Source: Chrysophaeum taylorii
Lineage: Eukaryota; Sar; Pelagophyceae; Pelagomonadales; Pelagomonadaceae
Length of the DNA stretch: 64,000 nucleotides
Direction: 5' to 3'
Assembly: GCA_029834535.1 (NCBI GenBank)
Contig: JAQMWT010000634.1
Coordinates: forward strand, 38,314-102,313
The position numbers and the translations under genes are program-made. Below are positions 1-64,000 of this stretch, piece after piece (positions within the stretch are counted from its first letter, which is position 1; each line of letters opens with the position of its first letter). A model generated the notes under the pieces. It saw only the letters and a program-made list of their open reading frames with translations. It was not told the DNA's origin and did no database searches.

Positions 1-299
1 CGATCGGCGATTGGCACCGACACGGAGCCCCACTAGCAGCAGCAGCAGCGCACGGAGATGCGAGACAGGACCGGTCCGGGCCGACCATGGTCGGCATTCC
101 AAAAAAAAAACCCACTGCCCCCCTGGCCTGGACGCGCGCAGATTGTAGCGACCACGTCACATAGATAGTCGCGCGGCTCGCTCGCTCGCGCGAAAGTAGG
201 CACGTAGGAGGAGGTGCAATATCTGTGCGCGATGACGAGAACGATAGACGACGCGAAGCAGGGTGTGGGGCGGATCCGAGAAAAAAAACAGAGAGGGCG
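1..299. other. Intergenic, nothing recognised
   Basis: This stretch lies downstream of the SRP receptor beta gene on the minus strand. It has a short CAG run near 40-52, an A-run near 101-110 and GC-rich simple sequence near 165-190. I see no convincing coding region or RNA gene; it probably contains the 3' UTR of the neighbouring gene. Confidence 0.5.
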
Positions 300-998
300 C
301 TATGATGAGGGCGTCGTCGAGACGAGACCGGTTTGGACGAAGGCGCGAACGGGAGAAAGGTCGTCGTTCTTGACGGATATGGGGAGAAAGGTGATCGGGC
401 AGGGGGAATGTTGGTCGAAGGAAAAGACCCTACCCTCGACGCCCAGCTGGGCGGGTTGTTGTTTGTCGTCGTCGTCGTCGATCGAGCGGAGCGCGTGAGC
501 CGTCTTCCGAAGCGTTTCGATTTCGTTCATGAGCATGAGCTTGACGCGCTGCGGTGTTTTTGCCGTAGCTTTGTCGGTCTTGTTGCAGATGAGGAGGACG
601 GGCGGGGGTCGCTTGGCGTTTTGGAAAGCGGTGAGGACCTGGAAGAGGAGCTCGGCGGCTGGCTTGGCCTGCGCGGCCATAGCTGCCGCGTCGACGAGCA
701 TGACGAGCTTGGTTGCTCGGTCGAGTTCGTCCTTGAGTCCCCCGCGAAGGCGGTAGTGTCCCGGAAAGTCGACGAGGGCGACGTCGCCGACTTGACCCTG
801 GTTGCTCTGCATCGAACTGACCGTGTCGCAGTGCTCGTCCTCGGTGAGGCGATAGAACAGCAGCGTCTTGCCGGCGCCGCAGGGTCCAATCAGGACGACG
901 GCCGCGGGGCGCCGCGGCGTGCGGAGAGCAAAGATGGCCACGGCGGTGACGAGCACCGCGACAAATAGCAGCAGCAACAAACTCCCCCACCACCACAT
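300..998 (-). CDS. SRPRB: Signal recognition particle receptor subunit beta (SRPRB-like GTPase)
   Basis: A 232-residue protein with an N-terminal membrane anchor (about residues 4-25) followed by a small Ras/Arf-like GTPase domain. Visible GTPase motifs are the P-loop GPCGAGKT (38-45), G3 DFPGH (77-81) and G4 NKTD (139-142). The N-terminal anchor plus DFPGH instead of the usual DxxGQ is typical of SRP receptor beta. In other eukaryotes this subunit anchors SRP receptor alpha at the ER membrane and helps deliver ribosome-nascent-chain complexes to the translocon. It is single-exon here, with length close to the family norm. Its start lies 82 bases from that of the divergent EF-hand gene, so the two probably share a promoter region. 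An Arf/Arl protein is the main alternative, but the anchor argues against it. Confidence 0.88.
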   Translation of the reverse strand: MWWWGSLLLLLFVAVLVTAVAIFALRTPRRPAAVVLIGPCGAGKTLLFYRLTEDEHCDTVSSMQSNQGQVGDVALVDFPGHYRLRGGLKDELDRATKLVMLVDAAAMAAQAKPAAELLFQVLTAFQNAKRPPPVLLICNKTDKATAKTPQRVKLMLMNEIETLRKTAHALRSIDDDDDKQQPAQLGVEGRVFSFDQHSPCPITFLPISVKNDDLSPVRAFVQTGLVSTTPSS

Positions 999-1080
999 CT
1001 GAGAAGCAGCAGCTTTGTGTTTTCAACGGCTCACCAACGGTCCTCGAGGGCTTCGCGGAAGTCGGGCCGCCGCCGCCGCT
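999..1080. promoter_or_regulatory. Putative bidirectional promoter between SRPRB and EF-hand gene
   Basis: Only 82 bases separate the two divergent start codons (998 on minus, 1081 on plus). Any promoters must overlap here or lie inside the 5' coding sequences. No TATA box is obvious. The regulatory role is inferred from the layout only. Confidence 0.4.
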
Positions 1081-1896
1081 ATGGCAGAAGTTGAGGACCA
1101 GAGGCTGGTGCGGACCGATACGACGGTGGACCGATTTTCCGAGTTGTGCCTGAAAGATGCGACGGATCAAGCCGAGTTTTTTCTCAAGTCGTTCATCTTC
1201 GCCTTGGGGGATTCATGGAAGGAAGTTCCCGCGCTGTGCAGCGAGTTCACGAAGCACGCGAAAGCGACGGGACCCTCGGATCGGTACATGAGCCACATCC
1301 AGGCGGCAGACTTTTTGCAAAAGAATGACATCACGCGGACGGGTCTCGAGCGGCGCCGAGAAATCGAGGACATTGACTTTAACCACGACGGCAAGATCGT
1401 CTTCGTCGAGTATTTGCTCATGCACTACAAGGTGATGATCTTGCGGGAATTTTACTCGCGCCACCAGAAGGAACCCGAGGAGGACTTGACGGGGACGGGG
1501 GTCGGACTCGTCGGGGTCGGCGACAAGCTCCTCGAGGAACTGTTTACCATGCCGCACGGTCTCTCGCCGCAGCTCGAGGCCGCGCTCGAGGAGTTCACGG
1601 CCGACAAGAAGAAGCGCGAGGAAAAGGTCAAGACCCTCGAAGACAAGGCGGCCAAGGGGGGGGTCCTCGGCATGGCGGCGAAGAACGAGCTCATTATCCT
1701 CAACCAGGCAGACACGACCGAGCTCAATCGCATCGAACTCACGCTCAACGCCGCCAAGCGCAAGGCCGCCAAGCAGAGCGGCGAGGAGGCTGTCACCAAA
1801 GCGAAGGAGGCCGAGGAAAAGGCGAAAAAGGAAGAGCACGCGCGCCGCCGAGCCACGATGAAACAGCGCGCTTCCATCTTCGAAAAACCCAAGTAG
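1081..1896 (+). CDS. EF-hand protein with charged coiled-coil C-terminus
   Basis: A 271-residue soluble protein. I chose the ATG at 1081 because the frame upstream of it is short, GC-rich and reaches into the divergent gene's flank. One canonical 12-residue EF-hand loop (DFNHDGKIVFVE, about residues 99-110) has acidic residues at positions 1, 5 and 12, so calcium binding is likely. A weaker partner helix-loop precedes it. The last roughly 110 residues are rich in Lys, Glu, Ala and Arg and should form a long helix or coiled coil, ending in a basic tail. No signal peptide or membrane segment is seen. I do not recognise a named orthologue; a calcium-responsive structural or flagellar protein is possible but not shown. 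Confidence 0.75.
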   Translation: MAEVEDQRLVRTDTTVDRFSELCLKDATDQAEFFLKSFIFALGDSWKEVPALCSEFTKHAKATGPSDRYMSHIQAADFLQKNDITRTGLERRREIEDIDFNHDGKIVFVEYLLMHYKVMILREFYSRHQKEPEEDLTGTGVGLVGVGDKLLEELFTMPHGLSPQLEAALEEFTADKKKREEKVKTLEDKAAKGGVLGMAAKNELIILNQADTTELNRIELTLNAAKRKAAKQSGEEAVTKAKEAEEKAKKEEHARRRATMKQRASIFEKPK

Positions 1897-2326
1897 GCCC
1901 GTCTTCTTCTTCGCGGCGACGACGGACGACGGCGAGAGAGTGAGAGAGAGAAAACAGGAGGAGGAGGACGACTCGCGAGAGTACCACTTGCGCAAGCAGC
2001 AACTACGACCAACCGACCGACCACCACCACCGCCAAGCCAAACACACGCTCTCGTGTGTGTTGCGCCGTTAGGTACTACACCACGGTAGTGCTACCACGA
2101 CGTCATAATATATCATATTATATTTGTGCCCCCCCCCCCTTCCTCTCTCCTTCTCTCTGGGCAGTGGTTTCTTCTTCGGGAACACCGTTAATTAGTAAGA
2201 AGCGGCTGCGGCGGCGGCGGCGGCGGCGGCTAGGGCTGTGGACAAACATGGCCAGGTTTTTTGGTGCGTGCTCTCGAGCTTTTAAAAGCGGAAGAAGGCG
2301 GCATCGACAGGCGGGGCACCACACGC
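1897..2326. other. Convergent intergenic region
   Basis: This holds the 3' flanks of two convergent genes. It has GA-rich and CT-rich simple sequence, a C-run near 2130-2138 and a GCG trinucleotide run near 2210-2230. Nothing coding is supported. Confidence 0.5.
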
Positions 2327-2929
2327 TTAAAAGTAGGGGAAGCCCTTGCCGGTGAGCACTGCCTGCGTGACAACACCCGAGAACGCAAACATGGCGAGGC
2401 GGCAGTGAGTAATTTCCTTGAGCTGCATGTCGGCCTTGGCTTCGGGCGTGCCAGCCCAGTCGAGCGGGTCGAGGCTGAAGTCGCCAGGTTCGCGGTCCGA
2501 GCCCTCCCACATCATCTGGGAGACAGCAATGGTGGAGAAGGTCTCGGCGAAGCCGATCCAGAGGAGGAGTTGCTGCATCGCGCCGTAGGAAGTAGCGACG
2601 TCGTGGGCGGCAACCGAGGAGACCTTGTGCATCTCCCCCGGGAGCGTCAAGCCGAGGTCGGTCGCGACGAAGCCCGTCCACGCGAGCATGCAGATCCGGC
2701 CGTGCTTGAGCTCGGCTTCGCGCAGCCACTTGATGTCGAACACCTCCGAGAAGCCCAGGGGATCGAAGCCAACATCGCCAGCGTAAGTACCGTCGAGCGC
2801 CGCCGGCTTCTCCATGAAGGGAAGGGCCTTGGACGCCTCGTTCAGCACGACCTTGGAGGGGGTCTGCTGGGCGGGGGTGTGGATGAAGGCGGCGACCGGC
2901 GCGGCGAGCAGGACAACCTTGCTGAACAT
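2327..2929 (-). CDS. Fucoxanthin/chlorophyll a/c light-harvesting protein
   Basis: A 200-residue member of the light-harvesting complex family. It begins with a hydrophobic presequence ending APVAAF (about 10-15), resembling the conserved Ala-Phe junction of bipartite targeting peptides used for four-membrane plastids. The mature part has the conserved FDPLGF, then three helices: helix 1 with ELKHGR, helix 2 around LLWIGFAETF and helix 3 with EITHCR. The Glu-x-x-His-x-Arg patterns of helices 1 and 3 are chlorophyll ligands and inter-helix salt bridges in this family. It would act in thylakoids to feed energy to photosystems. The type (Lhcf, Lhcr or other) cannot be fixed by eye. It lies downstream of the kinase gene on the same strand. 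Confidence 0.92.
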   Translation of the reverse strand: MFSKVVLLAAPVAAFIHTPAQQTPSKVVLNEASKALPFMEKPAALDGTYAGDVGFDPLGFSEVFDIKWLREAELKHGRICMLAWTGFVATDLGLTLPGEMHKVSSVAAHDVATSYGAMQQLLLWIGFAETFSTIAVSQMMWEGSDREPGDFSLDPLDWAGTPEAKADMQLKEITHCRLAMFAFSGVVTQAVLTGKGFPYF

Positions 2930-3085
2930 CGCGCAGCGATCTGTGTTTGAAGCACAAAGGATCGTCTACTAATAAAGGGGTTCGGATGAACGAATATTAT
3001 TATCCTCCTCCGCCAACACGTCCCAACACTTTCTGACACCCTGCTCGAAAAAGGGGGGCTCGACGACATGACGCGGGTTCGTTGC

Positions 3086-4952
3086 TCAAATACGAGAGGT
3101 CGTCTCGGCCGGCATCCGAGACTGATGCGCAGATGACGAGGAGGCCGCGGGCGCCGCCGACGCGGGTTTTGGAGCGGGAGGGGGGGCGATGAAGCGGTGC
3201 TTGATGCAGTCCGAAATGAGGGGTCGATTGTCGGGGTTGAGCGCCGAGCACTGCTCGAGGAGATCCGCGAGGTCGAGGACGGCCTTGTGGTCGTCGGCGC
3301 CCGCTTTCTTGGCGAGAAATAGCTGGGAGATCGTCGTTTTTGGTTTGAGGATGTCGACGAACGTGAGGCGGGCCTCGTTCGTCCGCTCGTCGACGGTGCG
3401 CTGCTGGAACTTGAACGTGCCGTCGAGATCCTGGAAGTGCGGGTCCAACACCAACAAGTCCCGGTAGACGCGGACGTGGGCCTTGAGCATCTTCACGGGA
3501 AACCGTCCTTTGAGGTCCATCATCTTGGCGAGCATCTGGTTGTTGTTGACGCCAACGAACATAACGCGACCGGCGTACAACTCGAATAAACACGTCGCGA
3601 CGGACCAAAGGTCGATGCGCGCGTCGTACTTGAGGCCCAGAATGATCTCGGGCGCGCGATAGAATCTCGAGACGAGGTATGGCGCGGGGTCGGCGGGGTC
3701 GCTCTCGCGAAAGGCCGACCCGAAGTCGCACACCTTGACGATCGAGTTGTTGTCGCTGACGAGGATATTGTCGGGCTTGATGTCGGCGTGAACGATCTGG
3801 GTCTTTCTCAGATGACGGAGCGCGGCGAACAACTGCCTCGCGTAGGCGCGCACGGCGATGATGTTGATCCCCACGTTCTTGCCGTACTTGCGCAACACCT
3901 CCCTCAGGTTCATCGCCATGGACTCGAAAACGAGCGCCGTGTGGTTCCGGTGCTGCGTCGACGAGAGCAACCGCACGCAGTGGCACTTGTCGTCGGGGTC
4001 CTTGGCCGCGATTTCGTGCAAGATCTGAATCTCCTTGACGGCGGCCTTGGTCATCGTCTCGTTGTTCCTAATCATCTTGACGGCGACGAGCCGCTCGCCC
4101 GCCTCGTGGTCCTTGGCGCGCAGCACCGAAGAGAACACGCCGCGGCCCACAACGCCGAGGACGCGGTACCGGTCGTCGATCATCTCGCCCGGGCGCGCCA
4201 TGTAGTACCCCTCGCCGTCGTCCCAGTTCGTCTGTTCCTCCGCGAGCTGCGCGGCCGTCGCGCGACGCGCCAAGTGCGGATTCTCGACCACCTCCGACGG
4301 CTCGTCCTCGCCAAACATGTCGAACGTTGCGCTCTCCTTTCGCTCCTCCGCGAGACCCAGAGACGTTTGCTTGTACTTGATCGGCTCGACCACCGCCTCG
4401 GAGGGGGCGGCAGCCGGCGACGTAGCCTCGACGACTTCTTCCTCGAATTCCTTTTCCTTGCATCGATGCTTGGCGACCTGCGATACGCGCCAGAGGTCAC
4501 GACAATCACAGAGCTTTTAAGTTGACCTCCTCGTGGAGCTGCGACGCCGGAGCCCCACGATCGCCTGCGCGAGGACACGCGCTCAGTATCTCGAGACGCT
4601 CGGGACCTACCTCGCGTTTCGCGCGTCGTTCCGCAGCCCTCCGCGCCTCGACTTCTTCGTCATCCTCCTCGTCCCCGAACCCCGCGAGCTCTGCTTCGTC
4701 GATCTCCTCTTCCTCGTCCTCCTCAACCGCCACTTCGTCCAACTTCTTCGAGCTCGGCGCCTTCTTCTCGATCCGCGACCGTTCCCGCGGCGAGATGCCA
4801 TAATGGTCGTCGCTCCGACGCCGCCGATCAGGCGACCGATACCGCCGCCGCTTCGACCCTTCGTCGCGATGATGGTGGTTCCGATCGCGCCGCCGACGCC
4901 GGTCCCTGTCCTCGTCGCGACGCCTGTCCTCTTCGCGCCTGCGTCGCTCCAT
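3086..4952 (-). CDS. PRPF4B: PRP4-type splicing kinase (PRPF4B-like), two exons
   Basis: Two exons: 4952-4611 and 4477-3086, with a 133-nt GT-AG intron (4610-4478, donor GTAGGT, acceptor CGCAG) in phase 0; 577 residues. Exon 1 encodes an Arg/Ser- and Asp/Glu-rich tail like the RS domain of PRP4 kinases, but short. Exon 2 has the family hallmark FDMFGEDE and NWDDGEGYY ahead of a complete kinase domain: Gly-rich loop VGRGVFSSV, Lys in VAVKMIRNN, HADIKPDN (HAD instead of HRD, as in PRP4 kinases), DFGSAF and YRAPEI. In animals and fission yeast the kinase acts on tri-snRNP proteins during spliceosome activation. The exon-2 frame has no ATG at its 5' end, which supports the splice. Additional upstream exons cannot be excluded. 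Confidence 0.88.
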
Positions 4953-5096
4953 TGCCTGAAAACAACAATATAACCACTACATGCATACATAAATATATAC
5001 ATATATACAGCAAGCCCCACAAAACCACCCACATCCTTCATGCCCCCCACACACACCCCCTTCTTAGCAGTCGGACCTTTAAAGACACACAAATCC
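4953..5096. other. Flank with a dispersed C-rich/CACACA motif
   Basis: This lies between the kinase start and the copia 5' LTR. Bases 5025-5090 carry a motif repeated elsewhere in the window: a CCACATCCTTCATGCC-type stretch, a CACACACCCCC run, then CTTAGCAGTCG and TTTAAAGACACAC. Related copies lie near 13515-13580, 55003-55045, 55445-55500 and 56765-56830. Its last five bases (AATCC, 5092-5096) are the left target duplication of the copia element. Confidence 0.6.
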
Positions 5097-5508
5097 TGTG
5101 AGGAAGCTATGACACTTACCCCTGCACCACGTATCCATATCCCTACGTCATTCCCTTAATACAGGGTCGGATAAGAAAGTTCGTACGAGCCGTTAACTAT
5201 GTTTCAGTTTGTACTAAGACATACTCAACGGATCGCTGAGCTATGTTCATTTGTACTCAAGCAGTATGTGCCGCCACGCCGCGAGATCGTCGCGATGGAA
5301 CTAGTCCCCATAGTGAAGTCGGCATCCTTTCGTCCCCTCATGCAAAAAAAGGAAAAAGCCCACGCGTTGTAGGACCCGTCGTTGCGGCGCGGGCTAGTCT
5401 CGTTTTCTTATCCGACCCTAACCTGGGCCTTATCGCTAGAGTAACGCCCACACTCCTGTTGTCTTTAAATGTCGACTGGTAAGAGGGGGGGGCACTCCTG
5501 TAGTCACA
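5097..5508 (+). repeat. 5' LTR of copia-A, with insertions
   Basis: It matches the 95-bp 3' LTR at both ends but is interrupted by the inverted-repeat element at 5163-5419 and by about 30 bases around 5463-5490. The second insertion is flanked on both sides by a CACTCCTGT-type duplicate. The LTR ends at 5508 just before the TGG of the primer-binding site. Confidence 0.88.
5163..5419 (+). mobile_element. 257-bp inverted-repeat element (MITE-like), copy 1
   Basis: It has terminal inverted repeats AGGGTCGGATAAGAAA / TTTCTTATCCGACCCT and no coding capacity. Comparison with uninterrupted LTR copies (10600-10625, 30876-30900) shows the LTR sequence CCTTA on both sides, consistent with a target duplication plus a few extra bases outside the repeats. 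Two near-identical copies in opposite orientation lie at 48034-48290 and 54629-54885. Superfamily is not assigned, because the apparent duplication length differs between copies. Confidence 0.88.
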
Positions 5509-5609
5509 TGGCAGCAGGTGTTCTCCACGGTCGACCCTCTGCTTGACTTCGTGGCGACTCCTCCTCGGCTTCAGTTCATTGCTACGTGTTCGGTTCGTTC
5601 TCGTCTATC

Positions 5610-6806
5610 ATGTCCTCGATCGAAATTAAAGATAGCAAGCTTTCGCAAAAACTTGATGCCTTCAGCGGTGAGCGACATCTTTTCCACCAATGGACACGGC
5701 GCCTTGAAAACATGATCATTTCCACCGGCGATCGCATTATTTTGACCAACGACACTTGGACAAGCATTTCCACCTCTGGCTGCTCTCAAGAAGAATTTGG
5801 TGTCAAGCAGCAACGTTGGTACTCTGCACTGTTCATGGCGCTCCCCATGCATGATACTGATCGTGCGGATATCCATGAAAACCGCGATATGAACTTCACG
5901 CGGCTTTACAAGCGCATTACCGATGTTTACATGGGCCATGGGGATCGTGTCGCTCAGTCTGCAATTACTTCCTTGCATTCCTTGGTATGCAACAATATCG
6001 ATGAACTTGAGTCTTTTCTTAACAAGTTCATCACCGGTGTTCAAGTTGCTCGGCATCATCAAGATTTCCCTGACACTCTTGCATTGCAATTGCTTCAGAC
6101 AAAAATCCCCGACTCGATCTTGTCTAAGGATCTCATTGCACTTGACCCTAAACTGCGCACATATGATGGTTTCGTTGATCGCCTCAACAGTAAAGTCTTC
6201 GATTATCTTCAGACCAAGTCTGCGCTTGTCCATGCTACGCTCCGTGAGGGTCCCCGCCGTCGTGAACGTTGCAACTTTTGCGGTCGTACCAACCATCCTT
6301 CGGATAAATGCCTTCATCGTCTCAATGCTTTGCGCTCCCAACAACGTTCACGCCCTCGCCCACCTTTCCGTTCCAGGCCTTCGCCTCCATTTTCCCGTGG
6401 CTCTTTCCATCGCAAGCGCCCACGCCCTACTGACCTTTGTCACTTTTGTGGCATTCCTTACCATCACCAGAAGGATTGTCGTAAGCGCCAGCGCTATCTT
6501 CTCTCTCAAGCCTCAGCCCGCCCTCGCCCTCGCCCTCGTCCCCAATACCCACCTCGACCCCATCCACCATTCTACCAAAACTATCTTTCCGCCCCCATCC
6601 CACTCTTGCCCCCCTCTCAACCCTCTCCGCCGCTTCTTGCGTTGCCACCCTCCACCACACCCTCTGTCCCGCCTTCCACCGCCGTCTCCCCTCCTGACCC
6701 ATCTCTTTCTGCACCCACCTATCCGTCTTTCAATTTCCATCTCCCCCTCCATTCACCAAGTCCTTTCCTCCACCAATGCCCTTACCGCTCTGCTCACCGC
6801 CCGTGA
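5610..6806 (+). CDS. gag: copia-A Gag polyprotein
   Basis: A 398-residue open frame starting at the ATG in MSSIEIKDSK. The first roughly 200 residues resemble a UBN2/copia-type capsid region (for example a VCNNIDELESFLNKF segment). Two CX2CX4HX4C zinc knuckles follow: CNFCGRTNHPSDKC (about residue 220) and CHFCGIPYHHQKDC (about residue 280). A long Pro/Ser-rich tail ends the frame, overlapping the start of the protease frame. The product would package element RNA into virus-like particles. The frame is intact. The start of a degraded sister copy is recognisable at 26523. Confidence 0.88.
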   Translation: MSSIEIKDSKLSQKLDAFSGERHLFHQWTRRLENMIISTGDRIILTNDTWTSISTSGCSQEEFGVKQQRWYSALFMALPMHDTDRADIHENRDMNFTRLYKRITDVYMGHGDRVAQSAITSLHSLVCNNIDELESFLNKFITGVQVARHHQDFPDTLALQLLQTKIPDSILSKDLIALDPKLRTYDGFVDRLNSKVFDYLQTKSALVHATLREGPRRRERCNFCGRTNHPSDKCLHRLNALRSQQRSRPRPPFRSRPSPPFSRGSFHRKRPRPTDLCHFCGIPYHHQKDCRKRQRYLLSQASARPRPRPRPQYPPRPHPPFYQNYLSAPIPLLPPSQPSPPLLALPPSTTPSVPPSTAVSPPDPSLSAPTYPSFNFHLPLHSPSPFLHQCPYRSAHRP

Positions 6807-9800
6807 GCGCGACTACCTGCACAGCAACAACCTTCGCCTCGTTGTCTACGATACAGGTGCCAACGTCAATCTCTTCAATTCCCCTGCTGGTTTCACTGAC
6901 CTTGACAACACTCAACAGCACTCAATCACTTCTGCTATCGGCACTGGCTCTGTTTCCGGTTCTGGCACTGCTCACTTAACGTTCCCTTCAATTGGTCCTC
7001 TTGACAATCGTGGTCTTCCTTCTCCTGCACCCACTCTTTCCGCCCCTCATGACATCCATGTCGCGTTCCCGCATACCCTCATCTCTCCTGGCCTAGGTGA
7101 CAAACGGATTCTTTCGGATCATGCCCTTGAGCAAGTTGGTTACGATTGTCATACGATTCAGGATGTTGGCCCTACTCATCCGCAACGACTCTTACGTCAT
7201 CGCCAAACGCATCACGTTATTCCCCTGCTTCGTCGCTGTGGTCTTCTTTTGATCGTCTGTTGGATCGGCAATACGACCGCTGCGCCCTACGCGGACTTCG
7301 TTTCACCTTTTGTGGCATTTTCTTCTTGCCCTCGCGTACATGACCCTTGTGCGTTTCCCGTTGTGTCTCAACGCACCCAACTTACCTTCGACCTTTGGCA
7401 TGCTCGTCTTGGTCACTATAGTCCCTCTTACATCCGACGTTTGTCTTCTCTCGCCGTTGGCGCACCGCTTTTCCCCAGCTCCGCGTCTCCTTCTTTTCGT
7501 CATGCTTGTGCTCTAGGTAAATTGCATGCTGCGCATGTTGGCCCACGTAAAGCACATGCCTCCACATCCACTTCTCTTCTTGCCACCGATCCTTTGTCCC
7601 GTCCACGTGCCGTTGCTCCTTATCTTATTATCCACGCTGATCTCATGTATACCGGTATTCCTTCTTTCATCTACCAAGACCGCGCCATCCTTACGTTTGT
7701 TGATGATCATACGCGCCGCCGCACACGTTACTTTGCCCCCCGCCACGATGCACTTACGAACGCTCGTCAACTCGAACTTTTTCTGTCTACCGTAGTTCGC
7801 CCATTTGGATATCGCATCGCCCTCATCTACACCGATCGTGACCGCTCTCTTATGGGCCAATTCGAAACCTTCTGTCTGGGCAACAACATCGCCCTCAAAC
7901 GGGCTCCTGCTGCTCAGTCCAAAACTACACAGGCGCACGCTTTTTCTGGTGTTGTGGAACGCTCTCATCGCGCAACTGCTGATATTACTCGCACTCTTTT
8001 AGTGCATGCGCACCGCCCACCTGATTTTTGGCGTTGGGCCATGGAAACGGCTGACTTCATCTCCGAGCGCATGCCAAACGCCTCTAACCCTGGTTCCATG
8101 ACGCCATATGAAATGCTGCACGAGGCTCTGCCCCGTGTCGATTTTCTTCGTGTTTGGGGCTGTCCTGCTGCTATTCTTACTGGCGACAAATGGCATACCA
8201 AAGCTATAACCGGTATCTTCATTGGGTATCCCTCTGCCGGACCCGGTTATCGCATATTGCTTCAACGCACCACTGGTCCCGTCATCCATACATCTATTCA
8301 CGTTGTTTTTGACGAAAATTTTGCCATGCGTAAGTCTCTGTCCTCCCAACCCCTTCCTCCTTTTCTTGTGGATTCTCGTTTCCCTGACTTATTTTATTAT
8401 GACCCTCGTTTGTCTTCCGCTGTTGCTCCCTTGTCTTCTGTTTTTGATGCTCAGGAGCCGGCCTTATCGGGACTGATCACCCCAGAAACAATACCACAAC
8501 CGTCAACGGACAATACGAAAAGTGCACCATTACGTCGAGCCAAACGGGGCAGACCGCGCAAAGTCGACCAAAGCGCATTACCAACAACCACGAACAAACC
8601 ATCGAACTTTCATTCTAGCGTTTGTCCACAACGCAACGTCAATTCTGTTTGCCCCCAACGTAATGTCGATTCTGTTTCCTCCTGTCACTCTCTGTATGTC
8701 TCTTATTCTAGCTTTCGTTTGTTAGTTCATTATGTCTTCCTTCCCCTTTGTCTAGCTCATACCATTGTTGATCCCCATGCTGTCCATGTCCATTATTCTG
8801 CTTCTGAAGAAACCTCTCAGTATTCATACAATGACGATGGAGCTATCACTTCCACCCATTTACGCGAAGCTTTAGCTCAGACAAATCCTGAGCGCCCTGG
8901 CTGGTTGCAAGCCATCGCCAAAGAATATCATTCCCTCGGTCAGCTTGGTTGTTGGGATGTTGTTCGCGTTCCTTCGACTTTTTCTGGCAACATCTGTACC
9001 CTCAAGTGGATCCTCCGCAAGAAGTATGAATCTGGCCGCTTCAAATCGTACAAGGCTCGCCTCGTTGTCCGCGGTTACACCCAGGTTCACGGCATTGATT
9101 ATCACGATACTTATTCCCTAGTTGCCAACATCGTCACCATCCGTTTCTTTCTAACTTTTGTTGCTGTTCATGACTGGGATTTGCACAAGTTGGATGTCAG
9201 CTCCGCTTTTATCCAAGCTCCCATTGACGAAGACATCTATGTCTGGCCACCCGAAGGCTATGCTCCTCGCCAACCCACCGATGGTTCCAAAATCGTTTAC
9301 AAGCTCCGTCGCTCTTGGTATTGTTGCAAACAAGCTTGTCGTAATTGGCGGCTTTATTTGGAACGCTTCCTTGTCAATGATTGTGGTTTCGTCCGCGGAT
9401 CTGGTGACACTTGCAGTTACAAGCTCGTACTTAATTCTACCGTTGTCCTACGTCTCGTTCTTGTCGTTGATGATCTTCTTGTGGCGCACCCTCGTCATTG
9501 CCTTGGCCATTACCAAGCCTTCTTCCTCCGTTTCCGAACCTTCACTGACGTCAACGAGCTTGATCTAACCACTTACGTTGGTCTCCGCATTGCGCGTGAT
9601 CGCCCACGTCGCACGCTCACTATCGACCAATCCCATGCTATCCGTGAAATCCTTACCGAACATCGCTTCATCAACAGTAAACCAGAACTGACTCCCGCTC
9701 CCAAAGGTCTTCATCTTTCTGCGGCTGATTGTCCTGCTCCTGGCTCTCCCGATCACGTCTTCATGGCACGCATCCCTTTTCGTCGTATTGTTGGCTGTGT

Positions 9801-10062
9801 TTTATTTATTTCCGTTATGACTCGCCCTGACATCACTTGGTCCGTCAATCAGTGTGCGCGTTTTCACACAATCCTGGTAAACCCCACTGGCACGCTTTAT
9901 CTCACACCCTCCGTTATCTCAATGGTTCTCAACATCCTGCCCTTGTTCTTGGTCGCGATTCTACCCTTCGTCTATGTGGTTATTCCGACTCCAGCTGGGC
10001 CGACGACCCTGATGACCGCCACTCCACTACTGGCTTTTGTTTTCTCCTTGCTGGCTCTATGA
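6736..10062 (+). CDS. pol: copia-A Pol: protease, integrase, reverse transcriptase
   Basis: The start given is nominal: this frame is open from 5923, but only the part after about 6740 looks like real protein, reached from gag by a +1 shift. The aspartic protease has VYDTGANVNLF (about 6841). The integrase has HARLGH of the zinc finger; the first Cys of the expected CxxC appears replaced (RHAC). The catalytic core has HADLMY, YTDRDR and the Glu of VVERSHR. The reverse transcriptase has KARLVVRGYTQ, KLDVSSAFIQAP and the catalytic LVVDDLL, equivalent to YVDD. After ARF near 9870 the RNase H homology moves into another frame. Activity is doubtful unless that shift is bypassed. Confidence 0.88.
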   Translation, partial: SISPSIHQVLSSTNALTALLTARERDYLHSNNLRLVVYDTGANVNLFNSPAGFTDLDNTQQHSITSAIGTGSVSGSGTAHLTFPSIGPLDNRGLPSPAPTLSAPHDIHVAFPHTLISPGLGDKRILSDHALEQVGYDCHTIQDVGPTHPQRLLRHRQTHHVIPLLRRCGLLLIVCWIGNTTAAPYADFVSPFVAFSSCPRVHDPCAFPVVSQRTQLTFDLWHARLGHYSPSYIRRLSSLAVGAPLFPSSASPSFRHACALGKLHAAHVGPRKAHASTSTSLLATDPLSRPRAVAPYLIIHADLMYTGIPSFIYQDRAILTFVDDHTRRRTRYFAPRHDALTNARQLELFLSTVVRPFGYRIALIYTDRDRSLMGQFETFCLGNNIALKRAPAAQSKTTQAHAFSGVVERSHRATADITRTLLVHAHRPPDFWRWAMETADFISERMPNASNPGSMTPYEMLHEALPRVDFLRVWGCPAAILTGDKWHTKAITGIFIGYPSAGPGYRILLQRTTGPVIHTSIHVVFDENFAMRKSLSSQPLPPFLVDSRFPDLFYYDPRLSSAVAPLSSVFDAQEPALSGLITPETIPQPSTDNTKSAPLRRAKRGRPRKVDQSALPTTTNKPSNFHSSVCPQRNVNSVCPQRNVDSVSSCHSLYVSYSSFRLLVHYVFLPLCLAHTIVDPHAVHVHYSASEETSQYSYNDDGAITSTHLREALAQTNPERPGWLQAIAKEYHSLGQLGCWDVVRVPSTFSGNICTLKWILRKKYESGRFKSYKARLVVRGYTQVHGIDYHDTYSLVANIVTIRFFLTFVAVHDWDLHKLDVSSAFIQAPIDEDIYVWPPEGYAPRQPTDGSKIVYKLRRSWYCCKQACRNWRLYLERFLVNDCGFVRGSGDTCSYKLVLNSTVVLRLVLVVDDLLVAHPRHCLGHYQAFFLRFRTFTDVNELDLTTYVGLRIARDRPRRTLTIDQSHAIREILTEHRFINSKPELTPAPKGLHLSAADCPAPGSPDHVFMARIPFRRIVGCVLFISVMTRPDITWSVNQCARFHTILVNPTGTLYLTPSVISMVLNILPLFLVAILPFVYVVIPTPAGPTTLMTATPLLAFVFSLLAL

Positions 10063-10430
10063 TAGCCTACTGCTCCCGCTCGCAGTACCTCCTCGCCCGC
10101 TCCTCTTTTGCAGCTGAATTGCTCGCTCTTTACGCCGCTACTGCTGAGCTCTCTTGGCTTCTCAAACTTTTTGATGACTTTGATCTCTCTCGTCACACGG
10201 TACCAATGTATGTCGATAATAGCACCACCGTCACACAAGTCCGTCTCCAATGTCTCACGCGGCGCACCCGCCATATTGACATTCGCTTTTACAGCACCGC
10301 CGAATATCATCGCGACCACATCATTGATCTCCAACACATTCCCCGCCTTGACAACCTTAGCGATATCTTCACCCGCAGTACGGAAGCTCCTTCCTTCCTC
10401 CGGCTTCGTGCTCGTTACCTCACCTCGTGA
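9868..10430 (+). CDS. copia-A RNase H domain, in -1 frame relative to RT
   Basis: The segment continues the RT homology as SHNPGKPHWHALSHTLRYL, then RNase H motifs: GYSDSSWADD with the first catalytic Asp, SSFAAELLAL with the catalytic Glu, and PMYVDNSTTV with another Asp. It ends with the RHIDIRFY region normal for copia RNase H. The frame change is one base back at a TTTT tract near 9868-9872. The same junction is present in the second copy near 30236, so the shift predates both insertions or has a function. Confidence 0.85.
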
Positions 10431-10554
10431 CTTCGCCCGATATCTCCTGTCTCTTTCTGCCACAATGCCTCTCCTGACGTCTTCCTTCAAGCTTCTCCTC
10501 TGTGAGCGTCTCACTTACCCCTTTTTCTTCCTTTTCTTTCTTTTCCAGCACCTG

Positions 10555-10649
10555 TGTGAGGAAGCTATGACACTTACCCCTGCACCACGTATCCAGTATC
10601 CCTACGTTATCCCCTTATGCTAGAGTAACGCCCCACTCCTGTTGTCACA
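10555..10649 (+). repeat. 3' LTR of copia-A (95 bp)
   Basis: An uninterrupted LTR running from TGTGAGGAAG to TTGTCACA, followed by the AATCC target duplication at 10650. It is unusually short for an autonomous copia LTR. Confidence 0.9.
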
Positions 10650-10710
10650 AATCCTGTTGTTAAAAACTCGGGCTTTTGTGGAGCTCTGGGGACTGCGCTG
10701 CCCAACGCTC

Positions 10711-11700
10711 CTACGCCACCACCTCGGTTGGGACGGCCCAATACGCAGCGCCTTCGACGCCAAACGCCCCAGGAGGTGTTTCGTTGGCCGCGGGCCAGAC
10801 CCAAGCGTCGTTGAAATAGCGGTTCGCGAAGTCCGGCCGGTCGGCCCACCGACGACCTTTGATGCCGAACAGCACCTGGATCGCGCCGCCAACGTACACC
10901 GCCGAGGCGCCGTGCGCCGTATGTATGTGGTGCATCAACGGAAGCCCTGATGTAATAGACGCGTGATTGTTATCTTCGTGGCGTCGCAGCTCACCGTACG
11001 CGCCGCAGCCAAGCAACGCGACGTCAAACGGAGCTACGTCCGCGACGTCGCGTTTGAGTGCGTCTAAAGTTTCCGACCACGACGCGTGAGGCTTTGGTGA
11101 GTCGGCCAAGGTCAGATAAGCTGACACGGTGACAAGCTCGAAGCGAGGCAAGACGTCGGGGTCGGCCCATAGTCGACGTCCCGAGATGTGCTTGCTGTAC
11201 TGAGACAGAATTGTGGCCGCAAACGGGTGCACCACGAGCACGCGCCGCCCCGCGAGCTGCGAGGACCACGGCTCGTCCCCTTGGAAATAAAAAGGTTCTA
11301 ACGCTCGATTCGCCACAAACGTAGCTGTCGGACAAAATCGATCGAGGATGAACGTCTCTCGGGCGTGCCACTCGCCGCCAAACCGTGCGACAATGCGACT
11401 CGCGTTGAGGCTCGAAAGGTAGTCGTGCACAAACCGCGTGGCCTCTTCGGCCATTCGTGGATACACCCCAGCGTTGTTGCCCAGGCTCTCGAGGTCGGCG
11501 TAATCCCGTCGTCCGTTGGCGTAGTCGATCGACGCTGACATCTCGGCGCCCAGCGATAGGCGAGCGATCATCAGCGGCTCGCGCGCGCCTGCAAATACTT
11601 CGCGCAACTGCCGTCCAATGAGCAAGTTCCCAGTCGCTGCATCAAGCGGGGGGCCCGTCACGTGGCCAATGCGAAACTCGGGGGCAGTCCACCATCGCAT
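10711..11700 (-). CDS. Conserved protein of unknown function with GGAxQxLFGIKGRRW motif
   Basis: A 329-residue single-exon protein with no signal peptide or membrane helix. It contains LLGCGAYGE (about 240) and GGAIQVLFGIKGRRW (about 278-292), then a C-terminal NRYFNDAWVWP and EGAAYW. This combination is the signature of a family of uncharacterised, mostly bacterial proteins often found near surface-polysaccharide genes; a Rossmann-like or glycosyltransferase-like fold is plausible, but the activity is unknown. An earlier segment, RRVLVVHPFAATILSQYSKH, matches the same family layout. The stop lies 56 bases from the copia-A target duplication, so the transposon landed just past the gene. Possible bacterial origin is inference. 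Confidence 0.7.
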   Translation of the reverse strand: MRWWTAPEFRIGHVTGPPLDAATGNLLIGRQLREVFAGAREPLMIARLSLGAEMSASIDYANGRRDYADLESLGNNAGVYPRMAEEATRFVHDYLSSLNASRIVARFGGEWHARETFILDRFCPTATFVANRALEPFYFQGDEPWSSQLAGRRVLVVHPFAATILSQYSKHISGRRLWADPDVLPRFELVTVSAYLTLADSPKPHASWSETLDALKRDVADVAPFDVALLGCGAYGELRRHEDNNHASITSGLPLMHHIHTAHGASAVYVGGAIQVLFGIKGRRWADRPDFANRYFNDAWVWPAANETPPGAFGVEGAAYWAVPTEVVA

Positions 11701-11821
11701 CGTTGTACGTTCGTAGTGACGTCAAGACCCTATTTGTGTGTGACGCAAACGCCGTCTACGGCTTTTCAGGAGGCTCTGCGAGTGCCGTCCGCGCGTTGGC
11801 CGCCGCCGCCGCCGCACCGAC

Positions 11822-12199
11822 TACGCGACTGAAGCGACAATCAATCCGACCGAGCCCATCGCCGCGCAGCTCGCACCCTTCGCAGTCGTCCGACTTGTGT
11901 CGAGAGCGGTCGCAGAGGAGCTCCGGCCAAGACCGCCCTCCGTCGCCGACGTGATTGCCGCGCCGGCTCCGTCAGCGCAAGTGAAAGAACGAGCAACATC
12001 CAACGGAGGAGGTCTGCCGTTGATATTCAAGTTTGCCTCGACGATCCACCATCTCTGCTGTCTTTGCCCCGACTCGACTGTCGCCTGTCTCAGAGCTGCC
12101 ATCTGCAATGCAACGGGCATTGACCCTGCCAAGCAGAATCTCGCCTTCAAGGCGGCTAGTCTCCTTGAGGATTCGACGCGCCGACTTTACGTCACCTAG
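11822..12199 (+). pseudogene. Ubiquitin-like domain fragment
   Basis: In this frame the C-terminal part reads PDSTVACLRAAICNATGIDP followed by AKQNLAFKAASLLEDSTRRL. That follows the ubiquitin-fold pattern (a Thr-Val-x-x-Leu-Arg helix, Gly-Ile-Pro-like turn, Lys-Gln-x-Leu-x-Phe strand, Leu-x-Asp-x-x-x-Leu). The preceding 60 residues are Ala/Pro-rich. No ATG precedes it in frame, and the upstream frame turns into poly-Arg, so a 5' exon is missing, or this is a broken gene. It is divergent from the 10711-11700 gene. The domain call rests on pattern only. Confidence 0.45.
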
Positions 12200-12510
12200 C
12201 TTCCACCTCACAACCTCATGCTCACGTTACCCTCACCTGCCGAGCATCGGCCGTAAAGAGCACTAAGACGACTTATTGCGCCTCCACTCCCGCACGCTAG
12301 CTCCACCACGAGGGGCAGTCGGGGATACCAGAAATATTTTAAAACATAATCAAATCCAACGAAAAGGCATATCATTGTACTTTCCCAACGAAAAAGACTT
12401 GTCCAGACGAAATCGCGTTCAAAGAGAGGGGGGCTACTGCTCAGCAACGTGTGTGATGTCTGTTCGTTCGCCTCACTTTCCAGTTGCTTCCGACTCGCGT
12501 TGGTGTTGGC
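12200..12510. other. Intergenic, nothing recognised
   Basis: No coding frame with family motifs and no repeat shared with the rest of the window was seen here. Confidence 0.5.
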
Positions 12511-13221
12511 TCAGGGGTTGCACAGCACGACGACGATTGGATCAACAGACTCACCGTCGCTGGCTTTTAAAGTGGGCAAGTTGGACGTCTTCACCGGCTT
12601 GTCGTCCACTGCGCGATCTACTCGCGTCTTCACCGGCTTGTCGTGCGCCGCGGGCTCCGCCGGCGGCTTTATCGACACAGTCTTAGCCGGCTTGCCATCA
12701 GCAGCACGCTCCTCCACCACAACGACCGTAGGGTGGTTGACCACCGGACCCTTCCTATCTTCCTCGACAGGCACCGGCTCGAGCTTTGATGGGTCGGTGA
12801 GTTCTTCCTTGGTCCCATTATCCTCAAACTTCGGCGTCTTCATGGGCGAGTCGTCAGCTGCGGGCTCCATCGGCTTGTCAAAACCCTCGGCGGCATGGAC
12901 CACAGGCGGTTCGACCACTGGCTCCTTTCTGTCTTCCTCCACAGGCAAACCTTGCTTCACTAGCAACGGCTGGACCTTGAGCGGCTTGGCCGGCTCCTCC
13001 TTGGTCTCCTCTTCAAACTTCGGCGCCTCACGCACGCTGGAATCAGTCTTGAGGAGCGAATTCCTCGCCTTGCCGCTCAGAAAACCATGCAATCCTGTTA
13101 ATCGAGCCGCCTTTTTCCTTACCAAACGAAGCGAGGACTTCGGCTTGAGCAAAGTCTTCTCCAGCGGTGCTGCCATCTCTTGCGAGTCACGCGCGGAGCG
13201 GATGGTCGACATCGTAAGCAA
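12511..13221 (-). CDS. Low-complexity Lys/Pro/Glu/Val-rich protein, unrecognised
   Basis: A 236-residue open frame; the likely start is the ATG at 13221 or 13212. After a basic N-terminal 60 residues (LRLVRKKAARLTGLHGFLSG) it consists of diverged internal repeats with PVEEDRK-x-PVV, DKPxKT and AAxDxPxKT modules. No signal peptide or hydrophobic segment is present. The repeat periodicity is in protein sequence, which favours this strand over the overlapping plus-strand frame (12449-13312), a Ser/Thr-rich shadow. A disordered scaffold or nuclear protein is possible; I do not recognise a family. Confidence 0.5.
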   Translation of the reverse strand: MLTMSTIRSARDSQEMAAPLEKTLLKPKSSLRLVRKKAARLTGLHGFLSGKARNSLLKTDSSVREAPKFEEETKEEPAKPLKVQPLLVKQGLPVEEDRKEPVVEPPVVHAAEGFDKPMEPAADDSPMKTPKFEDNGTKEELTDPSKLEPVPVEEDRKGPVVNHPTVVVVEERAADGKPAKTVSIKPPAEPAAHDKPVKTRVDRAVDDKPVKTSNLPTLKASDGESVDPIVVVLCNP

Positions 13222-13724
13222 GCGACTATGGGTTTCTGATAAGATACGTGGGTTAAGGTACGTATATACTGTCGCAGTCGAGACACAAAATCAAGCCACA
13301 TCAGCGTACTGAGTTCTGAGTTCGGGTGCTGTCGTGTGCGGTGTCAGAAATGTCAGAAAAGTGTGACATCTATAGAGGGTATTGGGACAGCTCTTTCGCT
13401 AACTCATGGGACAGCTGTTTTGCGACGTATGGGACAGCTGTTTCGCTAACCATCAGGGCATACCACGCAACACACCAAACTCGAGCCAAAACGTTCAAGC
13501 AACCCACACGCACCCCTATCCTTCATGCCCCCCCCACACACCCCCCTCTTAGCAGTCGACATTTAAAGACACACGCACCCCCCCCCCGTCTTAGCACTCG
13601 GTGGAGAGAGGGTGCCCAATGAGGGGGATCCAAGGTGCCGCCACACCCTTCGGCTGGAGGGTTTGACATCATACGTGAAGCCGCTCCCGGGCTGTACTGG
13701 CGGCGTTGACTGTATAGAATTTGG
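13222..13724. other. Intergenic with short direct repeats and C-rich dispersed motif
   Basis: Bases 13386-13450 hold three copies of a TGGGACAGCT-type unit. Bases 13505-13585 hold the dispersed CCTTCATGCC / CACACACCCCC / TTAGCAGTCGACATTTAAAG motif. The last bases (TTTGG, 13720-13724) are the probable left target duplication of the large nested element. Confidence 0.55.
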
Positions 13725-14039
13725 TGTAGAGAAATCTGCTGCCTCTTAACCTTATCCGTCCGTTGAGAACGTGATCTCTTCCTTACCCTTCTTCTTCCTT
13801 TCTACACAATCAAATAGTCCTCTGATTTGTGCTTACGCTCATCATCATGGTCTAGCGCGTCCCGGGGTATGTAGCACTATAAACTTTACCTTTCTCGTGT
13901 AGTTCTAGATGCCGCCTGTCGTGTTCTGAGGATATAGGGAACATGCCCTTTCATTCCCCGAATTAAATACTGCCAGACGTTCATGATGAGACGGGATGGT
14001 TTCCCAGGTGACTTACCACTGCTTGCTAAATGCTCTGCA
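13725..14039 (+). repeat. 5' LTR of copia-M (315 bp)
   Basis: It runs from TGTAGAGAAATC to AATGCTCTGCA. It contains the sequence TAGTCCTCTGATTTGTGC (from about 13812) uninterrupted; the same site in the 3' LTR received copia-B. A reversed remnant of this LTR lies at about 47810-48377. Confidence 0.85.
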
Positions 14040-14469
14040 GGTTATGGGCCCAGGCGGGTCCCTGAGAAACCATGTGTTAAAACGCGCACGTAACCTATGG
14101 GTATTGGGCTGTTACCGCGCCGGCCCAGCCTCGCCACGTAAACACGCTTGTGAATATTACGCCATTACCATTGGGCTGTATATAACACATTTTGCACACG
14201 TGATCGTGCAACCTGGGGTGCACCTGTTCATAGTATCGTATTGTCATGTCAATGTTGATGTGTGTGTAATTGGCTAACCTGTGCTCTTGCACACATGTTA
14301 TGGAATATTTTGGGTACGTCCACTCGTACATTCCATGGCAATGCACTTAGCAAGCTCCTTGAGAGCACCAAAACTAACCAGCTGCCTGAGTGACTACGCT
14401 TAGCGACACTACTCTGGACTCACAGCTTGCACAGTCATCAAATAGACATTTTTCCATCGAAAACGATGA

Positions 14470-15573
14470 GTGTACATAGACACCGATAGACAGACCCCCT
14501 TAGAATGTTTAGACAGTGTCAACTGCGTGACTGAACCCACAGGTTCCCCGTCAACTGCTACGGCAGAACACGCAGCACGAGTCGCACCCAAGGCGATCAC
14601 AGGTGCGGATATATTGAAGCTGGAAGCTCCTGTAGTTGAGTTTCTTAACGATGGAAATCGATTTCAGCTTCAGACTCGCAAGGTATCCTTGCAAATCAAG
14701 CATATTAAGCAATTGTTACGGTCCAGTCATGCCGATGCCTTCCTCGAGTACGACTCGTACGACTCGTACGAAGCATATACTCGGTGATGCAAGGACTATG
14801 AGATCCTCCGGAATCAAATTCTCGATCGCGTTTTCCTGGAATGGAAGACCGATAGGGCTGCTGATCTCCGTTTAGCTGTTGATGAATTGCCCCCTGAGTA
14901 TCAGGAATGGCATTTCACCAACGAAGCTTTCCCCAACTTACCGGAAGCAGAAGTATCTCAGCTAGCTACTGTCTGTTACGACAATGAAGTCACGGCATTA
15001 CGTCCTGAAATCAATGCTCGTTTCTTAGAAGAGGAACGAATCTTAAATCGCGCGCACCCGAAAGCATTAGCTTTCGACACCCGTGTTCGTGCCCCTGTTA
15101 CTATGTTTTCGTTAACTGCTGCTGACTGGCACACTTATCAGAACACGTATGCTACATTCTTGCATACTTACTTCAATCTTGAAAGTGTTGGAAAACCAGC
15201 ACTTGCGGCCTGGCCCGCCATCAATGAGGCATATAACAAAAGTTATTTACCCAACAAGGCTCGAGCCATGATGCTCATCGCCTTTAGTCACTACGAGTCT
15301 GTTACGACTACTGATGTGTCCTATTTGAAACAGCAATTTAACTCTGTTGTTTATAATCCTAACTGGTATGTCCATGTATTTATCGAAGCTGTCCTAGCAT
15401 TTAGGCAAATCTCTTACCAACTTAACCAGGAAGAGACTGACCTTCAATTCGACTTTGGTGCTCTTTGTAGAAAAATCTATGAAGAGATACATCGGCATTA
15501 TGCCGATAATACCAGCAACAATCGTTACGATCGTGGGGGTGGGTGGTTGGGTAGATTGGTGTTATATGTATGA
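14470..15573 (+). pseudogene. copia-M gag-like reading frame
   Basis: One frame is open from 14470 to 15573 except for a single TGA at 14785-14787. The N-terminal part has a charged helix with repeated DSYDSYE from a short GTACGACTC DNA repeat; the second part (from 14887) is a mostly helical, Tyr/Asn-rich domain. No zinc knuckle is visible. The position right after the 5' LTR suggests a Gag, but I see no diagnostic motif. Translation shifts into another frame near 15500. Confidence 0.55.
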
Positions 15574-17200
15574 AACCCGATCTTCATCTCGGCCTGTGCC
15601 AGAAGCTGAACGATTGTGTCACCCTACCAACCCTAGCTACATTTTAGAGTACGCATTATACTTATACAATGTAGTATCAAATGGGTCAAACGAAAGACGC
15701 TTAGAACGCCCCGTTTCTTGGCAACCCTATGTCGACGGTTTATCATCTCAACCAAAGCCAAAGTTACTACTTACAAATACGCTGGATTTAGCAGACAAAA
15801 GTCTGACTCAAACTGCTAACACACTCGCCCTCATCACTGCGTCTCAACCTGGTACATCTTCCACGTTTAATGCTAGACGCTTGCGTAACTCTAATGATGC
15901 TCGCCAGCCTTTCTCTCGCAGCGACTTATCGTATTTTCGTTCTGGTGATTCTTACGTCACCAAGAAAACTGCTGGACAGTCCCATGACCGTCCAATTTAC
16001 CCCCGCACTTTGGACAGGTCCTCTCGGTCTAACATGAAATTATTAGATCGAACAAATCACACCTTAAACACCCTGCGAGAACAGTGTAGTGAACTTACGA
16101 AGCATGTGACAGATAATGATACCACGGCTCAGCTACAACAGAATATCAACAAGTTATTTGAGACTCTATTACAATCAGCTGACATTCTGTCAACGACATC
16201 TACTGAGGACAACAGTAACTTACTTCGTCTAAACGAACAACTCATGTTTGTAGAAGACATCATTTATGATGTAGACGTTCATCTATCCTCGACCGAAAAG
16301 TCGTTAAACTACGTGGAGCCACAACATCATACTGTTGTTACTGCTCCCACCCCAAAGGCAACTCCTCCTACTACAGACACGAAGAATCCCCCCAACACAC
16401 AGGGCAATCCTTCCAATATTGTGCCTAGCCTCTTTACTGCTTCCGCCATCTCGGCTTTACCACCAGCGTTACTGTCCTCGCTGTCTTCACAGGTCCAATC
16501 TGCCCTCAACTTACCACCACAAGCCGAAACCAAAAGGGATGCCGATCATACTTCGCTATCGTCATTTGATGAAAAGCACGGCATGGCTGATGAGGCTGAC
16601 GAACCATCACCACCTGTTCAACCGATTATCATTCCAACGAATCTGCTATTGCTGGAGAACTTCTTCACAGCCAGCCTCTCCACCACTTGCACACATTCGG
16701 AAAACGCCTTCCTCACCAACTACATGAAGGTAAACAGCGTCCCTCCTCATTGCTCTTTTCTATATTTTGACTCTTGTGCTACCATCTCATTGATGTCCAC
16801 TTACGATTTTGCAATACCCAATCATATTATTCCACTGGACTCCAAATACGCGCCGATTGTTATTCAAACAGCCACTGGACAACAACGTGCCTCACACATG
16901 ATGTTAACACGTAACATTGTTGCTCCCCTACCAGATCATCCACAAGTTGGCTATGTTAAGATCGACTTCGCTTTATGTCTTCAGCCAGTGCATGACAGAC
17001 ATCTCGCTATCCTGAGCATGCTCGAGTGGAACCAGACGAACCTGACCACTGTGTTCAATGATCGAGCTGAGCCAAAGCTCAGCGCTGTCACGAGCCGCAT
17101 AGACAAAGATGTACGTATTCCCATACACTACATAGCAGCTAATTTACCTGCTCTCCTTGTCTCACTTACAACATCGCTCGCGACATCTCACGCCCAGTGA
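15455..17200 (+). pseudogene. copia-M Gag C-terminus and protease-like region
   Basis: A 581-codon open frame, +1 relative to the preceding gag-like frame. The middle is Ser/Thr/Asn-rich with heptad-like helices (about 16050-16300) and a Pro/Thr linker. Near the end FLYFDSCATISLM (about 16756) followed by IVIQTATGQQRASH resembles a retropepsin active site in which the usual Asp-Ser/Thr-Gly-Ala reads Asp-Ser-Cys-Ala. The stop at 17200 overlaps the first codons of the methyltransferase frame. Confidence 0.55.
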
Positions 17201-18737
17201 TTCTCTCACAAGAGTCCAATCTCCGCAAACCCTCTGCCATGTTACTTTGTTCTGGTTTGTCAACCCCGGCGTTCCTGTCTCAAGCCACTAATGACTTAGG
17301 CTTAAATATCAATGTAAAAGTTGTTGTTGAGTCTGATGATACACTTGTTCGTATGTTACGCCACCGTTTCCCTACTGTATTATTATTTGAATATCTCCCC
17401 GCCTTTATTAACCATCTTCACCTAATCTCACCAGAGGAAAGGCGCACATTCTATTGTGATATAATTGAGATCACTCCTCCCTGCACGAACAGGAATTTAC
17501 CAAAACAGCATAAGACAGAAGACTTACACAGCCTGCTGGACGATTCTCTTTTCGACAGCATGTTGTCTGTCATCATGTTACTCCAGCCCTTGGTACTACT
17601 GGCTGAGATGACGCCTCCACATAAGTACTGTCATCAAGACCACATCACAGTGGCCAATCTTATCCATGCAACACTTGATTACTGTGTCGATCTTGTTGAT
17701 AGGTTCCCGACACTGCGATCGCTAACCGTTGGTTGCGATGGAGGACGGCGCCTAACACCGTGCGATCGCTAACCGTTGGTTGCGATGGAGGACGGCGCCT
17801 AACACGCTTGCTCCCTGCGGCGGCCCCGGCCGTCCCGGAGTGAGACGGTGCCTGCTCGCCTCCCGGGCTGGCCGGTTAGCACCCGGAAAGTCCGCGCTGG
17901 GATGGGGTTCGCTCGGTTGGGCAGAACGCGACGGACAGGTCGATTGTTCGTGGACCAACACGTTTGCGGCCTGCGATGCTTTTGCACGACTTCGCACAAG
18001 ACCGCGCGCAGTGGCGGTCCGTCATCAACGAGTCCTCGTCCCTCGCCTCAGCCCCAACTGCGTGATTTTCCTCTGTGATTCCGGATCGGCTCCTGCCTGT
18101 CCGGCCTGGCTCCCATGCTCGGGAGAGGTCTGAAGTTAGTTAGTTAGTTAGTTCCCGACATACCTCTGTGGCGACTACCAATCTAGAGAAAGATGGATAT
18201 GCATCGCACGCAGGTATTCTACTGGACCAGTTAAAATATTGTCGTGGCCTATCCTCCATCCACGCCCCTTCCTAAAGATCGTGGGTGATCTACAAGCTAT
18301 TCCCAAGCGCCTTTGGCTCCCTAAACACGTATCCAAAGACTGATCCGGGTGTTCCCGATCCTCCATATATCCCCGTTCCTAAAGCGTTTGCACCTTACTA
18401 CACAGGTTCTGCTCAGCTCACTATGGCTGACCTTGAATCCCTCAATATGTTACTGCCGCCTTCACTCACAACAGGCTCACGAGCAACGTACTCACTCTGT
18501 TCAACTTATACCATCAGCTGTGCTTTAAACGCTCCTCTATGGAGCCGCTACCCAATGCAACCTACCCTATACATGTCAAGGTTTTTTACAATGCTCTATA
18601 ACTTGTTTGCCAGCTTACACACTAACTCACCCACTCCTGTGTCTTATAACATAACCGTTTTCGAAACTAAACTAACCAACCGTCACACAGGTTACTTCTT
18701 ACTACCTCATCAACATCAAACAACTCCCACTTCTTAA
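17197..18737 (+). pseudogene. C5-cytosine DNA methyltransferase domain inside copia-M, split by a SINE
   Basis: Motifs of the DNA_methylase (PF00145) fold appear in order. Motif I-like LLCSGLSTPA is at residues 16-25. VVVESDD with its acidic residue at 45 is motif II. The catalytic ITPPCTNRN has PPC at 94-96. LLAEMTPP (Glu 137) corresponds to ENV. Across the SINE, reading on from the right target duplication in the same frame gives YQSRERW, the QxRxR of motif VIII. A later segment in another frame (about 18500-18545, SCALNAPLWSRY) resembles the GNAV region. The SINE occupies 17713-18150. A stop follows at about 18341 and a frame change is needed for the last part. The ancestral domain was probably real, but this copy is inactive. 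Target-recognition specificity cannot be judged. Confidence 0.75.
17713..18150 (+). mobile_element. SINE-like element with (AGTT)n tail, copy A
   Basis: It is flanked by GTTCCCGACA (17703-17712 and 18151-18160), so it inserted by target-primed retroposition. It starts CTGCGATCGC and ends in tandem AGTT. The first roughly 45 bases are duplicated head to tail (17713-17757, 17758 onward). There are no classical long A-tails. Related copies: 19404-19801, 24427-24661, 31255-31520, 46789-47146, 55044-55432. Confidence 0.88.
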
Positions 18738-18739
18738 CT

Positions 18740-20320
18740 GGTGGCCACCACTCTGACGGCAACCTCACCATAGAGAACGCCACCACCAAATATCATGCTT
18801 CTATTGACGCGTTTGGAAGCACGTATACGCTCACTGCTTCCGACATTCCCCGCGACCGCGACAGGTCCATATATTTGGAGCCGTTTATGGGTCACTTGTG
18901 GATAGTCCGAGCCCTTCCCCAAGTTGGCTCCGCTGCCACCTATGGCACCGCCATACAAAAGCTCTTGTCCAGACGCTCTCTTGTGATGCCTGGCTGCTGC
19001 CTTACCTACAAGGCCACCGCTAGCTCTTTCGACTACAAGGACTCTCATTTTGCTCTGGAAGACCACCACTTATCTCATAGTCGCTATATAGGGTACCTTC
19101 GTGGAAGTGACCGCAAACTCGGCTCTAAAATCCACTCCATGCATGCTCCTTTGCCCACCGTCCGAGGGTACGCCAATATGATTTTACTGGACCCCCGCAA
19201 CGGGAAATTGCGCTACCCCACTCGACCGGAGTTGATTCGTGCTAACAACCACACCAAACAACCGGAATCCTTCCTCTTGTCTCTACGCCATGACCTTTGC
19301 TGTGACATGCTCAGCAATGCTCTGCCTGCCGGTACGTACAGTACTCTGCACAAGCACCTCTCGCTCCTCGTTGCCGATATTAAATCCCTTATGTTGGACC
19401 CTAACCCTGCGATCGCTAACCGTTGGTTGCGATGGAGGACGGCGCCTAACACGCTTGCTCCCTGCGGCGGCCCCGGCCGTCCCGGAGTGAGACGGTGCCT
19501 GCTCGCCTCCCGGGCTGGCCGGTTAGCACCCGGAAAGTCCGCGCTGGGCTGGGGTTCGCTCGGTTTGGCAGAACGCGACGGACAGGTCGATTGTTCGTGG
19601 ACCAACACGTTTGCGGCCTGCGACGCTCTTGCACGACTTCGCACAAGACCGCGCGCAGTGGCGGTCCGTCATCAACGAGTCCTCGCCCCTCGCCTCTGCC
19701 CCAACTGCGTGATTGTCCTCTGTGATTCCGGATCGGCTCCTGCCTGTCCGGCCTGGCTCCCATGCTCGGGAGAGGTCTGGAGTTAGTTAGTTAGTTAGTT
19801 AGTTGGACCCTACCTTCCAACATACTGCTGCCGTGACGAAGAAATCCTATGTATCCAATTTCATGACCGTTGATCAAGCTTCCACCACGTGCAGCACAGA
19901 TACCTCGCCTTTGGCACAAGCTTTTATGATGTCTATTTCCAGCAACTGCTTGACCGAAATGTCGTTAAACTATATATCTTCGTCCTACGAAGATACTCTC
20001 GTTACTCGTGATGATGAGGATGCACATCCGAGTGACCCTGCTGCACACCAGGATGACGACGCACCGCCTTCCCCTGCCTTAGACACCGAACTCAAGTTCG
20101 ATGTTCGGCGCAAATGGCATGTTCCCGCTCATCCCATTCCTCGTAAGTCCCTCGCACACGGATCCACCGAATATCTCAATGCCAAAGAACGTGCCAATCG
20201 CTTCCACCGGGTGCATCACTGCCCCGACAACGTCGCTGCCAAGGCCCCAATGTACTTGCTCGCCCTGGATTCTCTGCCTTTGACATACCATATCGCGACT
20301 TATGCACCGACTGCATCGCA
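18740..20320 (+). pseudogene. copia-M spacer region and pre-integrase zinc finger
   Basis: From about 18735 a frame reads NLTIENATTKYHASIDAFGS and continues to 19403, where a SINE interrupts it; across the SINE the same frame resumes as DPTFQHTAA. I do not recognise the first 200 residues. Near 20190-20330 an HHCC-type pattern appears, NRFHRVHHCP followed, one frame over, by DLCTDCIAHNKRH, matching the zinc-binding domain of copia integrases. Confidence 0.5.
19404..19801 (+). mobile_element. SINE-like element, copy B
   Basis: It is flanked by an 11-bp perfect duplication, GTTGGACCCTA (19393-19403 and 19802-19812). It is nearly identical to copy A without the duplicated head. The AGTT tail has about five units. 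It shares an open frame with the other copies, which is explained by high GC content rather than coding. Confidence 0.9.
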
Positions 20321-20399
20321 CACAACAAGCGCCACCCGCACAAGCATTTCAATGCGACCGAGCCTCTTTTGAGCAAACTCACAAAGCCGGCGAAGTCGC

Positions 20400-21240
20400 G
20401 TGCGACGGCGGCTATGTGACCATCCCATCCGAATGGGAGGCTTCACACATATCATCGTCTTCAAGGAACTCATTTCGAAATTTCTCTTGGTGTACTTTAC
20501 ACGCACCACCAACGCCACGGAGTTCACTCAAGCTCATGATTTTGTGTATGACTTCTGTCGTACACAACTCAACGTGCTCATGCGCACCCTCTACTCTGAT
20601 GCCTTCAAGCCCTACTTTAGCCAGCACATTACCTCCCCGCCCCGCGTCGATAAAGGCATTCACTCATCGCCTTCCCGCCGTACATGCACCACTTTAACTT
20701 TGAAGTTGAGTCCGCCATCGGTTTCATCGCCTCCGCCTCCTCAACTCGCCTTCGTTCTCTCCTTAATGCTCACTATCGTGGCGCCAAGATCGTGGAACCA
20801 GCCATCATGTTTCCGTGGGCGGTGATACACACCGTTCAAAGCTACAACCTTCTCCCGAACGCCACGCTCGAGCGCATTCATCATGCTATCCTGAGTCCGC
20901 AACAGCTACTCTACAACCAACTCAACACTCCCCAACATGACATGCTCAAGATTTTGGCGCTGAATGTTACCTTCTATTGGAGCCCCATGAACACCACAAG
21001 TGGGAACCGTGCCGCCGCAAATATTTATATCTCTGTTGCGCCAACGCGCAAAACCCGCTCGTCTCCCCACGCGTCGACCATCTCGCTGACGTCGTCCTCA
21101 ACCCTGAAAACGGACAAATTCGTGTTTCGTCCAAGCTGCAATTCCTCTACATGCTGCAGCATCCTACTCCTGATCCTGAACTTGCTCCTCCGCCTCACGC
21201 TCCTCCGCGCCTTTCTCGCTCACACCCCACGCCGCTATCC
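20400..21240 (+). pseudogene. copia-M integrase core remnant
   Basis: A frame from about 20430 reads GGFTHIIVFKELISKFLLVY and then RTLYSDAFKPYFS, matching the rve core of copia integrases with its second catalytic Asp; after a shift, NAHYRGAKIVEPAIMFPWAV and a LSPQQLLYNQL segment match its C-terminal part, followed by HHKWEPCRRKYLYL. Several frame changes separate the pieces. Confidence 0.6.
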
Positions 21241-21244
21241 AAGA

Positions 21245-22180
21245 CCATGTCATTCAGAGGGGGACAAGGTCTCATCCTCAGAGGGGGCACTCCCCACCTC
21301 CTTCAGCTCCTTCTTCGTCCCCTGCTCCTGCTTCTTCTCTCTTCTGACGCTCGCCGACGATTCTGGCTCTATGTCACCGCCGCCCTTGCTTCCTTCTTAC
21401 AGACATCTTTGCACAAGATGACCTCATTCTTGTCCCAGGTTCCAAACAACCCAACACCCGCAAGGCCACTCTATGAAACTATCCAAGCCCGGCTACAAGC
21501 GTCTACTATTGGTGCTTAGCCGCTGGTGGCAAACTCGCCGATTTCCGCTGGGATCTTCGCCCCCTTACGTTCAAGTCTCCCGCCCTCTCCGCCCTTCATC
21601 TTAATGGTGGTATCCTCTGGTCTGCTATCTGCTCAGAGGGGGAACATGCGTTGTCGCCTGTCTTCTTCTCCCGTTGCGCCTACTTACTTGCCCGCTACCC
21701 GCACGTCGATGGTTACTTCGCCCACGCAAGTGCGCATCCAGCATCCCAGCTGCCTTTAATCGCTGATGGTTCACCTACGTGCCCCATTCCGCCCTTTTAT
21801 CTGCGTTCACTGAACACGCTGCTGCCTTTGGCACTTCTTCCACAATATGCACTTACGTACCTGGCGCCGACCAGCTATTGATCACACCCTCCGAGTTTGG
21901 CGTACTTCTGCATCTCTGGCTGACTTGGGAAGCCTTCTGGTCTCTACAGAGTTTATCACCCGGTCTTACACACCGACCCTACTATCCATATTCAACTGAA
22001 TCTGCCCTCTCCACCCTACTGACTTCCGCTTATCCTGAAGTTGCGCACACTGCCTGACTGCAACGTCGCTAAACCATAATTCACCAGCCATTGTTGGTCC
22101 TGACGAATAAGGTCCAAGAAGATGTTCCATTGACGAATATAACTCAAGTGCCTCCACGGTTTGTCGCCTGAAAACAGGCA
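21245..22180 (+). other. copia-M integrase-to-RT linker, no motif recognised
   Basis: This lies between integrase and reverse transcriptase remnants. It contains two copies of a TCAGAGGGGGACA / TCAGAGGGGGCAC motif (21248-21290) and a third TCAGAGGGGGAAC (21631). Open stretches exist but show no family motif; this region is usually a disordered linker in copia Pol. Confidence 0.45.
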
Positions 22181-23460
22181 CGCCTACTCAAGGCCATCGC
22201 CAAGGAACTCACACATTATCCGCTTTGGCTGCTTCAAACTCTTTTACCCGACGGTGTCTCTCGTCCTATTGACAGCAAGATGGTGCTGAAGATTAAAACA
22301 GACTCTGCAGGCACGTCAAGCACAAGCTCGCCTCGTGCTACGTGGCTTCCTAGCATCTCTTGGCGCCGATCTTTGGCACCTTCAGCCCCATGGCCATGAC
22401 CGCAATCCGGGTACTACTAGCTATTGCAGCATACGCAATTGTTGTCTACCATGCAGACGTCCCTGAACGCCTGTTCAGTCTGACATTGATGCCAACGTCT
22501 ATGTTCAGTTACCAGACGGCATCGCTTATCGACCCCGATGACGCTAAGTACAAGGGCCGACGCTACCGAAACTCTGAAGTCACTTTATGGACTTCGGCAA
22601 CCATCCTTTGGAACGAGATACGGCTTTTCCGTAGCCTTACAAAACGCCTGCATTCACTCTTGCTATATGCTCGAGTATCCGCACATGCTAAGTTCGCTGC
22701 GCGTCTGTTGTAGACGACATTGTTGTTGTGTCCAATGACGACCCTCTTCGTACTGATTACGATGCCCTCCACGTCTATGCGCTATAGCAGTTTGAACCTG
22801 TCCGCACCCTCCTAGGCATGTGTGTCGCACATCTGATGGCCCATTTCTCTCTGATGCAAGCTGCTGGATGAACTCTTCGCTGATCCCAGTCTTGCAGCAA
22901 CTGACCCCGCTAAATATCCTATGTCATCGTCCTTCAAGTATAAAGATGGCACTCCCAGCTCTGAAACAGTTGTACATCAATTCGCACTTTGCCACTTGGC
23001 AAGCTGGTGTTCATGCAAGTTGCCTGCAGACCTGACTTCGCAAGCCTTGGGCAGATGTTCGCGTGGTATGCATGCACTCGTATGTTCACGTCCAAATGCA
23101 GAGCATTTGCTTCTTGCTACCTCAAGAAGCCGGAAAACCGCTCACTTCGCCTCTGGTTCCATCCTGGTAATGCCATTGAAGCTCACCTCGCGCACTGTCT
23201 CCGCTAATCGAATTGATCCATCCACTGTGGTCGACTACCAACCGCAGGATGGATGTATCCACTGACATTTGATCCCTTAGTTGTGGTTGGCTGACAACGC
23301 CCCTTCCTTAGCACAGGAAGATAGAAATCTACCACCGGGTTTGTCTTCTATCTTTTCAACTGCCTTATTGGTTGGAAAAGCAAACCAACCGATTGTCTCC
23401 TGCTCAACTCACGAAGCTGAGTTGATTGCCCCCTCAGTATTTGTGCTGATGAGCTGTTTG
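22180..23460 (+). pseudogene. copia-M reverse transcriptase and RNase H remnant
   Basis: Frame pieces in order give AIAKELTHYPLW, KMVLKIKTDSAG, QARLVLRGF, MAMTAIRVLLAIAA (the TIR..LALAA motif), LYGLRQPS, and the catalytic VVDDIVVVSND (about 22710), all in copia RT order. Then GKLVFMQVACRPDFASLGQM and VSCSTHEAELIA match the RT thumb and RNase H. At least four frame changes and a TAG inside the domain show that it is dead. Confidence 0.72.
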
Positions 23461-23464
23461 GCTA

Positions 23465-26204
23465 CGCCTGTTGTTGGAACTCTCCTTGTCGTCAACCCAC
23501 CTTCTACGTCAATGCTAATGGTGAGAACACCGCTGACCCTGTTGACTTCGATGACAATGACAACCCAATTGCTGATATGCGCTTCATCAGAAGCTCACCT
23601 CTCTTGTCTGACAATGCTGCCGCTGTTCGTTCCCAATAACCCAGATGGTCTTCGATCCAAGGCACTGTCGACCGATGGTTTAAGATCCGCAGCATCTCCT
23701 ACAGAAAATACGAGTCCATCATGTTCCGGCAAGCTAAACGTGGCGGATGGTTTTACGCCACTTGCTGCTGAGTTCTCCACCTTTCGCTTCTACTCGGTAT
23801 GCATCATGCCTCTGACGATCATTTACAGGATTGAAGATGCCTCACCTCTAGTGACCGCAACGTCGTTAAACTAGCAAACTAGCCCTGGCCCTACCTTCTG
23901 CCACAATTTTTTGTACGCGTCGTGTGAGTGTCGCTCATGTCTTTTCTTAACTCCCGTGGCCGTGGCGTATATCTCCAGTCGTTCGAAGACAATTCCACGC
24001 TCGCTTTCCACGGCCGACCTTCTCCCAAGTTGTCGCAAAAGCGACACCCATGACCACTGTTACTCCTGCTACCTTCAGGCTGCTGCTGTCGCACTGACAC
24101 CAGCGAAATGCCATCTTACGCCCTCAATCCCTAACACCCATGATGGCCTCAACGGATTTTCCCCTGTTTGAACGAAACTCTTCTCGAGAACTTCCGTGTC
24201 CCTGCCACCCCTTTCTCTTGTTTTATGCGAGCGAAATCTTACGGCACTCAACTCGATCTATCAGCTACGACCTTCACTGTTTGTGGAACTAACAACATTC
24301 ATATCCATGCACCTACCCATTACTATATCTTGGGAAGCTGCTCCTGCTATTGCTTCTATTGGCTGCTACAGAGGCCCCAAACGTGAACGTTTCATTTTGT
24401 CATCCTACCGTGCGCAATGCCTCAACTAGCTAACTAACTAACTTCGGACCTCTCCCGGGCATGGGAGCCAGGCTGGGCCGGCAGTAGCCGGTCCAGGATC
24501 ACAGAGCAAAAATCACACAGTTGGGGTAGAGGTTGCGGATGAGGCGCAGATGGCGGACCGCCACTGCGCGCGGTCTTTGCGTCGTGCCACGAGTTGAAGG
24601 GGATGTCGCATTTCCGGAGTGCCATGGCGAGCGACCTCCCGTACGTCATCTGCGGAGCCCCCGTTTCATTTTGTCATCCTACTGTCCGGGCGCCCTGCAA
24701 CAATTTGGGTACGTAACCTACCTTCTCGCCCTACCACGTTCGAAGTCACAGCTGCACCTCGTGAACTCCCCACTGAAGTGCTGAGTCACCTCAACACGGA
24801 CGACCACAAGAAGAATGGTCACATCCCCATCTCGACTATTACCATGAACATTTGCTGCGCTTGTCACNACGCACCCGATCAGGTGCCTACACACCTACTG
24901 TATGTGCCCGCCACGCCTTCCTTCCCTTCTGTTATGTGTCAGCTGGTCATATACGCGCAACCATCATACGCACTCTATCATTTGCCAAAGGAGTACATAC
25001 TTTTATGATCAATCTAACGCAATATCCGTCGCTTGCTATTAACTATCGGTTCGATGCAGTCACAGATTTGTTCACTCAACTGCCATTCGCACTGGATCTT
25101 GCCACTCAGCTGCACCTTGAGCATCTTAATTTCTTAACTCTTGTTCGAACACAGCCTGCAAAGCCTGCGCTATGTTCCAGCCCAAATCCACCATGTGATT
25201 AATACTGTTGCCCAATCGCGGGTACAACATCTTGGTACTACGTATCATCCTCAGATGATAAAACCGCCATCACTCCGATAACGTTCGGCCCCACTATACC
25301 CGGCAGAACATCAGACTTTCACTTTCTAAACGCGAATACCCCCTACTCACGCCCATGTGTTGACCGAGACGTCGTTTAACCTCTTCCTTACATCAGAACC
25401 TACTGGAGCAAACCTCGCCATCGACTCACCCTGCCTCTTCTGCCTCGGTTGATGTCTATGCCTTACGTCTCAGCAAGTCGGCAACTCCAGGTCCTCGCCT
25501 ATACATCCGCAAAATCACACCTCAGCGCTGAATCTATCCTCGCGCCTGATCTACAGTCTGCCATTGGGCATCATTTTCCTGAGAACCGGTCTTTCCTCCA
25601 CTGCCAATGCACCACGCCTTATGCCACCTGCAAGTGCTGTTAAACACTGAGCTGTTGTCTGTTCTTATGCCGATGATCAATATGCTGCCAATCACGCATC
25701 CCCAGACGATCACCCTCCATCATTCGCGCATAATCTGCTCTCGTGTTTTCAAAGCATCCCTAGTATGTGAATCGGAAGACCTTCTATCCTTCTCAGATCC
25801 GCTTGCTGAGTCTCACTTTGAAACGCCACCAGTACTCTCTCAACTTGACTCATTGGTGCCATCCATACAAATGCTTTACTTGCACTACATTTATGGTACC
25901 CACCATTCTGTATTGGTGTTCAACACCCACAACAGAAGCTGACGACGACGATACCGAAACTCTCGAACCAGTAACGATGTCTACCACCTCAGATGTCCCA
26001 CTCACTGTCAGTTATACCAGTTTCGTATGCTCTGTTCAAAGCGTCAAGTCGACTCTCAGTCCACAAAATCCGTCCTAGACATGTCTTGCACCTTGATGCT
26101 TCGTAGGACCCTGTGACCATCAAGACTGGCCCCTTCTTTTCTTCTTCATCATCATCTTTCTCAGATGCTATAGTCGCACCTTGGCGAAGACATCCTCGAG
26201 GGGG
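23465..26204 (+). other. copia-M 3' interior of unknown content
   Basis: This is the region between RNase H and the 3' LTR. It contains broken open stretches (for example 24168-24429, 25449-25643, 25767-26078), a reversed SINE at 24427-24661, and one ambiguous base (n) at 24868. No family motif was recognised. It is about 2.5 kb longer than a normal copia tail, so it may hold an additional accessory domain or older insertions. It ends in the purine tract before the 3' LTR. Confidence 0.45.
24427..24661 (-). mobile_element. SINE-like element, copy C, internally deleted
   Basis: The reversed tail CTAGCTAACTAACTAACTTC leads into the conserved 3' part (GGGCATGGGAGCCAGGCTGG). The 5' half of the family consensus is missing. 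The flanks share about 20 bp (GTTTCATTTTGTCATCCTAC near 24389 and 24663) with further diverged similarity beyond, suggesting an unusually long target duplication. Confidence 0.7.
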
Positions 26205-26522
26205 TGCATATGTGCTGCCTCTACCCTTATCCGTCCGTTAGAACGATCTATTCCTACCCGTCTTCCTGTCTACACAATCAAATTATGACAAATAGTCCTC
26301 TGTGTGAGGAAGCTACTTACACCCTTACCCCGCTGCCCATCCAGTATCCCTACGTCGCCTTATCGCTAGTGAGGTCCCCCATACTATATTCCATGCCCAC
26401 ATCCCCATTTCGTTCTACATGGTAGCAGGTGTTCGTTCGTTTCGATCGAACCTGTGCTTGACTTCACGGCGACTCCTCATCGGCTTCAGTTCATTGCTAC
26501 GTGTTCGGTTCGTTCGTCTACC

Positions 26523-26990
26523 ATGTCCTCGATCGAAATTAAAGATAGCAAGCTTTCGCAAAAACTTGATGCTTTCAGCGGTGAGCGACATTTTTTTTCC
26601 CCACCCATGGCCACGTCGTCTCGCGAACATGATTATCTCTACCGGCGATCACATTATCTCGACCAACGATCCTTGGACTAGCATCTCAGCATCTCGCTGC
26701 TCTGAAGGCGAATTTCGCGTCAAGCAACAACGTTGATATCCATGAAAACCGCGACATGAACTTCACGCGACTTTACAAGCGTATTACCGATGTCTACATG
26801 GGCCGTGGGGATCGCGTAGCGAACTTCCTCAACAAGTTCATCATCGGAGTATACAAGTTGCTCGGCATTGTACCAATCACTGGAGTTCAAGTTGCTCGGC
26901 ATTGTACCTGATCTGACGTACCCTCGAGTGGGTCCTCGCATTTGACTACGTGCATCGTGCTTCAAGACTTACTGGCTTTGTTTTATAGTC
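26523..26990 (+). pseudogene. copia-B gag remnant
   Basis: It starts like copia-A Gag (MSSIEIKDSKLSQKLDAFSG) but then has a T-run expansion (26592-26599), deletions and a small internal direct repeat around 26857-26905 (GTTGCTCGGCATTGTACC twice). The frame is lost after about 30 codons. Confidence 0.8.
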
Positions 26991-27049
26991 TCGCGTTTCG
27001 TACCGATGAATGTGGTTGTACCCTTGAGAAGTTCAACAAAACAATTTAG

Positions 27050-29340
27050 ATGGCATGCACAAACCACTTCTGCCGCGCTATCCGCCGCGTCGTCAGCCAC
27101 AACCCCGACTTCAGACTCTTCCAACTGACCTACCCTATACGCCCCTTTCCCACCAACCTGGCTCTACTCGATTCCGACGCACTACCCAATGTGCTTTTGG
27201 CGGCTGCAAGGATCACTTTAAGGGGGACTGCCGCAAGTTTCAGTTCCAGCTATTCCACGACAATGCGCTACCCACCATCGCCGTTCTTCTCAACAGCGCA
27301 ACACTCCCAATGACTCCAACAACACCCAACAACACCAACCCACCAAAACCAACACCAGTAACACTACCTTTTCTGCTCCTATGCCTACTCCAACCTTGAC
27401 TGATTCTAGTTCCACTCCGCCGCTTTTCTTAATACCACCACTACACCCCCTTCACCGCCTTAAACGGCCGCAACGTCTCACATCCCCCTCCCGATACTCT
27501 ATCTTATCATCTTTGCACCTTTCTGCCAATCAAGATAATTCCAAGTCAGCGTGTGTACCGCCGATTTTCTGCCGCAAGCACATCAACAACCCATCCCATG
27601 GAAGCCCCTGTTTTTGTGAAGGGCCTGTTTTTGTAAGCCCCTGTTTCTGTTTTTAGCTCCCATTGCACAGGCGCCCTTCGTTCTGTATTTTCCGCCCTGT
27701 TGCTCAAACCCTCGTTCTGTATTTTCACTCGTCGTTGCTCCTCCTTGTTCTGTATTTTCCCTGTCGTTGCTCCTCCTCTCCTCGTTCTGTCTTCACCTCG
27801 TCGTTGCTCCTCCTCGTTGTCTTTTCACCTCGTCGTTGCCCCCCTCCTTGTTCTGTATTTCGCCTATTCGTTGCTCCACTCCCCGTTGTGCATCTTCAGC
27901 CATTCGTTGATCCACTCCCCGTTGTGCATTTTCAGCTATTCGTTGATCCACTCTCCGTTCTGTCAAATTCGCGTGCGCAGCTTTCGTGCTTCCTATGTGG
28001 TTGGATCGCTCATCTTGGATCCTGGACGACGCTTCTTTGCTGTGTGATTTGTGGTTCTCCTTCGCGCACTCTCGCCTTTGCCGCTTTTCTGACCTTTAAA
28101 ACCGGTTTTGCTATCGCAGTGAATTCCGTGCTCAGCACCCGCGACGCTATCTGCAATGTTCTTACGTCTGCGACGCTATCTGCAACGTTCTTACGTGCCA
28201 CAACTGTTTTGCCACTATCGCCAACTTCTACCGCAGTCTATTCGAGTATGACGAGCGAAGCTCGCCGCTTGCTCCTCCAACGTTGGCCCATATTTCAACT
28301 TCGTTCTTGCGAATGCGAAAACGGGCCACTTCTTATCTGCCACAGCAGGCTGGCATACAGCAACCTGGTCTACCCGTGACGCGGTCGTGCCCATGGCACA
28401 TTGCTCGCACCACAACAACCAAACACCCACGTTCGCATCAAACTGTTACGCCTGTTTTGCTTCTGTCGACTCCGACCATCAACGCAAACTGGTCACCATG
28501 CACCATGCCCACTACGCCTAAAGGTCGCTCTTCACCAGTTGCGTCGTCATAACCTGGTCACCATGCACCATGCAACATATCTGCCCAAAGGCCACGTTCT
28601 CATCAGACGTCTGATACACTGCCATCATATATACCAGCCTGTGTTCCCGCTATCTTTGCCCCGCTGCGATTCTCAGTGGCACCAATCGTCTAACGCACGT
28701 CATCCCAGGCACTTTTGTCGCTATTGTTCTTCAGACCTCGATTTTGCTGACAGTTTCGCTTATCAGATTTCCTCCAATGTCAAGCACCGAAGGAACTTCA
28801 ACGTTGTTCTGACTTTCTCGAATCACGCTTCCCAGCTCTCGTCTACTGTTGCCCCCTTGTCACCTGTTCCTGCTGTTGCCCGATTGTCACCTGTTCTTCC
28901 GCCGTTGCCCCCTTGTCCCCTGTGTTTGATGAGAATGCGCCGGTTTCACTGGGACTGATCACCCCATCACGTGAACCGACCATTCTACGAGCTCATGAAC
29001 TCCGACGAACCAAAGAGAGAAAACAACAAAACGTGCACAACAAAGTCGAGCCAACCAGAGCCGACAAAACAACAAGCATGCAAAACAAAGTCGAGCCAAA
29101 CGGAGCCGACCGCGCAAAGTCGACAAAAAGCGCACATTATTCAGAAACAAATGGAGAACCAACTCAAACCCACAATACTGGCGTTTTACCACGCACTGTC
29201 GATTATGTGTCATCTTGTCATTCCCTTTGATTCTGTGTCATCTTGTCCTTCCCTGTACGTTAATTATTCTAGCTTTCGTTTGTTAGTTCATTATGTCTTC
29301 CTTCCCCTCTGTCTCGCCCAGCCCATCCAAATCCTGCACG
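27050..29340 (+). other. copia-B interior, rearranged
   Basis: Bases 27200-27600 are Pro/Thr/Asn-rich, like the Gag tail of copia-A. Bases 27690-27960 are diverged tandem repeats of GTTCTGTATTTTC and TCGTTGCTCC-type units. From 28850 the sequence again follows copia-A Pol between integrase and RT (GGGACTGATCACCCCA; CAAAGTCGAGCCAA repeated at about 29044 and 29089). Confidence 0.5.
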
Positions 29341-29564
29341 TCGGTTACAAGCCCTTGCCACAGAATATCATTCCCTCGGTCAGCTCGGTTGCTCGGATGT
29401 TGTTCGCGTTCTTTCTACTTTTTCTGGCACCATCTGCCCTTCGAAGTGGGTCCACCGCACGAAGTATGAACCTGGCCGCTTCAAATCGTACACTGCTCAT
29501 CTCGTCGTCCGCGGTTACACCCAGGTTCACGGCATTGCTTACCACGACACGTACGGTCCTGTAG

Positions 29565-30270
29565 ATGTCATCTCTGCTTTCATACAAGCCCCTGCCTGGC
29601 GTTGCTGTTCACGACTGCGATTTGCATAAGCTGGATGTCAGCTCCGCTTTTATCCAAGCTCCCATTGACGAAGACATCTATGTCTGGCCACCCGAAGGTT
29701 ATGCTCCTCGCCAACCCACCGATGGTTTCAAAATCATTTACACGCTCCGTCGCTCTTGGTATGGTTGCAAACAAGCTTGTCGTAATTGGTGGCTTTATTT
29801 GGCACGCTTTCTCGTCAATGACTGTGGCTTCGTCCGCGGATCTGGTGGCACTTGCCGTTACAAGCTCGTGCTTAATTCTACCGTTGTCCTACGTCTCGTT
29901 CTTGTCGTTGATGATCTTTTTGTGGCGCACCCTCGTCCTTGCCTTGGTCATTACCCAGCCTTCTTCCTCCGTTTCCGAACCTTCACTGATGTTAACGAGC
30001 TTGATCTGACCACTTACGTTGGTCTCCGCATTACGCGTGCTCGCGCACAACCAGACTTGACTCCCGCTCCCAAAGTTCTTCCTCTTTCTGCGGCTGCTTC
30101 TCCTGCACCTGGCTCCCCTGCTCACGTCTTCATGGCACGCATCCCTTTTCGTCGTATTGTTGGCTGTGTTTTATTTATCTCCATCATGACTCGCCCTGAT
30201 ATCACTTGGTCCGTCAATCAGTGTGCGCGTTTTCACACAATCCTGGTAAACCCCACTGGCACGTTTATCC
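29565..30270 (+). pseudogene. copia-B reverse transcriptase fragment
   Basis: It is very similar to copia-A RT from HKLDVSSAFIQAPIDEDIY through the catalytic LVVDDLF to RPDITWSVNQCARF. Upstream RT sequence is diverged (29340-29560) and out of frame. Small deletions relative to copia-A include about 17 codons after LRITRARAQ. Confidence 0.85.
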
Positions 30271-30803
30271 CACACTCTGCGTCTTCTCAACGGTTCTCGG
30301 GCTCTTGCCCTTGTTCTTGGTCGCGATTCTACCCTTCGTCTCTGTGGTTATTCCGACTCCAGCTGGGCCGACGACCCTGATGACCGCCACTCCACTACTG
30401 GCCTTTGTTTTCTCCTTGCTGGCTCTATTATAGCCTACTGCTCACGCTCGCACTACCTCCTCGCCTCGCCCGCTCCTCTTTTGCAGCTGAATTGCTCGCT
30501 CTTTACGCCGCTACTGCTACGCTCTCTTGGCTTCTCAAACTTTTTGATGACTTTGATCTCCCTCGTCACACGGTACCAATGTATGTCGATAATAGCACCA
30601 CCGTCACCCAAGTCCGTCTCCAATGTCTCACGCGGCGCACCCGCCATATTGATATTCGCTTTTACAGCACCGCCGAATATCATCGCAACCACATCATTGA
30701 TCCCCAACACATCACCCGCCTTGACAACCTTAGCGATATCTTCACCCGCAGCACGGAAGCTCCTTCCTTCCTCCGGCTTCGTGCTCGTTACCTCACCTCG
30801 TGA
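30236..30803 (+). pseudogene. copia-B RNase H fragment
   Basis: After the same TTTT frame change as copia-A, the frame runs SHNPGKPHW, is broken by indels to about 30460, then is open from LARSSFAAELLALYAA to the end (RARYLTS, 30803). The MYVDNSTTV motif is intact. Confidence 0.82.
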
Positions 30804-31254
30804 CTTCGCCCTGATATCTCCTGTCTCTTTCTGCCACACTGCCTCTCCTGACTGCACCACGTATCCAGTATCCCTACGTCATTCCCTTATCGCTAGTGAG
30901 GTCCCCATTATAGTTCTCACATCCCCATTTTAGTTCTCACACTCTGATTTGTGCTTTCGCTCATCATCATGGTCTAGTGCGTCCCGAGGTATGTAGCACT
31001 ATACACTTTACCTTTCTCGTGTAGTTCTAGATGCCGCCTGTCGTGTTCTGAGGACATAGGGAACATACCTTTTCATTCCCCGAATTAAATACTGCCAGAC
31101 GTCCATGATGAGACGGGATGGTTTCCCAGGTGACTTACCACTGCTTGCTAAATGCTCTGCACTTGGTGTTGACTGTATGGACTTTGACATCATGCTTGAC
31201 GCCGCCTCCGAACTGGTGTAAAAGTCGTATTAATTTTTAGTAAGAAGATAGTAC

Positions 31255-31520
31255 GACCTCCCGGACGGGCCGGTTGAACGCCGAAACGCTCGCAGTGAGA
31301 CGGAGCATGGCCGGCGGACGCAAAATGATATTAACGACGAAGTTGATTGTCAGTAGTCAAATCGCGGTCTCCGCGTTCGCATGGCGACAGGCGCAAACTC
31401 TGCCCTGACTCACCTTTCGTGCCTCTCGTCTGAACGCCCTGTGATTCTGATTCTGCGCGCTACGGCGTTGCGACTAGCCTGCGCCCCTTGCATTGGGGTG
31501 TCCTATAGTTAAATAGTAGG
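31255..31520 (+). mobile_element. Old diverged SINE-like copy D
   Basis: It matches the family's central and 3' regions: CCCGGACGGGCCGGTTG, GAAACGCTCGCAG, GCGGTCTCCGCG plus ATGGCGACAGGCG, and a CTCGTC-type 3' segment. It resembles copy E (46789-47146) more than copies A and B. The end is the degenerate TATAGTTAAATAGTAGG. Confidence 0.6.
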
Positions 31521-32702
31521 AAATAGGCTCCAGCCTATTCTAACCGCATCCTATACCACGATTGCGCATACCGAAGCCTGGAATTTGGTGGGGTCGTTGC
31601 TGCCTCTTCGGTGGCGAGCAGGGGGAGTTCGTCGCGTTTGAGGCAGTGTGTTTAGTACAACTAGTGGGCCTGTTGTATGTGGCTATGAAAAGAACGACAG
31701 TGGAGCAGCTTAGGCATTGGCGCGTCGTCGTAGGCTCGGCAACATCATGTCGACGCCGCTCGAAGGTGTTCGGGCCGGAGCGCGGTGCGGGTGGGCGAGG
31801 TTTTCTGGCGAGATGGAGACGCACGTCGGCGGGCGTCAACGTCAACCTCGGTCGATGGTTCGTTCGGCCTCCGGCGAATTTCGTGCTCGGGAGTTGCTCG
31901 ATGCCAGCGGAACATCATGAGCCCTAAACTTCGGCGTCCAGGAGTCGAGGATACTGGCGGGCACGATGGTCAATGCTCGAGACTAGACACGGGTTGAGGA
32001 TCGCGCGAACCGACCAATAGGGGCGCGAATACGAGGCTCTCGGCGCTACGAGGGATCAAGAACACGCTGAGCACTACAACGATGGCAGTGCGAAAAAGAT
32101 ACACTCGGTACACGCACAACAACAGGGGTTCGTTCGCAAGGAGAGGCCGGACGCGCTCGTCGACTGCAGGCTGATTACCCTCTGGGTGTTGCGGAGCTGC
32201 GGAGCATGGGATGGACCCAATTTCGATGCATGATTCTAGGAAAACGACGTGACGACGGGATCCGTCACGGCCAAACTTGGCACTCAATTCGTCATTTTTC
32301 GAGATGTATCTCATCCCGAACTCCGAAAAAATTGCCGAAGTTCGTTGCGTATCTTCTTCGCACGCTGTCTGTTTGTTAGTTTGTTTGTTTTGGGGTCATT
32401 GAAAATTTTGCGGCATGCCAGGCGCCACCGCCGCCGCTCATGTGGGTAGCTGAACGGTGTGCACAGTTTGTGCTTTCAAGTTCGGATACTTTTTTTTTTG
32501 GTACCACAAATCAAATCGAAAATTGCCGCTTTGCGAAAGAATCGCGAAGAGGATTCCAGTTCAAAGGAAGGAAGATTCTCGAATAATCGTTTCAGAATGT
32601 TTAAATATAATGGCAGGTTCTCGAAGGCTCCTGTGCAGAAAGTTTCACGCTGTACGCTTATTTGATTAGAGATCGAGAAGGCCAGGAGTCCCAGAACTAA
32701 CG
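31521..32702. other. Intergenic upstream of permease
   Basis: Short open frames exist on both strands (for example 31562-31927), but none shows a family motif, and plus- and minus-strand frames are equally plausible. The last 350 bases are AT-richer and probably hold the permease promoter and 5' UTR; no element is identified. Confidence 0.4.
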
Positions 32703-34964
32703 ATGGAGGCCAAGGCGAGCGAGATCGAGGCGACGACAGCGGAGTCCGAGGAAGCCGCTGAGTCACGCGAGTTGACCGAGGAAGAGGCGGGCGCTGGGTG
32801 CGGCGTGTGCATGATCGAGCCGTCCTGGGACGGCATCATCGGGTTCAAGCGGTACAACTACAAATACTTGTGCACGCCCTCGGTGCCGTGTCTGACCGAG
32901 GGGGGGGTCGAACCTCCCATGTTCTTGGGCAAAGACGAGAAGCTGCCTTTGATGTTGTCGCTCATCATGGGTTTGCAGCACGCGTTGGCGATGGTCGCGG
33001 GGATAGCCACGAGCGGCGGGCTGCTAATCGCGGGCGACGCGTGCTTCGCGTGGCAGTACGACAGCGAGATGTGCGACGCTCGCGAGTACCTGATATCTGC
33101 GGCATGGATCACGAGCGGCTTGTTGACGATCGTCCAAGTGTTCCGCGCGCGCATTCTCGGCACGCGGTACTATCTCGGGACGGGCCTCGTCTCGGTGATG
33201 GGGACCTCCTTTACCTTTTTGCCCATCGCGCGCGACATGGTCGTTTCGGAGATCAACGACGCTCGGAACGAGGGCAAGTGCTCGAGCGACGGCGACTGCA
33301 ACGGCTTTGGGAAGCAAGGGTACGGGAAGTTCTTGGGGACGGCGATGGTCGCGTCGATTTTCGAGATGTGCATCGCCATGCTCCCCACCAAAGTTCGGCA
33401 GAAGTTGTTCCCAACTGTCGTCACTGGGGCTGCGGTGATGCTGATCGGTGGGTCGCTCATCTCGAGCGGCATCAAGTACGTCGGTGGTGGCGTCTTCTGC
33501 GCCGAGAACGACCTTTCGCGCTCGGCGTCCTTTGGATCGCCGCAATTTTGCAACGAAAACGGGAACGTCGCGCTTCCGTTTGGGTCTCCCGAGTACATCG
33601 GCCTCGCGTTTTCGGTCATCGCGATGTCGACCTTTTTGCAATTTTTTGGGAGCCCGTCCTTTCTTTGCGGCGGCGTCTCTGCTCGAAAGAAAAGTGTCAT
33701 CGTCAGTCAGAACCGTTTTTCGCTTCAGGTTCCTCAAGTCGACGTTTCTCTTCTGGGGCCTGATGTTCGGCGTGTTTGTGTCGGCCATCTCGACGTACGA
33801 AGCCAAGGACGGCGACATGACCGTCAAGGACGGCAATCTCGTCCCGGCCAAGATCGGCCGTCAATACAAGTACTTCAACGACCAGCGGATCCGCGACGCC
33901 AACTACGTGAGTTGTTAGTTACGCGACAAACACGTGATGATTCTTTTTGCCTCTTGCAGTTTATTTTTCTCTGGGATACGACGTTCCCGATCCGCTTCGC
34001 TCCCGAGTACTTTCTCCCGATCCTCATCGGTTTCTTTGTCTCGTCGGCCGAGACGATCGGCGACATCACGATGTCGTGCGTCGCGTCGCGCCTCCCGGCT
34101 TCCGGCGCGGACCTCGAGTCCCGCATTCAAGGAGGCCTCCTCGCCGACGGCTTCAACAGTCTGCTCGCGACGCTCTTTACCTCTCCGCCAAACACGACCT
34201 TCTCCCAGAACAACGGGGTCATCGCGCTGAGCCAGTGCGCGTCGCGCGCGGCCGGCTTCGCGTGCAGCTTCTGGCTGCTGCTGTTTGGGGTCATCGCCAA
34301 GGTGGGCGCGGCCTTCGCGTCGATTCCCATCTGCGTCGTCGGTGGCCTCGTCCTGCAGTGTTTTTCCATGGTTTTCGTCTCGGGCATGTCGATCGCGACG
34401 CGCAACTACAACCGCCGCAACGCGTTCATACTCATGTTATCGCTCGGCCTCGGCATCGGCGTCGCGATGGAACCAAACCTGTTCGAGGCCGGCGGCGGCG
34501 TGTCGTTCTTTGCGAACAATCTCGATCACAATTATGGATTTTGGCCAAGACACAAAACATGCAAAAAGTTCCCTCGCGTCGACGCGGTCGACGTCGTCTC
34601 CGACGCGACGTGCACCGTCGGGAATTACACGTGGACCTCCAACGACGACGACTTTACTTCCGTTTGCGCGGGCCTCGACGGAACCTACGTCGACGCCGTC
34701 ACCGTAACAACCAACGAGCGAGTCAAAACCTGCGTTAACGACAACGGCGCGTGCTGCGATAAGTACTACAAGCGCAAGAAGTCGAGCCGCACGACTGTCA
34801 TCCTCCTCCTCAACACGCCCTACTGCATTGGCTTCTGTACGGCGCTCATCCTCCACCTTTTGCTCCCCGAGGACAAGACGGCTGGTGAAGACTACGACGA
34901 GCCGGACTTTGAGCCCGTGGGCGCAGCCAAGGCCAAGGAGATCGAGATCGAGGCCGAGCCGTAA
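32703..34964 (+). CDS. Xanthine/uric acid type nucleobase permease (NCS2/NAT family), three exons
   Basis: Exons 32703-33655, 33729-33906 and 33960-34964, joined by GT-AG introns of 73 and 53 nt; 711 residues. The first splice restores FFGSPFLKSTF and the second restores NYFIFLWDTTFP, both normal NCS2 sequence; unspliced reading gives a charged nonsense insert. Family signatures: LIMGLQHALAMVAG in the first helix, SAETIGDI (the ExxGD region), the NAT motif QNNGVIALSQ, and ASIPICVVGGLVL. It should be a plasma-membrane proton or sodium symporter for purines. There are two Cys-rich extracytosolic inserts (KCSSDGDCNGFGKQ and CTVGNYTW...NDNGACCDKYY), longer than in fungal and plant relatives. Acidic N and C tails flank the membrane domain. 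Confidence 0.88.
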   Translation: MEAKASEIEATTAESEEAAESRELTEEEAGAGCGVCMIEPSWDGIIGFKRYNYKYLCTPSVPCLTEGGVEPPMFLGKDEKLPLMLSLIMGLQHALAMVAGIATSGGLLIAGDACFAWQYDSEMCDAREYLISAAWITSGLLTIVQVFRARILGTRYYLGTGLVSVMGTSFTFLPIARDMVVSEINDARNEGKCSSDGDCNGFGKQGYGKFLGTAMVASIFEMCIAMLPTKVRQKLFPTVVTGAAVMLIGGSLISSGIKYVGGGVFCAENDLSRSASFGSPQFCNENGNVALPFGSPEYIGLAFSVIAMSTFLQFFGSPSFLCGGVSARKKSVIVSQNRFSLQVPQVDVSLLGPDVRRVCVGHLDVRSQGRRHDRQGRQSRPGQDRPSIQVLQRPADPRRQLRELLVTRQTRDDSFCLLQFIFLWDTTFPIRFAPEYFLPILIGFFVSSAETIGDITMSCVASRLPASGADLESRIQGGLLADGFNSLLATLFTSPPNTTFSQNNGVIALSQCASRAAGFACSFWLLLFGVIAKVGAAFASIPICVVGGLVLQCFSMVFVSGMSIATRNYNRRNAFILMLSLGLGIGVAMEPNLFEAGGGVSFFANNLDHNYGFWPRHKTCKKFPRVDAVDVVSDATCTVGNYTWTSNDDDFTSVCAGLDGTYVDAVTVTTNERVKTCVNDNGACCDKYYKRKKSSRTTVILLLNTPYCIGFCTALILHLLLPEDKTAGEDYDEPDFEPVGAAKAKEIEIEAEP

Positions 34965-35253
34965 AAAAGGTTATTGTGTTGCGGCCGGCGCCGCTGAACT
35001 CCTCCTTGTGTACATATGCGCACACCATCTCCTCGTCGTCGTCGTCGTCGTCGTGTTGCACATATCATCTCTGTTCTTTACATCTTGTTCATATTGACGA
35101 CGGACCAGAAATAAATACCGCGCTCTTTTCTTCTTCTTCTTCTACTTTCCTTCTCGGACGTGCGACGGACGTCAAAGATGCAATCTCCTCGGGGGGGAAT
35201 TCAAAATATTCACGCTAAGCAATAGCCCTGCAGCAGGCCTACGACTACAGAAG

Positions 35254-35293
<40 letters not shown>

Positions 35294-35593
35294 CTTCAGA
35301 AAGCATTCGAGAAGAAGAAAAGCCCCGAAACCGATGGGCCGCTCGCGCCCCAAGCGATGATGTTAGAAGGATTGCAACGCCTGCGTCGAGTCGGTGGTGT
35401 TGGTGCTGGTGGTTCCTCGATCCCCATACGCGCGGGTTCGTATTATGGGTCTTATTGCGATCATCATCATCATCATCACCATCATTAGAACACGGGGCAG
35501 TAAAGAGAAATACGCGGCGATCCATAACTCGCGACACCCATCCTGGTCTATGAAAAGAAGAGGTTTTTTGGTGGGCTACGAGTACTTCTACTA
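34965..35593. other. Intergenic with trinucleotide microsatellites
   Basis: It contains a GTC run (about 35032-35053), a CAA run of about 13 units (35254-35294) and an ATC run (35461-35480). It separates convergent genes. No coding sequence is supported. Confidence 0.6.
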
Positions 35594-36259
35594 CTACTTG
35601 AAGGGGGGCTTGGCCCAGAGGACGAGGGTTTTCCTAATGCCTGCGGTGGTGGGAAGGACGCGGTGCCAGAGGCGCTTAGCAAGAAAGGCGATGATGTCGC
35701 CTTTGTGCCAGGCGAGGGTGTGGTGGATGCCGTCGGGGTAGGCGGGGACCATGCACTCGAAGTCGCCGCCCTCAAAGTCGGTTCCGGGTTCTGTTAGGAG
35801 CGCGACGACCGTTATCTCGCGCTTGTCCTCCTCGTCGCCGCCGTCGTCGTCGGCGTCGATATGCCATTGCTTGAAGTGGGCGAGACGGTCGCCGCGGTAC
35901 TCGGTGTACTGGACGTCCTCGTAGTGGCAGCGGAGGACGCCCCGCTTGGTGCGCGGAAGGACTTCCCACTCGTCCTGGGCTCGCTTGATCGCGTGTTTAA
36001 GCTTGCGTGCCGCCGGCATGTGACAGAGATGGAGCCAGGCGCTATCGCAGCGGCGGGACTTGTACTGCGCCGCCGCGGAGTCGTGGAGCACGGCTTCCTG
36101 GAGCGAACTCTGGACCATGTCGCTCTCGAGGTAGTTTTCGAGCGACGCGAGGTCGCGCGCCGAGAGCGCCGACGGCATGTGGAGGATTTGGCCGTCGAAC
36201 ATGAGCGCGACGTCGCGCCTCGGTCGCTTCGGCTCTGGGCACTCATTCTCTGCTGACAT
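35594..36259 (-). CDS. 2-oxoglutarate/Fe(II)-dependent oxygenase domain protein
   Basis: A 221-residue soluble protein. The C-terminal half shows the double-stranded beta-helix pattern: HIDADDD carries the His-x-Asp iron ligands, EGGDFE follows, and LWHRVLPTTAGIRKTLVLWA gives the distal His plus the Arg that binds 2-oxoglutarate. This resembles prolyl-4-hydroxylase-like oxygenases. The N-terminus is charged, with PKRPRRD as a possible nuclear signal, and has no signal peptide, so a cytosolic or nuclear protein is more likely than a collagen-type ER enzyme. The substrate is unknown. It runs in the same direction as the SET-domain gene, whose stop is 121 bases upstream of this start. Confidence 0.78.
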   Translation of the reverse strand: MSAENECPEPKRPRRDVALMFDGQILHMPSALSARDLASLENYLESDMVQSSLQEAVLHDSAAAQYKSRRCDSAWLHLCHMPAARKLKHAIKRAQDEWEVLPRTKRGVLRCHYEDVQYTEYRGDRLAHFKQWHIDADDDGGDEEDKREITVVALLTEPGTDFEGGDFECMVPAYPDGIHHTLAWHKGDIIAFLAKRLWHRVLPTTAGIRKTLVLWAKPPFK

Positions 36260-36380
36260 GCCGCCGCCTCAGGTCGCTCGCGTTCGCATGACCCGGTTAT
36301 TACAGGTACAAGCATCAACGGGACTATTATTAAAAAAATCTTTCTTTCTTTCACGTTGAGAAAAAAATAGAAAGTATCTC

Positions 36381-37721
36381 TCACCAATCGACCGAGCCTG
36401 GCGCGCGGGAGGTCGACCACTGGGCATCGTCGGCCGACCACTCGGTGTCGAGGCCGAGTTCGCGGAGGCGGCGCTCTTGGTAGTACTCCTTCGTGTCGAG
36501 GGTGGCGAGGTCGACGGTCACCCAGTCGAGCGTCCTTTGGAGCGCGTCGAGCTCGATCTGGTGGACGGTCTCGAGGAGCGGGGCTGCTTTTGGAGGCGTG
36601 GACTTTTGGAGGAGGTCGGCGACGGCGCGGCACTCGGTGGCGATGGCCTCGAGGCAGGCCTCCTCGTTAGGCCGGGAGATCGGGGCGGCGAGAAAGTCGT
36701 CCCAGAGCTGCGCTTCGAAGACGGGCTCGAGGAGAAAGGCATCAGTACCCGTCAATTCGCGCAGCCGCAAAAAGCGCATGAGCTCGGGATCGACCTCGCC
36801 CCCGACTCCAACTTCGAGGAAGGGTTCGTCGTACCCACCTCTCTCTAAGACTGCGGTTTTGTCGTCGAAGAATCGATCGCTCGCCGGCAACTCGAACCGG
36901 AGCTCGCACGCCGACGCGGCGCGGAGGGCCGCGCCTCGCGACGGGACGATGCCGTAGGTTTCGAAAAACTCGGCCGCCCCGAAGGGCCCGTAGTTTATCC
37001 GGAGCTCCTCGTCGGTCGCGACGTCGACCGGCGCCAGAAAAGCGAGCGCCTCGCCGCCGAAGAACGACTTCCTCAAACGGAACGGCTCGAACTCGGGGTC
37101 GAGCATGTCGTCGTGGTTGACAAAATCCACGCCGGGAGCCAGCACGAGCCGATCCTCGACCCCAAAGCTGCGGCTGAGTGCGAGGCTCGTCGCGCGCAGC
37201 CACTCGTCCAGCGATGGCGGATCCGCCCACATGTGCCGTCGCAGCCACTCGTAGTCGTCGATGGCGTTCTCGCGCAGCGCGGCGAACGATCGCGACGAGC
37301 ACTGCGCGTCCTCGGTCAGCACCAGCGGGAGCCCTGGGTCTTCCGGCATCGCCTCGCGCCAAGCTTCCGCAACGTCCATGATCTGCAGCGCCAGCAACGC
37401 GGCCTCGCCGCTCATCGGCACGAACTTCTCGCCCGCCGATCGCTCGGCCTTGCCAAGCTCCTCGCCCAACACTCCTTCTCGCGCCGAGCTGCTGGTCAGG
37501 CACGCCGCCAACGGCACTTCGATCACGGTGTCACCTCGTCTTATGCTCTTCGCGGCGACGAGGCCCCACCCGCGCTCCCCGCACTCGCCGACGCGCACCT
37601 TGTCGAACGACGTGCATACCGTGCCAATCCACTCGTTCAATTCCACCACCCCCCCCCTTGCCTGTAGCGCGGCGGCGGGCCCCGTCGACGACGCCACCAA
37701 CAACACCCACAACACACCCAT
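36381..37721 (-). CDS. SET-domain protein methyltransferase (Rubisco LSMT/SETD3-like)
   Basis: A 446-residue single-exon protein. It has a hydrophobic N-terminus (about 1-20), which may be a signal or plastid-targeting segment. SET motifs are GERGWGLVAAKSI (about 49-61), VDFVNHDD (the NH of the AdoMet site) and EELRINYGPF followed by FFETYGIVP. This arrangement, with a large insert inside SET and a helical C-terminal substrate-binding half, is that of Rubisco/aldolase lysine methyltransferases and SETD3-type histidine methyltransferases. The substrate cannot be told from sequence alone. Confidence 0.82.
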   Translation of the reverse strand: MGVLWVLLVASSTGPAAALQARGGVVELNEWIGTVCTSFDKVRVGECGERGWGLVAAKSIRRGDTVIEVPLAACLTSSSAREGVLGEELGKAERSAGEKFVPMSGEAALLALQIMDVAEAWREAMPEDPGLPLVLTEDAQCSSRSFAALRENAIDDYEWLRRHMWADPPSLDEWLRATSLALSRSFGVEDRLVLAPGVDFVNHDDMLDPEFEPFRLRKSFFGGEALAFLAPVDVATDEELRINYGPFGAAEFFETYGIVPSRGAALRAASACELRFELPASDRFFDDKTAVLERGGYDEPFLEVGVGGEVDPELMRFLRLRELTGTDAFLLEPVFEAQLWDDFLAAPISRPNEEACLEAIATECRAVADLLQKSTPPKAAPLLETVHQIELDALQRTLDWVTVDLATLDTKEYYQERRLRELGLDTEWSADDAQWSTSRAPGSVDW

Positions 37722-37780
37722 CGACGAGGGTTTGCGTTTGCAGTGCTATTTATAAACTCACCCCCCTTAGCATTAATTAC

Positions 37781-40669
37781 CAGCGTTGGGAATTCACTTC
37801 AGCAAGTGAACGTGAACCACTTCACCAGCCACGCAATATTGGTGAAGTGATTTGAAGTGAACACGTCACCCTACGTGGCCATCGTGAACCTTTGTGAAGC
37901 GAACGCCACTTTTTTTTTTTATGCCACCGCCGGTCCCTGCCGCGCCCCGTCAGTTCCGTGCCCCCCGCGCGCTATTGCCTCCTAGGTCTGGTGCTCTTAG
38001 ATTCATTCGCGTTTTGGGGCGAAGGAGGAGTTGCCGTGGATGGGGTTCAGTGTTTCTTACTTTAGGCGATGTGAACGACCGACCTCGGTATCTTCGTCTG
38101 GTTCTTCCTCATCAACCTCCATCTCCAAAGAATCTTCGGGGAATCATGGTGATCTCGGCGTTTTTGAAAAACTCGGTCTCGTGTCCGAGGTCCCTGTACT
38201 TAATCCGGGTCGCCGCAATTAAAATTCTTGTTCATGCGCAGTAGGGCAACTATGTCCGTCTCGTCCGCGCCGAGCAACGTGTTTCCCTCGGTCAGGACAT
38301 GATTTCCAATGCTCAGGCAGCGAGCGCTCAAAGTAGCTCTGCGCGCCATGTGTACCAACTGAACCCTTTTAGGCTCTCTCCATGTCCGGAAGGAACCCAT
38401 ACTGCACCTTGGTGAGCGGTCGATACAGCTTTCCAACGTCGAGCACAGCCAGGTCTGTGAAGCCGACTTCATCCTTCTTCTCAAGTTCAGGATAATGCTC
38501 TTTCCAGTTGAGCGATCTCGAGAGCCTGATCCATTGAGTGAAGACCTGTTCAAACTCCACATTGAAATCGGGCATCTGGTTCTCAGGCTTAGCAAAAGAA
38601 GGCACGTCGCCACTAATGTCGTCCCAAGCGTCGGGTGCGTCGAGTGCCGCCAAGAGATTGCGGGCAGGCGCAGGCTCGGAGGGCGGCGCAGGCTCGGAAG
38701 AAGTCTTTGCCTTTTCGTGGTGGAATGCAGTCCGTGCGTAAATCACATATTCTTGCTTGAGCAACTTCCTAGCCTGAGCTTTCTGATTGGACGACAGGTG
38801 CCTGCAGTTGATAGTCCGAAAGTCAAGAAGGAAGGTAATCAGCTCGCGATCGTTGAATTCGTAGTTGATGTGACGCACGTAGTTTTCATTATTCCCGCAA
38901 AACCGACGCTCACATTCGAGAATAGCCCGTTCAAGACAGATTTTGCCGGTCTCGCTGAGGTCGTCAACATCGACAGTCTTACGTGGCATGGATATCGCAG
39001 TTTTGTTCGGGAGATCAATGACTTCTAGCGTCCCAGCTCGCAGAGACTCGATCATGTTGTGCTTGATCAATGCGGCGCACGCCCCCAGGTATAAGTGTTC
39101 ATGTTGCACGAAAACAACGGCCTCGTCCGTTATAGCAAAAATCGCCTCGAATTCAGCCAATGCCGCCCATTGCTCATCACTGATTGTCCAGGGTAGCCCA
39201 ATGTTGGTAGCCGTGTACAGTTTAAGCACGCGGTGCATACGCAGCAAGGAACGAATAAGTTGGTATCGCGCCCGGAACCTCGTCTTATTGAGGTCGAGCT
39301 TGAGCTTCGGCGATTTCCCCGGCTGTAATGGCAAAAGCGCATGCAGATCCTTCAAACATGTGCCGTAAGAAAAGTACTTGGCTCCATCGTGGGCACTGTC
39401 AGCAGCTCGTGGCCAGCTGGGAATGGAGTGATCACCTGCTTGCCTCTGGATCGTGTCAAGTCGCCACATGCCGCTGCCGAGATATTATCATGCATGTCAC
39501 AAGCTTCGACCTCAACAAAAAATTCTTCGGCGACGCCAATTGCAGCCCGGTCTTGAACAATGGTTGTGGCCGCCAAATCGATGTCCATTCCCGCACGCTC
39601 CGCGACCACTGAACGGAGCAGAGAAGCCGTACCGGAATCGGTTCCGTCGTCAGCTGGAACGAGGCCCACGCACACCGTCTCAACGCCACTCCAATCGGGC
39701 CAGATGATGAAGGATAGGCCAATGGCCTGTCGCTTGAACTTATCCTTGAGTGTCCCGCCGTCATGCAGCACCTGGGCGAATGGATTGCCGAAAACCGCTT
39801 CATAACACTCCGTAACGACGTGCTTCAAGAATCGAACAACAAAGCAACGATATTCAGCGTCCACCCATTCAAAGAGCGCCGTTCGAGTCATGAACGGGCA
39901 CTTGCCTTTCCCGCCACCGCCGCGGTAATACTACGCCTCGATTAGGTTGCGATGATCTTCGTCGTCAAAGGTGCGCTTGGAAATCCGCTGCGACGTGTAC
40001 CCGTAGTGCCGAGCCGAGAACGCCATCAGGGAAGAGTGCTTTGCCTGGCTGGGCATGGCCATGAAGTATCTCGTAATATCCGATTTACCCTTCGAGGCTG
40101 CCACAACGCCCACGGCCGTCATAACGCCCTCCTTTTCTAGGTCTGTGTTCTGTTTCTTGGTGAGCTGTTGAAGTCCCAGCTCGTCCTCCTCCGGATGCGC
40201 AGCCTTGAAGTGGGCCCCAAGAGGGCTTGGTCGTCTGCCACGTGCCTTTCTTGAAGTCTCTCGTCACCTTCGGGCACTCCCAGCACCGGATACACACATG
40301 CGTCGCCTTCCGACTGACGCGGTCAGCATGATTTTCCTTCAGTCGACGCATGCAGTCCCACACCTTGGAAAAACCTGGATGTTCGTCCACTTTTGCCGGG
40401 TGTGTTCCACGTCACAACATCGACGTCGCAATCGGCTCGTTCTTGTGAACTTCCTCCTTCTGTTCCGCGTATTCCTCCTCATCATCAACATTATCCTCCA
40501 CCTCCAGGTAGCGCGGCTCGACTTCGCTCGTCAGACGGGGGTCCCGGTCAGGCCGTCAGCCAAAGTGAATGAACGTGAAGTGAACATTGGACTTCGGACG
40601 AAAATTTTCGGTGAAGTGAACCAAATTCAGTGAACCTAGTGAAGTGAGCCCAGTGAATTCCCAACGCTG
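37781..40669 (-). mobile_element. hAT-superfamily DNA transposon, 2.9 kb
   Basis: It has terminal inverted repeats CAGCGTTGGGAATTCACT (left) and its complement (right), with hAT-typical CAG...CTG ends. Flanks TTAATTAC and ATTATTAC match at 6 of 8 positions, consistent with an aged 8-bp duplication. Both ends carry many copies of a GTGAAGTGA / GTGAAC subterminal motif. It encodes a transposase on the minus strand in pieces (BED finger, catalytic part, C-terminal dimerisation part). Confidence 0.87.
38200..40390 (-). pseudogene. hAT transposase, broken or intron-split
   Basis: Pieces in transcription order. Bases 40390-40085 hold a BED-like zinc finger (HVCIRCWECPKV...KGTWQTT). Bases 39891-39352 hold the N-terminal catalytic part with FAQVLHDGGTLKDKF and ACDMHDNI. 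Bases 39469-38369 hold a helical insertion and core (RARYQLIRSLLRMHRVLKLY). About 38330-38200 hold the conserved C-terminus (SIGNHVLTEGNTLL...LLRMNKNFN), which is the hAT dimerisation signature. Each junction changes frame. Introns may explain some, but I found no clean splice pair at all junctions, so function is unproven. Confidence 0.75.
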
Positions 40670-43146
40670 ATTATTACCCTCTTCTTTTGCTCGTGTTTTT
40701 TCTTCCACGTTAAATTTTTATCTACGCGCCTGTCACTTTATGGTTTTCGTCAAGAGTCAAAATATCTTTAAGACAAATGTAAAAGAGCACCAGGGTCCTG
40801 GACCCTATAATTAGGACAAGAAGATGTTGAGTTGTGTAAAAACGAATTGACGGACCGATAAAGCGGATTGTTTGTCAATCAGAGGCGGAGCCCATAGAAA
40901 GCCGGAGCACCCAGCGGATCATGCGCAAATGAATGCAGAGGATAATCATCATTACGCAAGTAATAAAGTAATTATACTAGGCTCAAGGACGTTATTGCAA
41001 GCAGTTCTCAGGCTCAATGATACGATGGCAACTCGAAGGCACGAGATATTAGTTAGCCGTGATCTACCACGCAGAAAGGAAATAGTGGAAAATGGGAAAC
41101 AAGCAAATTGAAGAAAACGAAAAGAATAGAAGGAATAACTTATATTTCAAAAACGCATGAATTGCAAATAAGCCATTTAAGACCCCCGCTCAGTGAACTC
41201 TCAACACGAGCAAACGAACGAGGAGAAGGAGAATAATCTTATAAATCCAAACACGCATCGCACGAAAGCCCTAACAGACACACAACCGCCAAACTTGTGA
41301 GGCGCTCACAACGTTAGCTCTAAACTCGCTCCAAGAAGCAGACCCGCCAGATTCCCATCACGCTCTTCGACCTCATGTATGGACCTATTAGTAACCATAT
41401 GGCGCTAGTGAATGATCGCGGACGAATAAAAATTAATAGCATCGTCCTGGCTCAACGAGCCAAAATGGAGAAACATGGAAGGGGAAACAAAGGAGTGAGA
41501 CAGGCGCAGAGGCTAGCAAATTGAAATCGGAAGAATGCAGAGGGATGAGCACGTATAAAACGAAGGAAGGGAACCTAATTAGTATGCTAGATGTAATCCA
41601 CCGCGCTAAAGGCACGCTGTAAAATTCGAAGGGGAAAGGGAAGAAAACAAAAGAAGAGAAGAAGAGTAGCAGAACAATCTGACTCTCTGAGCCTGGGAGT
41701 TGCTAAACATAGAAACCAGCATCGCACGAAAGCCATTTCAGGCTCTCACGAAAATTACAATAGTATGTCTTGCACCCGACGGTTGCACCGTCGGTTCAAG
41801 TGCGAAAAATGTGATTCGAAATTGCCCCGCCTGACAATGTAGTTATCATTATTACGGCAGGCTCAAAAAGAGTCATGATATTGCTGCGCCTTGCAACGTA
41901 AGTTGGCGGACAATGTCGGCACCGGCGATGACGAGCCACTCTGCCCTATCGAACTTTTCAACTCGCTGTGAATGGCTCGTGAGTTTAGCTGATGACGCCG
42001 CTGCACGAGACCAAGCTCAACGTCCGAGTGGCTGTCGTGCTCCTGCGCAACCTCAATCTGAGCAAAGGACCTTGCAACGGATCGCTGTGTTTCGTTAAGC
42101 GCATTTTGAAAGTCGCCTGCTAAAAATGGGAGTGCGGTAGTGCGCGCAAGGGGTTTGGGAAGTTGCGAGTAGCTGGATAGGTCAAGGTACCCGTAGGTTT
42201 ATTTACTAGAGCTTGAGACTCCGGAGCTCGCGTTTTGGGTAGAGGACGCTGCCGCCCAAGATCGTACTCGACGTCGGAATGCCGGATATGCGTTCCTGCG
42301 GAACCTCGATTTTAGCAAAGGACGCTGCAATTGCACGCGAAATCGTGCGGCGGACCTACGACAACGTTCTTGAGCTCGCGACTTGGGCTTAGGACGAGTA
42401 TGGCCGGCGAGTCGAGAAAAAGCTCATGGTCTACAGAATCACGCTGGCCACTAACGAGAGCGAGCTCCCATTTGCAATCCGGCCGCGACAAAAATTCCGG
42501 CACGACCCGCCTCCGCATGACCACACTCCTGCGAGTTGCGCTGCAGTGCAAAGAGAGGGAGTGTTGGGCGAAGGATGCGCGGCCTTGGACGGCAAAACAC
42601 ATCCCGGCGTCTAAACGAAGAACGTCGTTTACAGATAGGTGGCATAAGGTCGCTATCCTCGTAGTAATTGCTGTGATGTCACCCTCCTCCGCACACAGTT
42701 GTAAATTCTCTGCATCAGCGACGCGCGTCCTCGTAGCAACAGCCGTGTCATCACCCTCCTCCGCCCGTGCTTAGGGCTATCCGCTCACGCCTAGGCTTGT
42801 GCTTTTGCATTGGCCAAGCAAGCGCGTCCTCGCGCTCCTCGCGAACGCGTCCAAATCGCCGGCTGCAGTCGGGCGTGCGAAATTCTCGCGTTACTTTTTC
42901 TCCGACGCACACTTTTGCTTCGGGTGCCGTTCTCTCTGTTATTCCTCTTTCCGGTTCTGCGAAGACTTCTCATTGTCTTCGCTCCGCGAGAATAACTTCT
43001 TGCTCCGCGAGTCCAAGTTGCTGATGAACTTGAAGAAAACCCGAATCATCATCCTTTGTTGAGTCAACGGAATAAAGTATTATGAACAGTTACGATAGTC
43101 GCTTTCTAGAAAAATACACCAAGGTTGGTTGAAAGGTGCCTGCCCC
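40670..43146. other. AT-richer intergenic region, no gene recognised
   Basis: About 2.5 kb of lower GC content than flanking genes. No frame carries a family motif. It contains a perfect-stem hairpin near 41776-41798 and diverged duplications (41990-42080 versus 42240-42330; 42645-42695 versus 42720-42770). Possibly old transposon debris. Confidence 0.45.
41765..41805 (+). other. Strong hairpin
   Basis: CCGACGG-TTGCA-CCGTCGG forms a 7-bp perfect stem, extended by CTTG...CAAG after small internal loops. There is no T-tract for a terminator. Its function is unknown. Confidence 0.4.
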
Positions 43147-44166
43147 ATGGAGGAGTTGTATGTGTGGCGCGGGATCGCGTGCTTGGTGTTGGCGGACGCG
43201 GTGCGCAGGTTCACCAAGTTTTGTTTTGAGCACTCGAACCCCAAGCAAGAGAGCATGAGGTTCGCCGCGTTGGCTGACCAGGAGGGGAATGGTGGGCGCG
43301 CCGAGGAGACACACCGTGTTCTAGGCGATCCCAAGTGGACGGCCTCGTTCTTCGTCAACAAGCAAAACCTCCGTATCTTCCGCCGACGATGGGCCCCTCA
43401 GGACAAGGCAATCGCGAGCGTCGTGTTGGTTCACGGCTACACGGAGCACAGCGGCCGGTACGAGGGAGTCGCCGAATCGCTACGGGCGCGCGGATTTCTC
43501 GTCGTTGCTCTCGACCACCAGGGGCACGGCCGTAGCGAAGGCACGAGGGCCTACGTCGAGCGCTTCGACCACTACGTCGATGATGTCGTGACGCTCGCGC
43601 GCGAGTGCCCCAAGCCGCTGTTCGTTGTGGGCCACTCGATGGGTGGGCTCATCGCGCTGTTAGCCGCCTATCGCCTCCGCAAAGAGCTCGCGGGCGTCGT
43701 CTCGCTTGCCCCCCCTGTGATTCCATTGCCGCCACCATCGCTCCCGTTAGTCACCATATCGAAGTTCATGAGTCGGGTGCTTCCCAAGGCCCGCCTTCCG
43801 GCGACACTACCTTCCGATTCTGTCACCGGCGATGCCCAGAATGTCCACGCTCTTTTGAATGACCCCCTCGTATACCAAGGACCCTACAAAGCCCGCTGGG
43901 CCGACGAGATCTTTTGCGCAATGGCCAGCGCCAAGTGTCAACTCCGCACGTCCTTTCCCGTCCCGCTCTGCCTCCACCACGGCACGAGAGACACCGCCGT
44001 CCCCGTGGAGTCCTCCAAGACCTGGTACGCCGACCTCGCGGACGACTGTGTCGATCGCTCTTTCCATCTCCACGACGGCCTCTTTCACGAGCTTCTATTC
44101 GAGCCCAACGGCCGCGGTGATGCGATTTTTAACGCCATTCTCGATTGGCTCAAGCGCCGCGTCTAA
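43147..44166 (+). CDS. Monoacylglycerol lipase-like alpha/beta hydrolase
   Basis: A 339-residue protein starting at the ATG of MEELYVWRG; the frame upstream has only non-ATG starts. The lipase core has VLVHGYTEHSGRY (oxyanion region), ALDHQGHGRSEG, the nucleophile elbow GHSMGG (Ser about 164), the acid in HHGTRDTAVP and the catalytic His in GLFHELL. HGxxEHSGRY plus DHxGHGRSEG is characteristic of monoglyceride and lysophospholipase-type serine hydrolases. The N-terminal 60 residues include a possible hydrophobic stretch (IACLVLADAV), so membrane association is possible. The stop is followed directly by AATAAA, a plausible polyadenylation signal. Confidence 0.87.
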   Translation: MEELYVWRGIACLVLADAVRRFTKFCFEHSNPKQESMRFAALADQEGNGGRAEETHRVLGDPKWTASFFVNKQNLRIFRRRWAPQDKAIASVVLVHGYTEHSGRYEGVAESLRARGFLVVALDHQGHGRSEGTRAYVERFDHYVDDVVTLARECPKPLFVVGHSMGGLIALLAAYRLRKELAGVVSLAPPVIPLPPPSLPLVTISKFMSRVLPKARLPATLPSDSVTGDAQNVHALLNDPLVYQGPYKARWADEIFCAMASAKCQLRTSFPVPLCLHHGTRDTAVPVESSKTWYADLADDCVDRSFHLHDGLFHELLFEPNGRGDAIFNAILDWLKRRV

Positions 44167-44759
44167 TAAAAGTGGGCGCGTGCGCGCGTTCACGGGAGAC
44201 GCCTTTTTTTTTCGCGACTGTCGCTAGCCGTTGATCATGATAGATCAATGATCGACGATGAACAACACGACGCAAATGGCGACTTCACATTTCAACTTCA
44301 CATGAAGAAAGCATGAAGTCGTGCGCGCGGTCGCCGCCTCTGATTTGGTGTCGAGGGGGCAGCAGCAAAGGCGTGTAGTATTCTCGGTTGCCAGTTTGCG
44401 CACGCGTGACTATACATGCCGGCGCTCGTTCGATTCGCGTCAATAACATCGGAGAGCCTGCGGCTTCATGTACCACGTCGTCGATTGCTCGGGATATGAG
44501 GAATACAGTGTTCAATCTCGTTCGCCTGGAGGAGTTCGATGCTGAAGACGAGATCAAGACCTTCTGACGGGCGCGGTGCATTGTTGCCGGCACCAATGGG
44601 TGAATTGCCGGCACCAAATAAAAGGTGGAGAAGAGCAAACCAACGCGACCACGAGGTAGAAGTCAAGTAGGAAAGTAGGGTTAAGGAGGAAAACGGGTCT
44701 CTATAACTCTTAGCGCGAGATACCGCCCGCCCTTCTTCATTCCCGAGGCGGCAGGCGGA
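44167..44759. other. Convergent intergenic region
   Basis: 3' flanks of two convergent genes. It contains a palindromic stretch around 44235-44260 (TGATCATGATAGATCAATGATC). No gene is supported; minus-strand frames at 44285-44666 lack motifs. Confidence 0.5.
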
Positions 44760-46477
44760 CTATCGGTCGAGGGATTGGTCCAACCAGATTTCGCCAAGAT
44801 AACCACAGTCGGCGACGAGGTTTGTCGCCTTGAGGAAACAGTCGAAGACGATGTCGTACTGGTCGAAGCCTCGGGTGTCGGCGAGCGGGAAGTTTACGAG
44901 TTTGGCCGTGGCGTTACGCGTATCCAAGACAGCGATGGCGTACTGGCCGCAGTCCGACATACCCTGGCCGGCGACCACGAAGCCCGTACGCTCGACAACG
45001 ACCTCGTTGCAATGCGTGTGACCTAGGGAGAGACGGATCGGCGCGCGCACAATTCTACGCTCTCACCCTCGACAAACTTAAGGCGGTCGATCGCCGCCAG
45101 CCGCTCGCAGTCTGCACCGAGTTCGCCGGCCGCGGCGCGATCGTACATCGACGGCGCGCTCATGCCGTACTGCGCGCCGTCATCGTTTGCCGACCAGTGC
45201 GCGGCGAGCACGACGAGCTGCGCGAGGCCGGCGTCGTAGGTGTCCCGCGCCCACGCGCACGCGTCGCGCATGTAAGGTCGCGTCGTCGCAAAGTCGTAGG
45301 CCGACGAGAAGCCGACGTACGCGACGTTCCCCATAAGATGCCACCACACAAAGTTCGAAATGTCGGCCTTGGCGGCCTTGACGGCGAGCGTCGCGTTGTC
45401 GTGCGTCGCGAACGTGCGGTCGGGATCCACGGAGAAATTGAACACGTCGCCTCTGAGCGCCGCGACGGCGTCCTGCGCGTAGAACTGCATGAACCCGTTC
45501 CCGTACTGGTCGTTGATCGTTGCGACTTTTGGAGAACCATCGACAAAGTAATCATGGTTGCCCGCGGTGGTCATCAAGATTCGCGACAAGGTCTCGTCCG
45601 AAAGTCGGTCGAAGAATTCGCGAGAGAGCTCGCCGGTGAGGTCGTAGAGGTTGTCGCCCCAGATTGCCCAGTAGTCTACGCGCGACGCCATCGCGTTCAA
45701 TAGTGCGGGCGTGCGCTCGTAGGTGCGAAAGAGCGCGCCCAACGCACACAAGACGAACTCGCTCGAGACGCACGGGTCAGCGATCCAGACGCCAACGCTC
45801 CCTTCGCCCATCGACGGGAGCCAGACGTCGACGCCGGCGACGCGCGTCGCGCGGCCGGGCACGACCTCGTAGACCTGGCTCGCGAGCTGAAACTCCTGCC
45901 ATCGATACTTAAACAACGCGTTGTACTCATAGCCGGCCAGAGCCGGTCCTTGATACACGCGAGAGACGCGCACGTACGGGTACCCTCGAGAGGCATGCGC
46001 GTGGCTCACCCGCACCGACGACCACGACCCGTCGTCTCGGTCGTTCGGGTCAGAGCACGCCGCGACGCGCTGACAGACGGCGCGAGGAGCGTATGCCGTG
46101 CCCTCGCTCAGATCTAGCGCGGCCCACACCTCGCTTCCGATGTCCTCGCGCCTCTCGAATTCCAGCACGGAGCCCGGGAGACCAGCGCGATGGATCTCCA
46201 GCAGCCGCCGCATCAAGTCCTTGGCGAATTCCCCGGCCGCAGCCTCCTTCTCGGATGGCCATCGCCACCCCTCCTTGCTCGTGAATCCCAACTTGGTGAG
46301 AGCGGACGAGCGACATGCCTCGCACCCTGCGCTGCTCCTCGTCTCTTCTGCCAACGACGATACACTTGGGGACAATACAGTTGGATCTTCGTGTCTTGAG
46401 ATGATGACACCAACGAAGCACAGCAAGGCGGCCACAAACCGCCAGCGCCACCGCGTTGGGAGAGACCACTCCATCAT
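44760..46477 (-). CDS. Secreted or membrane-anchored metallophosphoesterase, two exons
   Basis: Exon 1 is 46477-45067, a 44-nt GT-AG intron follows (45066-45023), and exon 2 is 45022-44760; 557 residues. The splice joins KFVEG to HTHCN, recreating the final GHTH metal-binding motif, which is strong internal support. Other calcineurin-like motifs: WGDNLYD (about 273), GNHDYF (about 305) and AHW (about 425). The first metal-ligand DxH motif is not obvious; its usual place precedes GDNLYD (VGVWIADPC). An N-terminal hydrophobic segment (about 12-26) indicates a signal peptide or type II anchor. The organisation resembles acid-phosphatase or sphingomyelinase-like families of protists. The substrate is unknown. 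Confidence 0.82.
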
Positions 46478-46788
46478 CTTACTAACTAACTAGAGGCCAG
46501 CCCAATGCATGGAGCGTAGGCTAATCCCGGCGTCATTGGGCTCCATCATAACTCCTCAATTTTCCAAGGATGTACGCTACTGAGGGTAAAGATAGATTGT
46601 TGTCGTCGTTGTCCGCAGGGGCTTCATTCCTTCATTCGACCGAGACGGAATGAGACATAGAGCTTCGTGTTCCCGCAATCATAATAAATGGCGGGAGGTT
46701 TACGTCCCGCGTGATCAGATTCTTGTCACAGACGCTGGAGGGGAGAGCGCATCCTCTTCATCCTGAATATTGGCGTCGAGCATATCAA
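46478..46788. other. Intergenic, nothing recognised
   Basis: This is the upstream flank of the phosphoesterase gene and probably holds its promoter; no motif is identified. Confidence 0.4.
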
Positions 46789-47146
46789 TAACTAACTAAC
46801 TAACTAACTTCAGACATCTCCCAAGCATGGGAGCCAGGCTGGACCAACAGAAGCCGGTCCAGAATCACGGGGTCTGTAGACTAAGACGAGAGGCGCCGAA
46901 ACGTGAGTCGTCGGAGAGTGATCATCAGGCTTGTCGCCATGCGCGACGCGGAGACCGCGATGAGACTGACAACCAACTCGTTGAAAACGCTCCGTCTGCG
47001 CCCACCCGCCCCCCCCTGCGAACGTTCCGGCTACCAACCGGCCCGCCCGGGAGTCGAACAGATACCAACCTGCGCCGGCAGGGCATCCGCCCTCGCAAGG
47101 CTCAGGATTCAGGAGGTACCACCGTCCTCCATCGCAACCATGCGGT
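46789..47146 (-). mobile_element. SINE-like element, copy E
   Basis: The reversed (AGTT)n tail is at 46789-46810, then CAGACATCTCCCAAGCATGGG and, at the far end, the head complement ACCGTCCTCCATCGCAACC. It is full length but diverged from copies A, B and F and closer to copy D. No clear target duplication was found. Confidence 0.82.
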
Positions 47147-47805
47147 CGGCGATCTATATAGGGACGACTTAGAAGTGGATTGAATGTGTCAATTCGTGCC
47201 TCGCGTGATCTGGTTTCGGAAATCGGACGGGAGAGAAAGAGCACCCTTTTTTACCCAGTGTCGACGTCGGCCTTATAGTTTTCGAGGGAGAGGGGGGGGG
47301 GGGTGCGTGCGTACCTGCGTTTGCGTAAAAAGAATAAAGGCCTCATTCACCACGCCCTAAACCGATGTCCGGGTTCTGTCTGCCTCATTCGCACCGCGGC
47401 GTAACCAAGAGGTAAATAGTGCGGACCTCGACAGTAAACCGGTGCGGCCACCCCCATTACCACACTCTATTGTCGGCTTTCGAATACCTTCTATCTTGCT
47501 GCTGCGAGTGCTCCTGTTCTACACTGGGCGGTTTCGCCCGCGCTACCTCATCCTACTACCTCGGTGGCTGCCGCTGACGGCTATTTACTGCGGAGGAAGA
47601 GAAGTTCGCATTCAAGAAGGGGAGTTGGTGGTTGCCAGGGGTCGCTATCTAGTGCAGAGTAGGCCGCGAGGCAGTGGTATAAAGTTACTGAAGAACCATC
47701 CCGTCTAACCGCGTGAGTCTGGCACAGGTTTAGTTCAGGGAACAGGTTAGTTCCCCTAGCCTCCGCACACGACAGACGACACATAGGACTACACCTAGTT
47801 TAACA
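47147..47805. other. Intergenic, nothing recognised
   Basis: It contains a G-run (about 47294-47305). Short frames at 47442-47708 (plus) and 47581-47784 (minus) have no motif. Confidence 0.45.
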
Positions 47806-48377
47806 TGTTATCCTACGTACCTACGGGACGCGCTAATCCATGATGATGAGCGTGAGCACAAATCAGAGGACTACAGTGTTAGGGTCCGAGGATGGATGAC
47901 GTCATTCACAGTATCCCCTAACACTCCCCCCAAACCTCCGCCTAAATCTAACAATATATGCCGCGTTTGGCTAAATTGACGTTCAGCCTACAATGCTGTA
48001 AAATCCCAAATGTAGGTTTCTCGGACAATTATTAGGGTCGGATAAGAAGACGAGACTAGCCCGCGCCGCAACGACGGGTCCTACAACGCGTGGGCTTTTT
48101 CCTTTTTTTGCGTGAGGGGACGAAAGGATGCCGACTTCACTATGGGGACTAGTTCCATCGCGACGATCTCGCGGCGTGGCGGCACATACTGCTTGAGTAC
48201 AAATGAACATAGCTCAGCGATCCGTTGAGTATGTCTTAGTACAAACTGAAACATAGTTAACGGCTCGTACGAACTTTCTTATCCGACCCTGACAGTGTAT
48301 GGGGAAGAAGAAGGGTAAGGGAGAGACCGCCGTCTCAACGGACGGGTTAGGGGTAAGGGACTGCAGATTTCTCCGCA
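47806..48377 (-). repeat. Remnant LTR of the copia-M family, with insertion
   Basis: On the minus strand it follows the copia-M LTR: TGCGGAGAAATCTGCAG at 48377, the GTCCGTTGAG and CTTACCCTTCTTCTTCC segments (48298-48350), and TAGTCCTCTGATTTGTGC (47844-47872). The purine tract CTTGAGGGGG precedes it, so it is a 3' LTR with a little interior. It is interrupted by 47880-48290, flanked by ACAGTGT on both sides. Confidence 0.75.
48034..48290 (-). mobile_element. 257-bp inverted-repeat element, copy 2
   Basis: Near-identical to copy 1 in reverse orientation. Next to it, 47882-48033 holds another stretch starting TAGGGTCCGAGGATGG; the duplicated ACAGTGT lies outside both parts, so the inserted unit here seems to be the longer 47882-48290 segment. 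Confidence 0.85.
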
Positions 48378-48563
48378 CCCCCTCAAGAAATCAAGATGAC
48401 CAATAAATAGGAAGAGAAAGTGGAAATCCTGGTTGCTTAAGAGAGAGTGGCAGTACGATCTTAGAGCTTGGGTTGAGTCAAGGAAGTCACACTACTTTGA
48501 ATGCTCTTGACAAGCGAACTTGGTGCTTTGAATGGAGAGAATATTGAAGGCTCGGGTGCGAGC

Positions 48564-48900
48564 TGTGGCGTATGGAGAATTTTAGGGGCTACCTGGCGTG
48601 CCTTCGAATCCTGGCTCGCCGATCGCGTCCGTGCCCTTGGTGGGATCACTGGACGAGGATGGCCGTTCTCCCGCCACGCGACCACAAACAACTTCCGTGC
48701 CTGGTCCTCTCAACTTGAGGATCGGCTGTTGCTTTATGATCAAGGATAATCGAAAATCAGAAATCAGGGTGACATGCGTCACGGAAAAGGAAGATGATGT
48801 CATAGAAAACTCTGACATCATCGGAACGGAGTAGGGTGCCCCTGATAAGGGGGGGCCCTAGAAGAGGGGTAAGCCTTAGGAGGCGGGAGTTGCCGCCACA
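48564..48900 (-). repeat. 3' LTR of gypsy-M (337 bp)
   Basis: It is bounded by TGTGGCGTA on the left and TTGCCGCCACA on the right of the plus strand. It holds the uninterrupted GGAACGGAGTAGGGTGCCCC, which is the empty target of inverted-repeat copy 3. The interior side has ACCAGGGGAG as a short purine tract on the minus strand. Confidence 0.87.
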
Positions 48901-48940
48901 GGACTCCCCTGGTAAGAATTCGAGCTGCCCCAGCGAGGTG

Positions 48941-49651
48941 CTAGCGCGAGGAGCGCGGCTTCGCCTTACGAGCATCTCGTGAACGAATCTTCTGGTAAAC
49001 GCGGGTGATGATCGGTTCAGGAACTCGACCACTGCGTAAAGTAAACTTGGGGACCAACACGTCAATCTCGTGTGGAGCGAAATCCGTGACACAAGGAGTT
49101 GTGTTGGAGGAAATTCGGGACTTGTCGGTGAAACTTCGACCTTCAACGTCCTTGAATTCGGGCTTGAGCTTGCGGTGCGAAAGGTGAGAGGTCGGCTTGA
49201 AATAAGCGACATCATCGTTCGGACCCAAATCGGAATAGAAATGTAGAGCAACACGATCATTTTGGTAATCGTAAGGCTCGTAAACTTCAGCAACATAAAC
49301 CTTCTTGCGCCAATCGGAGCGCTTCCGGTCAGGAATCCGGAAAACAACAAACTTACCGTGCTGATAATCATCACGGAAGGTTTCTTCGGGTTTGCGGATG
49401 GTTTGATCAACAATCGGAGGTACCATCACAGGCGTGATCTGACTTACATGAACACGCCGCTCTTCGGGCGGCGAGTCGAGAGACTCAATCCTATAGGTGA
49501 CCGGGGAGAGGCGTTCCTTGATAATAAACGGCCCTCGCCATTCCGGTCGAACTTTGTTCTGAAGGAAAGGGATGTAGAGCAAAACGTGCGATCCTTCCTT
49601 GTATTCAACATCAACATGATCAGCATTGTAAGCCAATCGCTGTTTCTTCAA
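48941..49651 (-). CDS. gypsy-M integrase C-terminus (GPY/F and putative chromatin-reader barrel)
   Basis: A 236-codon frame. It begins with KKQRLAYNADHVDVEYKEGS and then RPEWRGPFIIKERLSPVTYR, which is the GPY/F module at the end of gypsy integrases. Next, KFVVFRIPDRKRSDWRKKVY and VAEVYEPYDYQNDRVALHFY form five or six beta-strand-like segments resembling a Tudor, BAH or chromo-barrel fold rather than a classical chromodomain. Such tails guide integration into chromatin in related elements. The last 60 residues are basic. The frame is intact but cut off from the core by the inverted duplication. Confidence 0.65.
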   Translation of the reverse strand: MKKQRLAYNADHVDVEYKEGSHVLLYIPFLQNKVRPEWRGPFIIKERLSPVTYRIESLDSPPEERRVHVSQITPVMVPPIVDQTIRKPEETFRDDYQHGKFVVFRIPDRKRSDWRKKVYVAEVYEPYDYQNDRVALHFYSDLGPNDDVAYFKPTSHLSHRKLKPEFKDVEGRSFTDKSRISSNTTPCVTDFAPHEIDVLVPKFTLRSGRVPEPIITRVYQKIRSRDARKAKPRSSR

Positions 49652-50117
49652 AGCTTATCACGAGCCTCGCGGACGATCTTTGTATAATATTTCAATCGTT
49701 CGCGAGTCTCGGCAACTGCATCAGAGCGAGTCTTCGGCAATAATCGTGTATCAAAATCCATGAGCGTGTAGTCAGTCGGCAGCATCGGCTGACGGTTCAG
49801 GCGCAGCATAAAGTTGCGAAGACTCGCTCTGATGCAGTCGCCGAGACTCGCGAACGATTGAAATATTATACAAAGATCGTCCGCGAGGCTCGTGATAAAG
49901 CTTTGAAGAAACAGCGATTGGCTTACAATGCTGATCATGTTGATGTTTAATACAAGGAAGGATCGCACGTTTTGCTCTACATCCCTTTCCTTCAGAACAA
50001 ACTTCGACCGGAATGGCGAGGGCCGTTTATTAGTCTTCGGCAATAATCGTGTATCAAAATCCATGAGCGTGTAGTCAGTCGGCAGCATCGGCTGACGGTT
50101 CAGGCGCAGCATAAAGG
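49520..50117. repeat. Inverted duplication within gypsy-M integrase
   Basis: Bases 49520-49735 reappear reverse-complemented at about 49815-50030, and 49730-49815 reappear directly at about 50033-50117. The result is a palindrome-like fold-back with an 80-base centre. Copies are nearly identical, so the event is recent or is an assembly or template-switch artefact. Confidence 0.8.
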
Positions 50118-51220
50118 GAGAAATCTGCGTGCCTGTAATAAACTTGCGGTTGTAGCAAAACGCAATATAATGAGCAAAGTCAGGCCAATCCGTGATGTTC
50201 CGGCCTTGAAGGCAAGCACGGAGGAAGGCCTTGATAAATCGGTTGACACGCTCAGCCGGGTTCGACTGGGCATGATAGGGAATCGTAGTTTGGTATCGTG
50301 TGTTAAAGAGATGGCAAAACCCGCGCATCAACTTGTTCACGAACTCTTTACCGTTGTCGGTACGAATCATCTGGGGCAAGTAGCCCTTGAGGAGAATGTT
50401 AATGACAAAAGACTCGAGGACAGACTCAGCAGTCTTATCGTTCAAAACATCCAGAATCAAGAAATGCGAGAGAGAACGGATCAAAAAATACTAGAAGATA
50501 CGTCTCGGGACCAGCGCTGGGCAAGGGTCCAAATAAATCCATGCAAAGAACAGCACCATCACCATCGTAGACGGGCTGCTGCAAGAGTCCAGCTCGTTTC
50601 GGCTCCGGCGTACGAGCTTTCTGGCAAACTAAGCATTCAGCAATGAAGACTCCAACTTCGTTCGACATGTGAGGCCACCAAAATCGTTCTTGGATAGCCT
50701 GGACGGTACTGTGACGTCCCATATGACCACCGTTAACCGGAGTGTCATGGTAGAGTCGAATAATGCGCTTGCGCAACGTAGCAGGTGCAACAATCATCGG
50801 GTGCAAATCAGCAGAAATGCGGTAAAGAACATCTTTAACGACTTCGAATCGTTCGTTCGCTCGGGAACGTCGCGGCGTCTGACCTTGGGCCATTCGGTAG
50901 CGAATATCCTCGCAAGTAGCATCAGATTCTTGCTCACGTGCGATCTCAGCGAGCGTCATATTATCGGGTATCTTATCGATATAATCTTTGTAAGCGGCTG
51001 CGTCCTTGAAGATCTGTGGCTCATCGCGCGCACGGTTCTTCCGACGTTGTCTCGTAGCGTGAGACGTAGCCAATTTCATCGGATCCTTTTCAGGATCTTC
51101 CTCGTCTTCCGGCAGTTCGGTCGTAATAAACGACATTATGAAGTGGCAGCCGGAGGCGGGAACTCCTCGGTCATCAACAGGTCGGGGAAGCTCTTGGAAC
51201 ACCAAATAAGCGTGGTTCAA
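49648..51220 (-). pseudogene. gypsy-M integrase zinc finger and catalytic core
   Basis: Bases 51220-50435 contain the H2C2 finger (GGHMGRHSTVQ...ECLVCQKART) and the first catalytic Asp in LCMDLFGPLP. After a frame change near 50480, the frame ending at 49648 gives RTDNGKEFVN with the second Asp and NPAERVNRFIKAF with the Glu, so the DDE triad is present. The frame then runs into the inverted duplication. Confidence 0.82.
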
Positions 51221-51255
51221 AGGTTCTCCAAACTCGTCAGTCTCGATGACATGAT

Positions 51256-51690
51256 CTATCGGATTGCGGGAGAGACAGTCAGGATACTCATTCCCGGTGA
51301 CTTTCCCGGCTTGTAACCAAGTTCAGGGTCAAAATTGGCGAGGCGCATCGCCCAACGAGCAAGCTGCCCAGACGAGTGCGTCGCCTTACGTAAAAACGTC
51401 AAATTTCGGTGATCGGTCTCCAAAACAGTCCGGTGCCCTTCGATGTAGGCTCGAAAGTGCTCTAGAGAAAGTATAACTGCCAGCAGCTCTAGCCGACGGG
51501 GCTCATAATTGCGCATCTCCTTCGGCACAGCTCGGCTCCAATATTCAATCACTCGTTCTTCTCGAGTCACTCTTCCGGCATCGTCCTTGACTTCGACAAT
51601 CTGGAAGAGATATGCTCCAAGTCCATCCTTGGAAGCATCGGATCGGATCTGAAAAGGCAGATCATAATCGGGGTGGTAGACTCCACGGAA
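51256..51690 (-). pseudogene. gypsy-M RNase H
   Basis: Reading from about 51690 gives RSDASKDGLGAYLFQ (first catalytic Asp), RRLELLAVILSLEHFR (catalytic Glu) and LETDHRNLTFL (Asp), the normal gypsy RNase H set. It is joined to RT by a one-base frame change at about 51690 (VDSVE to VYHPDYDL). Confidence 0.82.
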
Positions 51691-53639
51691 TCAACCAAAG
51701 CTTCAATAATCGTATCCCAAGCTTTCTGACACTCGGGCGTCCACTCGAACTTTACACCTTCGAGGCATAATCGTCTCAGCGGTTCCACGATCTTCGAGTA
51801 GCCCTTCACATATCGCCGGCAGTAATTACTCATGCCGATGAAAGAGCGTATCTGGGTCTTCGGGGAAGTATTCGGTAAAGTACCTGGAATCGGCATCTTC
51901 TGCAGTGCTTCCAGCGTCTTCGGATTCGGCTTCAAGCCTTCTGGGGTAGAAATGTGTCCCAGAAATTCTATATCATCCTTGAGAAGGTGGAACTTCGCGG
52001 TTCGACCGCTGTACCCTCTCTGTGCCAAATGACACATCACTTCGATCAAAACTTGTAAATGTCGATGAAGATCGTCGGATCCCATCATAATATCGTCAAC
52101 AAACGCAACCAAGTCTTGATACATCCATTTCGAAAGGTCGCTCGCCATTTGCTTGCAGAAAAGAGCTCCGGCCGTCTTCACACCTAGAGGTAATCGCAAG
52201 AAACTATGAGCGCCAAGTGGGCTAACCATCGTGACAGCGTCTTGCGCTGCCGGATCCAGACGAAGGTTGTGGTATCCCCATCTAATATCAATGCATGTCC
52301 GCCATCGTCTCATGGCGAGAAAAGCTAAAGCATCATCTTGTCGAATGTTCGGCCAACTGTCATTGACCAATTGATCGTTGAGCTGACGTAAGTCAACTGC
52401 AGCACGGAACGCGTTTGACGTTCCAATCTCAGCTCCTTTCTTCGGAAGCATCAACACAGGAAAGCCCCAAGGTGAGTTGGCCGGACGAATGACTCCATCC
52501 CGGCACCACTCGCTGATCTGCTTGCGGAGACAATCGAGCTTCGCAGGCGTCAATCGGTAGGGCGTCATCTTTATCGGTCGCGGATTCGCGTCTTTGAATC
52601 GTAGAGACACAGGAGGCGAGTCCACAGGTCTCATAATCGGGTCGAAAAAGGCCCAAGAATATTGCACACAGTGACGGAGCATCAGTTTCGCCTCGTCATC
52701 TAAGTGCGGATTGTCAGGAATTCCCAGCTCCTGCACAACCTTGTCAACTTCTTCCTTCGTATGAATTTTAACTTTCATTGCTTCGTTATCCTTGACATGC
52801 TCGGGAGTTTGCGGCAGCGGTGCACCCTCAGCATCGCGCGGCGCATCTTTCCATGGCACATCGAACTTTTTCTCGTATTTTAGTTTCACTTCCGGGTGGC
52901 TTTTGTTGATCCTCTCGCCTTTGACACGAACACTCGGCTCGCTCTTAATCTTCGGTTCCCGATTTTGCTCAGGATCTGGCGGAACGTCAAAATTTGGTTG
53001 TCGGGGGGGCCCAGCAGAAGAAGCACGAGACGTCCCCGGCTCATCTGTTGCAGGCGGAATCAACGGTACCTCTGGAGGTTTCCATTTGGTGCGATCTTGG
53101 AGATCATCAGTCGACACCCATCTTACGACACGTGTGCGCGTGTTTAACAGCGGAACTTGTACGTGACGAAGGGTGGTTTCATCAATTTGTAAATAATAAT
53201 CAAACGGTCGGTCTGCAGGACTCAGCGCTGACGGCAAAGCTTCGCCGCTCAAGTGAAAATCCTTGGTCACAGAGTTGTGCAGATCGAGCACTAATAAGGC
53301 CATCGTGTCAGGTGGCACGACGGACGCCAAGTGTTTCAACGAGGTCGTCCTGGAGAAGCCGGCCCAATCAAAATCAAGGGGCATCGTCAGCAACTCCGAA
53401 GTCATTTTCAGATTCAGAGATCTGCAATCGGAACGGTGCGGTCCTACGCGAAGCGGGACACGCGTAACGGTGTAAGCTGCGTCTGTCGCGGCTCGTGATG
53501 ATCCTAAATTGTTCATCTGAAGTAAATGTCGTTCGTCGGCGTAGCCAAGTGCTGCGGCGAACTCTTGCTGCATATTCTTCAAAAGTTTTTGGAACTGCGC
53601 GCAAATGGAGCGGATGGCTGGAAACCAACAATCGCACAC
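51567..53639 (-). CDS. pol: gypsy-M Pol: methyltransferase C-terminus, linker and reverse transcriptase
   Basis: A 690-codon open frame. The first roughly 50 residues (FQKLLKNMQQEFAAALGYAD, then NNLGSSRAATDAA) look like the last methyltransferase motifs rather than Gag. A roughly 250-residue linker with Pro/Lys/Glu-rich repeats follows (IKSEPSVRVKGERINKSHPE); no aspartic protease is recognisable. Reverse transcriptase runs from SPWGFPVLMLPKK through AAVDLRQLND, FLRLPLGVKTAGALF and the catalytic AFVDDIMMG to GHISTPEGL and FIGMSNYCRRY. All RT motifs are intact in this copy. Confidence 0.85.
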   Translation of the reverse strand: MCDCWFPAIRSICAQFQKLLKNMQQEFAAALGYADERHLLQMNNLGSSRAATDAAYTVTRVPLRVGPHRSDCRSLNLKMTSELLTMPLDFDWAGFSRTTSLKHLASVVPPDTMALLVLDLHNSVTKDFHLSGEALPSALSPADRPFDYYLQIDETTLRHVQVPLLNTRTRVVRWVSTDDLQDRTKWKPPEVPLIPPATDEPGTSRASSAGPPRQPNFDVPPDPEQNREPKIKSEPSVRVKGERINKSHPEVKLKYEKKFDVPWKDAPRDAEGAPLPQTPEHVKDNEAMKVKIHTKEEVDKVVQELGIPDNPHLDDEAKLMLRHCVQYSWAFFDPIMRPVDSPPVSLRFKDANPRPIKMTPYRLTPAKLDCLRKQISEWCRDGVIRPANSPWGFPVLMLPKKGAEIGTSNAFRAAVDLRQLNDQLVNDSWPNIRQDDALAFLAMRRWRTCIDIRWGYHNLRLDPAAQDAVTMVSPLGAHSFLRLPLGVKTAGALFCKQMASDLSKWMYQDLVAFVDDIMMGSDDLHRHLQVLIEVMCHLAQRGYSGRTAKFHLLKDDIEFLGHISTPEGLKPNPKTLEALQKMPIPGTLPNTSPKTQIRSFIGMSNYCRRYVKGYSKIVEPLRRLCLEGVKFEWTPECQKAWDTIIEALVDSVESTTPIMICLFRSDPMLPRMDLEHISSRLSKSRTMPEE

Positions 53640-54210
53640 GACAGCTCATCAAACTGGGAGTTATGTCGTAAAAATTGACGACGTACACGTAAGGGTGCAA
53701 ACGTGCGACGTAAGAAATAATCGAGGCCTCCTGCTCTATCAACCACATGAAGAAACCAGCCATCTTGCATAATTTCATCGTCCAGTGGGTAGCGGTGACT
53801 CCTTTCCCAACATCTCTGGAGGTCAAGTTGCACAGAGCGGAGTGTACGCAGGGTGGCGACGCGACACACATCGACGACGACCATTCCGCGTAGGGTAAAT
53901 AAGATTCGATCAACCGTAAGGTTGTAACATAGCGACCACACAGTGTGTGCTGCACCACAGGAATATTCGGAAAGTTCTTGTGGTGGATCTGGTTGGCGGT
54001 GTCCGACGCATCGAGTGCTAGCACGACTCGAAACGACGTCCCACACGTTTCGTTGGCTCGTTGGAGACCTAAAGTACTGCCTCCGGCTCCACTGAACAGC
54101 ATCACCACCTTGCGATAAGTGATTGGAAGCCATTGAACCTTTTCATATCGGCGGCGGATCTCCGCTTCGGGCTGCCGGTTGTCTCGCCAGCGGCGCCCTC
54201 GGCAGTTCAT
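53440..54210 (-). CDS. gypsy-M C5-cytosine DNA methyltransferase domain
   Basis: The frame starts at the ATG at 54210 and is open to 53374. Motifs: I, VVMLFSGAGGSTLGL (35-49); II, VVLALDASD (Asp 67); IV, CVASPPC with the catalytic Cys at 121; VI, FFMWLIEQ (Glu 159 equivalent to ENV); VIII, SCRVRLL (RxR at 191-193, Gln replaced by Ser). After about residue 200 the homology continues in the frame of the 53639 ORF, so one frame change separates the two halves. The catalytic motifs look better preserved than in copia-M. The family is the C5-MTase fold; which DNMT class donated it needs phylogeny. It begins about 150 bases inside the 5' LTR, in the place of Gag. Confidence 0.8.
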
Positions 54211-54357
54211 CGCCGTAGTAGTTCAGCTCTTCTTCCTCATTATCATAATCAGTATCATTGTCATCGTTCCCTCGCTCGTCTCATACTGACGGCTTGGCGG
54301 AACGTCAAAATTTGGTTGTCGGGGGGGGGCAGCAGAAGAAGCATATCCTCCACCACC

Positions 54358-54959
54358 TGTGGCGTAAGGAGAATTTTAGGGGCTACCTGGCGTGCCTTCG
54401 AATCCTGGCTCGCCGCTCGCGTCCATGCCCTTGGTGGGGTCACTGGACGAGGATGGCCGTTCTCCTGCCACACGACCACAAACAACTTCCGTGCCTGGTC
54501 CTCACAACTTGAGGACCGGCTGTTGCTTTATGATCAAGGATATATCGAAAATCAGAAATCAGGGTGACGCATGTCACGGAAAAGGAAGATGATGTCATAG
54601 AGAAAACTGACATCATCACAACGGAGTTAGGGTCGGATAAGAAAACGAGACTAGCCCGCGCCGCAACGACGGGTCCTACAACGCGTGGGCTTTTTCCTTT
54701 TTTTGCGTGAGGGGACGAAAGGATGCCGACTTCACTATGGGGACTAGTTCCATCGCGACGATCTCGCGGCGTGGCGGCACATACTGCTTGAGTACAAATG
54801 AACATAGCTCAGCGATCCGTTGAGTATGTCTTAGTACAAACTGAAACATAGTTAACGGCTCGTACGAACTTTCTTATCCGACCCGTCGGAGTAGGTGCCC
54901 CTGATAAGGGGGGGGGCTAGAAGAGGGGTAAGCCGCAGGAGGCTGGTGTTGCCGCCACA
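54358..54959 (-). repeat. 5' LTR of gypsy-M, with inserted element
   Basis: It matches 48564-48900 except for insertion of inverted-repeat copy 3 at 54629-54885, flanked by CGGAGT on both sides. Just inside the LTR (54295-54345) a segment of about 50 bases duplicates 52978-53030 of the pol linker. Confidence 0.87.
54629..54885 (-). mobile_element. 257-bp inverted-repeat element, copy 3
   Basis: Same terminal repeats and orientation as copy 2. Comparison with the 3' LTR gives a 6-base duplication CGGAGT. The right terminal repeat ends CCGACCCG with one base changed. Confidence 0.88.
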
Positions 54960-55043
54960 CTTATCTCCGCCAGTCAGGCACATCCCTCCTACCCCACACA
55001 CCCACCCACATCCTTCATGCTCCCCACACACACCCCCCTCTTA

Positions 55044-55432
55044 GCTAACTAAACTAACTTCAGACCTCTCCCGAGCATGGGAGCCAGGCCGGACAGGCAG
55101 GAGCCGATCCGGAATCACAGAGGAAAATCACGCAGTTGGGGCTGAGGCGAGGGACGAGGACTCGTTGATGACGGACCGCCACTGCGCGCGGTCTTGTGCG
55201 AAGTCGTGCAAAAGCGTCGCAGGCCGCAAACGTGTTGGTCCACGAACAATCGACCTGTCCGTCGCGTTCTGCCCAACCGAGCGAACCCCATCCCAGCGCG
55301 GACTTTCCGGGTGCTAACCGGCCAGCCCGGGAGGCGAGCAGGCACCGTCTCACTCCGGGACGGCCGGGGCCGCCGCAGGGAGCAAGCGTGTTAGGCGCCG
55401 TCCTCAATCGCAACCAACGGTTAGCGATCGCA
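55044..55432 (-). mobile_element. SINE-like element, copy F
   Basis: Full length, reversed; nearly identical to copies A and B, with the head CTGCGATCGCTAACCG complement at 55411-55432 and an AGTT-type tail at 55044-55058 (slightly degenerate). Adjacent sequence on both sides contains the dispersed CTTAGCAGTCGACATTTAAAG motif. Confidence 0.85.
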
Positions 55433-55516
55433 GGGTTAGGGGTTTTCTTAGCAGTCGACATTTAAAGACAAACAGCCCCCCTCTTAGCAGTCGACATTTA
55501 ACGACAAACAAGTGCA

Positions 55517-55856
55517 GGCCAGTAAGTTCACCTAGTCCCAATCTCTAACCCCAGTAAGTTCACCTGGTCCCAGTAAGTTCACCTGGTCAGTAAGTTCACC
55601 TAGTCCAAATCTCTAACCCCAGTAAGTTCGGCGTAAACCCACTCGTGCTCACACCACTCCTTCGAGCTCGTCGCTGTCGCCTCCGCCAATCTAAGCTGCT
55701 TCGATCCGCACACGCCGCTAACCTTTGAGTTTACTCTAAAACCCCCAGTAAGCTCACCTGGTCCCAGTAAGTTCACCTGGTCACTATATTCACCTAGTCC
55801 CAATCTCAAACCCCAGTAAGTTCACCTGGTCCCAGTAAGTTCACCTACAGTGCGCG
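55517..55856. repeat. Clustered near-palindromic 17-19-mers
   Basis: About ten copies of CCAGTAAGTTCACCTGG(TC) or close variants, in two clusters (55517-55630 and 55745-55856) with AATCTCTAACCCC spacers recurring between them. The unit is almost self-complementary. A roughly 110-base unrelated segment separates the clusters. It is not a CRISPR: there are no unique equal-length spacers, and the host is eukaryotic. Confidence 0.8.
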
Positions 55857-56440
55857 TGTAGACGCCGGGAGGGGGCTTATCGGTATTGCGCAGCACGTGT
55901 GGGGTAGGGTGGAGTCGTCGACTCAGAAGAGCATATTCTCGGGGTTGCCGATCGACAGAGAGCCACGTAGAGCTGGACGTGACAGAAGACGGGCTTGTGG
56001 GCAAGAGGACGCGGACCTCGCGGGGCGTCTGGCCCTGGCTCTTGTTGATCGTTTGGCGTAGGCGGGCCTTAAGGGATACAGGTTGGAGGAGCCTCGGTGA
56101 CAACGACACGATCAATCATGTATCTGGTACCGTTGCAGTGGCCGTGCGACGGGTCGAGGTTGCGAAGACTTTAAGCTCGCGATCAAAGTCAGCATGCCGT
56201 TGGTTGTCAGGGAGTTGAAAACTCGACTGTAAAGAGCGAGGCGTCGGCTTCCGACCCAACCTAGTCGGCCGAAAAGAACTCCGACGCCTCGTCTCCGGGA
56301 AAAAAAGGCCGCGGTCATGCGCGCGTTGTCAGCATCGACAACATCGTTTCGACGGGGCGTGAGAATGGCGCGCTGAAAGAGCCGCCGCGGGTCGTGGAAA
56401 TAGTCTGCGAGGTCGCCGTAGACGGCTTCGAGGATCAATG
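55822..56440 (-). pseudogene. Pif1/Helitron-type helicase C-terminal remnant
   Basis: A minus-strand segment from 56438 reads LFQRAILTPRRNDVVDADNA, typical of the Pif1 helicase region before the last motifs, and a later frame (from about 56060) reads RQTINKSQGQTPREVRVLLP followed by YALLSRR, the Pif1 motifs V-VI. Both parts are in the right order, with frame changes between them. Such helicase tails in isolation usually come from Helitron transposons. No Rep domain is seen in the window. Confidence 0.65.
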
Positions 56441-56459
56441 GCTGGCTCGCGGGCCTACC

Positions 56460-56830
56460 TGATCCTTACCCTAAATCGGGGGACAAACAAACACACCGCA
56501 TCTACCGTGAGTGGGGGATCGCCAACGCATTAGGCCGGGCTCGCTGCGCCCTCACCGCCCTCACCCATGTCGCCGTCTCGGGGAACCCCACCCAGGCCGC
56601 CCGATCCCAGCAGGACGTCACCCTTCGTCGCACATACGTCCGGCGGCAGCATGCGCACGACCTCCGGGCGGGGCTCGTCCTCTCTTCGCCTGCCCCACGA
56701 CTTGGCGATGACCCCGACTGGGTCCCGCATACTTATCTCCGCCCGTCAGGCACATCCCTCCTACCCCACAAAACCACCCACATCCTTCATGCCCCACACA
56801 CATACACCCCTCTTAGCAGTCGACCTCTAA

Positions 56831-56867
<37 letters not shown>

Positions 56868-56888
56868 AACATCCGTCGATTAGTAGTA
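56460..56888. other. Intergenic with ACAG microsatellite
   Basis: It contains the dispersed C-rich/CTTAGCAGTCGAC motif (56735-56830) and an (ACAG)n tract of about ten units (56830-56870) next to the left end of the palindrome. No gene is recognised. Confidence 0.5.
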
Positions 56889-57589
56889 AGGACTAGTAAG
56901 GCCAAGTCGGGTTTTTTCGGCCTTTTTCTCGGGGGGCAAGCCCCCCGAACCCCCCGGGAATTGGGGGGCTCTGCCCCCCAAACCCCGCCGGGGACACCCC
57001 CGGACCCCCCACCGCCTCGACGGCCGCCGCGTCTCGGGAGCCGACCAAAAACGCCGTCGCACGCCCTGGAAATTCTGTCTTTTCGGTTCTTGAAGATTTC
57101 TGCGCATTTTTTCGTTCTTGGGTTAGGGTGGGTACCCTTTTCCTTCCTTTCCGTTGCGCGAAGCGTTCTGGGGGTTAGCCTTATGCCTGTTTATTTTCGG
57201 CTTTGCGTTTTTTGCGCATGGACTATGAGATGGACTATGAGATGGCGGATGGCCGCTTTGTTTAATGGAGTATTTCATTATAGACAATAGGCGCCGGGGT
57301 GGCGGCGGGCGTAGTGAGAAGGAGGGCGTCGCGCATAATCCATAGATAGCGGACGCGCCGTCGCGGTCGACGGTCCAGAGGTTCTCGCGGCGAGGACGGC
57401 CGCAGCGGGAAGAGCGAGGCGTGGCCGCGGAAGCGGGCTTCGCCGTAGACGCGAGCGGGGAGGTCTTCGTCTCCGTGGGCGATGGCCGATGGCCACGGGC
57501 GGTCGTGGTGGACGCGCGCGGGCGCGCGGCCGGTCGTCGGCGCGCGGGCGCGCGGCGCGCTCGTAGAGTCCGAGGCCGCGGTCGCGAAG

Positions 57590-58960
57590 GCGGTGGCCGC
57601 TCGCAGCGGCGATGAAGACGCCGGCACGCATCGTATCGAAGCGGCGACGAACGCCGGCACGCATCGTATCGAAGCGCTGGCAGACGCGTCGAGCGCCGCG
57701 CGCCGCCGCCGAGTTTTTATTCGGGTTGGTCGACTGGACACCGCGGGCGAGTCCGAGTCCGCGGGCGAGTCCGAGTCCGCGGGCGAGTCCGAGTCCGAGT
57801 CCGCGACGGCGGTGGCCGCTCGCAGCGGCGACGAAGACGCCGGCACGCATCGTATCGAAGCGCTGGCGCACGCGTCGAGCTCGACGCGCCGTCGAGTTTT
57901 TATTTCGGGTTGGTCGACTGGACGTCAACCCGCGGTCGCGACGGCGGCGACGAAGACGCCGACACGCATCGTATCGAAGCGCTGCCCGGCGGCGCGGTGC
58001 GCTGCCCGCGCCGCCCGTCGAGCGAGCCGCGGAGTTTTTTTTCGGGTCGGTCGACTGGACGTCAACCCGCGGGCGAGTCCGAGTCCGCGGTCGCGACGGC
58101 GGTGGCCGCTCGCGGCGACGAAGCCGCCGGCACGCATCGTAACGGAGGTTAAACGGTGGTCGATCCACCGAGTCGACGGTCGAGTCTCGTTCGGTCGCGC
58201 GCGTTCTCGAGGACGGCCCGTCGGAAGAGCGAGTCGTAGGCGTGGAAGCGGGCTTTGACCGCAAAGAACATCGAACGAAAAATTGCGGCATGCCATGCCG
58301 GCGTCGAGGCGGTCTTCGTCTTCTTCTTCTCCGTCGGCGATGGCCAGAGCGCGGCCACGGGCGGTCGTCGTGGGCGCGCGCGGGCGCGCGGCCGGGTCGT
58401 CGGCGCGCGCGGCACGCTCGTCGCGGTCGTCGCCGCGTTTTTCGTGGTCTTCGATCCGTAGCGGGGGAGAGTCCGAGGCCGCGGTCGCGACGGCGGTGGC
58501 CGCGACGGCGGTGGCCGCTGGCAGCGGCGACGAAGACGCCGGCACGCATCGTATCGAAGCGCCGGGCCCGGCGGCGCGGAGCGCCGCCCGTCGAGCCCGC
58601 CGAGTTTTTTTTCGGGTTTGTCGACTGGACGTCAACCCGCGGGCGAGTCCGATACCGCGGTCGCGACGTCGATGGCCGCTCGCAGCGGCGACGAAGCCGG
58701 CGGCACGCATCGTATCGAAGGTGAAACGATGTTCGATCCACCGAGTCGACGGTCGAGTCTCGTTCGCTCTCGCGCGTTCTCGAGGACGGCCCGTCGGAAG
58801 ATCGAGTCGTAGCCGTGGAAGCGGGCTTTGACCGCAGACGCGAGCGCGGCAAGCCGTTCTCGATTTCGGTGGCCGCTCGCAGCGGCGACGAAGACGCCGG
58901 CACGCATCGCGCGCGTACCGAAGAGTTCGCGCGCAAAAAAGGCGAAATCGCGTCGCATTT
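57590..58960. repeat. GC minisatellite, left arm
   Basis: About eight diverged repeats built on GACGAAGACGCCGGCACGCA plus TCGTATCGAAGCG and GGTCGACTGGACGTCAACCC, spaced 40-400 bases apart. All six frames stay open because stop codons are rare in this composition, so the long Arg/Ala-rich frames here are not taken as genes. Confidence 0.8.
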
Positions 58961-59184
58961 TTGCGCGCGCCAGAACCCCGAAAGAACCCCGAACCCCGGC
59001 ATGCCATGCCGGCGTCGAGGCTCGCGTAGCGTCCGTGGCTCGAGCGCGTCGTCCCGTTTGCCGGGCGAAGGCTCCATCGCCGTCGCACGCGTCAACCTTA
59101 CTTCAAAAAAAGATCGGTCGAAAGGGTTTTGTTCTTCGAAATACTCTCGATTTTTACGACTACAACCTTACCCTGATCACTGAC

Positions 59185-59325
59185 TGCGGTTGCGATGGAG
59201 GACGGTGCCTGACGAATCCTGAGCCTTGCGGGGGCATCCCCACCCTCCCGGCGTAGGTTGGCACCTATTCGCCTCCCGGGCGGGCCGGTGGGCAGCCGGA
59301 ACGTTCGCAGCGGGACGGGGTATGG
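59185..59325 (+). mobile_element. SINE head fragment in left arm
   Basis: GGTTGCGATGGAGGACGG, CCTCCCGGCGTAGGTTGGCA and CCGGAACGTTCGCAG match the 5' third of the SINE-like family; the rest is missing. Counterparts in the other arms are at about 60160-60300 and 62700-62850 (minus). Confidence 0.65.
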
Positions 59326-60539
59326 TCTTCATAACAAATAGTACGGGTTTTCTTCTTCGAAATACTCTCGATTTTTTCGACCACCAGCGTCCAATTTACT
59401 ACTACGGGAATCGAACTCGAAACCAGGGACCTAGGCGCACTACGTATCCGAGTCTTCGCCCACGCTCCCCAGGCTACTACGCTCAGCATTACGAATCGAC
59501 CACCAGGATCCGAACTCGAGACGTACGTACGGCAATAACCCCAGATTCTCGCTCAAACTTCTACGCTTTCTCCGATACTACATGCTACAAGGCTCTCGCC
59601 GCAGATGGCAAGAAGAAAACATTTTATAAACATTAAGGCTTTCGGCTCATCCACAATAATTAATTGGGAAATGTCAGTCTGTCAGTGAGGATCACTTAAC
59701 GGAACTCTACTTTCTGTTCGAACGAGCATGTATGCTCGAAACGGGCCGTCAAAATCTGCGTTTTGTAAAGCCGATTCATTTCAAAACGCTTCACTCGAGG
59801 CCTACTTTCTGTTCTTTGCTAAATGTATGAGCCAAAAGCCTTAATGTTTATAAAATGTTTTGTACTTGCCATCTGCGGCGACCCTTGGAGTATCGAAGAC
59901 ACCCTAGAAGTTTGAGCGAGAATCTGGGTGATTGCTGTACGTACGTCTCGAGTTCGGATCCTGGTAGTATTTCGAAGGAGAGAGAAAACCCTTAGTCGTG
60001 AGAGTATTTCGAAGAAGAAAACCCGTAGTATTCGTCGAAAAGAAAACCCTGTCGGATGGTCGATTTCTATGCTGGCTGTATGCTGGCGTAGTCGTAGATC
60101 GCGAGTATTTCGAGGAAGAAAACCCGAACCTTCCGTCTTCGCCACCCCGGCCATGCACCGTCCCACAGCGAACGTTCCGGCTGCCAACCGGCACGCCCGG
60201 GAGGCGAATAGGTGCCAACCTACGCCGGGAGGGCGGGATGGCCCTCGCAAAAGGCTCAGGATTCGTGAGGCACCGTCCTCCATCGCCCGCAGTCAGCGAT
60301 CAGGGTAAGGTTGTAGTCGTAAAAAAATTTTTTTGAAGTAAGGTTGTCGCGTGCGACGGCGATGGAGCCTTCGCCCGGCAAACGGGACGACGCGCTCGAG
60401 CCAGGGACGCTACGCGAGCCTCGACGCCGGCATCGCATGCCGGCGTTTTGCTTTCGGGGTTCTTTCGGGGTTCTGGCGCGCGCAAAAATGCGACGCGATT
60501 TCGCCTTTATTCCGCGCGAACTCTTCGGTACGCGCGCGA

Positions 60540-61290
60540 TGCGTGCCGGCGTCTTCGTCGCCGCGGAGACCGGCCACCGAAATCGACAACGGCTTGCCGC
60601 GCTCGCGTCTGCGGTCAAAGCCCGCTTCCACGGCTACGACTCGCTCTTCCGACGGGCCGTCCTCGAGAAAGCGCGCGACCGAACGAGACGCGACCGTCGA
60701 CTCGGTGGATCGACCACCGTTTAACCTTCGTCACGATGCGTGCCGGCGGCTTCGTCGCCGCGAGCGGCCACCGCCGTCGCGACCGCGGTATCGGACTCGC
60801 CCGCGGGTTGACGTCCAGTCGACCGACCCGAAAAAAAACTCGGCGGCTCGCTCGACGGGCGGCGCGCCGCGCCGCCGGGCCCGGCGCTTCGATACGATGC
60901 GTGCCGGCGTCTTCGTCGCCGCTGCGAGCGGCCACCGCCGTCGCGACCGCGGCCTCGGACTCTCCCGCGGGTTGACGTCCAGTCGACCAACCCGAAATAA
61001 AAACTCCGCGGCGCGTCGAGCTCGACGCGTGCGCCAGCGCTTCGATACGATGCGTGCCGGCGTCTTCGTCGCCGCTGCGAGCGGCCACCGCCGAGCGGCC
61101 ACCGCCGTCGCGGACTCGGACTCGGACTCGCCCGCGGACTCGGACTTGCCCGCGGTGTCCAGTCGACCAACCCGAATAAAAACTCCGCGGCGCGGCGCGG
61201 CGCGCCGGCGCTCGACGCGTCTGCCAGCGCTTCGATACGATGCGTGCCGGCGTCTTCGTCGCCGCTGCGAGCGGCCACCACCGTCGCGAC
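60540..61290. repeat. GC minisatellite, unit 2
   Basis: The inverted counterpart of the left-arm array: ATGCGTGCCGGCGTCTTCGT and CGCTGCGAGCGGCCACCG repeat at about 130-190-base spacing. Open frames across it are compositional. Confidence 0.78.
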
Positions 61291-61879
61291 CGCGGCCTCG
61301 GACTCTCCCCCGCCGGCGACAACGGCTCGCCGTAAAGTCGTGGCCTTCGTCCACGCGTCGTCGACCTCGACGCGTCTGCGACATCGATTTCGCTTTTGTC
61401 GACGGTGGTCGCGCCACGTCCTGGGACTGGCCGCGCTCTGGCCATCGCAAGCCTCGCGTCCTACTGCTGGAACGCCTACGGATCCAAGACCAGGAACAAC
61501 GCGGCGACGAGCGCGCCGCGCGCGCCCGCGCCGACGACCGGCCGCGCGCCCGCGCGCGTCCACGCCGACGACCGGCCGCGCGCCCGCGCGCGTCCACCAC
61601 GACCGCCCGTGGCCATCGGCCATCGCCCACGGACACGAAGACCTCCCCGCTCGCGTCTACGACGAAGCCCGCTTCCGCGGCCACGCCTCGCTCTTCCCGC
61701 TGCGGCCGTCCTCGCCGCGAGAACCTCTGGACCGTCGACCGCGACGGCGCGTCCGCTATCTATGGATTATGCGCGACGCCCTCCTTCTCACTACGCCCGC
61801 CGCCACCCCGGCGCCTATTGTCTATAATGAAATACTCCATTAAACAAAGCGGCCATCCGCCATCTCATAGTCCATCCGC

Positions 61880-62205
61880 AAAAAACGCAAAGCCGAAAAT
61901 AAACAGGCATAACGCTAACCCCCAGAACGCTTCGCGCAACGGAAAGGAAGGAAAAGGGTACACACCCTAACCCAAGAACGAAAAATTGCGCGGGAATCTT
62001 CAAGAACCGAAAAGACAGAATTTCCACGGCGTCGCGACGGCGTTTTTGGTCGGCTCCCGAGACGCGACGGCCCTCGAGGCGGCGGGGGGTCCGGGGGTGT
62101 CCCCCGGCGGGGGGTTTGGGGGGCAGAGCCCCCCAATTCCCGGGGGGTTCGGGGGGCTTGCCCCCCGAGAAAAAGGCCGAAAAAAACCCGACTTGGCTTT
62201 ACTAG
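61880..62205. repeat. Terminal G/C hairpin cluster of the unit
   Basis: It contains GGGGGGCTTGCCCCCC, GGGGGGCAGAGCCCCCC and a CCGGGGGTGTCCCCCGG hairpin in tandem, followed by AAAAAGGCCGAAAAAAACCC. The same cluster, reversed, is at 56905-57015. Confidence 0.75.
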
Positions 62206-62210
62206 TCCAC

Positions 62211-64000
62211 AATAATTAATTGGGAAATGTCAGTCTGTGTGTGAGGATCACTTACCGGAACTCTACTTTCTGTTCGAAGCCCTATGTATGCTCGAAACGG
62301 CCCACAAAATCTGCGTTTTGTAAAGCCGATTCATTTCAAAACGCTTCACTCGAGGCCTACTTTCTGTTCTTTGCTAAATGTATGAGCCAAAAGCATTAAT
62401 GTTTATAAAATGTTTTCTTCTTGCCATCTGCGGCGACCCTTGGAGTATCGGAGAGACCGTAGAAGTTTGAGCGAGAATCTGGGTGATTGCTGTACGTACG
62501 TCTCGAGTTCGGATCCTGGTAGTATTTCGAAGGAGAGAAAACCCTTAGGCGAGAGTATTTCGAAGAAGAAAACCCGTAGTATTCGTTGAAAAGAAAACCC
62601 TGTCGGATGGTCGATTTCTATGCTGGCTGTATGCTGGCGTAGTCGTAGATCGCGAGTATTTCGAGGAAGAAAACCCGAACCTTCCGTCTTCGCCACCCCG
62701 GCCATGCACCGTCCCACAGCGAACGTTCCGGCTGCCAACCGGCACGCCCGGGAGGCGAATAGGTGCCAACCTACGCCGGGAGGGCGGATGGCCCTCGCAA
62801 GGCTCAGGATTCGTGAGGCACCGTCCTCCATCGCCCGCAGTCAGCGATCAGGGTAAGGTTGTAGTCGTAAAAATTTTTTTTGAAGTAAGGTTGTCGCGTG
62901 CGACGGCGATGGAGCCTTCGCCCGGCAAACGGGACGACGCGCTCGAGCCAGGGACGCTACGCGAGCCTCGACGCCGGCATCGCATGCCGGCGTTTTACGT
63001 TCGGGGTTCTTTCTGGCGCGCGCAAAAATGCGACGCGATTTCGCCTTTTTTGCGCGCGAACTCTTCGGTACGCGCGCGATGCGTGCCGGCGTCTTCGTCG
63101 CCGCTGCGAGCGGCCACCGAAATCGACAACGGCTTGCCGCGCTCGCGTCTGCGGTCAAAGCCCGCTTCCACGGCTACGACTCGATCTTCCGACGGGCCGT
63201 CCTCGAGAACGCGCGAGACCGAACGAGACTCGACCGTCGACTCGGTGGATCGACCACCGTTTAACCTTCGATACGATGCGTGCCGCCGGCTTCGTCGCCG
63301 CTGCGAGCGGCCATCGACGTCGCGACCGCGGTATCGGACTCGCCCGCGGGTTGACGTCCACTCGACAAACCCGAAAAAAAACTCGGCGGCTCGCTCGACG
63401 GGCGACGCGCCGCGCCGCCGGGCCCGGCGCTTCGATACGATGCGTGCCGGCGTCTTCGTCGCCGCTGCGAGCGGCCACCGCCGTCGCGACCGCGGCCTCG
63501 GACTCTCCCCCGCTACGGATCGAAGACCACGAAAAACGCGGCGACGACCGCGACGAGCGCGCGATTTCGCCTTTTCGCGCGAACTCTTCGTACGCGCGCT
63601 GCGCGCGATGCTGCCCCCGGCGTCTTCTCGTCCGCCGCTGCGACCGGCCACCGAAATCGACAACGGCTTCCGCGCGCGTCTGCGGTCAAAGCCCGCTTCC
63701 ACGGCTCGACTCGCTCTTCCGACGGCCGTCCTCGAGAACGCGCGCGACCGAACGAGACCGACGGTCGACTCGGTGGATCGACCGCCCGTTTAACCTTCGT
63801 TACGATGCGTGCCGGCGGCTTCGTCGCCGCGAGCGGCCACCGCCGTCGCGACCGCGGACTCGGACTCGCCCGCGGGTTGACGTCCAGTCGACAACCCGAA
63901 ATAAAACTCCGCGGCGCCGTCGAGCTCGACGCCCGCCGCAGGCGCTTCGATACGATGCGTGCGCGGCGTCTTCGTCGCCGCTGCGAGCGGCCACCGCCGT
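62211..64000 (+). repeat. Unit 3 of the 2.56-kb repeat, truncated by the window end
   Basis: A direct repeat of 59651 onward, with about 90 percent or better similarity by eye over the AT-rich leader, the SINE-head fragment (62700-62850) and the minisatellite (63070 to the end). It continues beyond the window. Confidence 0.82.

What the first reader, a model, noticed from the sequence alone, without database searches (positions are those of the whole stretch)
53440..54210. Second, better preserved cytosine methyltransferase in a gypsy retrotransposon, directly after the 5' LTR
Seen: FSGAGGSTLGL, ASPPC, WLIEQ and SCRVR in one frame about 150 bases inside the LTR, followed by gypsy RT, RNase H and integrase. 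Known: these are C5-MTase motifs I, IV, VI and VIII. The catalytic Cys and the AdoMet loop look intact. Inference: the element may encode an active methyltransferase as the first module of its polyprotein.
Basis: partly seen in the sequence, partly recalled or inferred. Interest (0 to 1): 0.92.

Follow-up and report, generated by a model that had tools for sequence, protein, structure and literature searches.

The report
Gypsy retrotransposon with built-in methyltransferase
A jumping gene in an unnamed eukaryote carries its own divergent DNA-methylating enzyme, present in many copies and kept by selection, although the copy in this window is a broken one.

Summary
The motifs are real, on the minus strand (54168 to about 53586), in a Ty3/Gypsy LTR element at 48564-54959. 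This copy is broken: about 4.4 kb upstream of the MTase is missing and the MTase frame changes midway. In a full-length natural copy (C5, 10.3 kb, one 3,063-codon frame) the MTase is not the first module; over 1,000 residues precede it and RT, RNase H and integrase follow. The genome (70.8 Mb) holds at least 138 matches. Between two subfamilies dN/dS is 0.06 and 75% of changes are at third codon positions; in 37 copies Cys is kept in 37, RxR in 37, motif VI Glu in 34. A blind profile finds the domain in 4 of 83 related Gypsy proteins, three with it whole. PF00145 mostly misses it. A Copia family in the same genome carries another C5-MTase. Copies show little or no methyl-C decay. Precedent: KnitGypsy-Dnmt3 (PMC5890265); this looks like a separate lineage. 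Activity and substrate are inferred; methylation of the element's own cDNA is my best guess.

The parts
54358..54959 (-). 5' LTR (TGTGGCG...CGCCACA), interrupted by a MITE-like insert at 54627-54884
   Evidence: matches the 3' LTR at 93.1% over 277 bases and the C5 copy's 5' LTR region at 92.4% over 288; ends read by eye
54627..54884 (.). 258-base insert with inverted ends (GGGTCGGATAAGAAA), MITE-like, nested in the 5' LTR; second copy at 48032-48289
   Evidence: (D1)
53586..54168 (-). C5-MTase, first part: motifs I, IV, VI (IEQ) and VIII (SCRVR), in frame
   Evidence: 95.6% identical to the MTase of L024
53139..53588 (-). C5-MTase, second part (TxT, motif X-like HLASVVPP) and linker, in another frame than the first part
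   Evidence: 94% identity, frame -3
51687..52910 (-). Gypsy reverse transcriptase region
   Evidence: RVT_1 E 1.1e-12; 99.8% identical to L024
51256..51690 (-). RNase H
   Evidence: RT_RNaseH E 2.2e-27
50435..51322 (-). integrase zinc-binding region
   Evidence: Integrase_H2C2 E 9.4e-19
48944..50526 (-). integrase core and C-terminal part, with a local inverted duplication (49522-50032)
   Evidence: rve E 4.1e-6, 27.4 bits, below its cut-off of 32.6; frames; inverted repeats I1 and I2
48564..48900 (-). 3' LTR, 337 bases

Best explanation
This is a decayed copy of a multi-copy Ty3/Gypsy family whose polyprotein carries a divergent C5 cytosine methyltransferase between a long N-terminal part (gag and protease by position; only a protease-like stretch was seen, by eye) and its reverse transcriptase. 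Shown: the domain, its position, its copy number (lower bound), its conservation within the genome and in four related proteins. Inferred: it is an active enzyme, packed with RT, that methylates cytosines of the element's newly made cDNA before integration, a transient mark that helps the cDNA pass as host DNA or escape nucleases.
For: 138 matches among 138 scored of 1065 candidates in the own genome, 119 of 138 without a stop in the aligned stretch by my count of the table. In the natural C5 copy it shares one open frame with RT, RNase H and integrase. dN/dS of the MTase N half 0.060, like RT 0.062 and lower than the linker 0.195; 75% of substitutions at third positions, and the two other frames hold 6-11 stops in the 7 divergent copies. 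Of 40 copies given, 37 had enough coverage (L008, L009 and L056 dropped out): SPPC in 37, RVR in 37, IEQE in 34, FSGAGG in 31. A profile of own-genome rows only finds P0007 (8e-49), P0006 (1e-46), P0003 (3e-20) and P0004 (2e-8) and no other of the 83 relatives; P0003, P0006 and P0007 keep the Cys, Glu-Gln, SxRxR and TxT at 22-32% identity. No C-to-T excess at CG, CHG or CHH in 12 copies, which fits a transient mark better than lasting methylation of the insertions. Precedent: SymbioDIRS Dnmt3 domains methylate CG de novo in yeast (PMC5890265, section 10 read).
Against: No activity data. Motif X lacks the usual GN (ASVVPP) and motif VI reads EQ, not EN; P0003 lacks the GxGG of motif I. In the published test KnitGypsy gave no methylation in yeast, called inconclusive there. 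The missing deamination footprint also fits an inactive enzyme; in the smaller set (27 copies, 1.3 kb) CpG transitions were slightly higher (3.1 against 2.4 per kb; 18 and 30 events). The pairs behind dN/dS 0.06 amount to about one independent comparison (7 against 30 copies); near pairs give 0.10. Copies were picked by protein likeness, which favours conserved ones. AlphaFold models were poor (pLDDT 31 and 50).
Confidence: 0.5

Rival explanations
1. The domain is a catalytically dead C5-MTase fold kept as a nucleic-acid-binding or structural part of the polyprotein (a chaperone or cDNA binder).
For: Motif X GN is lost, motif VI is EQ, P0003 has lost GxGG. No clear mutation footprint of methyl-C.
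Against: The residues that catalyse (Cys, Glu, RxR) are among the 32 columns invariant in A4, whose members are as little as 22-32% alike, and are kept in 34-37 of 37 genomic copies; a binding-only role would not need the Cys.
Confidence: 0.25
2. It is an RNA m5C methyltransferase (DNMT2-like in substrate) that acts on the genomic RNA or the primer tRNA.
For: DNMT2 or tRNA-methyltransferase chains are 2 of 3 PDB hits with A1 (E 0.09-0.10; the third, GGA1, is unrelated) and 4 of 5 with A4 (E 0.19-0.94); PMC5890265 raises RNA as a substrate for SymbioLINE.
Against: Those hits are weak and cover only the first third of the domain; the best A4 hit is a cytosine-specific methyltransferase (3g7u). 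I saw no DNMT2-type CFT motif (motif recalled, by eye).
Confidence: 0.18
3. One-off capture or junk passenger in a single copy.
For: The window copy itself is truncated and frame-shifted.
Against: At least 138 matches in the genome, dN/dS 0.06, same domain in other elements.
Confidence: 0.01

Closest known systems
KnitGypsy-Dnmt3 of Klebsormidium nitens (PMC5890265; section 9 read)
   Same: LTR Gypsy element with a cytosine MTase in the Pol reading frame, purifying selection (Ka/Ks < 0.2 there)
   Different: There the MTase is Dnmt3-related and the terminal repeats are arranged as in DIRS elements; here two ordinary LTRs, no DNMT3 chain among PDB hits (no tree made), motif VI EQ, and over 1,000 residues before the MTase. 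The order of domains in KnitGypsy is in a figure I could not see.
SymbioDIRS-Dnmt3 and SymbioLINE-Dnmt of Symbiodinium (PMC5890265)
   Same: retrotransposon-borne C5-MTases in many copies, intronless
   Different: DIRS and LINE elements (tyrosine recombinase or endonuclease), not Gypsy; activity on CG shown there for SymbioDIRS only
P0006 and P0007 (no organism named), P0003 (MMETSP transcript), P0004 (MMETSP1165, taxid 284809, Chrysocystis)
   Same: same Gypsy pol (48-55% over the RT-RNase H query) with the same MTase upstream (P0004: only its C-terminal part)
   Different: MTase of P0003, P0006 and P0007 only 22-32% identical; SPSC or TPDC instead of SPPC; not named as MTases by the source or by Pfam
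Copia family with a C5-MTase in the same genome (L044, L049, L149)
   Same: LTR element with a C5-MTase upstream of the integrase-RT part, under purifying selection (dN/dS 0.14)
   Different: Ty1/Copia pol (RVT_2); motifs TLPC and ENV; PF00145 above cut-off; motif I without GxGG

Membership tests
C5 cytosine methyltransferase (PF00145) | score over the curated cut-off (22 bits) | tested here: inconclusive
   window 20.2, L024 18.6, L031 20.0 below; L026 23.9 above; P0006 and P0007 13 bits, P0003 and P0004 not listed
C5 cytosine methyltransferase (PF00145) | motif I FxGxGG, motif IV PC, motif VI E, motif VIII RxR (motif names recalled) | tested here: met
   37 copies: FSGAGG 31, SPPC 37, IEQE 34, RVR 37; they fall on those of phage C5-MTases in one global alignment, while two other alignments misplace motif VI
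C5 cytosine methyltransferase (PF00145) | motif X GN and motif VI ENV | tested here: not met
   ASVVPP and IEQE in A1; P0004 has CNMVPP
C5 cytosine methyltransferase (PF00145) | methyl transfer to cytosine C5 | not testable with these tools
   needs an enzyme assay
Ty3/Gypsy LTR retrotransposon | two LTRs flanking the element | tested here: met
   C5 copy 341-base LTRs at 98.2%; window LTRs at 93.1% over 277
Ty3/Gypsy LTR retrotransposon | order RT, RNase H, integrase | tested here: met
   L024 1606-1770, 1840-1977, 2161-2330
Ty3/Gypsy LTR retrotransposon | target-site duplication | tested here: not met
   no matching flanks by eye for the window or the C5 copy, the only two looked at
KnitGypsy-Dnmt3 | Dnmt3 affinity of the MTase | tested here: inconclusive
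   no DNMT3 chain at E <= 1 among PDB hits; no tree with Dnmt3 was made
KnitGypsy-Dnmt3 | DIRS-like arrangement of repeats | tested here: not met
   ordinary LTR pair against the Fig. 4 legend

The most novel reading that the evidence does not exclude
An old, unrecognised clade of C5-MTases (motif VI EQ) has travelled with one Gypsy pol lineage through several hosts, below the Pfam cut-off and so easily missed by PF00145 surveys; and in the same genome Copia elements carry a second, different C5-MTase. Two LTR superfamilies would then have converged on methylating their own cDNA under one host pressure.
Probability: 0.45. Interest if true: 0.78.

Novelty: new variant of a known kind. Interest (0 to 1): 0.62.

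Why it matters
Why a retrotransposon should carry the enzyme its hosts use to silence it is an open question. A lineage that has kept the enzyme over deep divergence, in a genome where Copia elements have one too, gives natural replicates: sequence comparison and a simple enzyme assay can now ask whether cDNA, RNA or inserted DNA is the target.

Tried and rejected
Structure: the window fragment alone gave pLDDT 31; with 16 viral-contig MTases pLDDT 50. Neither was used for a fold search. The alignments misplace motif VI; the model was made from that.

Homologues of the MTase by itself: none at E <= 1e-3 among 1918 candidates and none at E <= 1 among 7997. The relatives came only through the RT-RNase H query. 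All 83 were then scanned with a profile of own-genome rows: 4 hold the domain or its end, 79 do not at E <= 1. Of the 75 that an RT blast aligned, 31 have at least 400 residues before RT, so for the rest absence says little.

MTase-free sister elements: 54 of 127 scored RT places had no scored MTase nearby, but the MTase list was itself capped at 138 scored. 3 of the 54 were read and all 3 hold MTase pieces: L150 one match over residues 867-1433 at 73%, L151 from 1225 on only, L152 with the first part inverted. The other 51 are unread, so MTase-free members are not excluded.

An overlapping gene as cause of the constraint: rejected, since the two other frames hold 6-11 stops in the 7 divergent copies.

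Host name: not found. 18S searches did not complete; pattern one search found nothing. An algal (ochrophyte) host is only a guess from P0004, Chrysocystis, Pelagophyceae.

Relatives of A4 in viral contigs, of P0006 and of the L033 gene in GTDB genomes: none. One search failed through a wrong blastn setting of mine and was rerun.

Full report
What is in the window. PF00145 matches residues 38-94 with E 4.3e-4 and 20.2 bits, under the curated 22. RVT_1, RT_RNaseH, Integrase_H2C2 and a weak rve follow downstream, the Gypsy order. The LTR runs TGTGGCG...CGCCACA: 5' copy 54358-54959, with a 258-base MITE-like insert (54627-54884; second copy at 48032-48289), 3' copy 48564-48900. LTR-LTR identity is 93.1% over 277 bases, so the insertion is not recent. 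No target-site duplication was seen by eye.

The window copy is broken. Its DNA is colinear with a natural copy (L024) up to 54170, and nothing of the N-terminal 1,000 residues of that copy is found in the window at E 1e-3. In the C5 copy about 4.6 kb lie between the start of that colinear part and the 5' LTR; in the window 0.2 kb do, so about 4.4 kb are missing (from the coordinates). The MTase continues after about 53586 in another frame. Of 39 copies compared with L024, only the window's own has a frame-changing indel at that site, and two have one a residue away. The integrase end holds a local inverted duplication.

The family. The window lies in G000 (70.8 Mb, 697 contigs, unnamed). Of 1065 candidates 138 were scored, and all 138 listed match the MTase frame; the count is a lower bound. 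In the C5 copy the frame is 3,063 codons long from stop to stop. A 2,672-residue piece of it places the MTase at 1036-1336 by the family profile, RT at 1606-1770, RNase H at 1840-1977, integrase at 2161-2330. The copy spans about 10.3 kb between LTRs that are 98.2% identical. A stretch upstream of the MTase looks like a retropepsin to my eye (LLGGRDIRVLGAIVDF); Pfam reported neither it nor a gag. Of 40 copies, 18 have the whole domain in one frame without stop by tblastn (one of these, L008, only with 23 gap columns).

Selection. NG86 dN/dS for pairs with dS 0.25-1.5, of 40 copies given: MTase N half 0.060 (37 copies, 142 pairs), MTase C part 0.098 (36 copies, 42 pairs), linker 0.195 (27 copies, 110 pairs), RT 0.062 (30 copies, 57 pairs); for near pairs (dS 0.02-0.12) 0.10, 0.17, 0.35 and 0.13. 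The far pairs mostly compare two subfamilies (7 and 30 copies; members of the small one are 95-99% alike), so this is about one independent comparison. Substitutions fall 17, 8 and 75% on codon positions 1, 2, 3, and other frames are not kept open in the divergent copies. Copies were chosen by protein likeness, a bias towards conserved ones; RT, not used in the choice, gives the same value.

Is it a C5-MTase? In 37 copies SPPC is kept in 37, RVR in 37, IEQE in 34, FSGAGG in 31. PDB profile hits at E <= 1 are cytosine-5 methyltransferases in 5 of 5 cases with A4 (best 3g7u, E 0.0066) and 2 of 3 with A1. NCBIfam dcm matches 9 of 9 members weakly (best E 8.6e-4). Profile-profile against 32 viral-contig C5-MTases: 75.5, shuffles at most 24.1, covering motifs I to VI. 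Those references were collected by likeness to motifs I-III, so only the part from residue 78 is independent; it scores 20.0, and 2 of 100 shuffles exceed it. One global alignment puts Cys, Glu and RxR on those of the phage enzymes; two others misplace motif VI. Structure prediction failed.

Relatives. An RT-RNase H query found 83 proteins. A profile made only from own-genome rows finds P0007 (E 8e-49), P0006 (1e-46), P0003 (3e-20) and P0004 (2e-8) among them and nothing else at E <= 1. P0006, P0007 and P0003 (2,018-2,086 residues) carry the domain whole before RT; P0004, from Chrysocystis, has its C-terminal part. MTase identity to L024 is 32, 31 and 22%, and 32 columns are invariant in A4, among them the Cys, Glu-Gln, SxRxR and TxT. 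P0003 is nearer by RT (55%) but farthest by MTase, so the two trees may not agree. None of the four has PF00145 above cut-off.

A second MTase element. PF00145 over the own genome gave 57 matches from 123 scored of 474 candidates: one 360-residue gene that looks DNMT2-like (L033, same contig as the window), one long gene with an MTase and a RING-like stretch, Dnmt5-like by my reading (L034), and others. Of the next 18 loci (L035-L052), 17 cover over 80% of the MTase of L049; the remaining 37 places were not read. L044 and L049 have the MTase in a long frame; by coordinates the 1,952-codon frame of C96 continues into rve and RVT_2, so it is Copia. A search with its MTase gave 129 matches, some of them pieces of one copy, and dN/dS is 0.14 (17 copies, 121 pairs with dS 0.1-1.5, median dS 0.66).

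Does it mark the genome? Private transitions per kb in 12 natural copies: CG 3.30, CHG 2.70, CHH 3.17, A/T 3.53. In 27 copies over 1.3 kb: CpG 3.1, other C 2.4, A/T 2.4, on 18, 30 and 40 events. CpG observed/expected is 1.31 in the element frame and 1.22 in the window. So there is little or no sign of lasting methyl-C decay in the insertions.

Reading. Position next to RT, conservation of the catalytic residues and the missing footprint together favour a short-lived action on cDNA. That last step is inference. De Mendoza et al. (PMC5890265; abstract, first of three parts of the results, sections 9-11 and passages seen) proposed the same for SymbioDIRS and showed CG activity there; their test of KnitGypsy was inconclusive. 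PMC6338049, PMC9998398, PMC12344493 and PMC12477816 were seen as passages only; PMC12344493 mentions Dnmt3 members in Copia and DIRS elements. Six searches, seen as listings, showed no report of this lineage; the library lacks preprints and most subscription journals.

Noticed in passing
L044, L049, L149 (own genome, C582 and C96): A Copia LTR family in the same genome also carries a C5-MTase upstream of its integrase-RT part: 129 matches (some are pieces of one copy), dN/dS 0.14.
   Followed up: partly
L033 (C634:8824-9801), 28.5 kb before the window on the same contig: A 360-residue open C5-MTase gene that looks DNMT2-like (SPPCQPHTRQ, CFT by eye).
   Followed up: no
L034 (C621:16962-17498): A long open frame with a C5-MTase and a RING-like cysteine stretch by eye, possibly Dnmt5.
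   Followed up: no
window 54627-54884 and 48032-48289: Two almost identical copies (99.6-100%) of a 258-base element with inverted ends, one nested in the 5' LTR.
   Followed up: partly
window 55446-55647 and L024 1420-1609: Repeats of the type CAGTAAGTTCACCTGGTC lie outside the LTRs of both the window copy and the C5 copy; perhaps a preferred insertion environment.
   Followed up: no
window 49522-50032: A nested inverted duplication inside the integrase end of the element.
   Followed up: no
natural copies, residues 1418 and 1464 of P0001: Frame-changing length differences recur at these two sites in 11 and 10 of 39 copies, splitting the MTase part from RT; chance slippage or a used frameshift is open.
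   Followed up: partly
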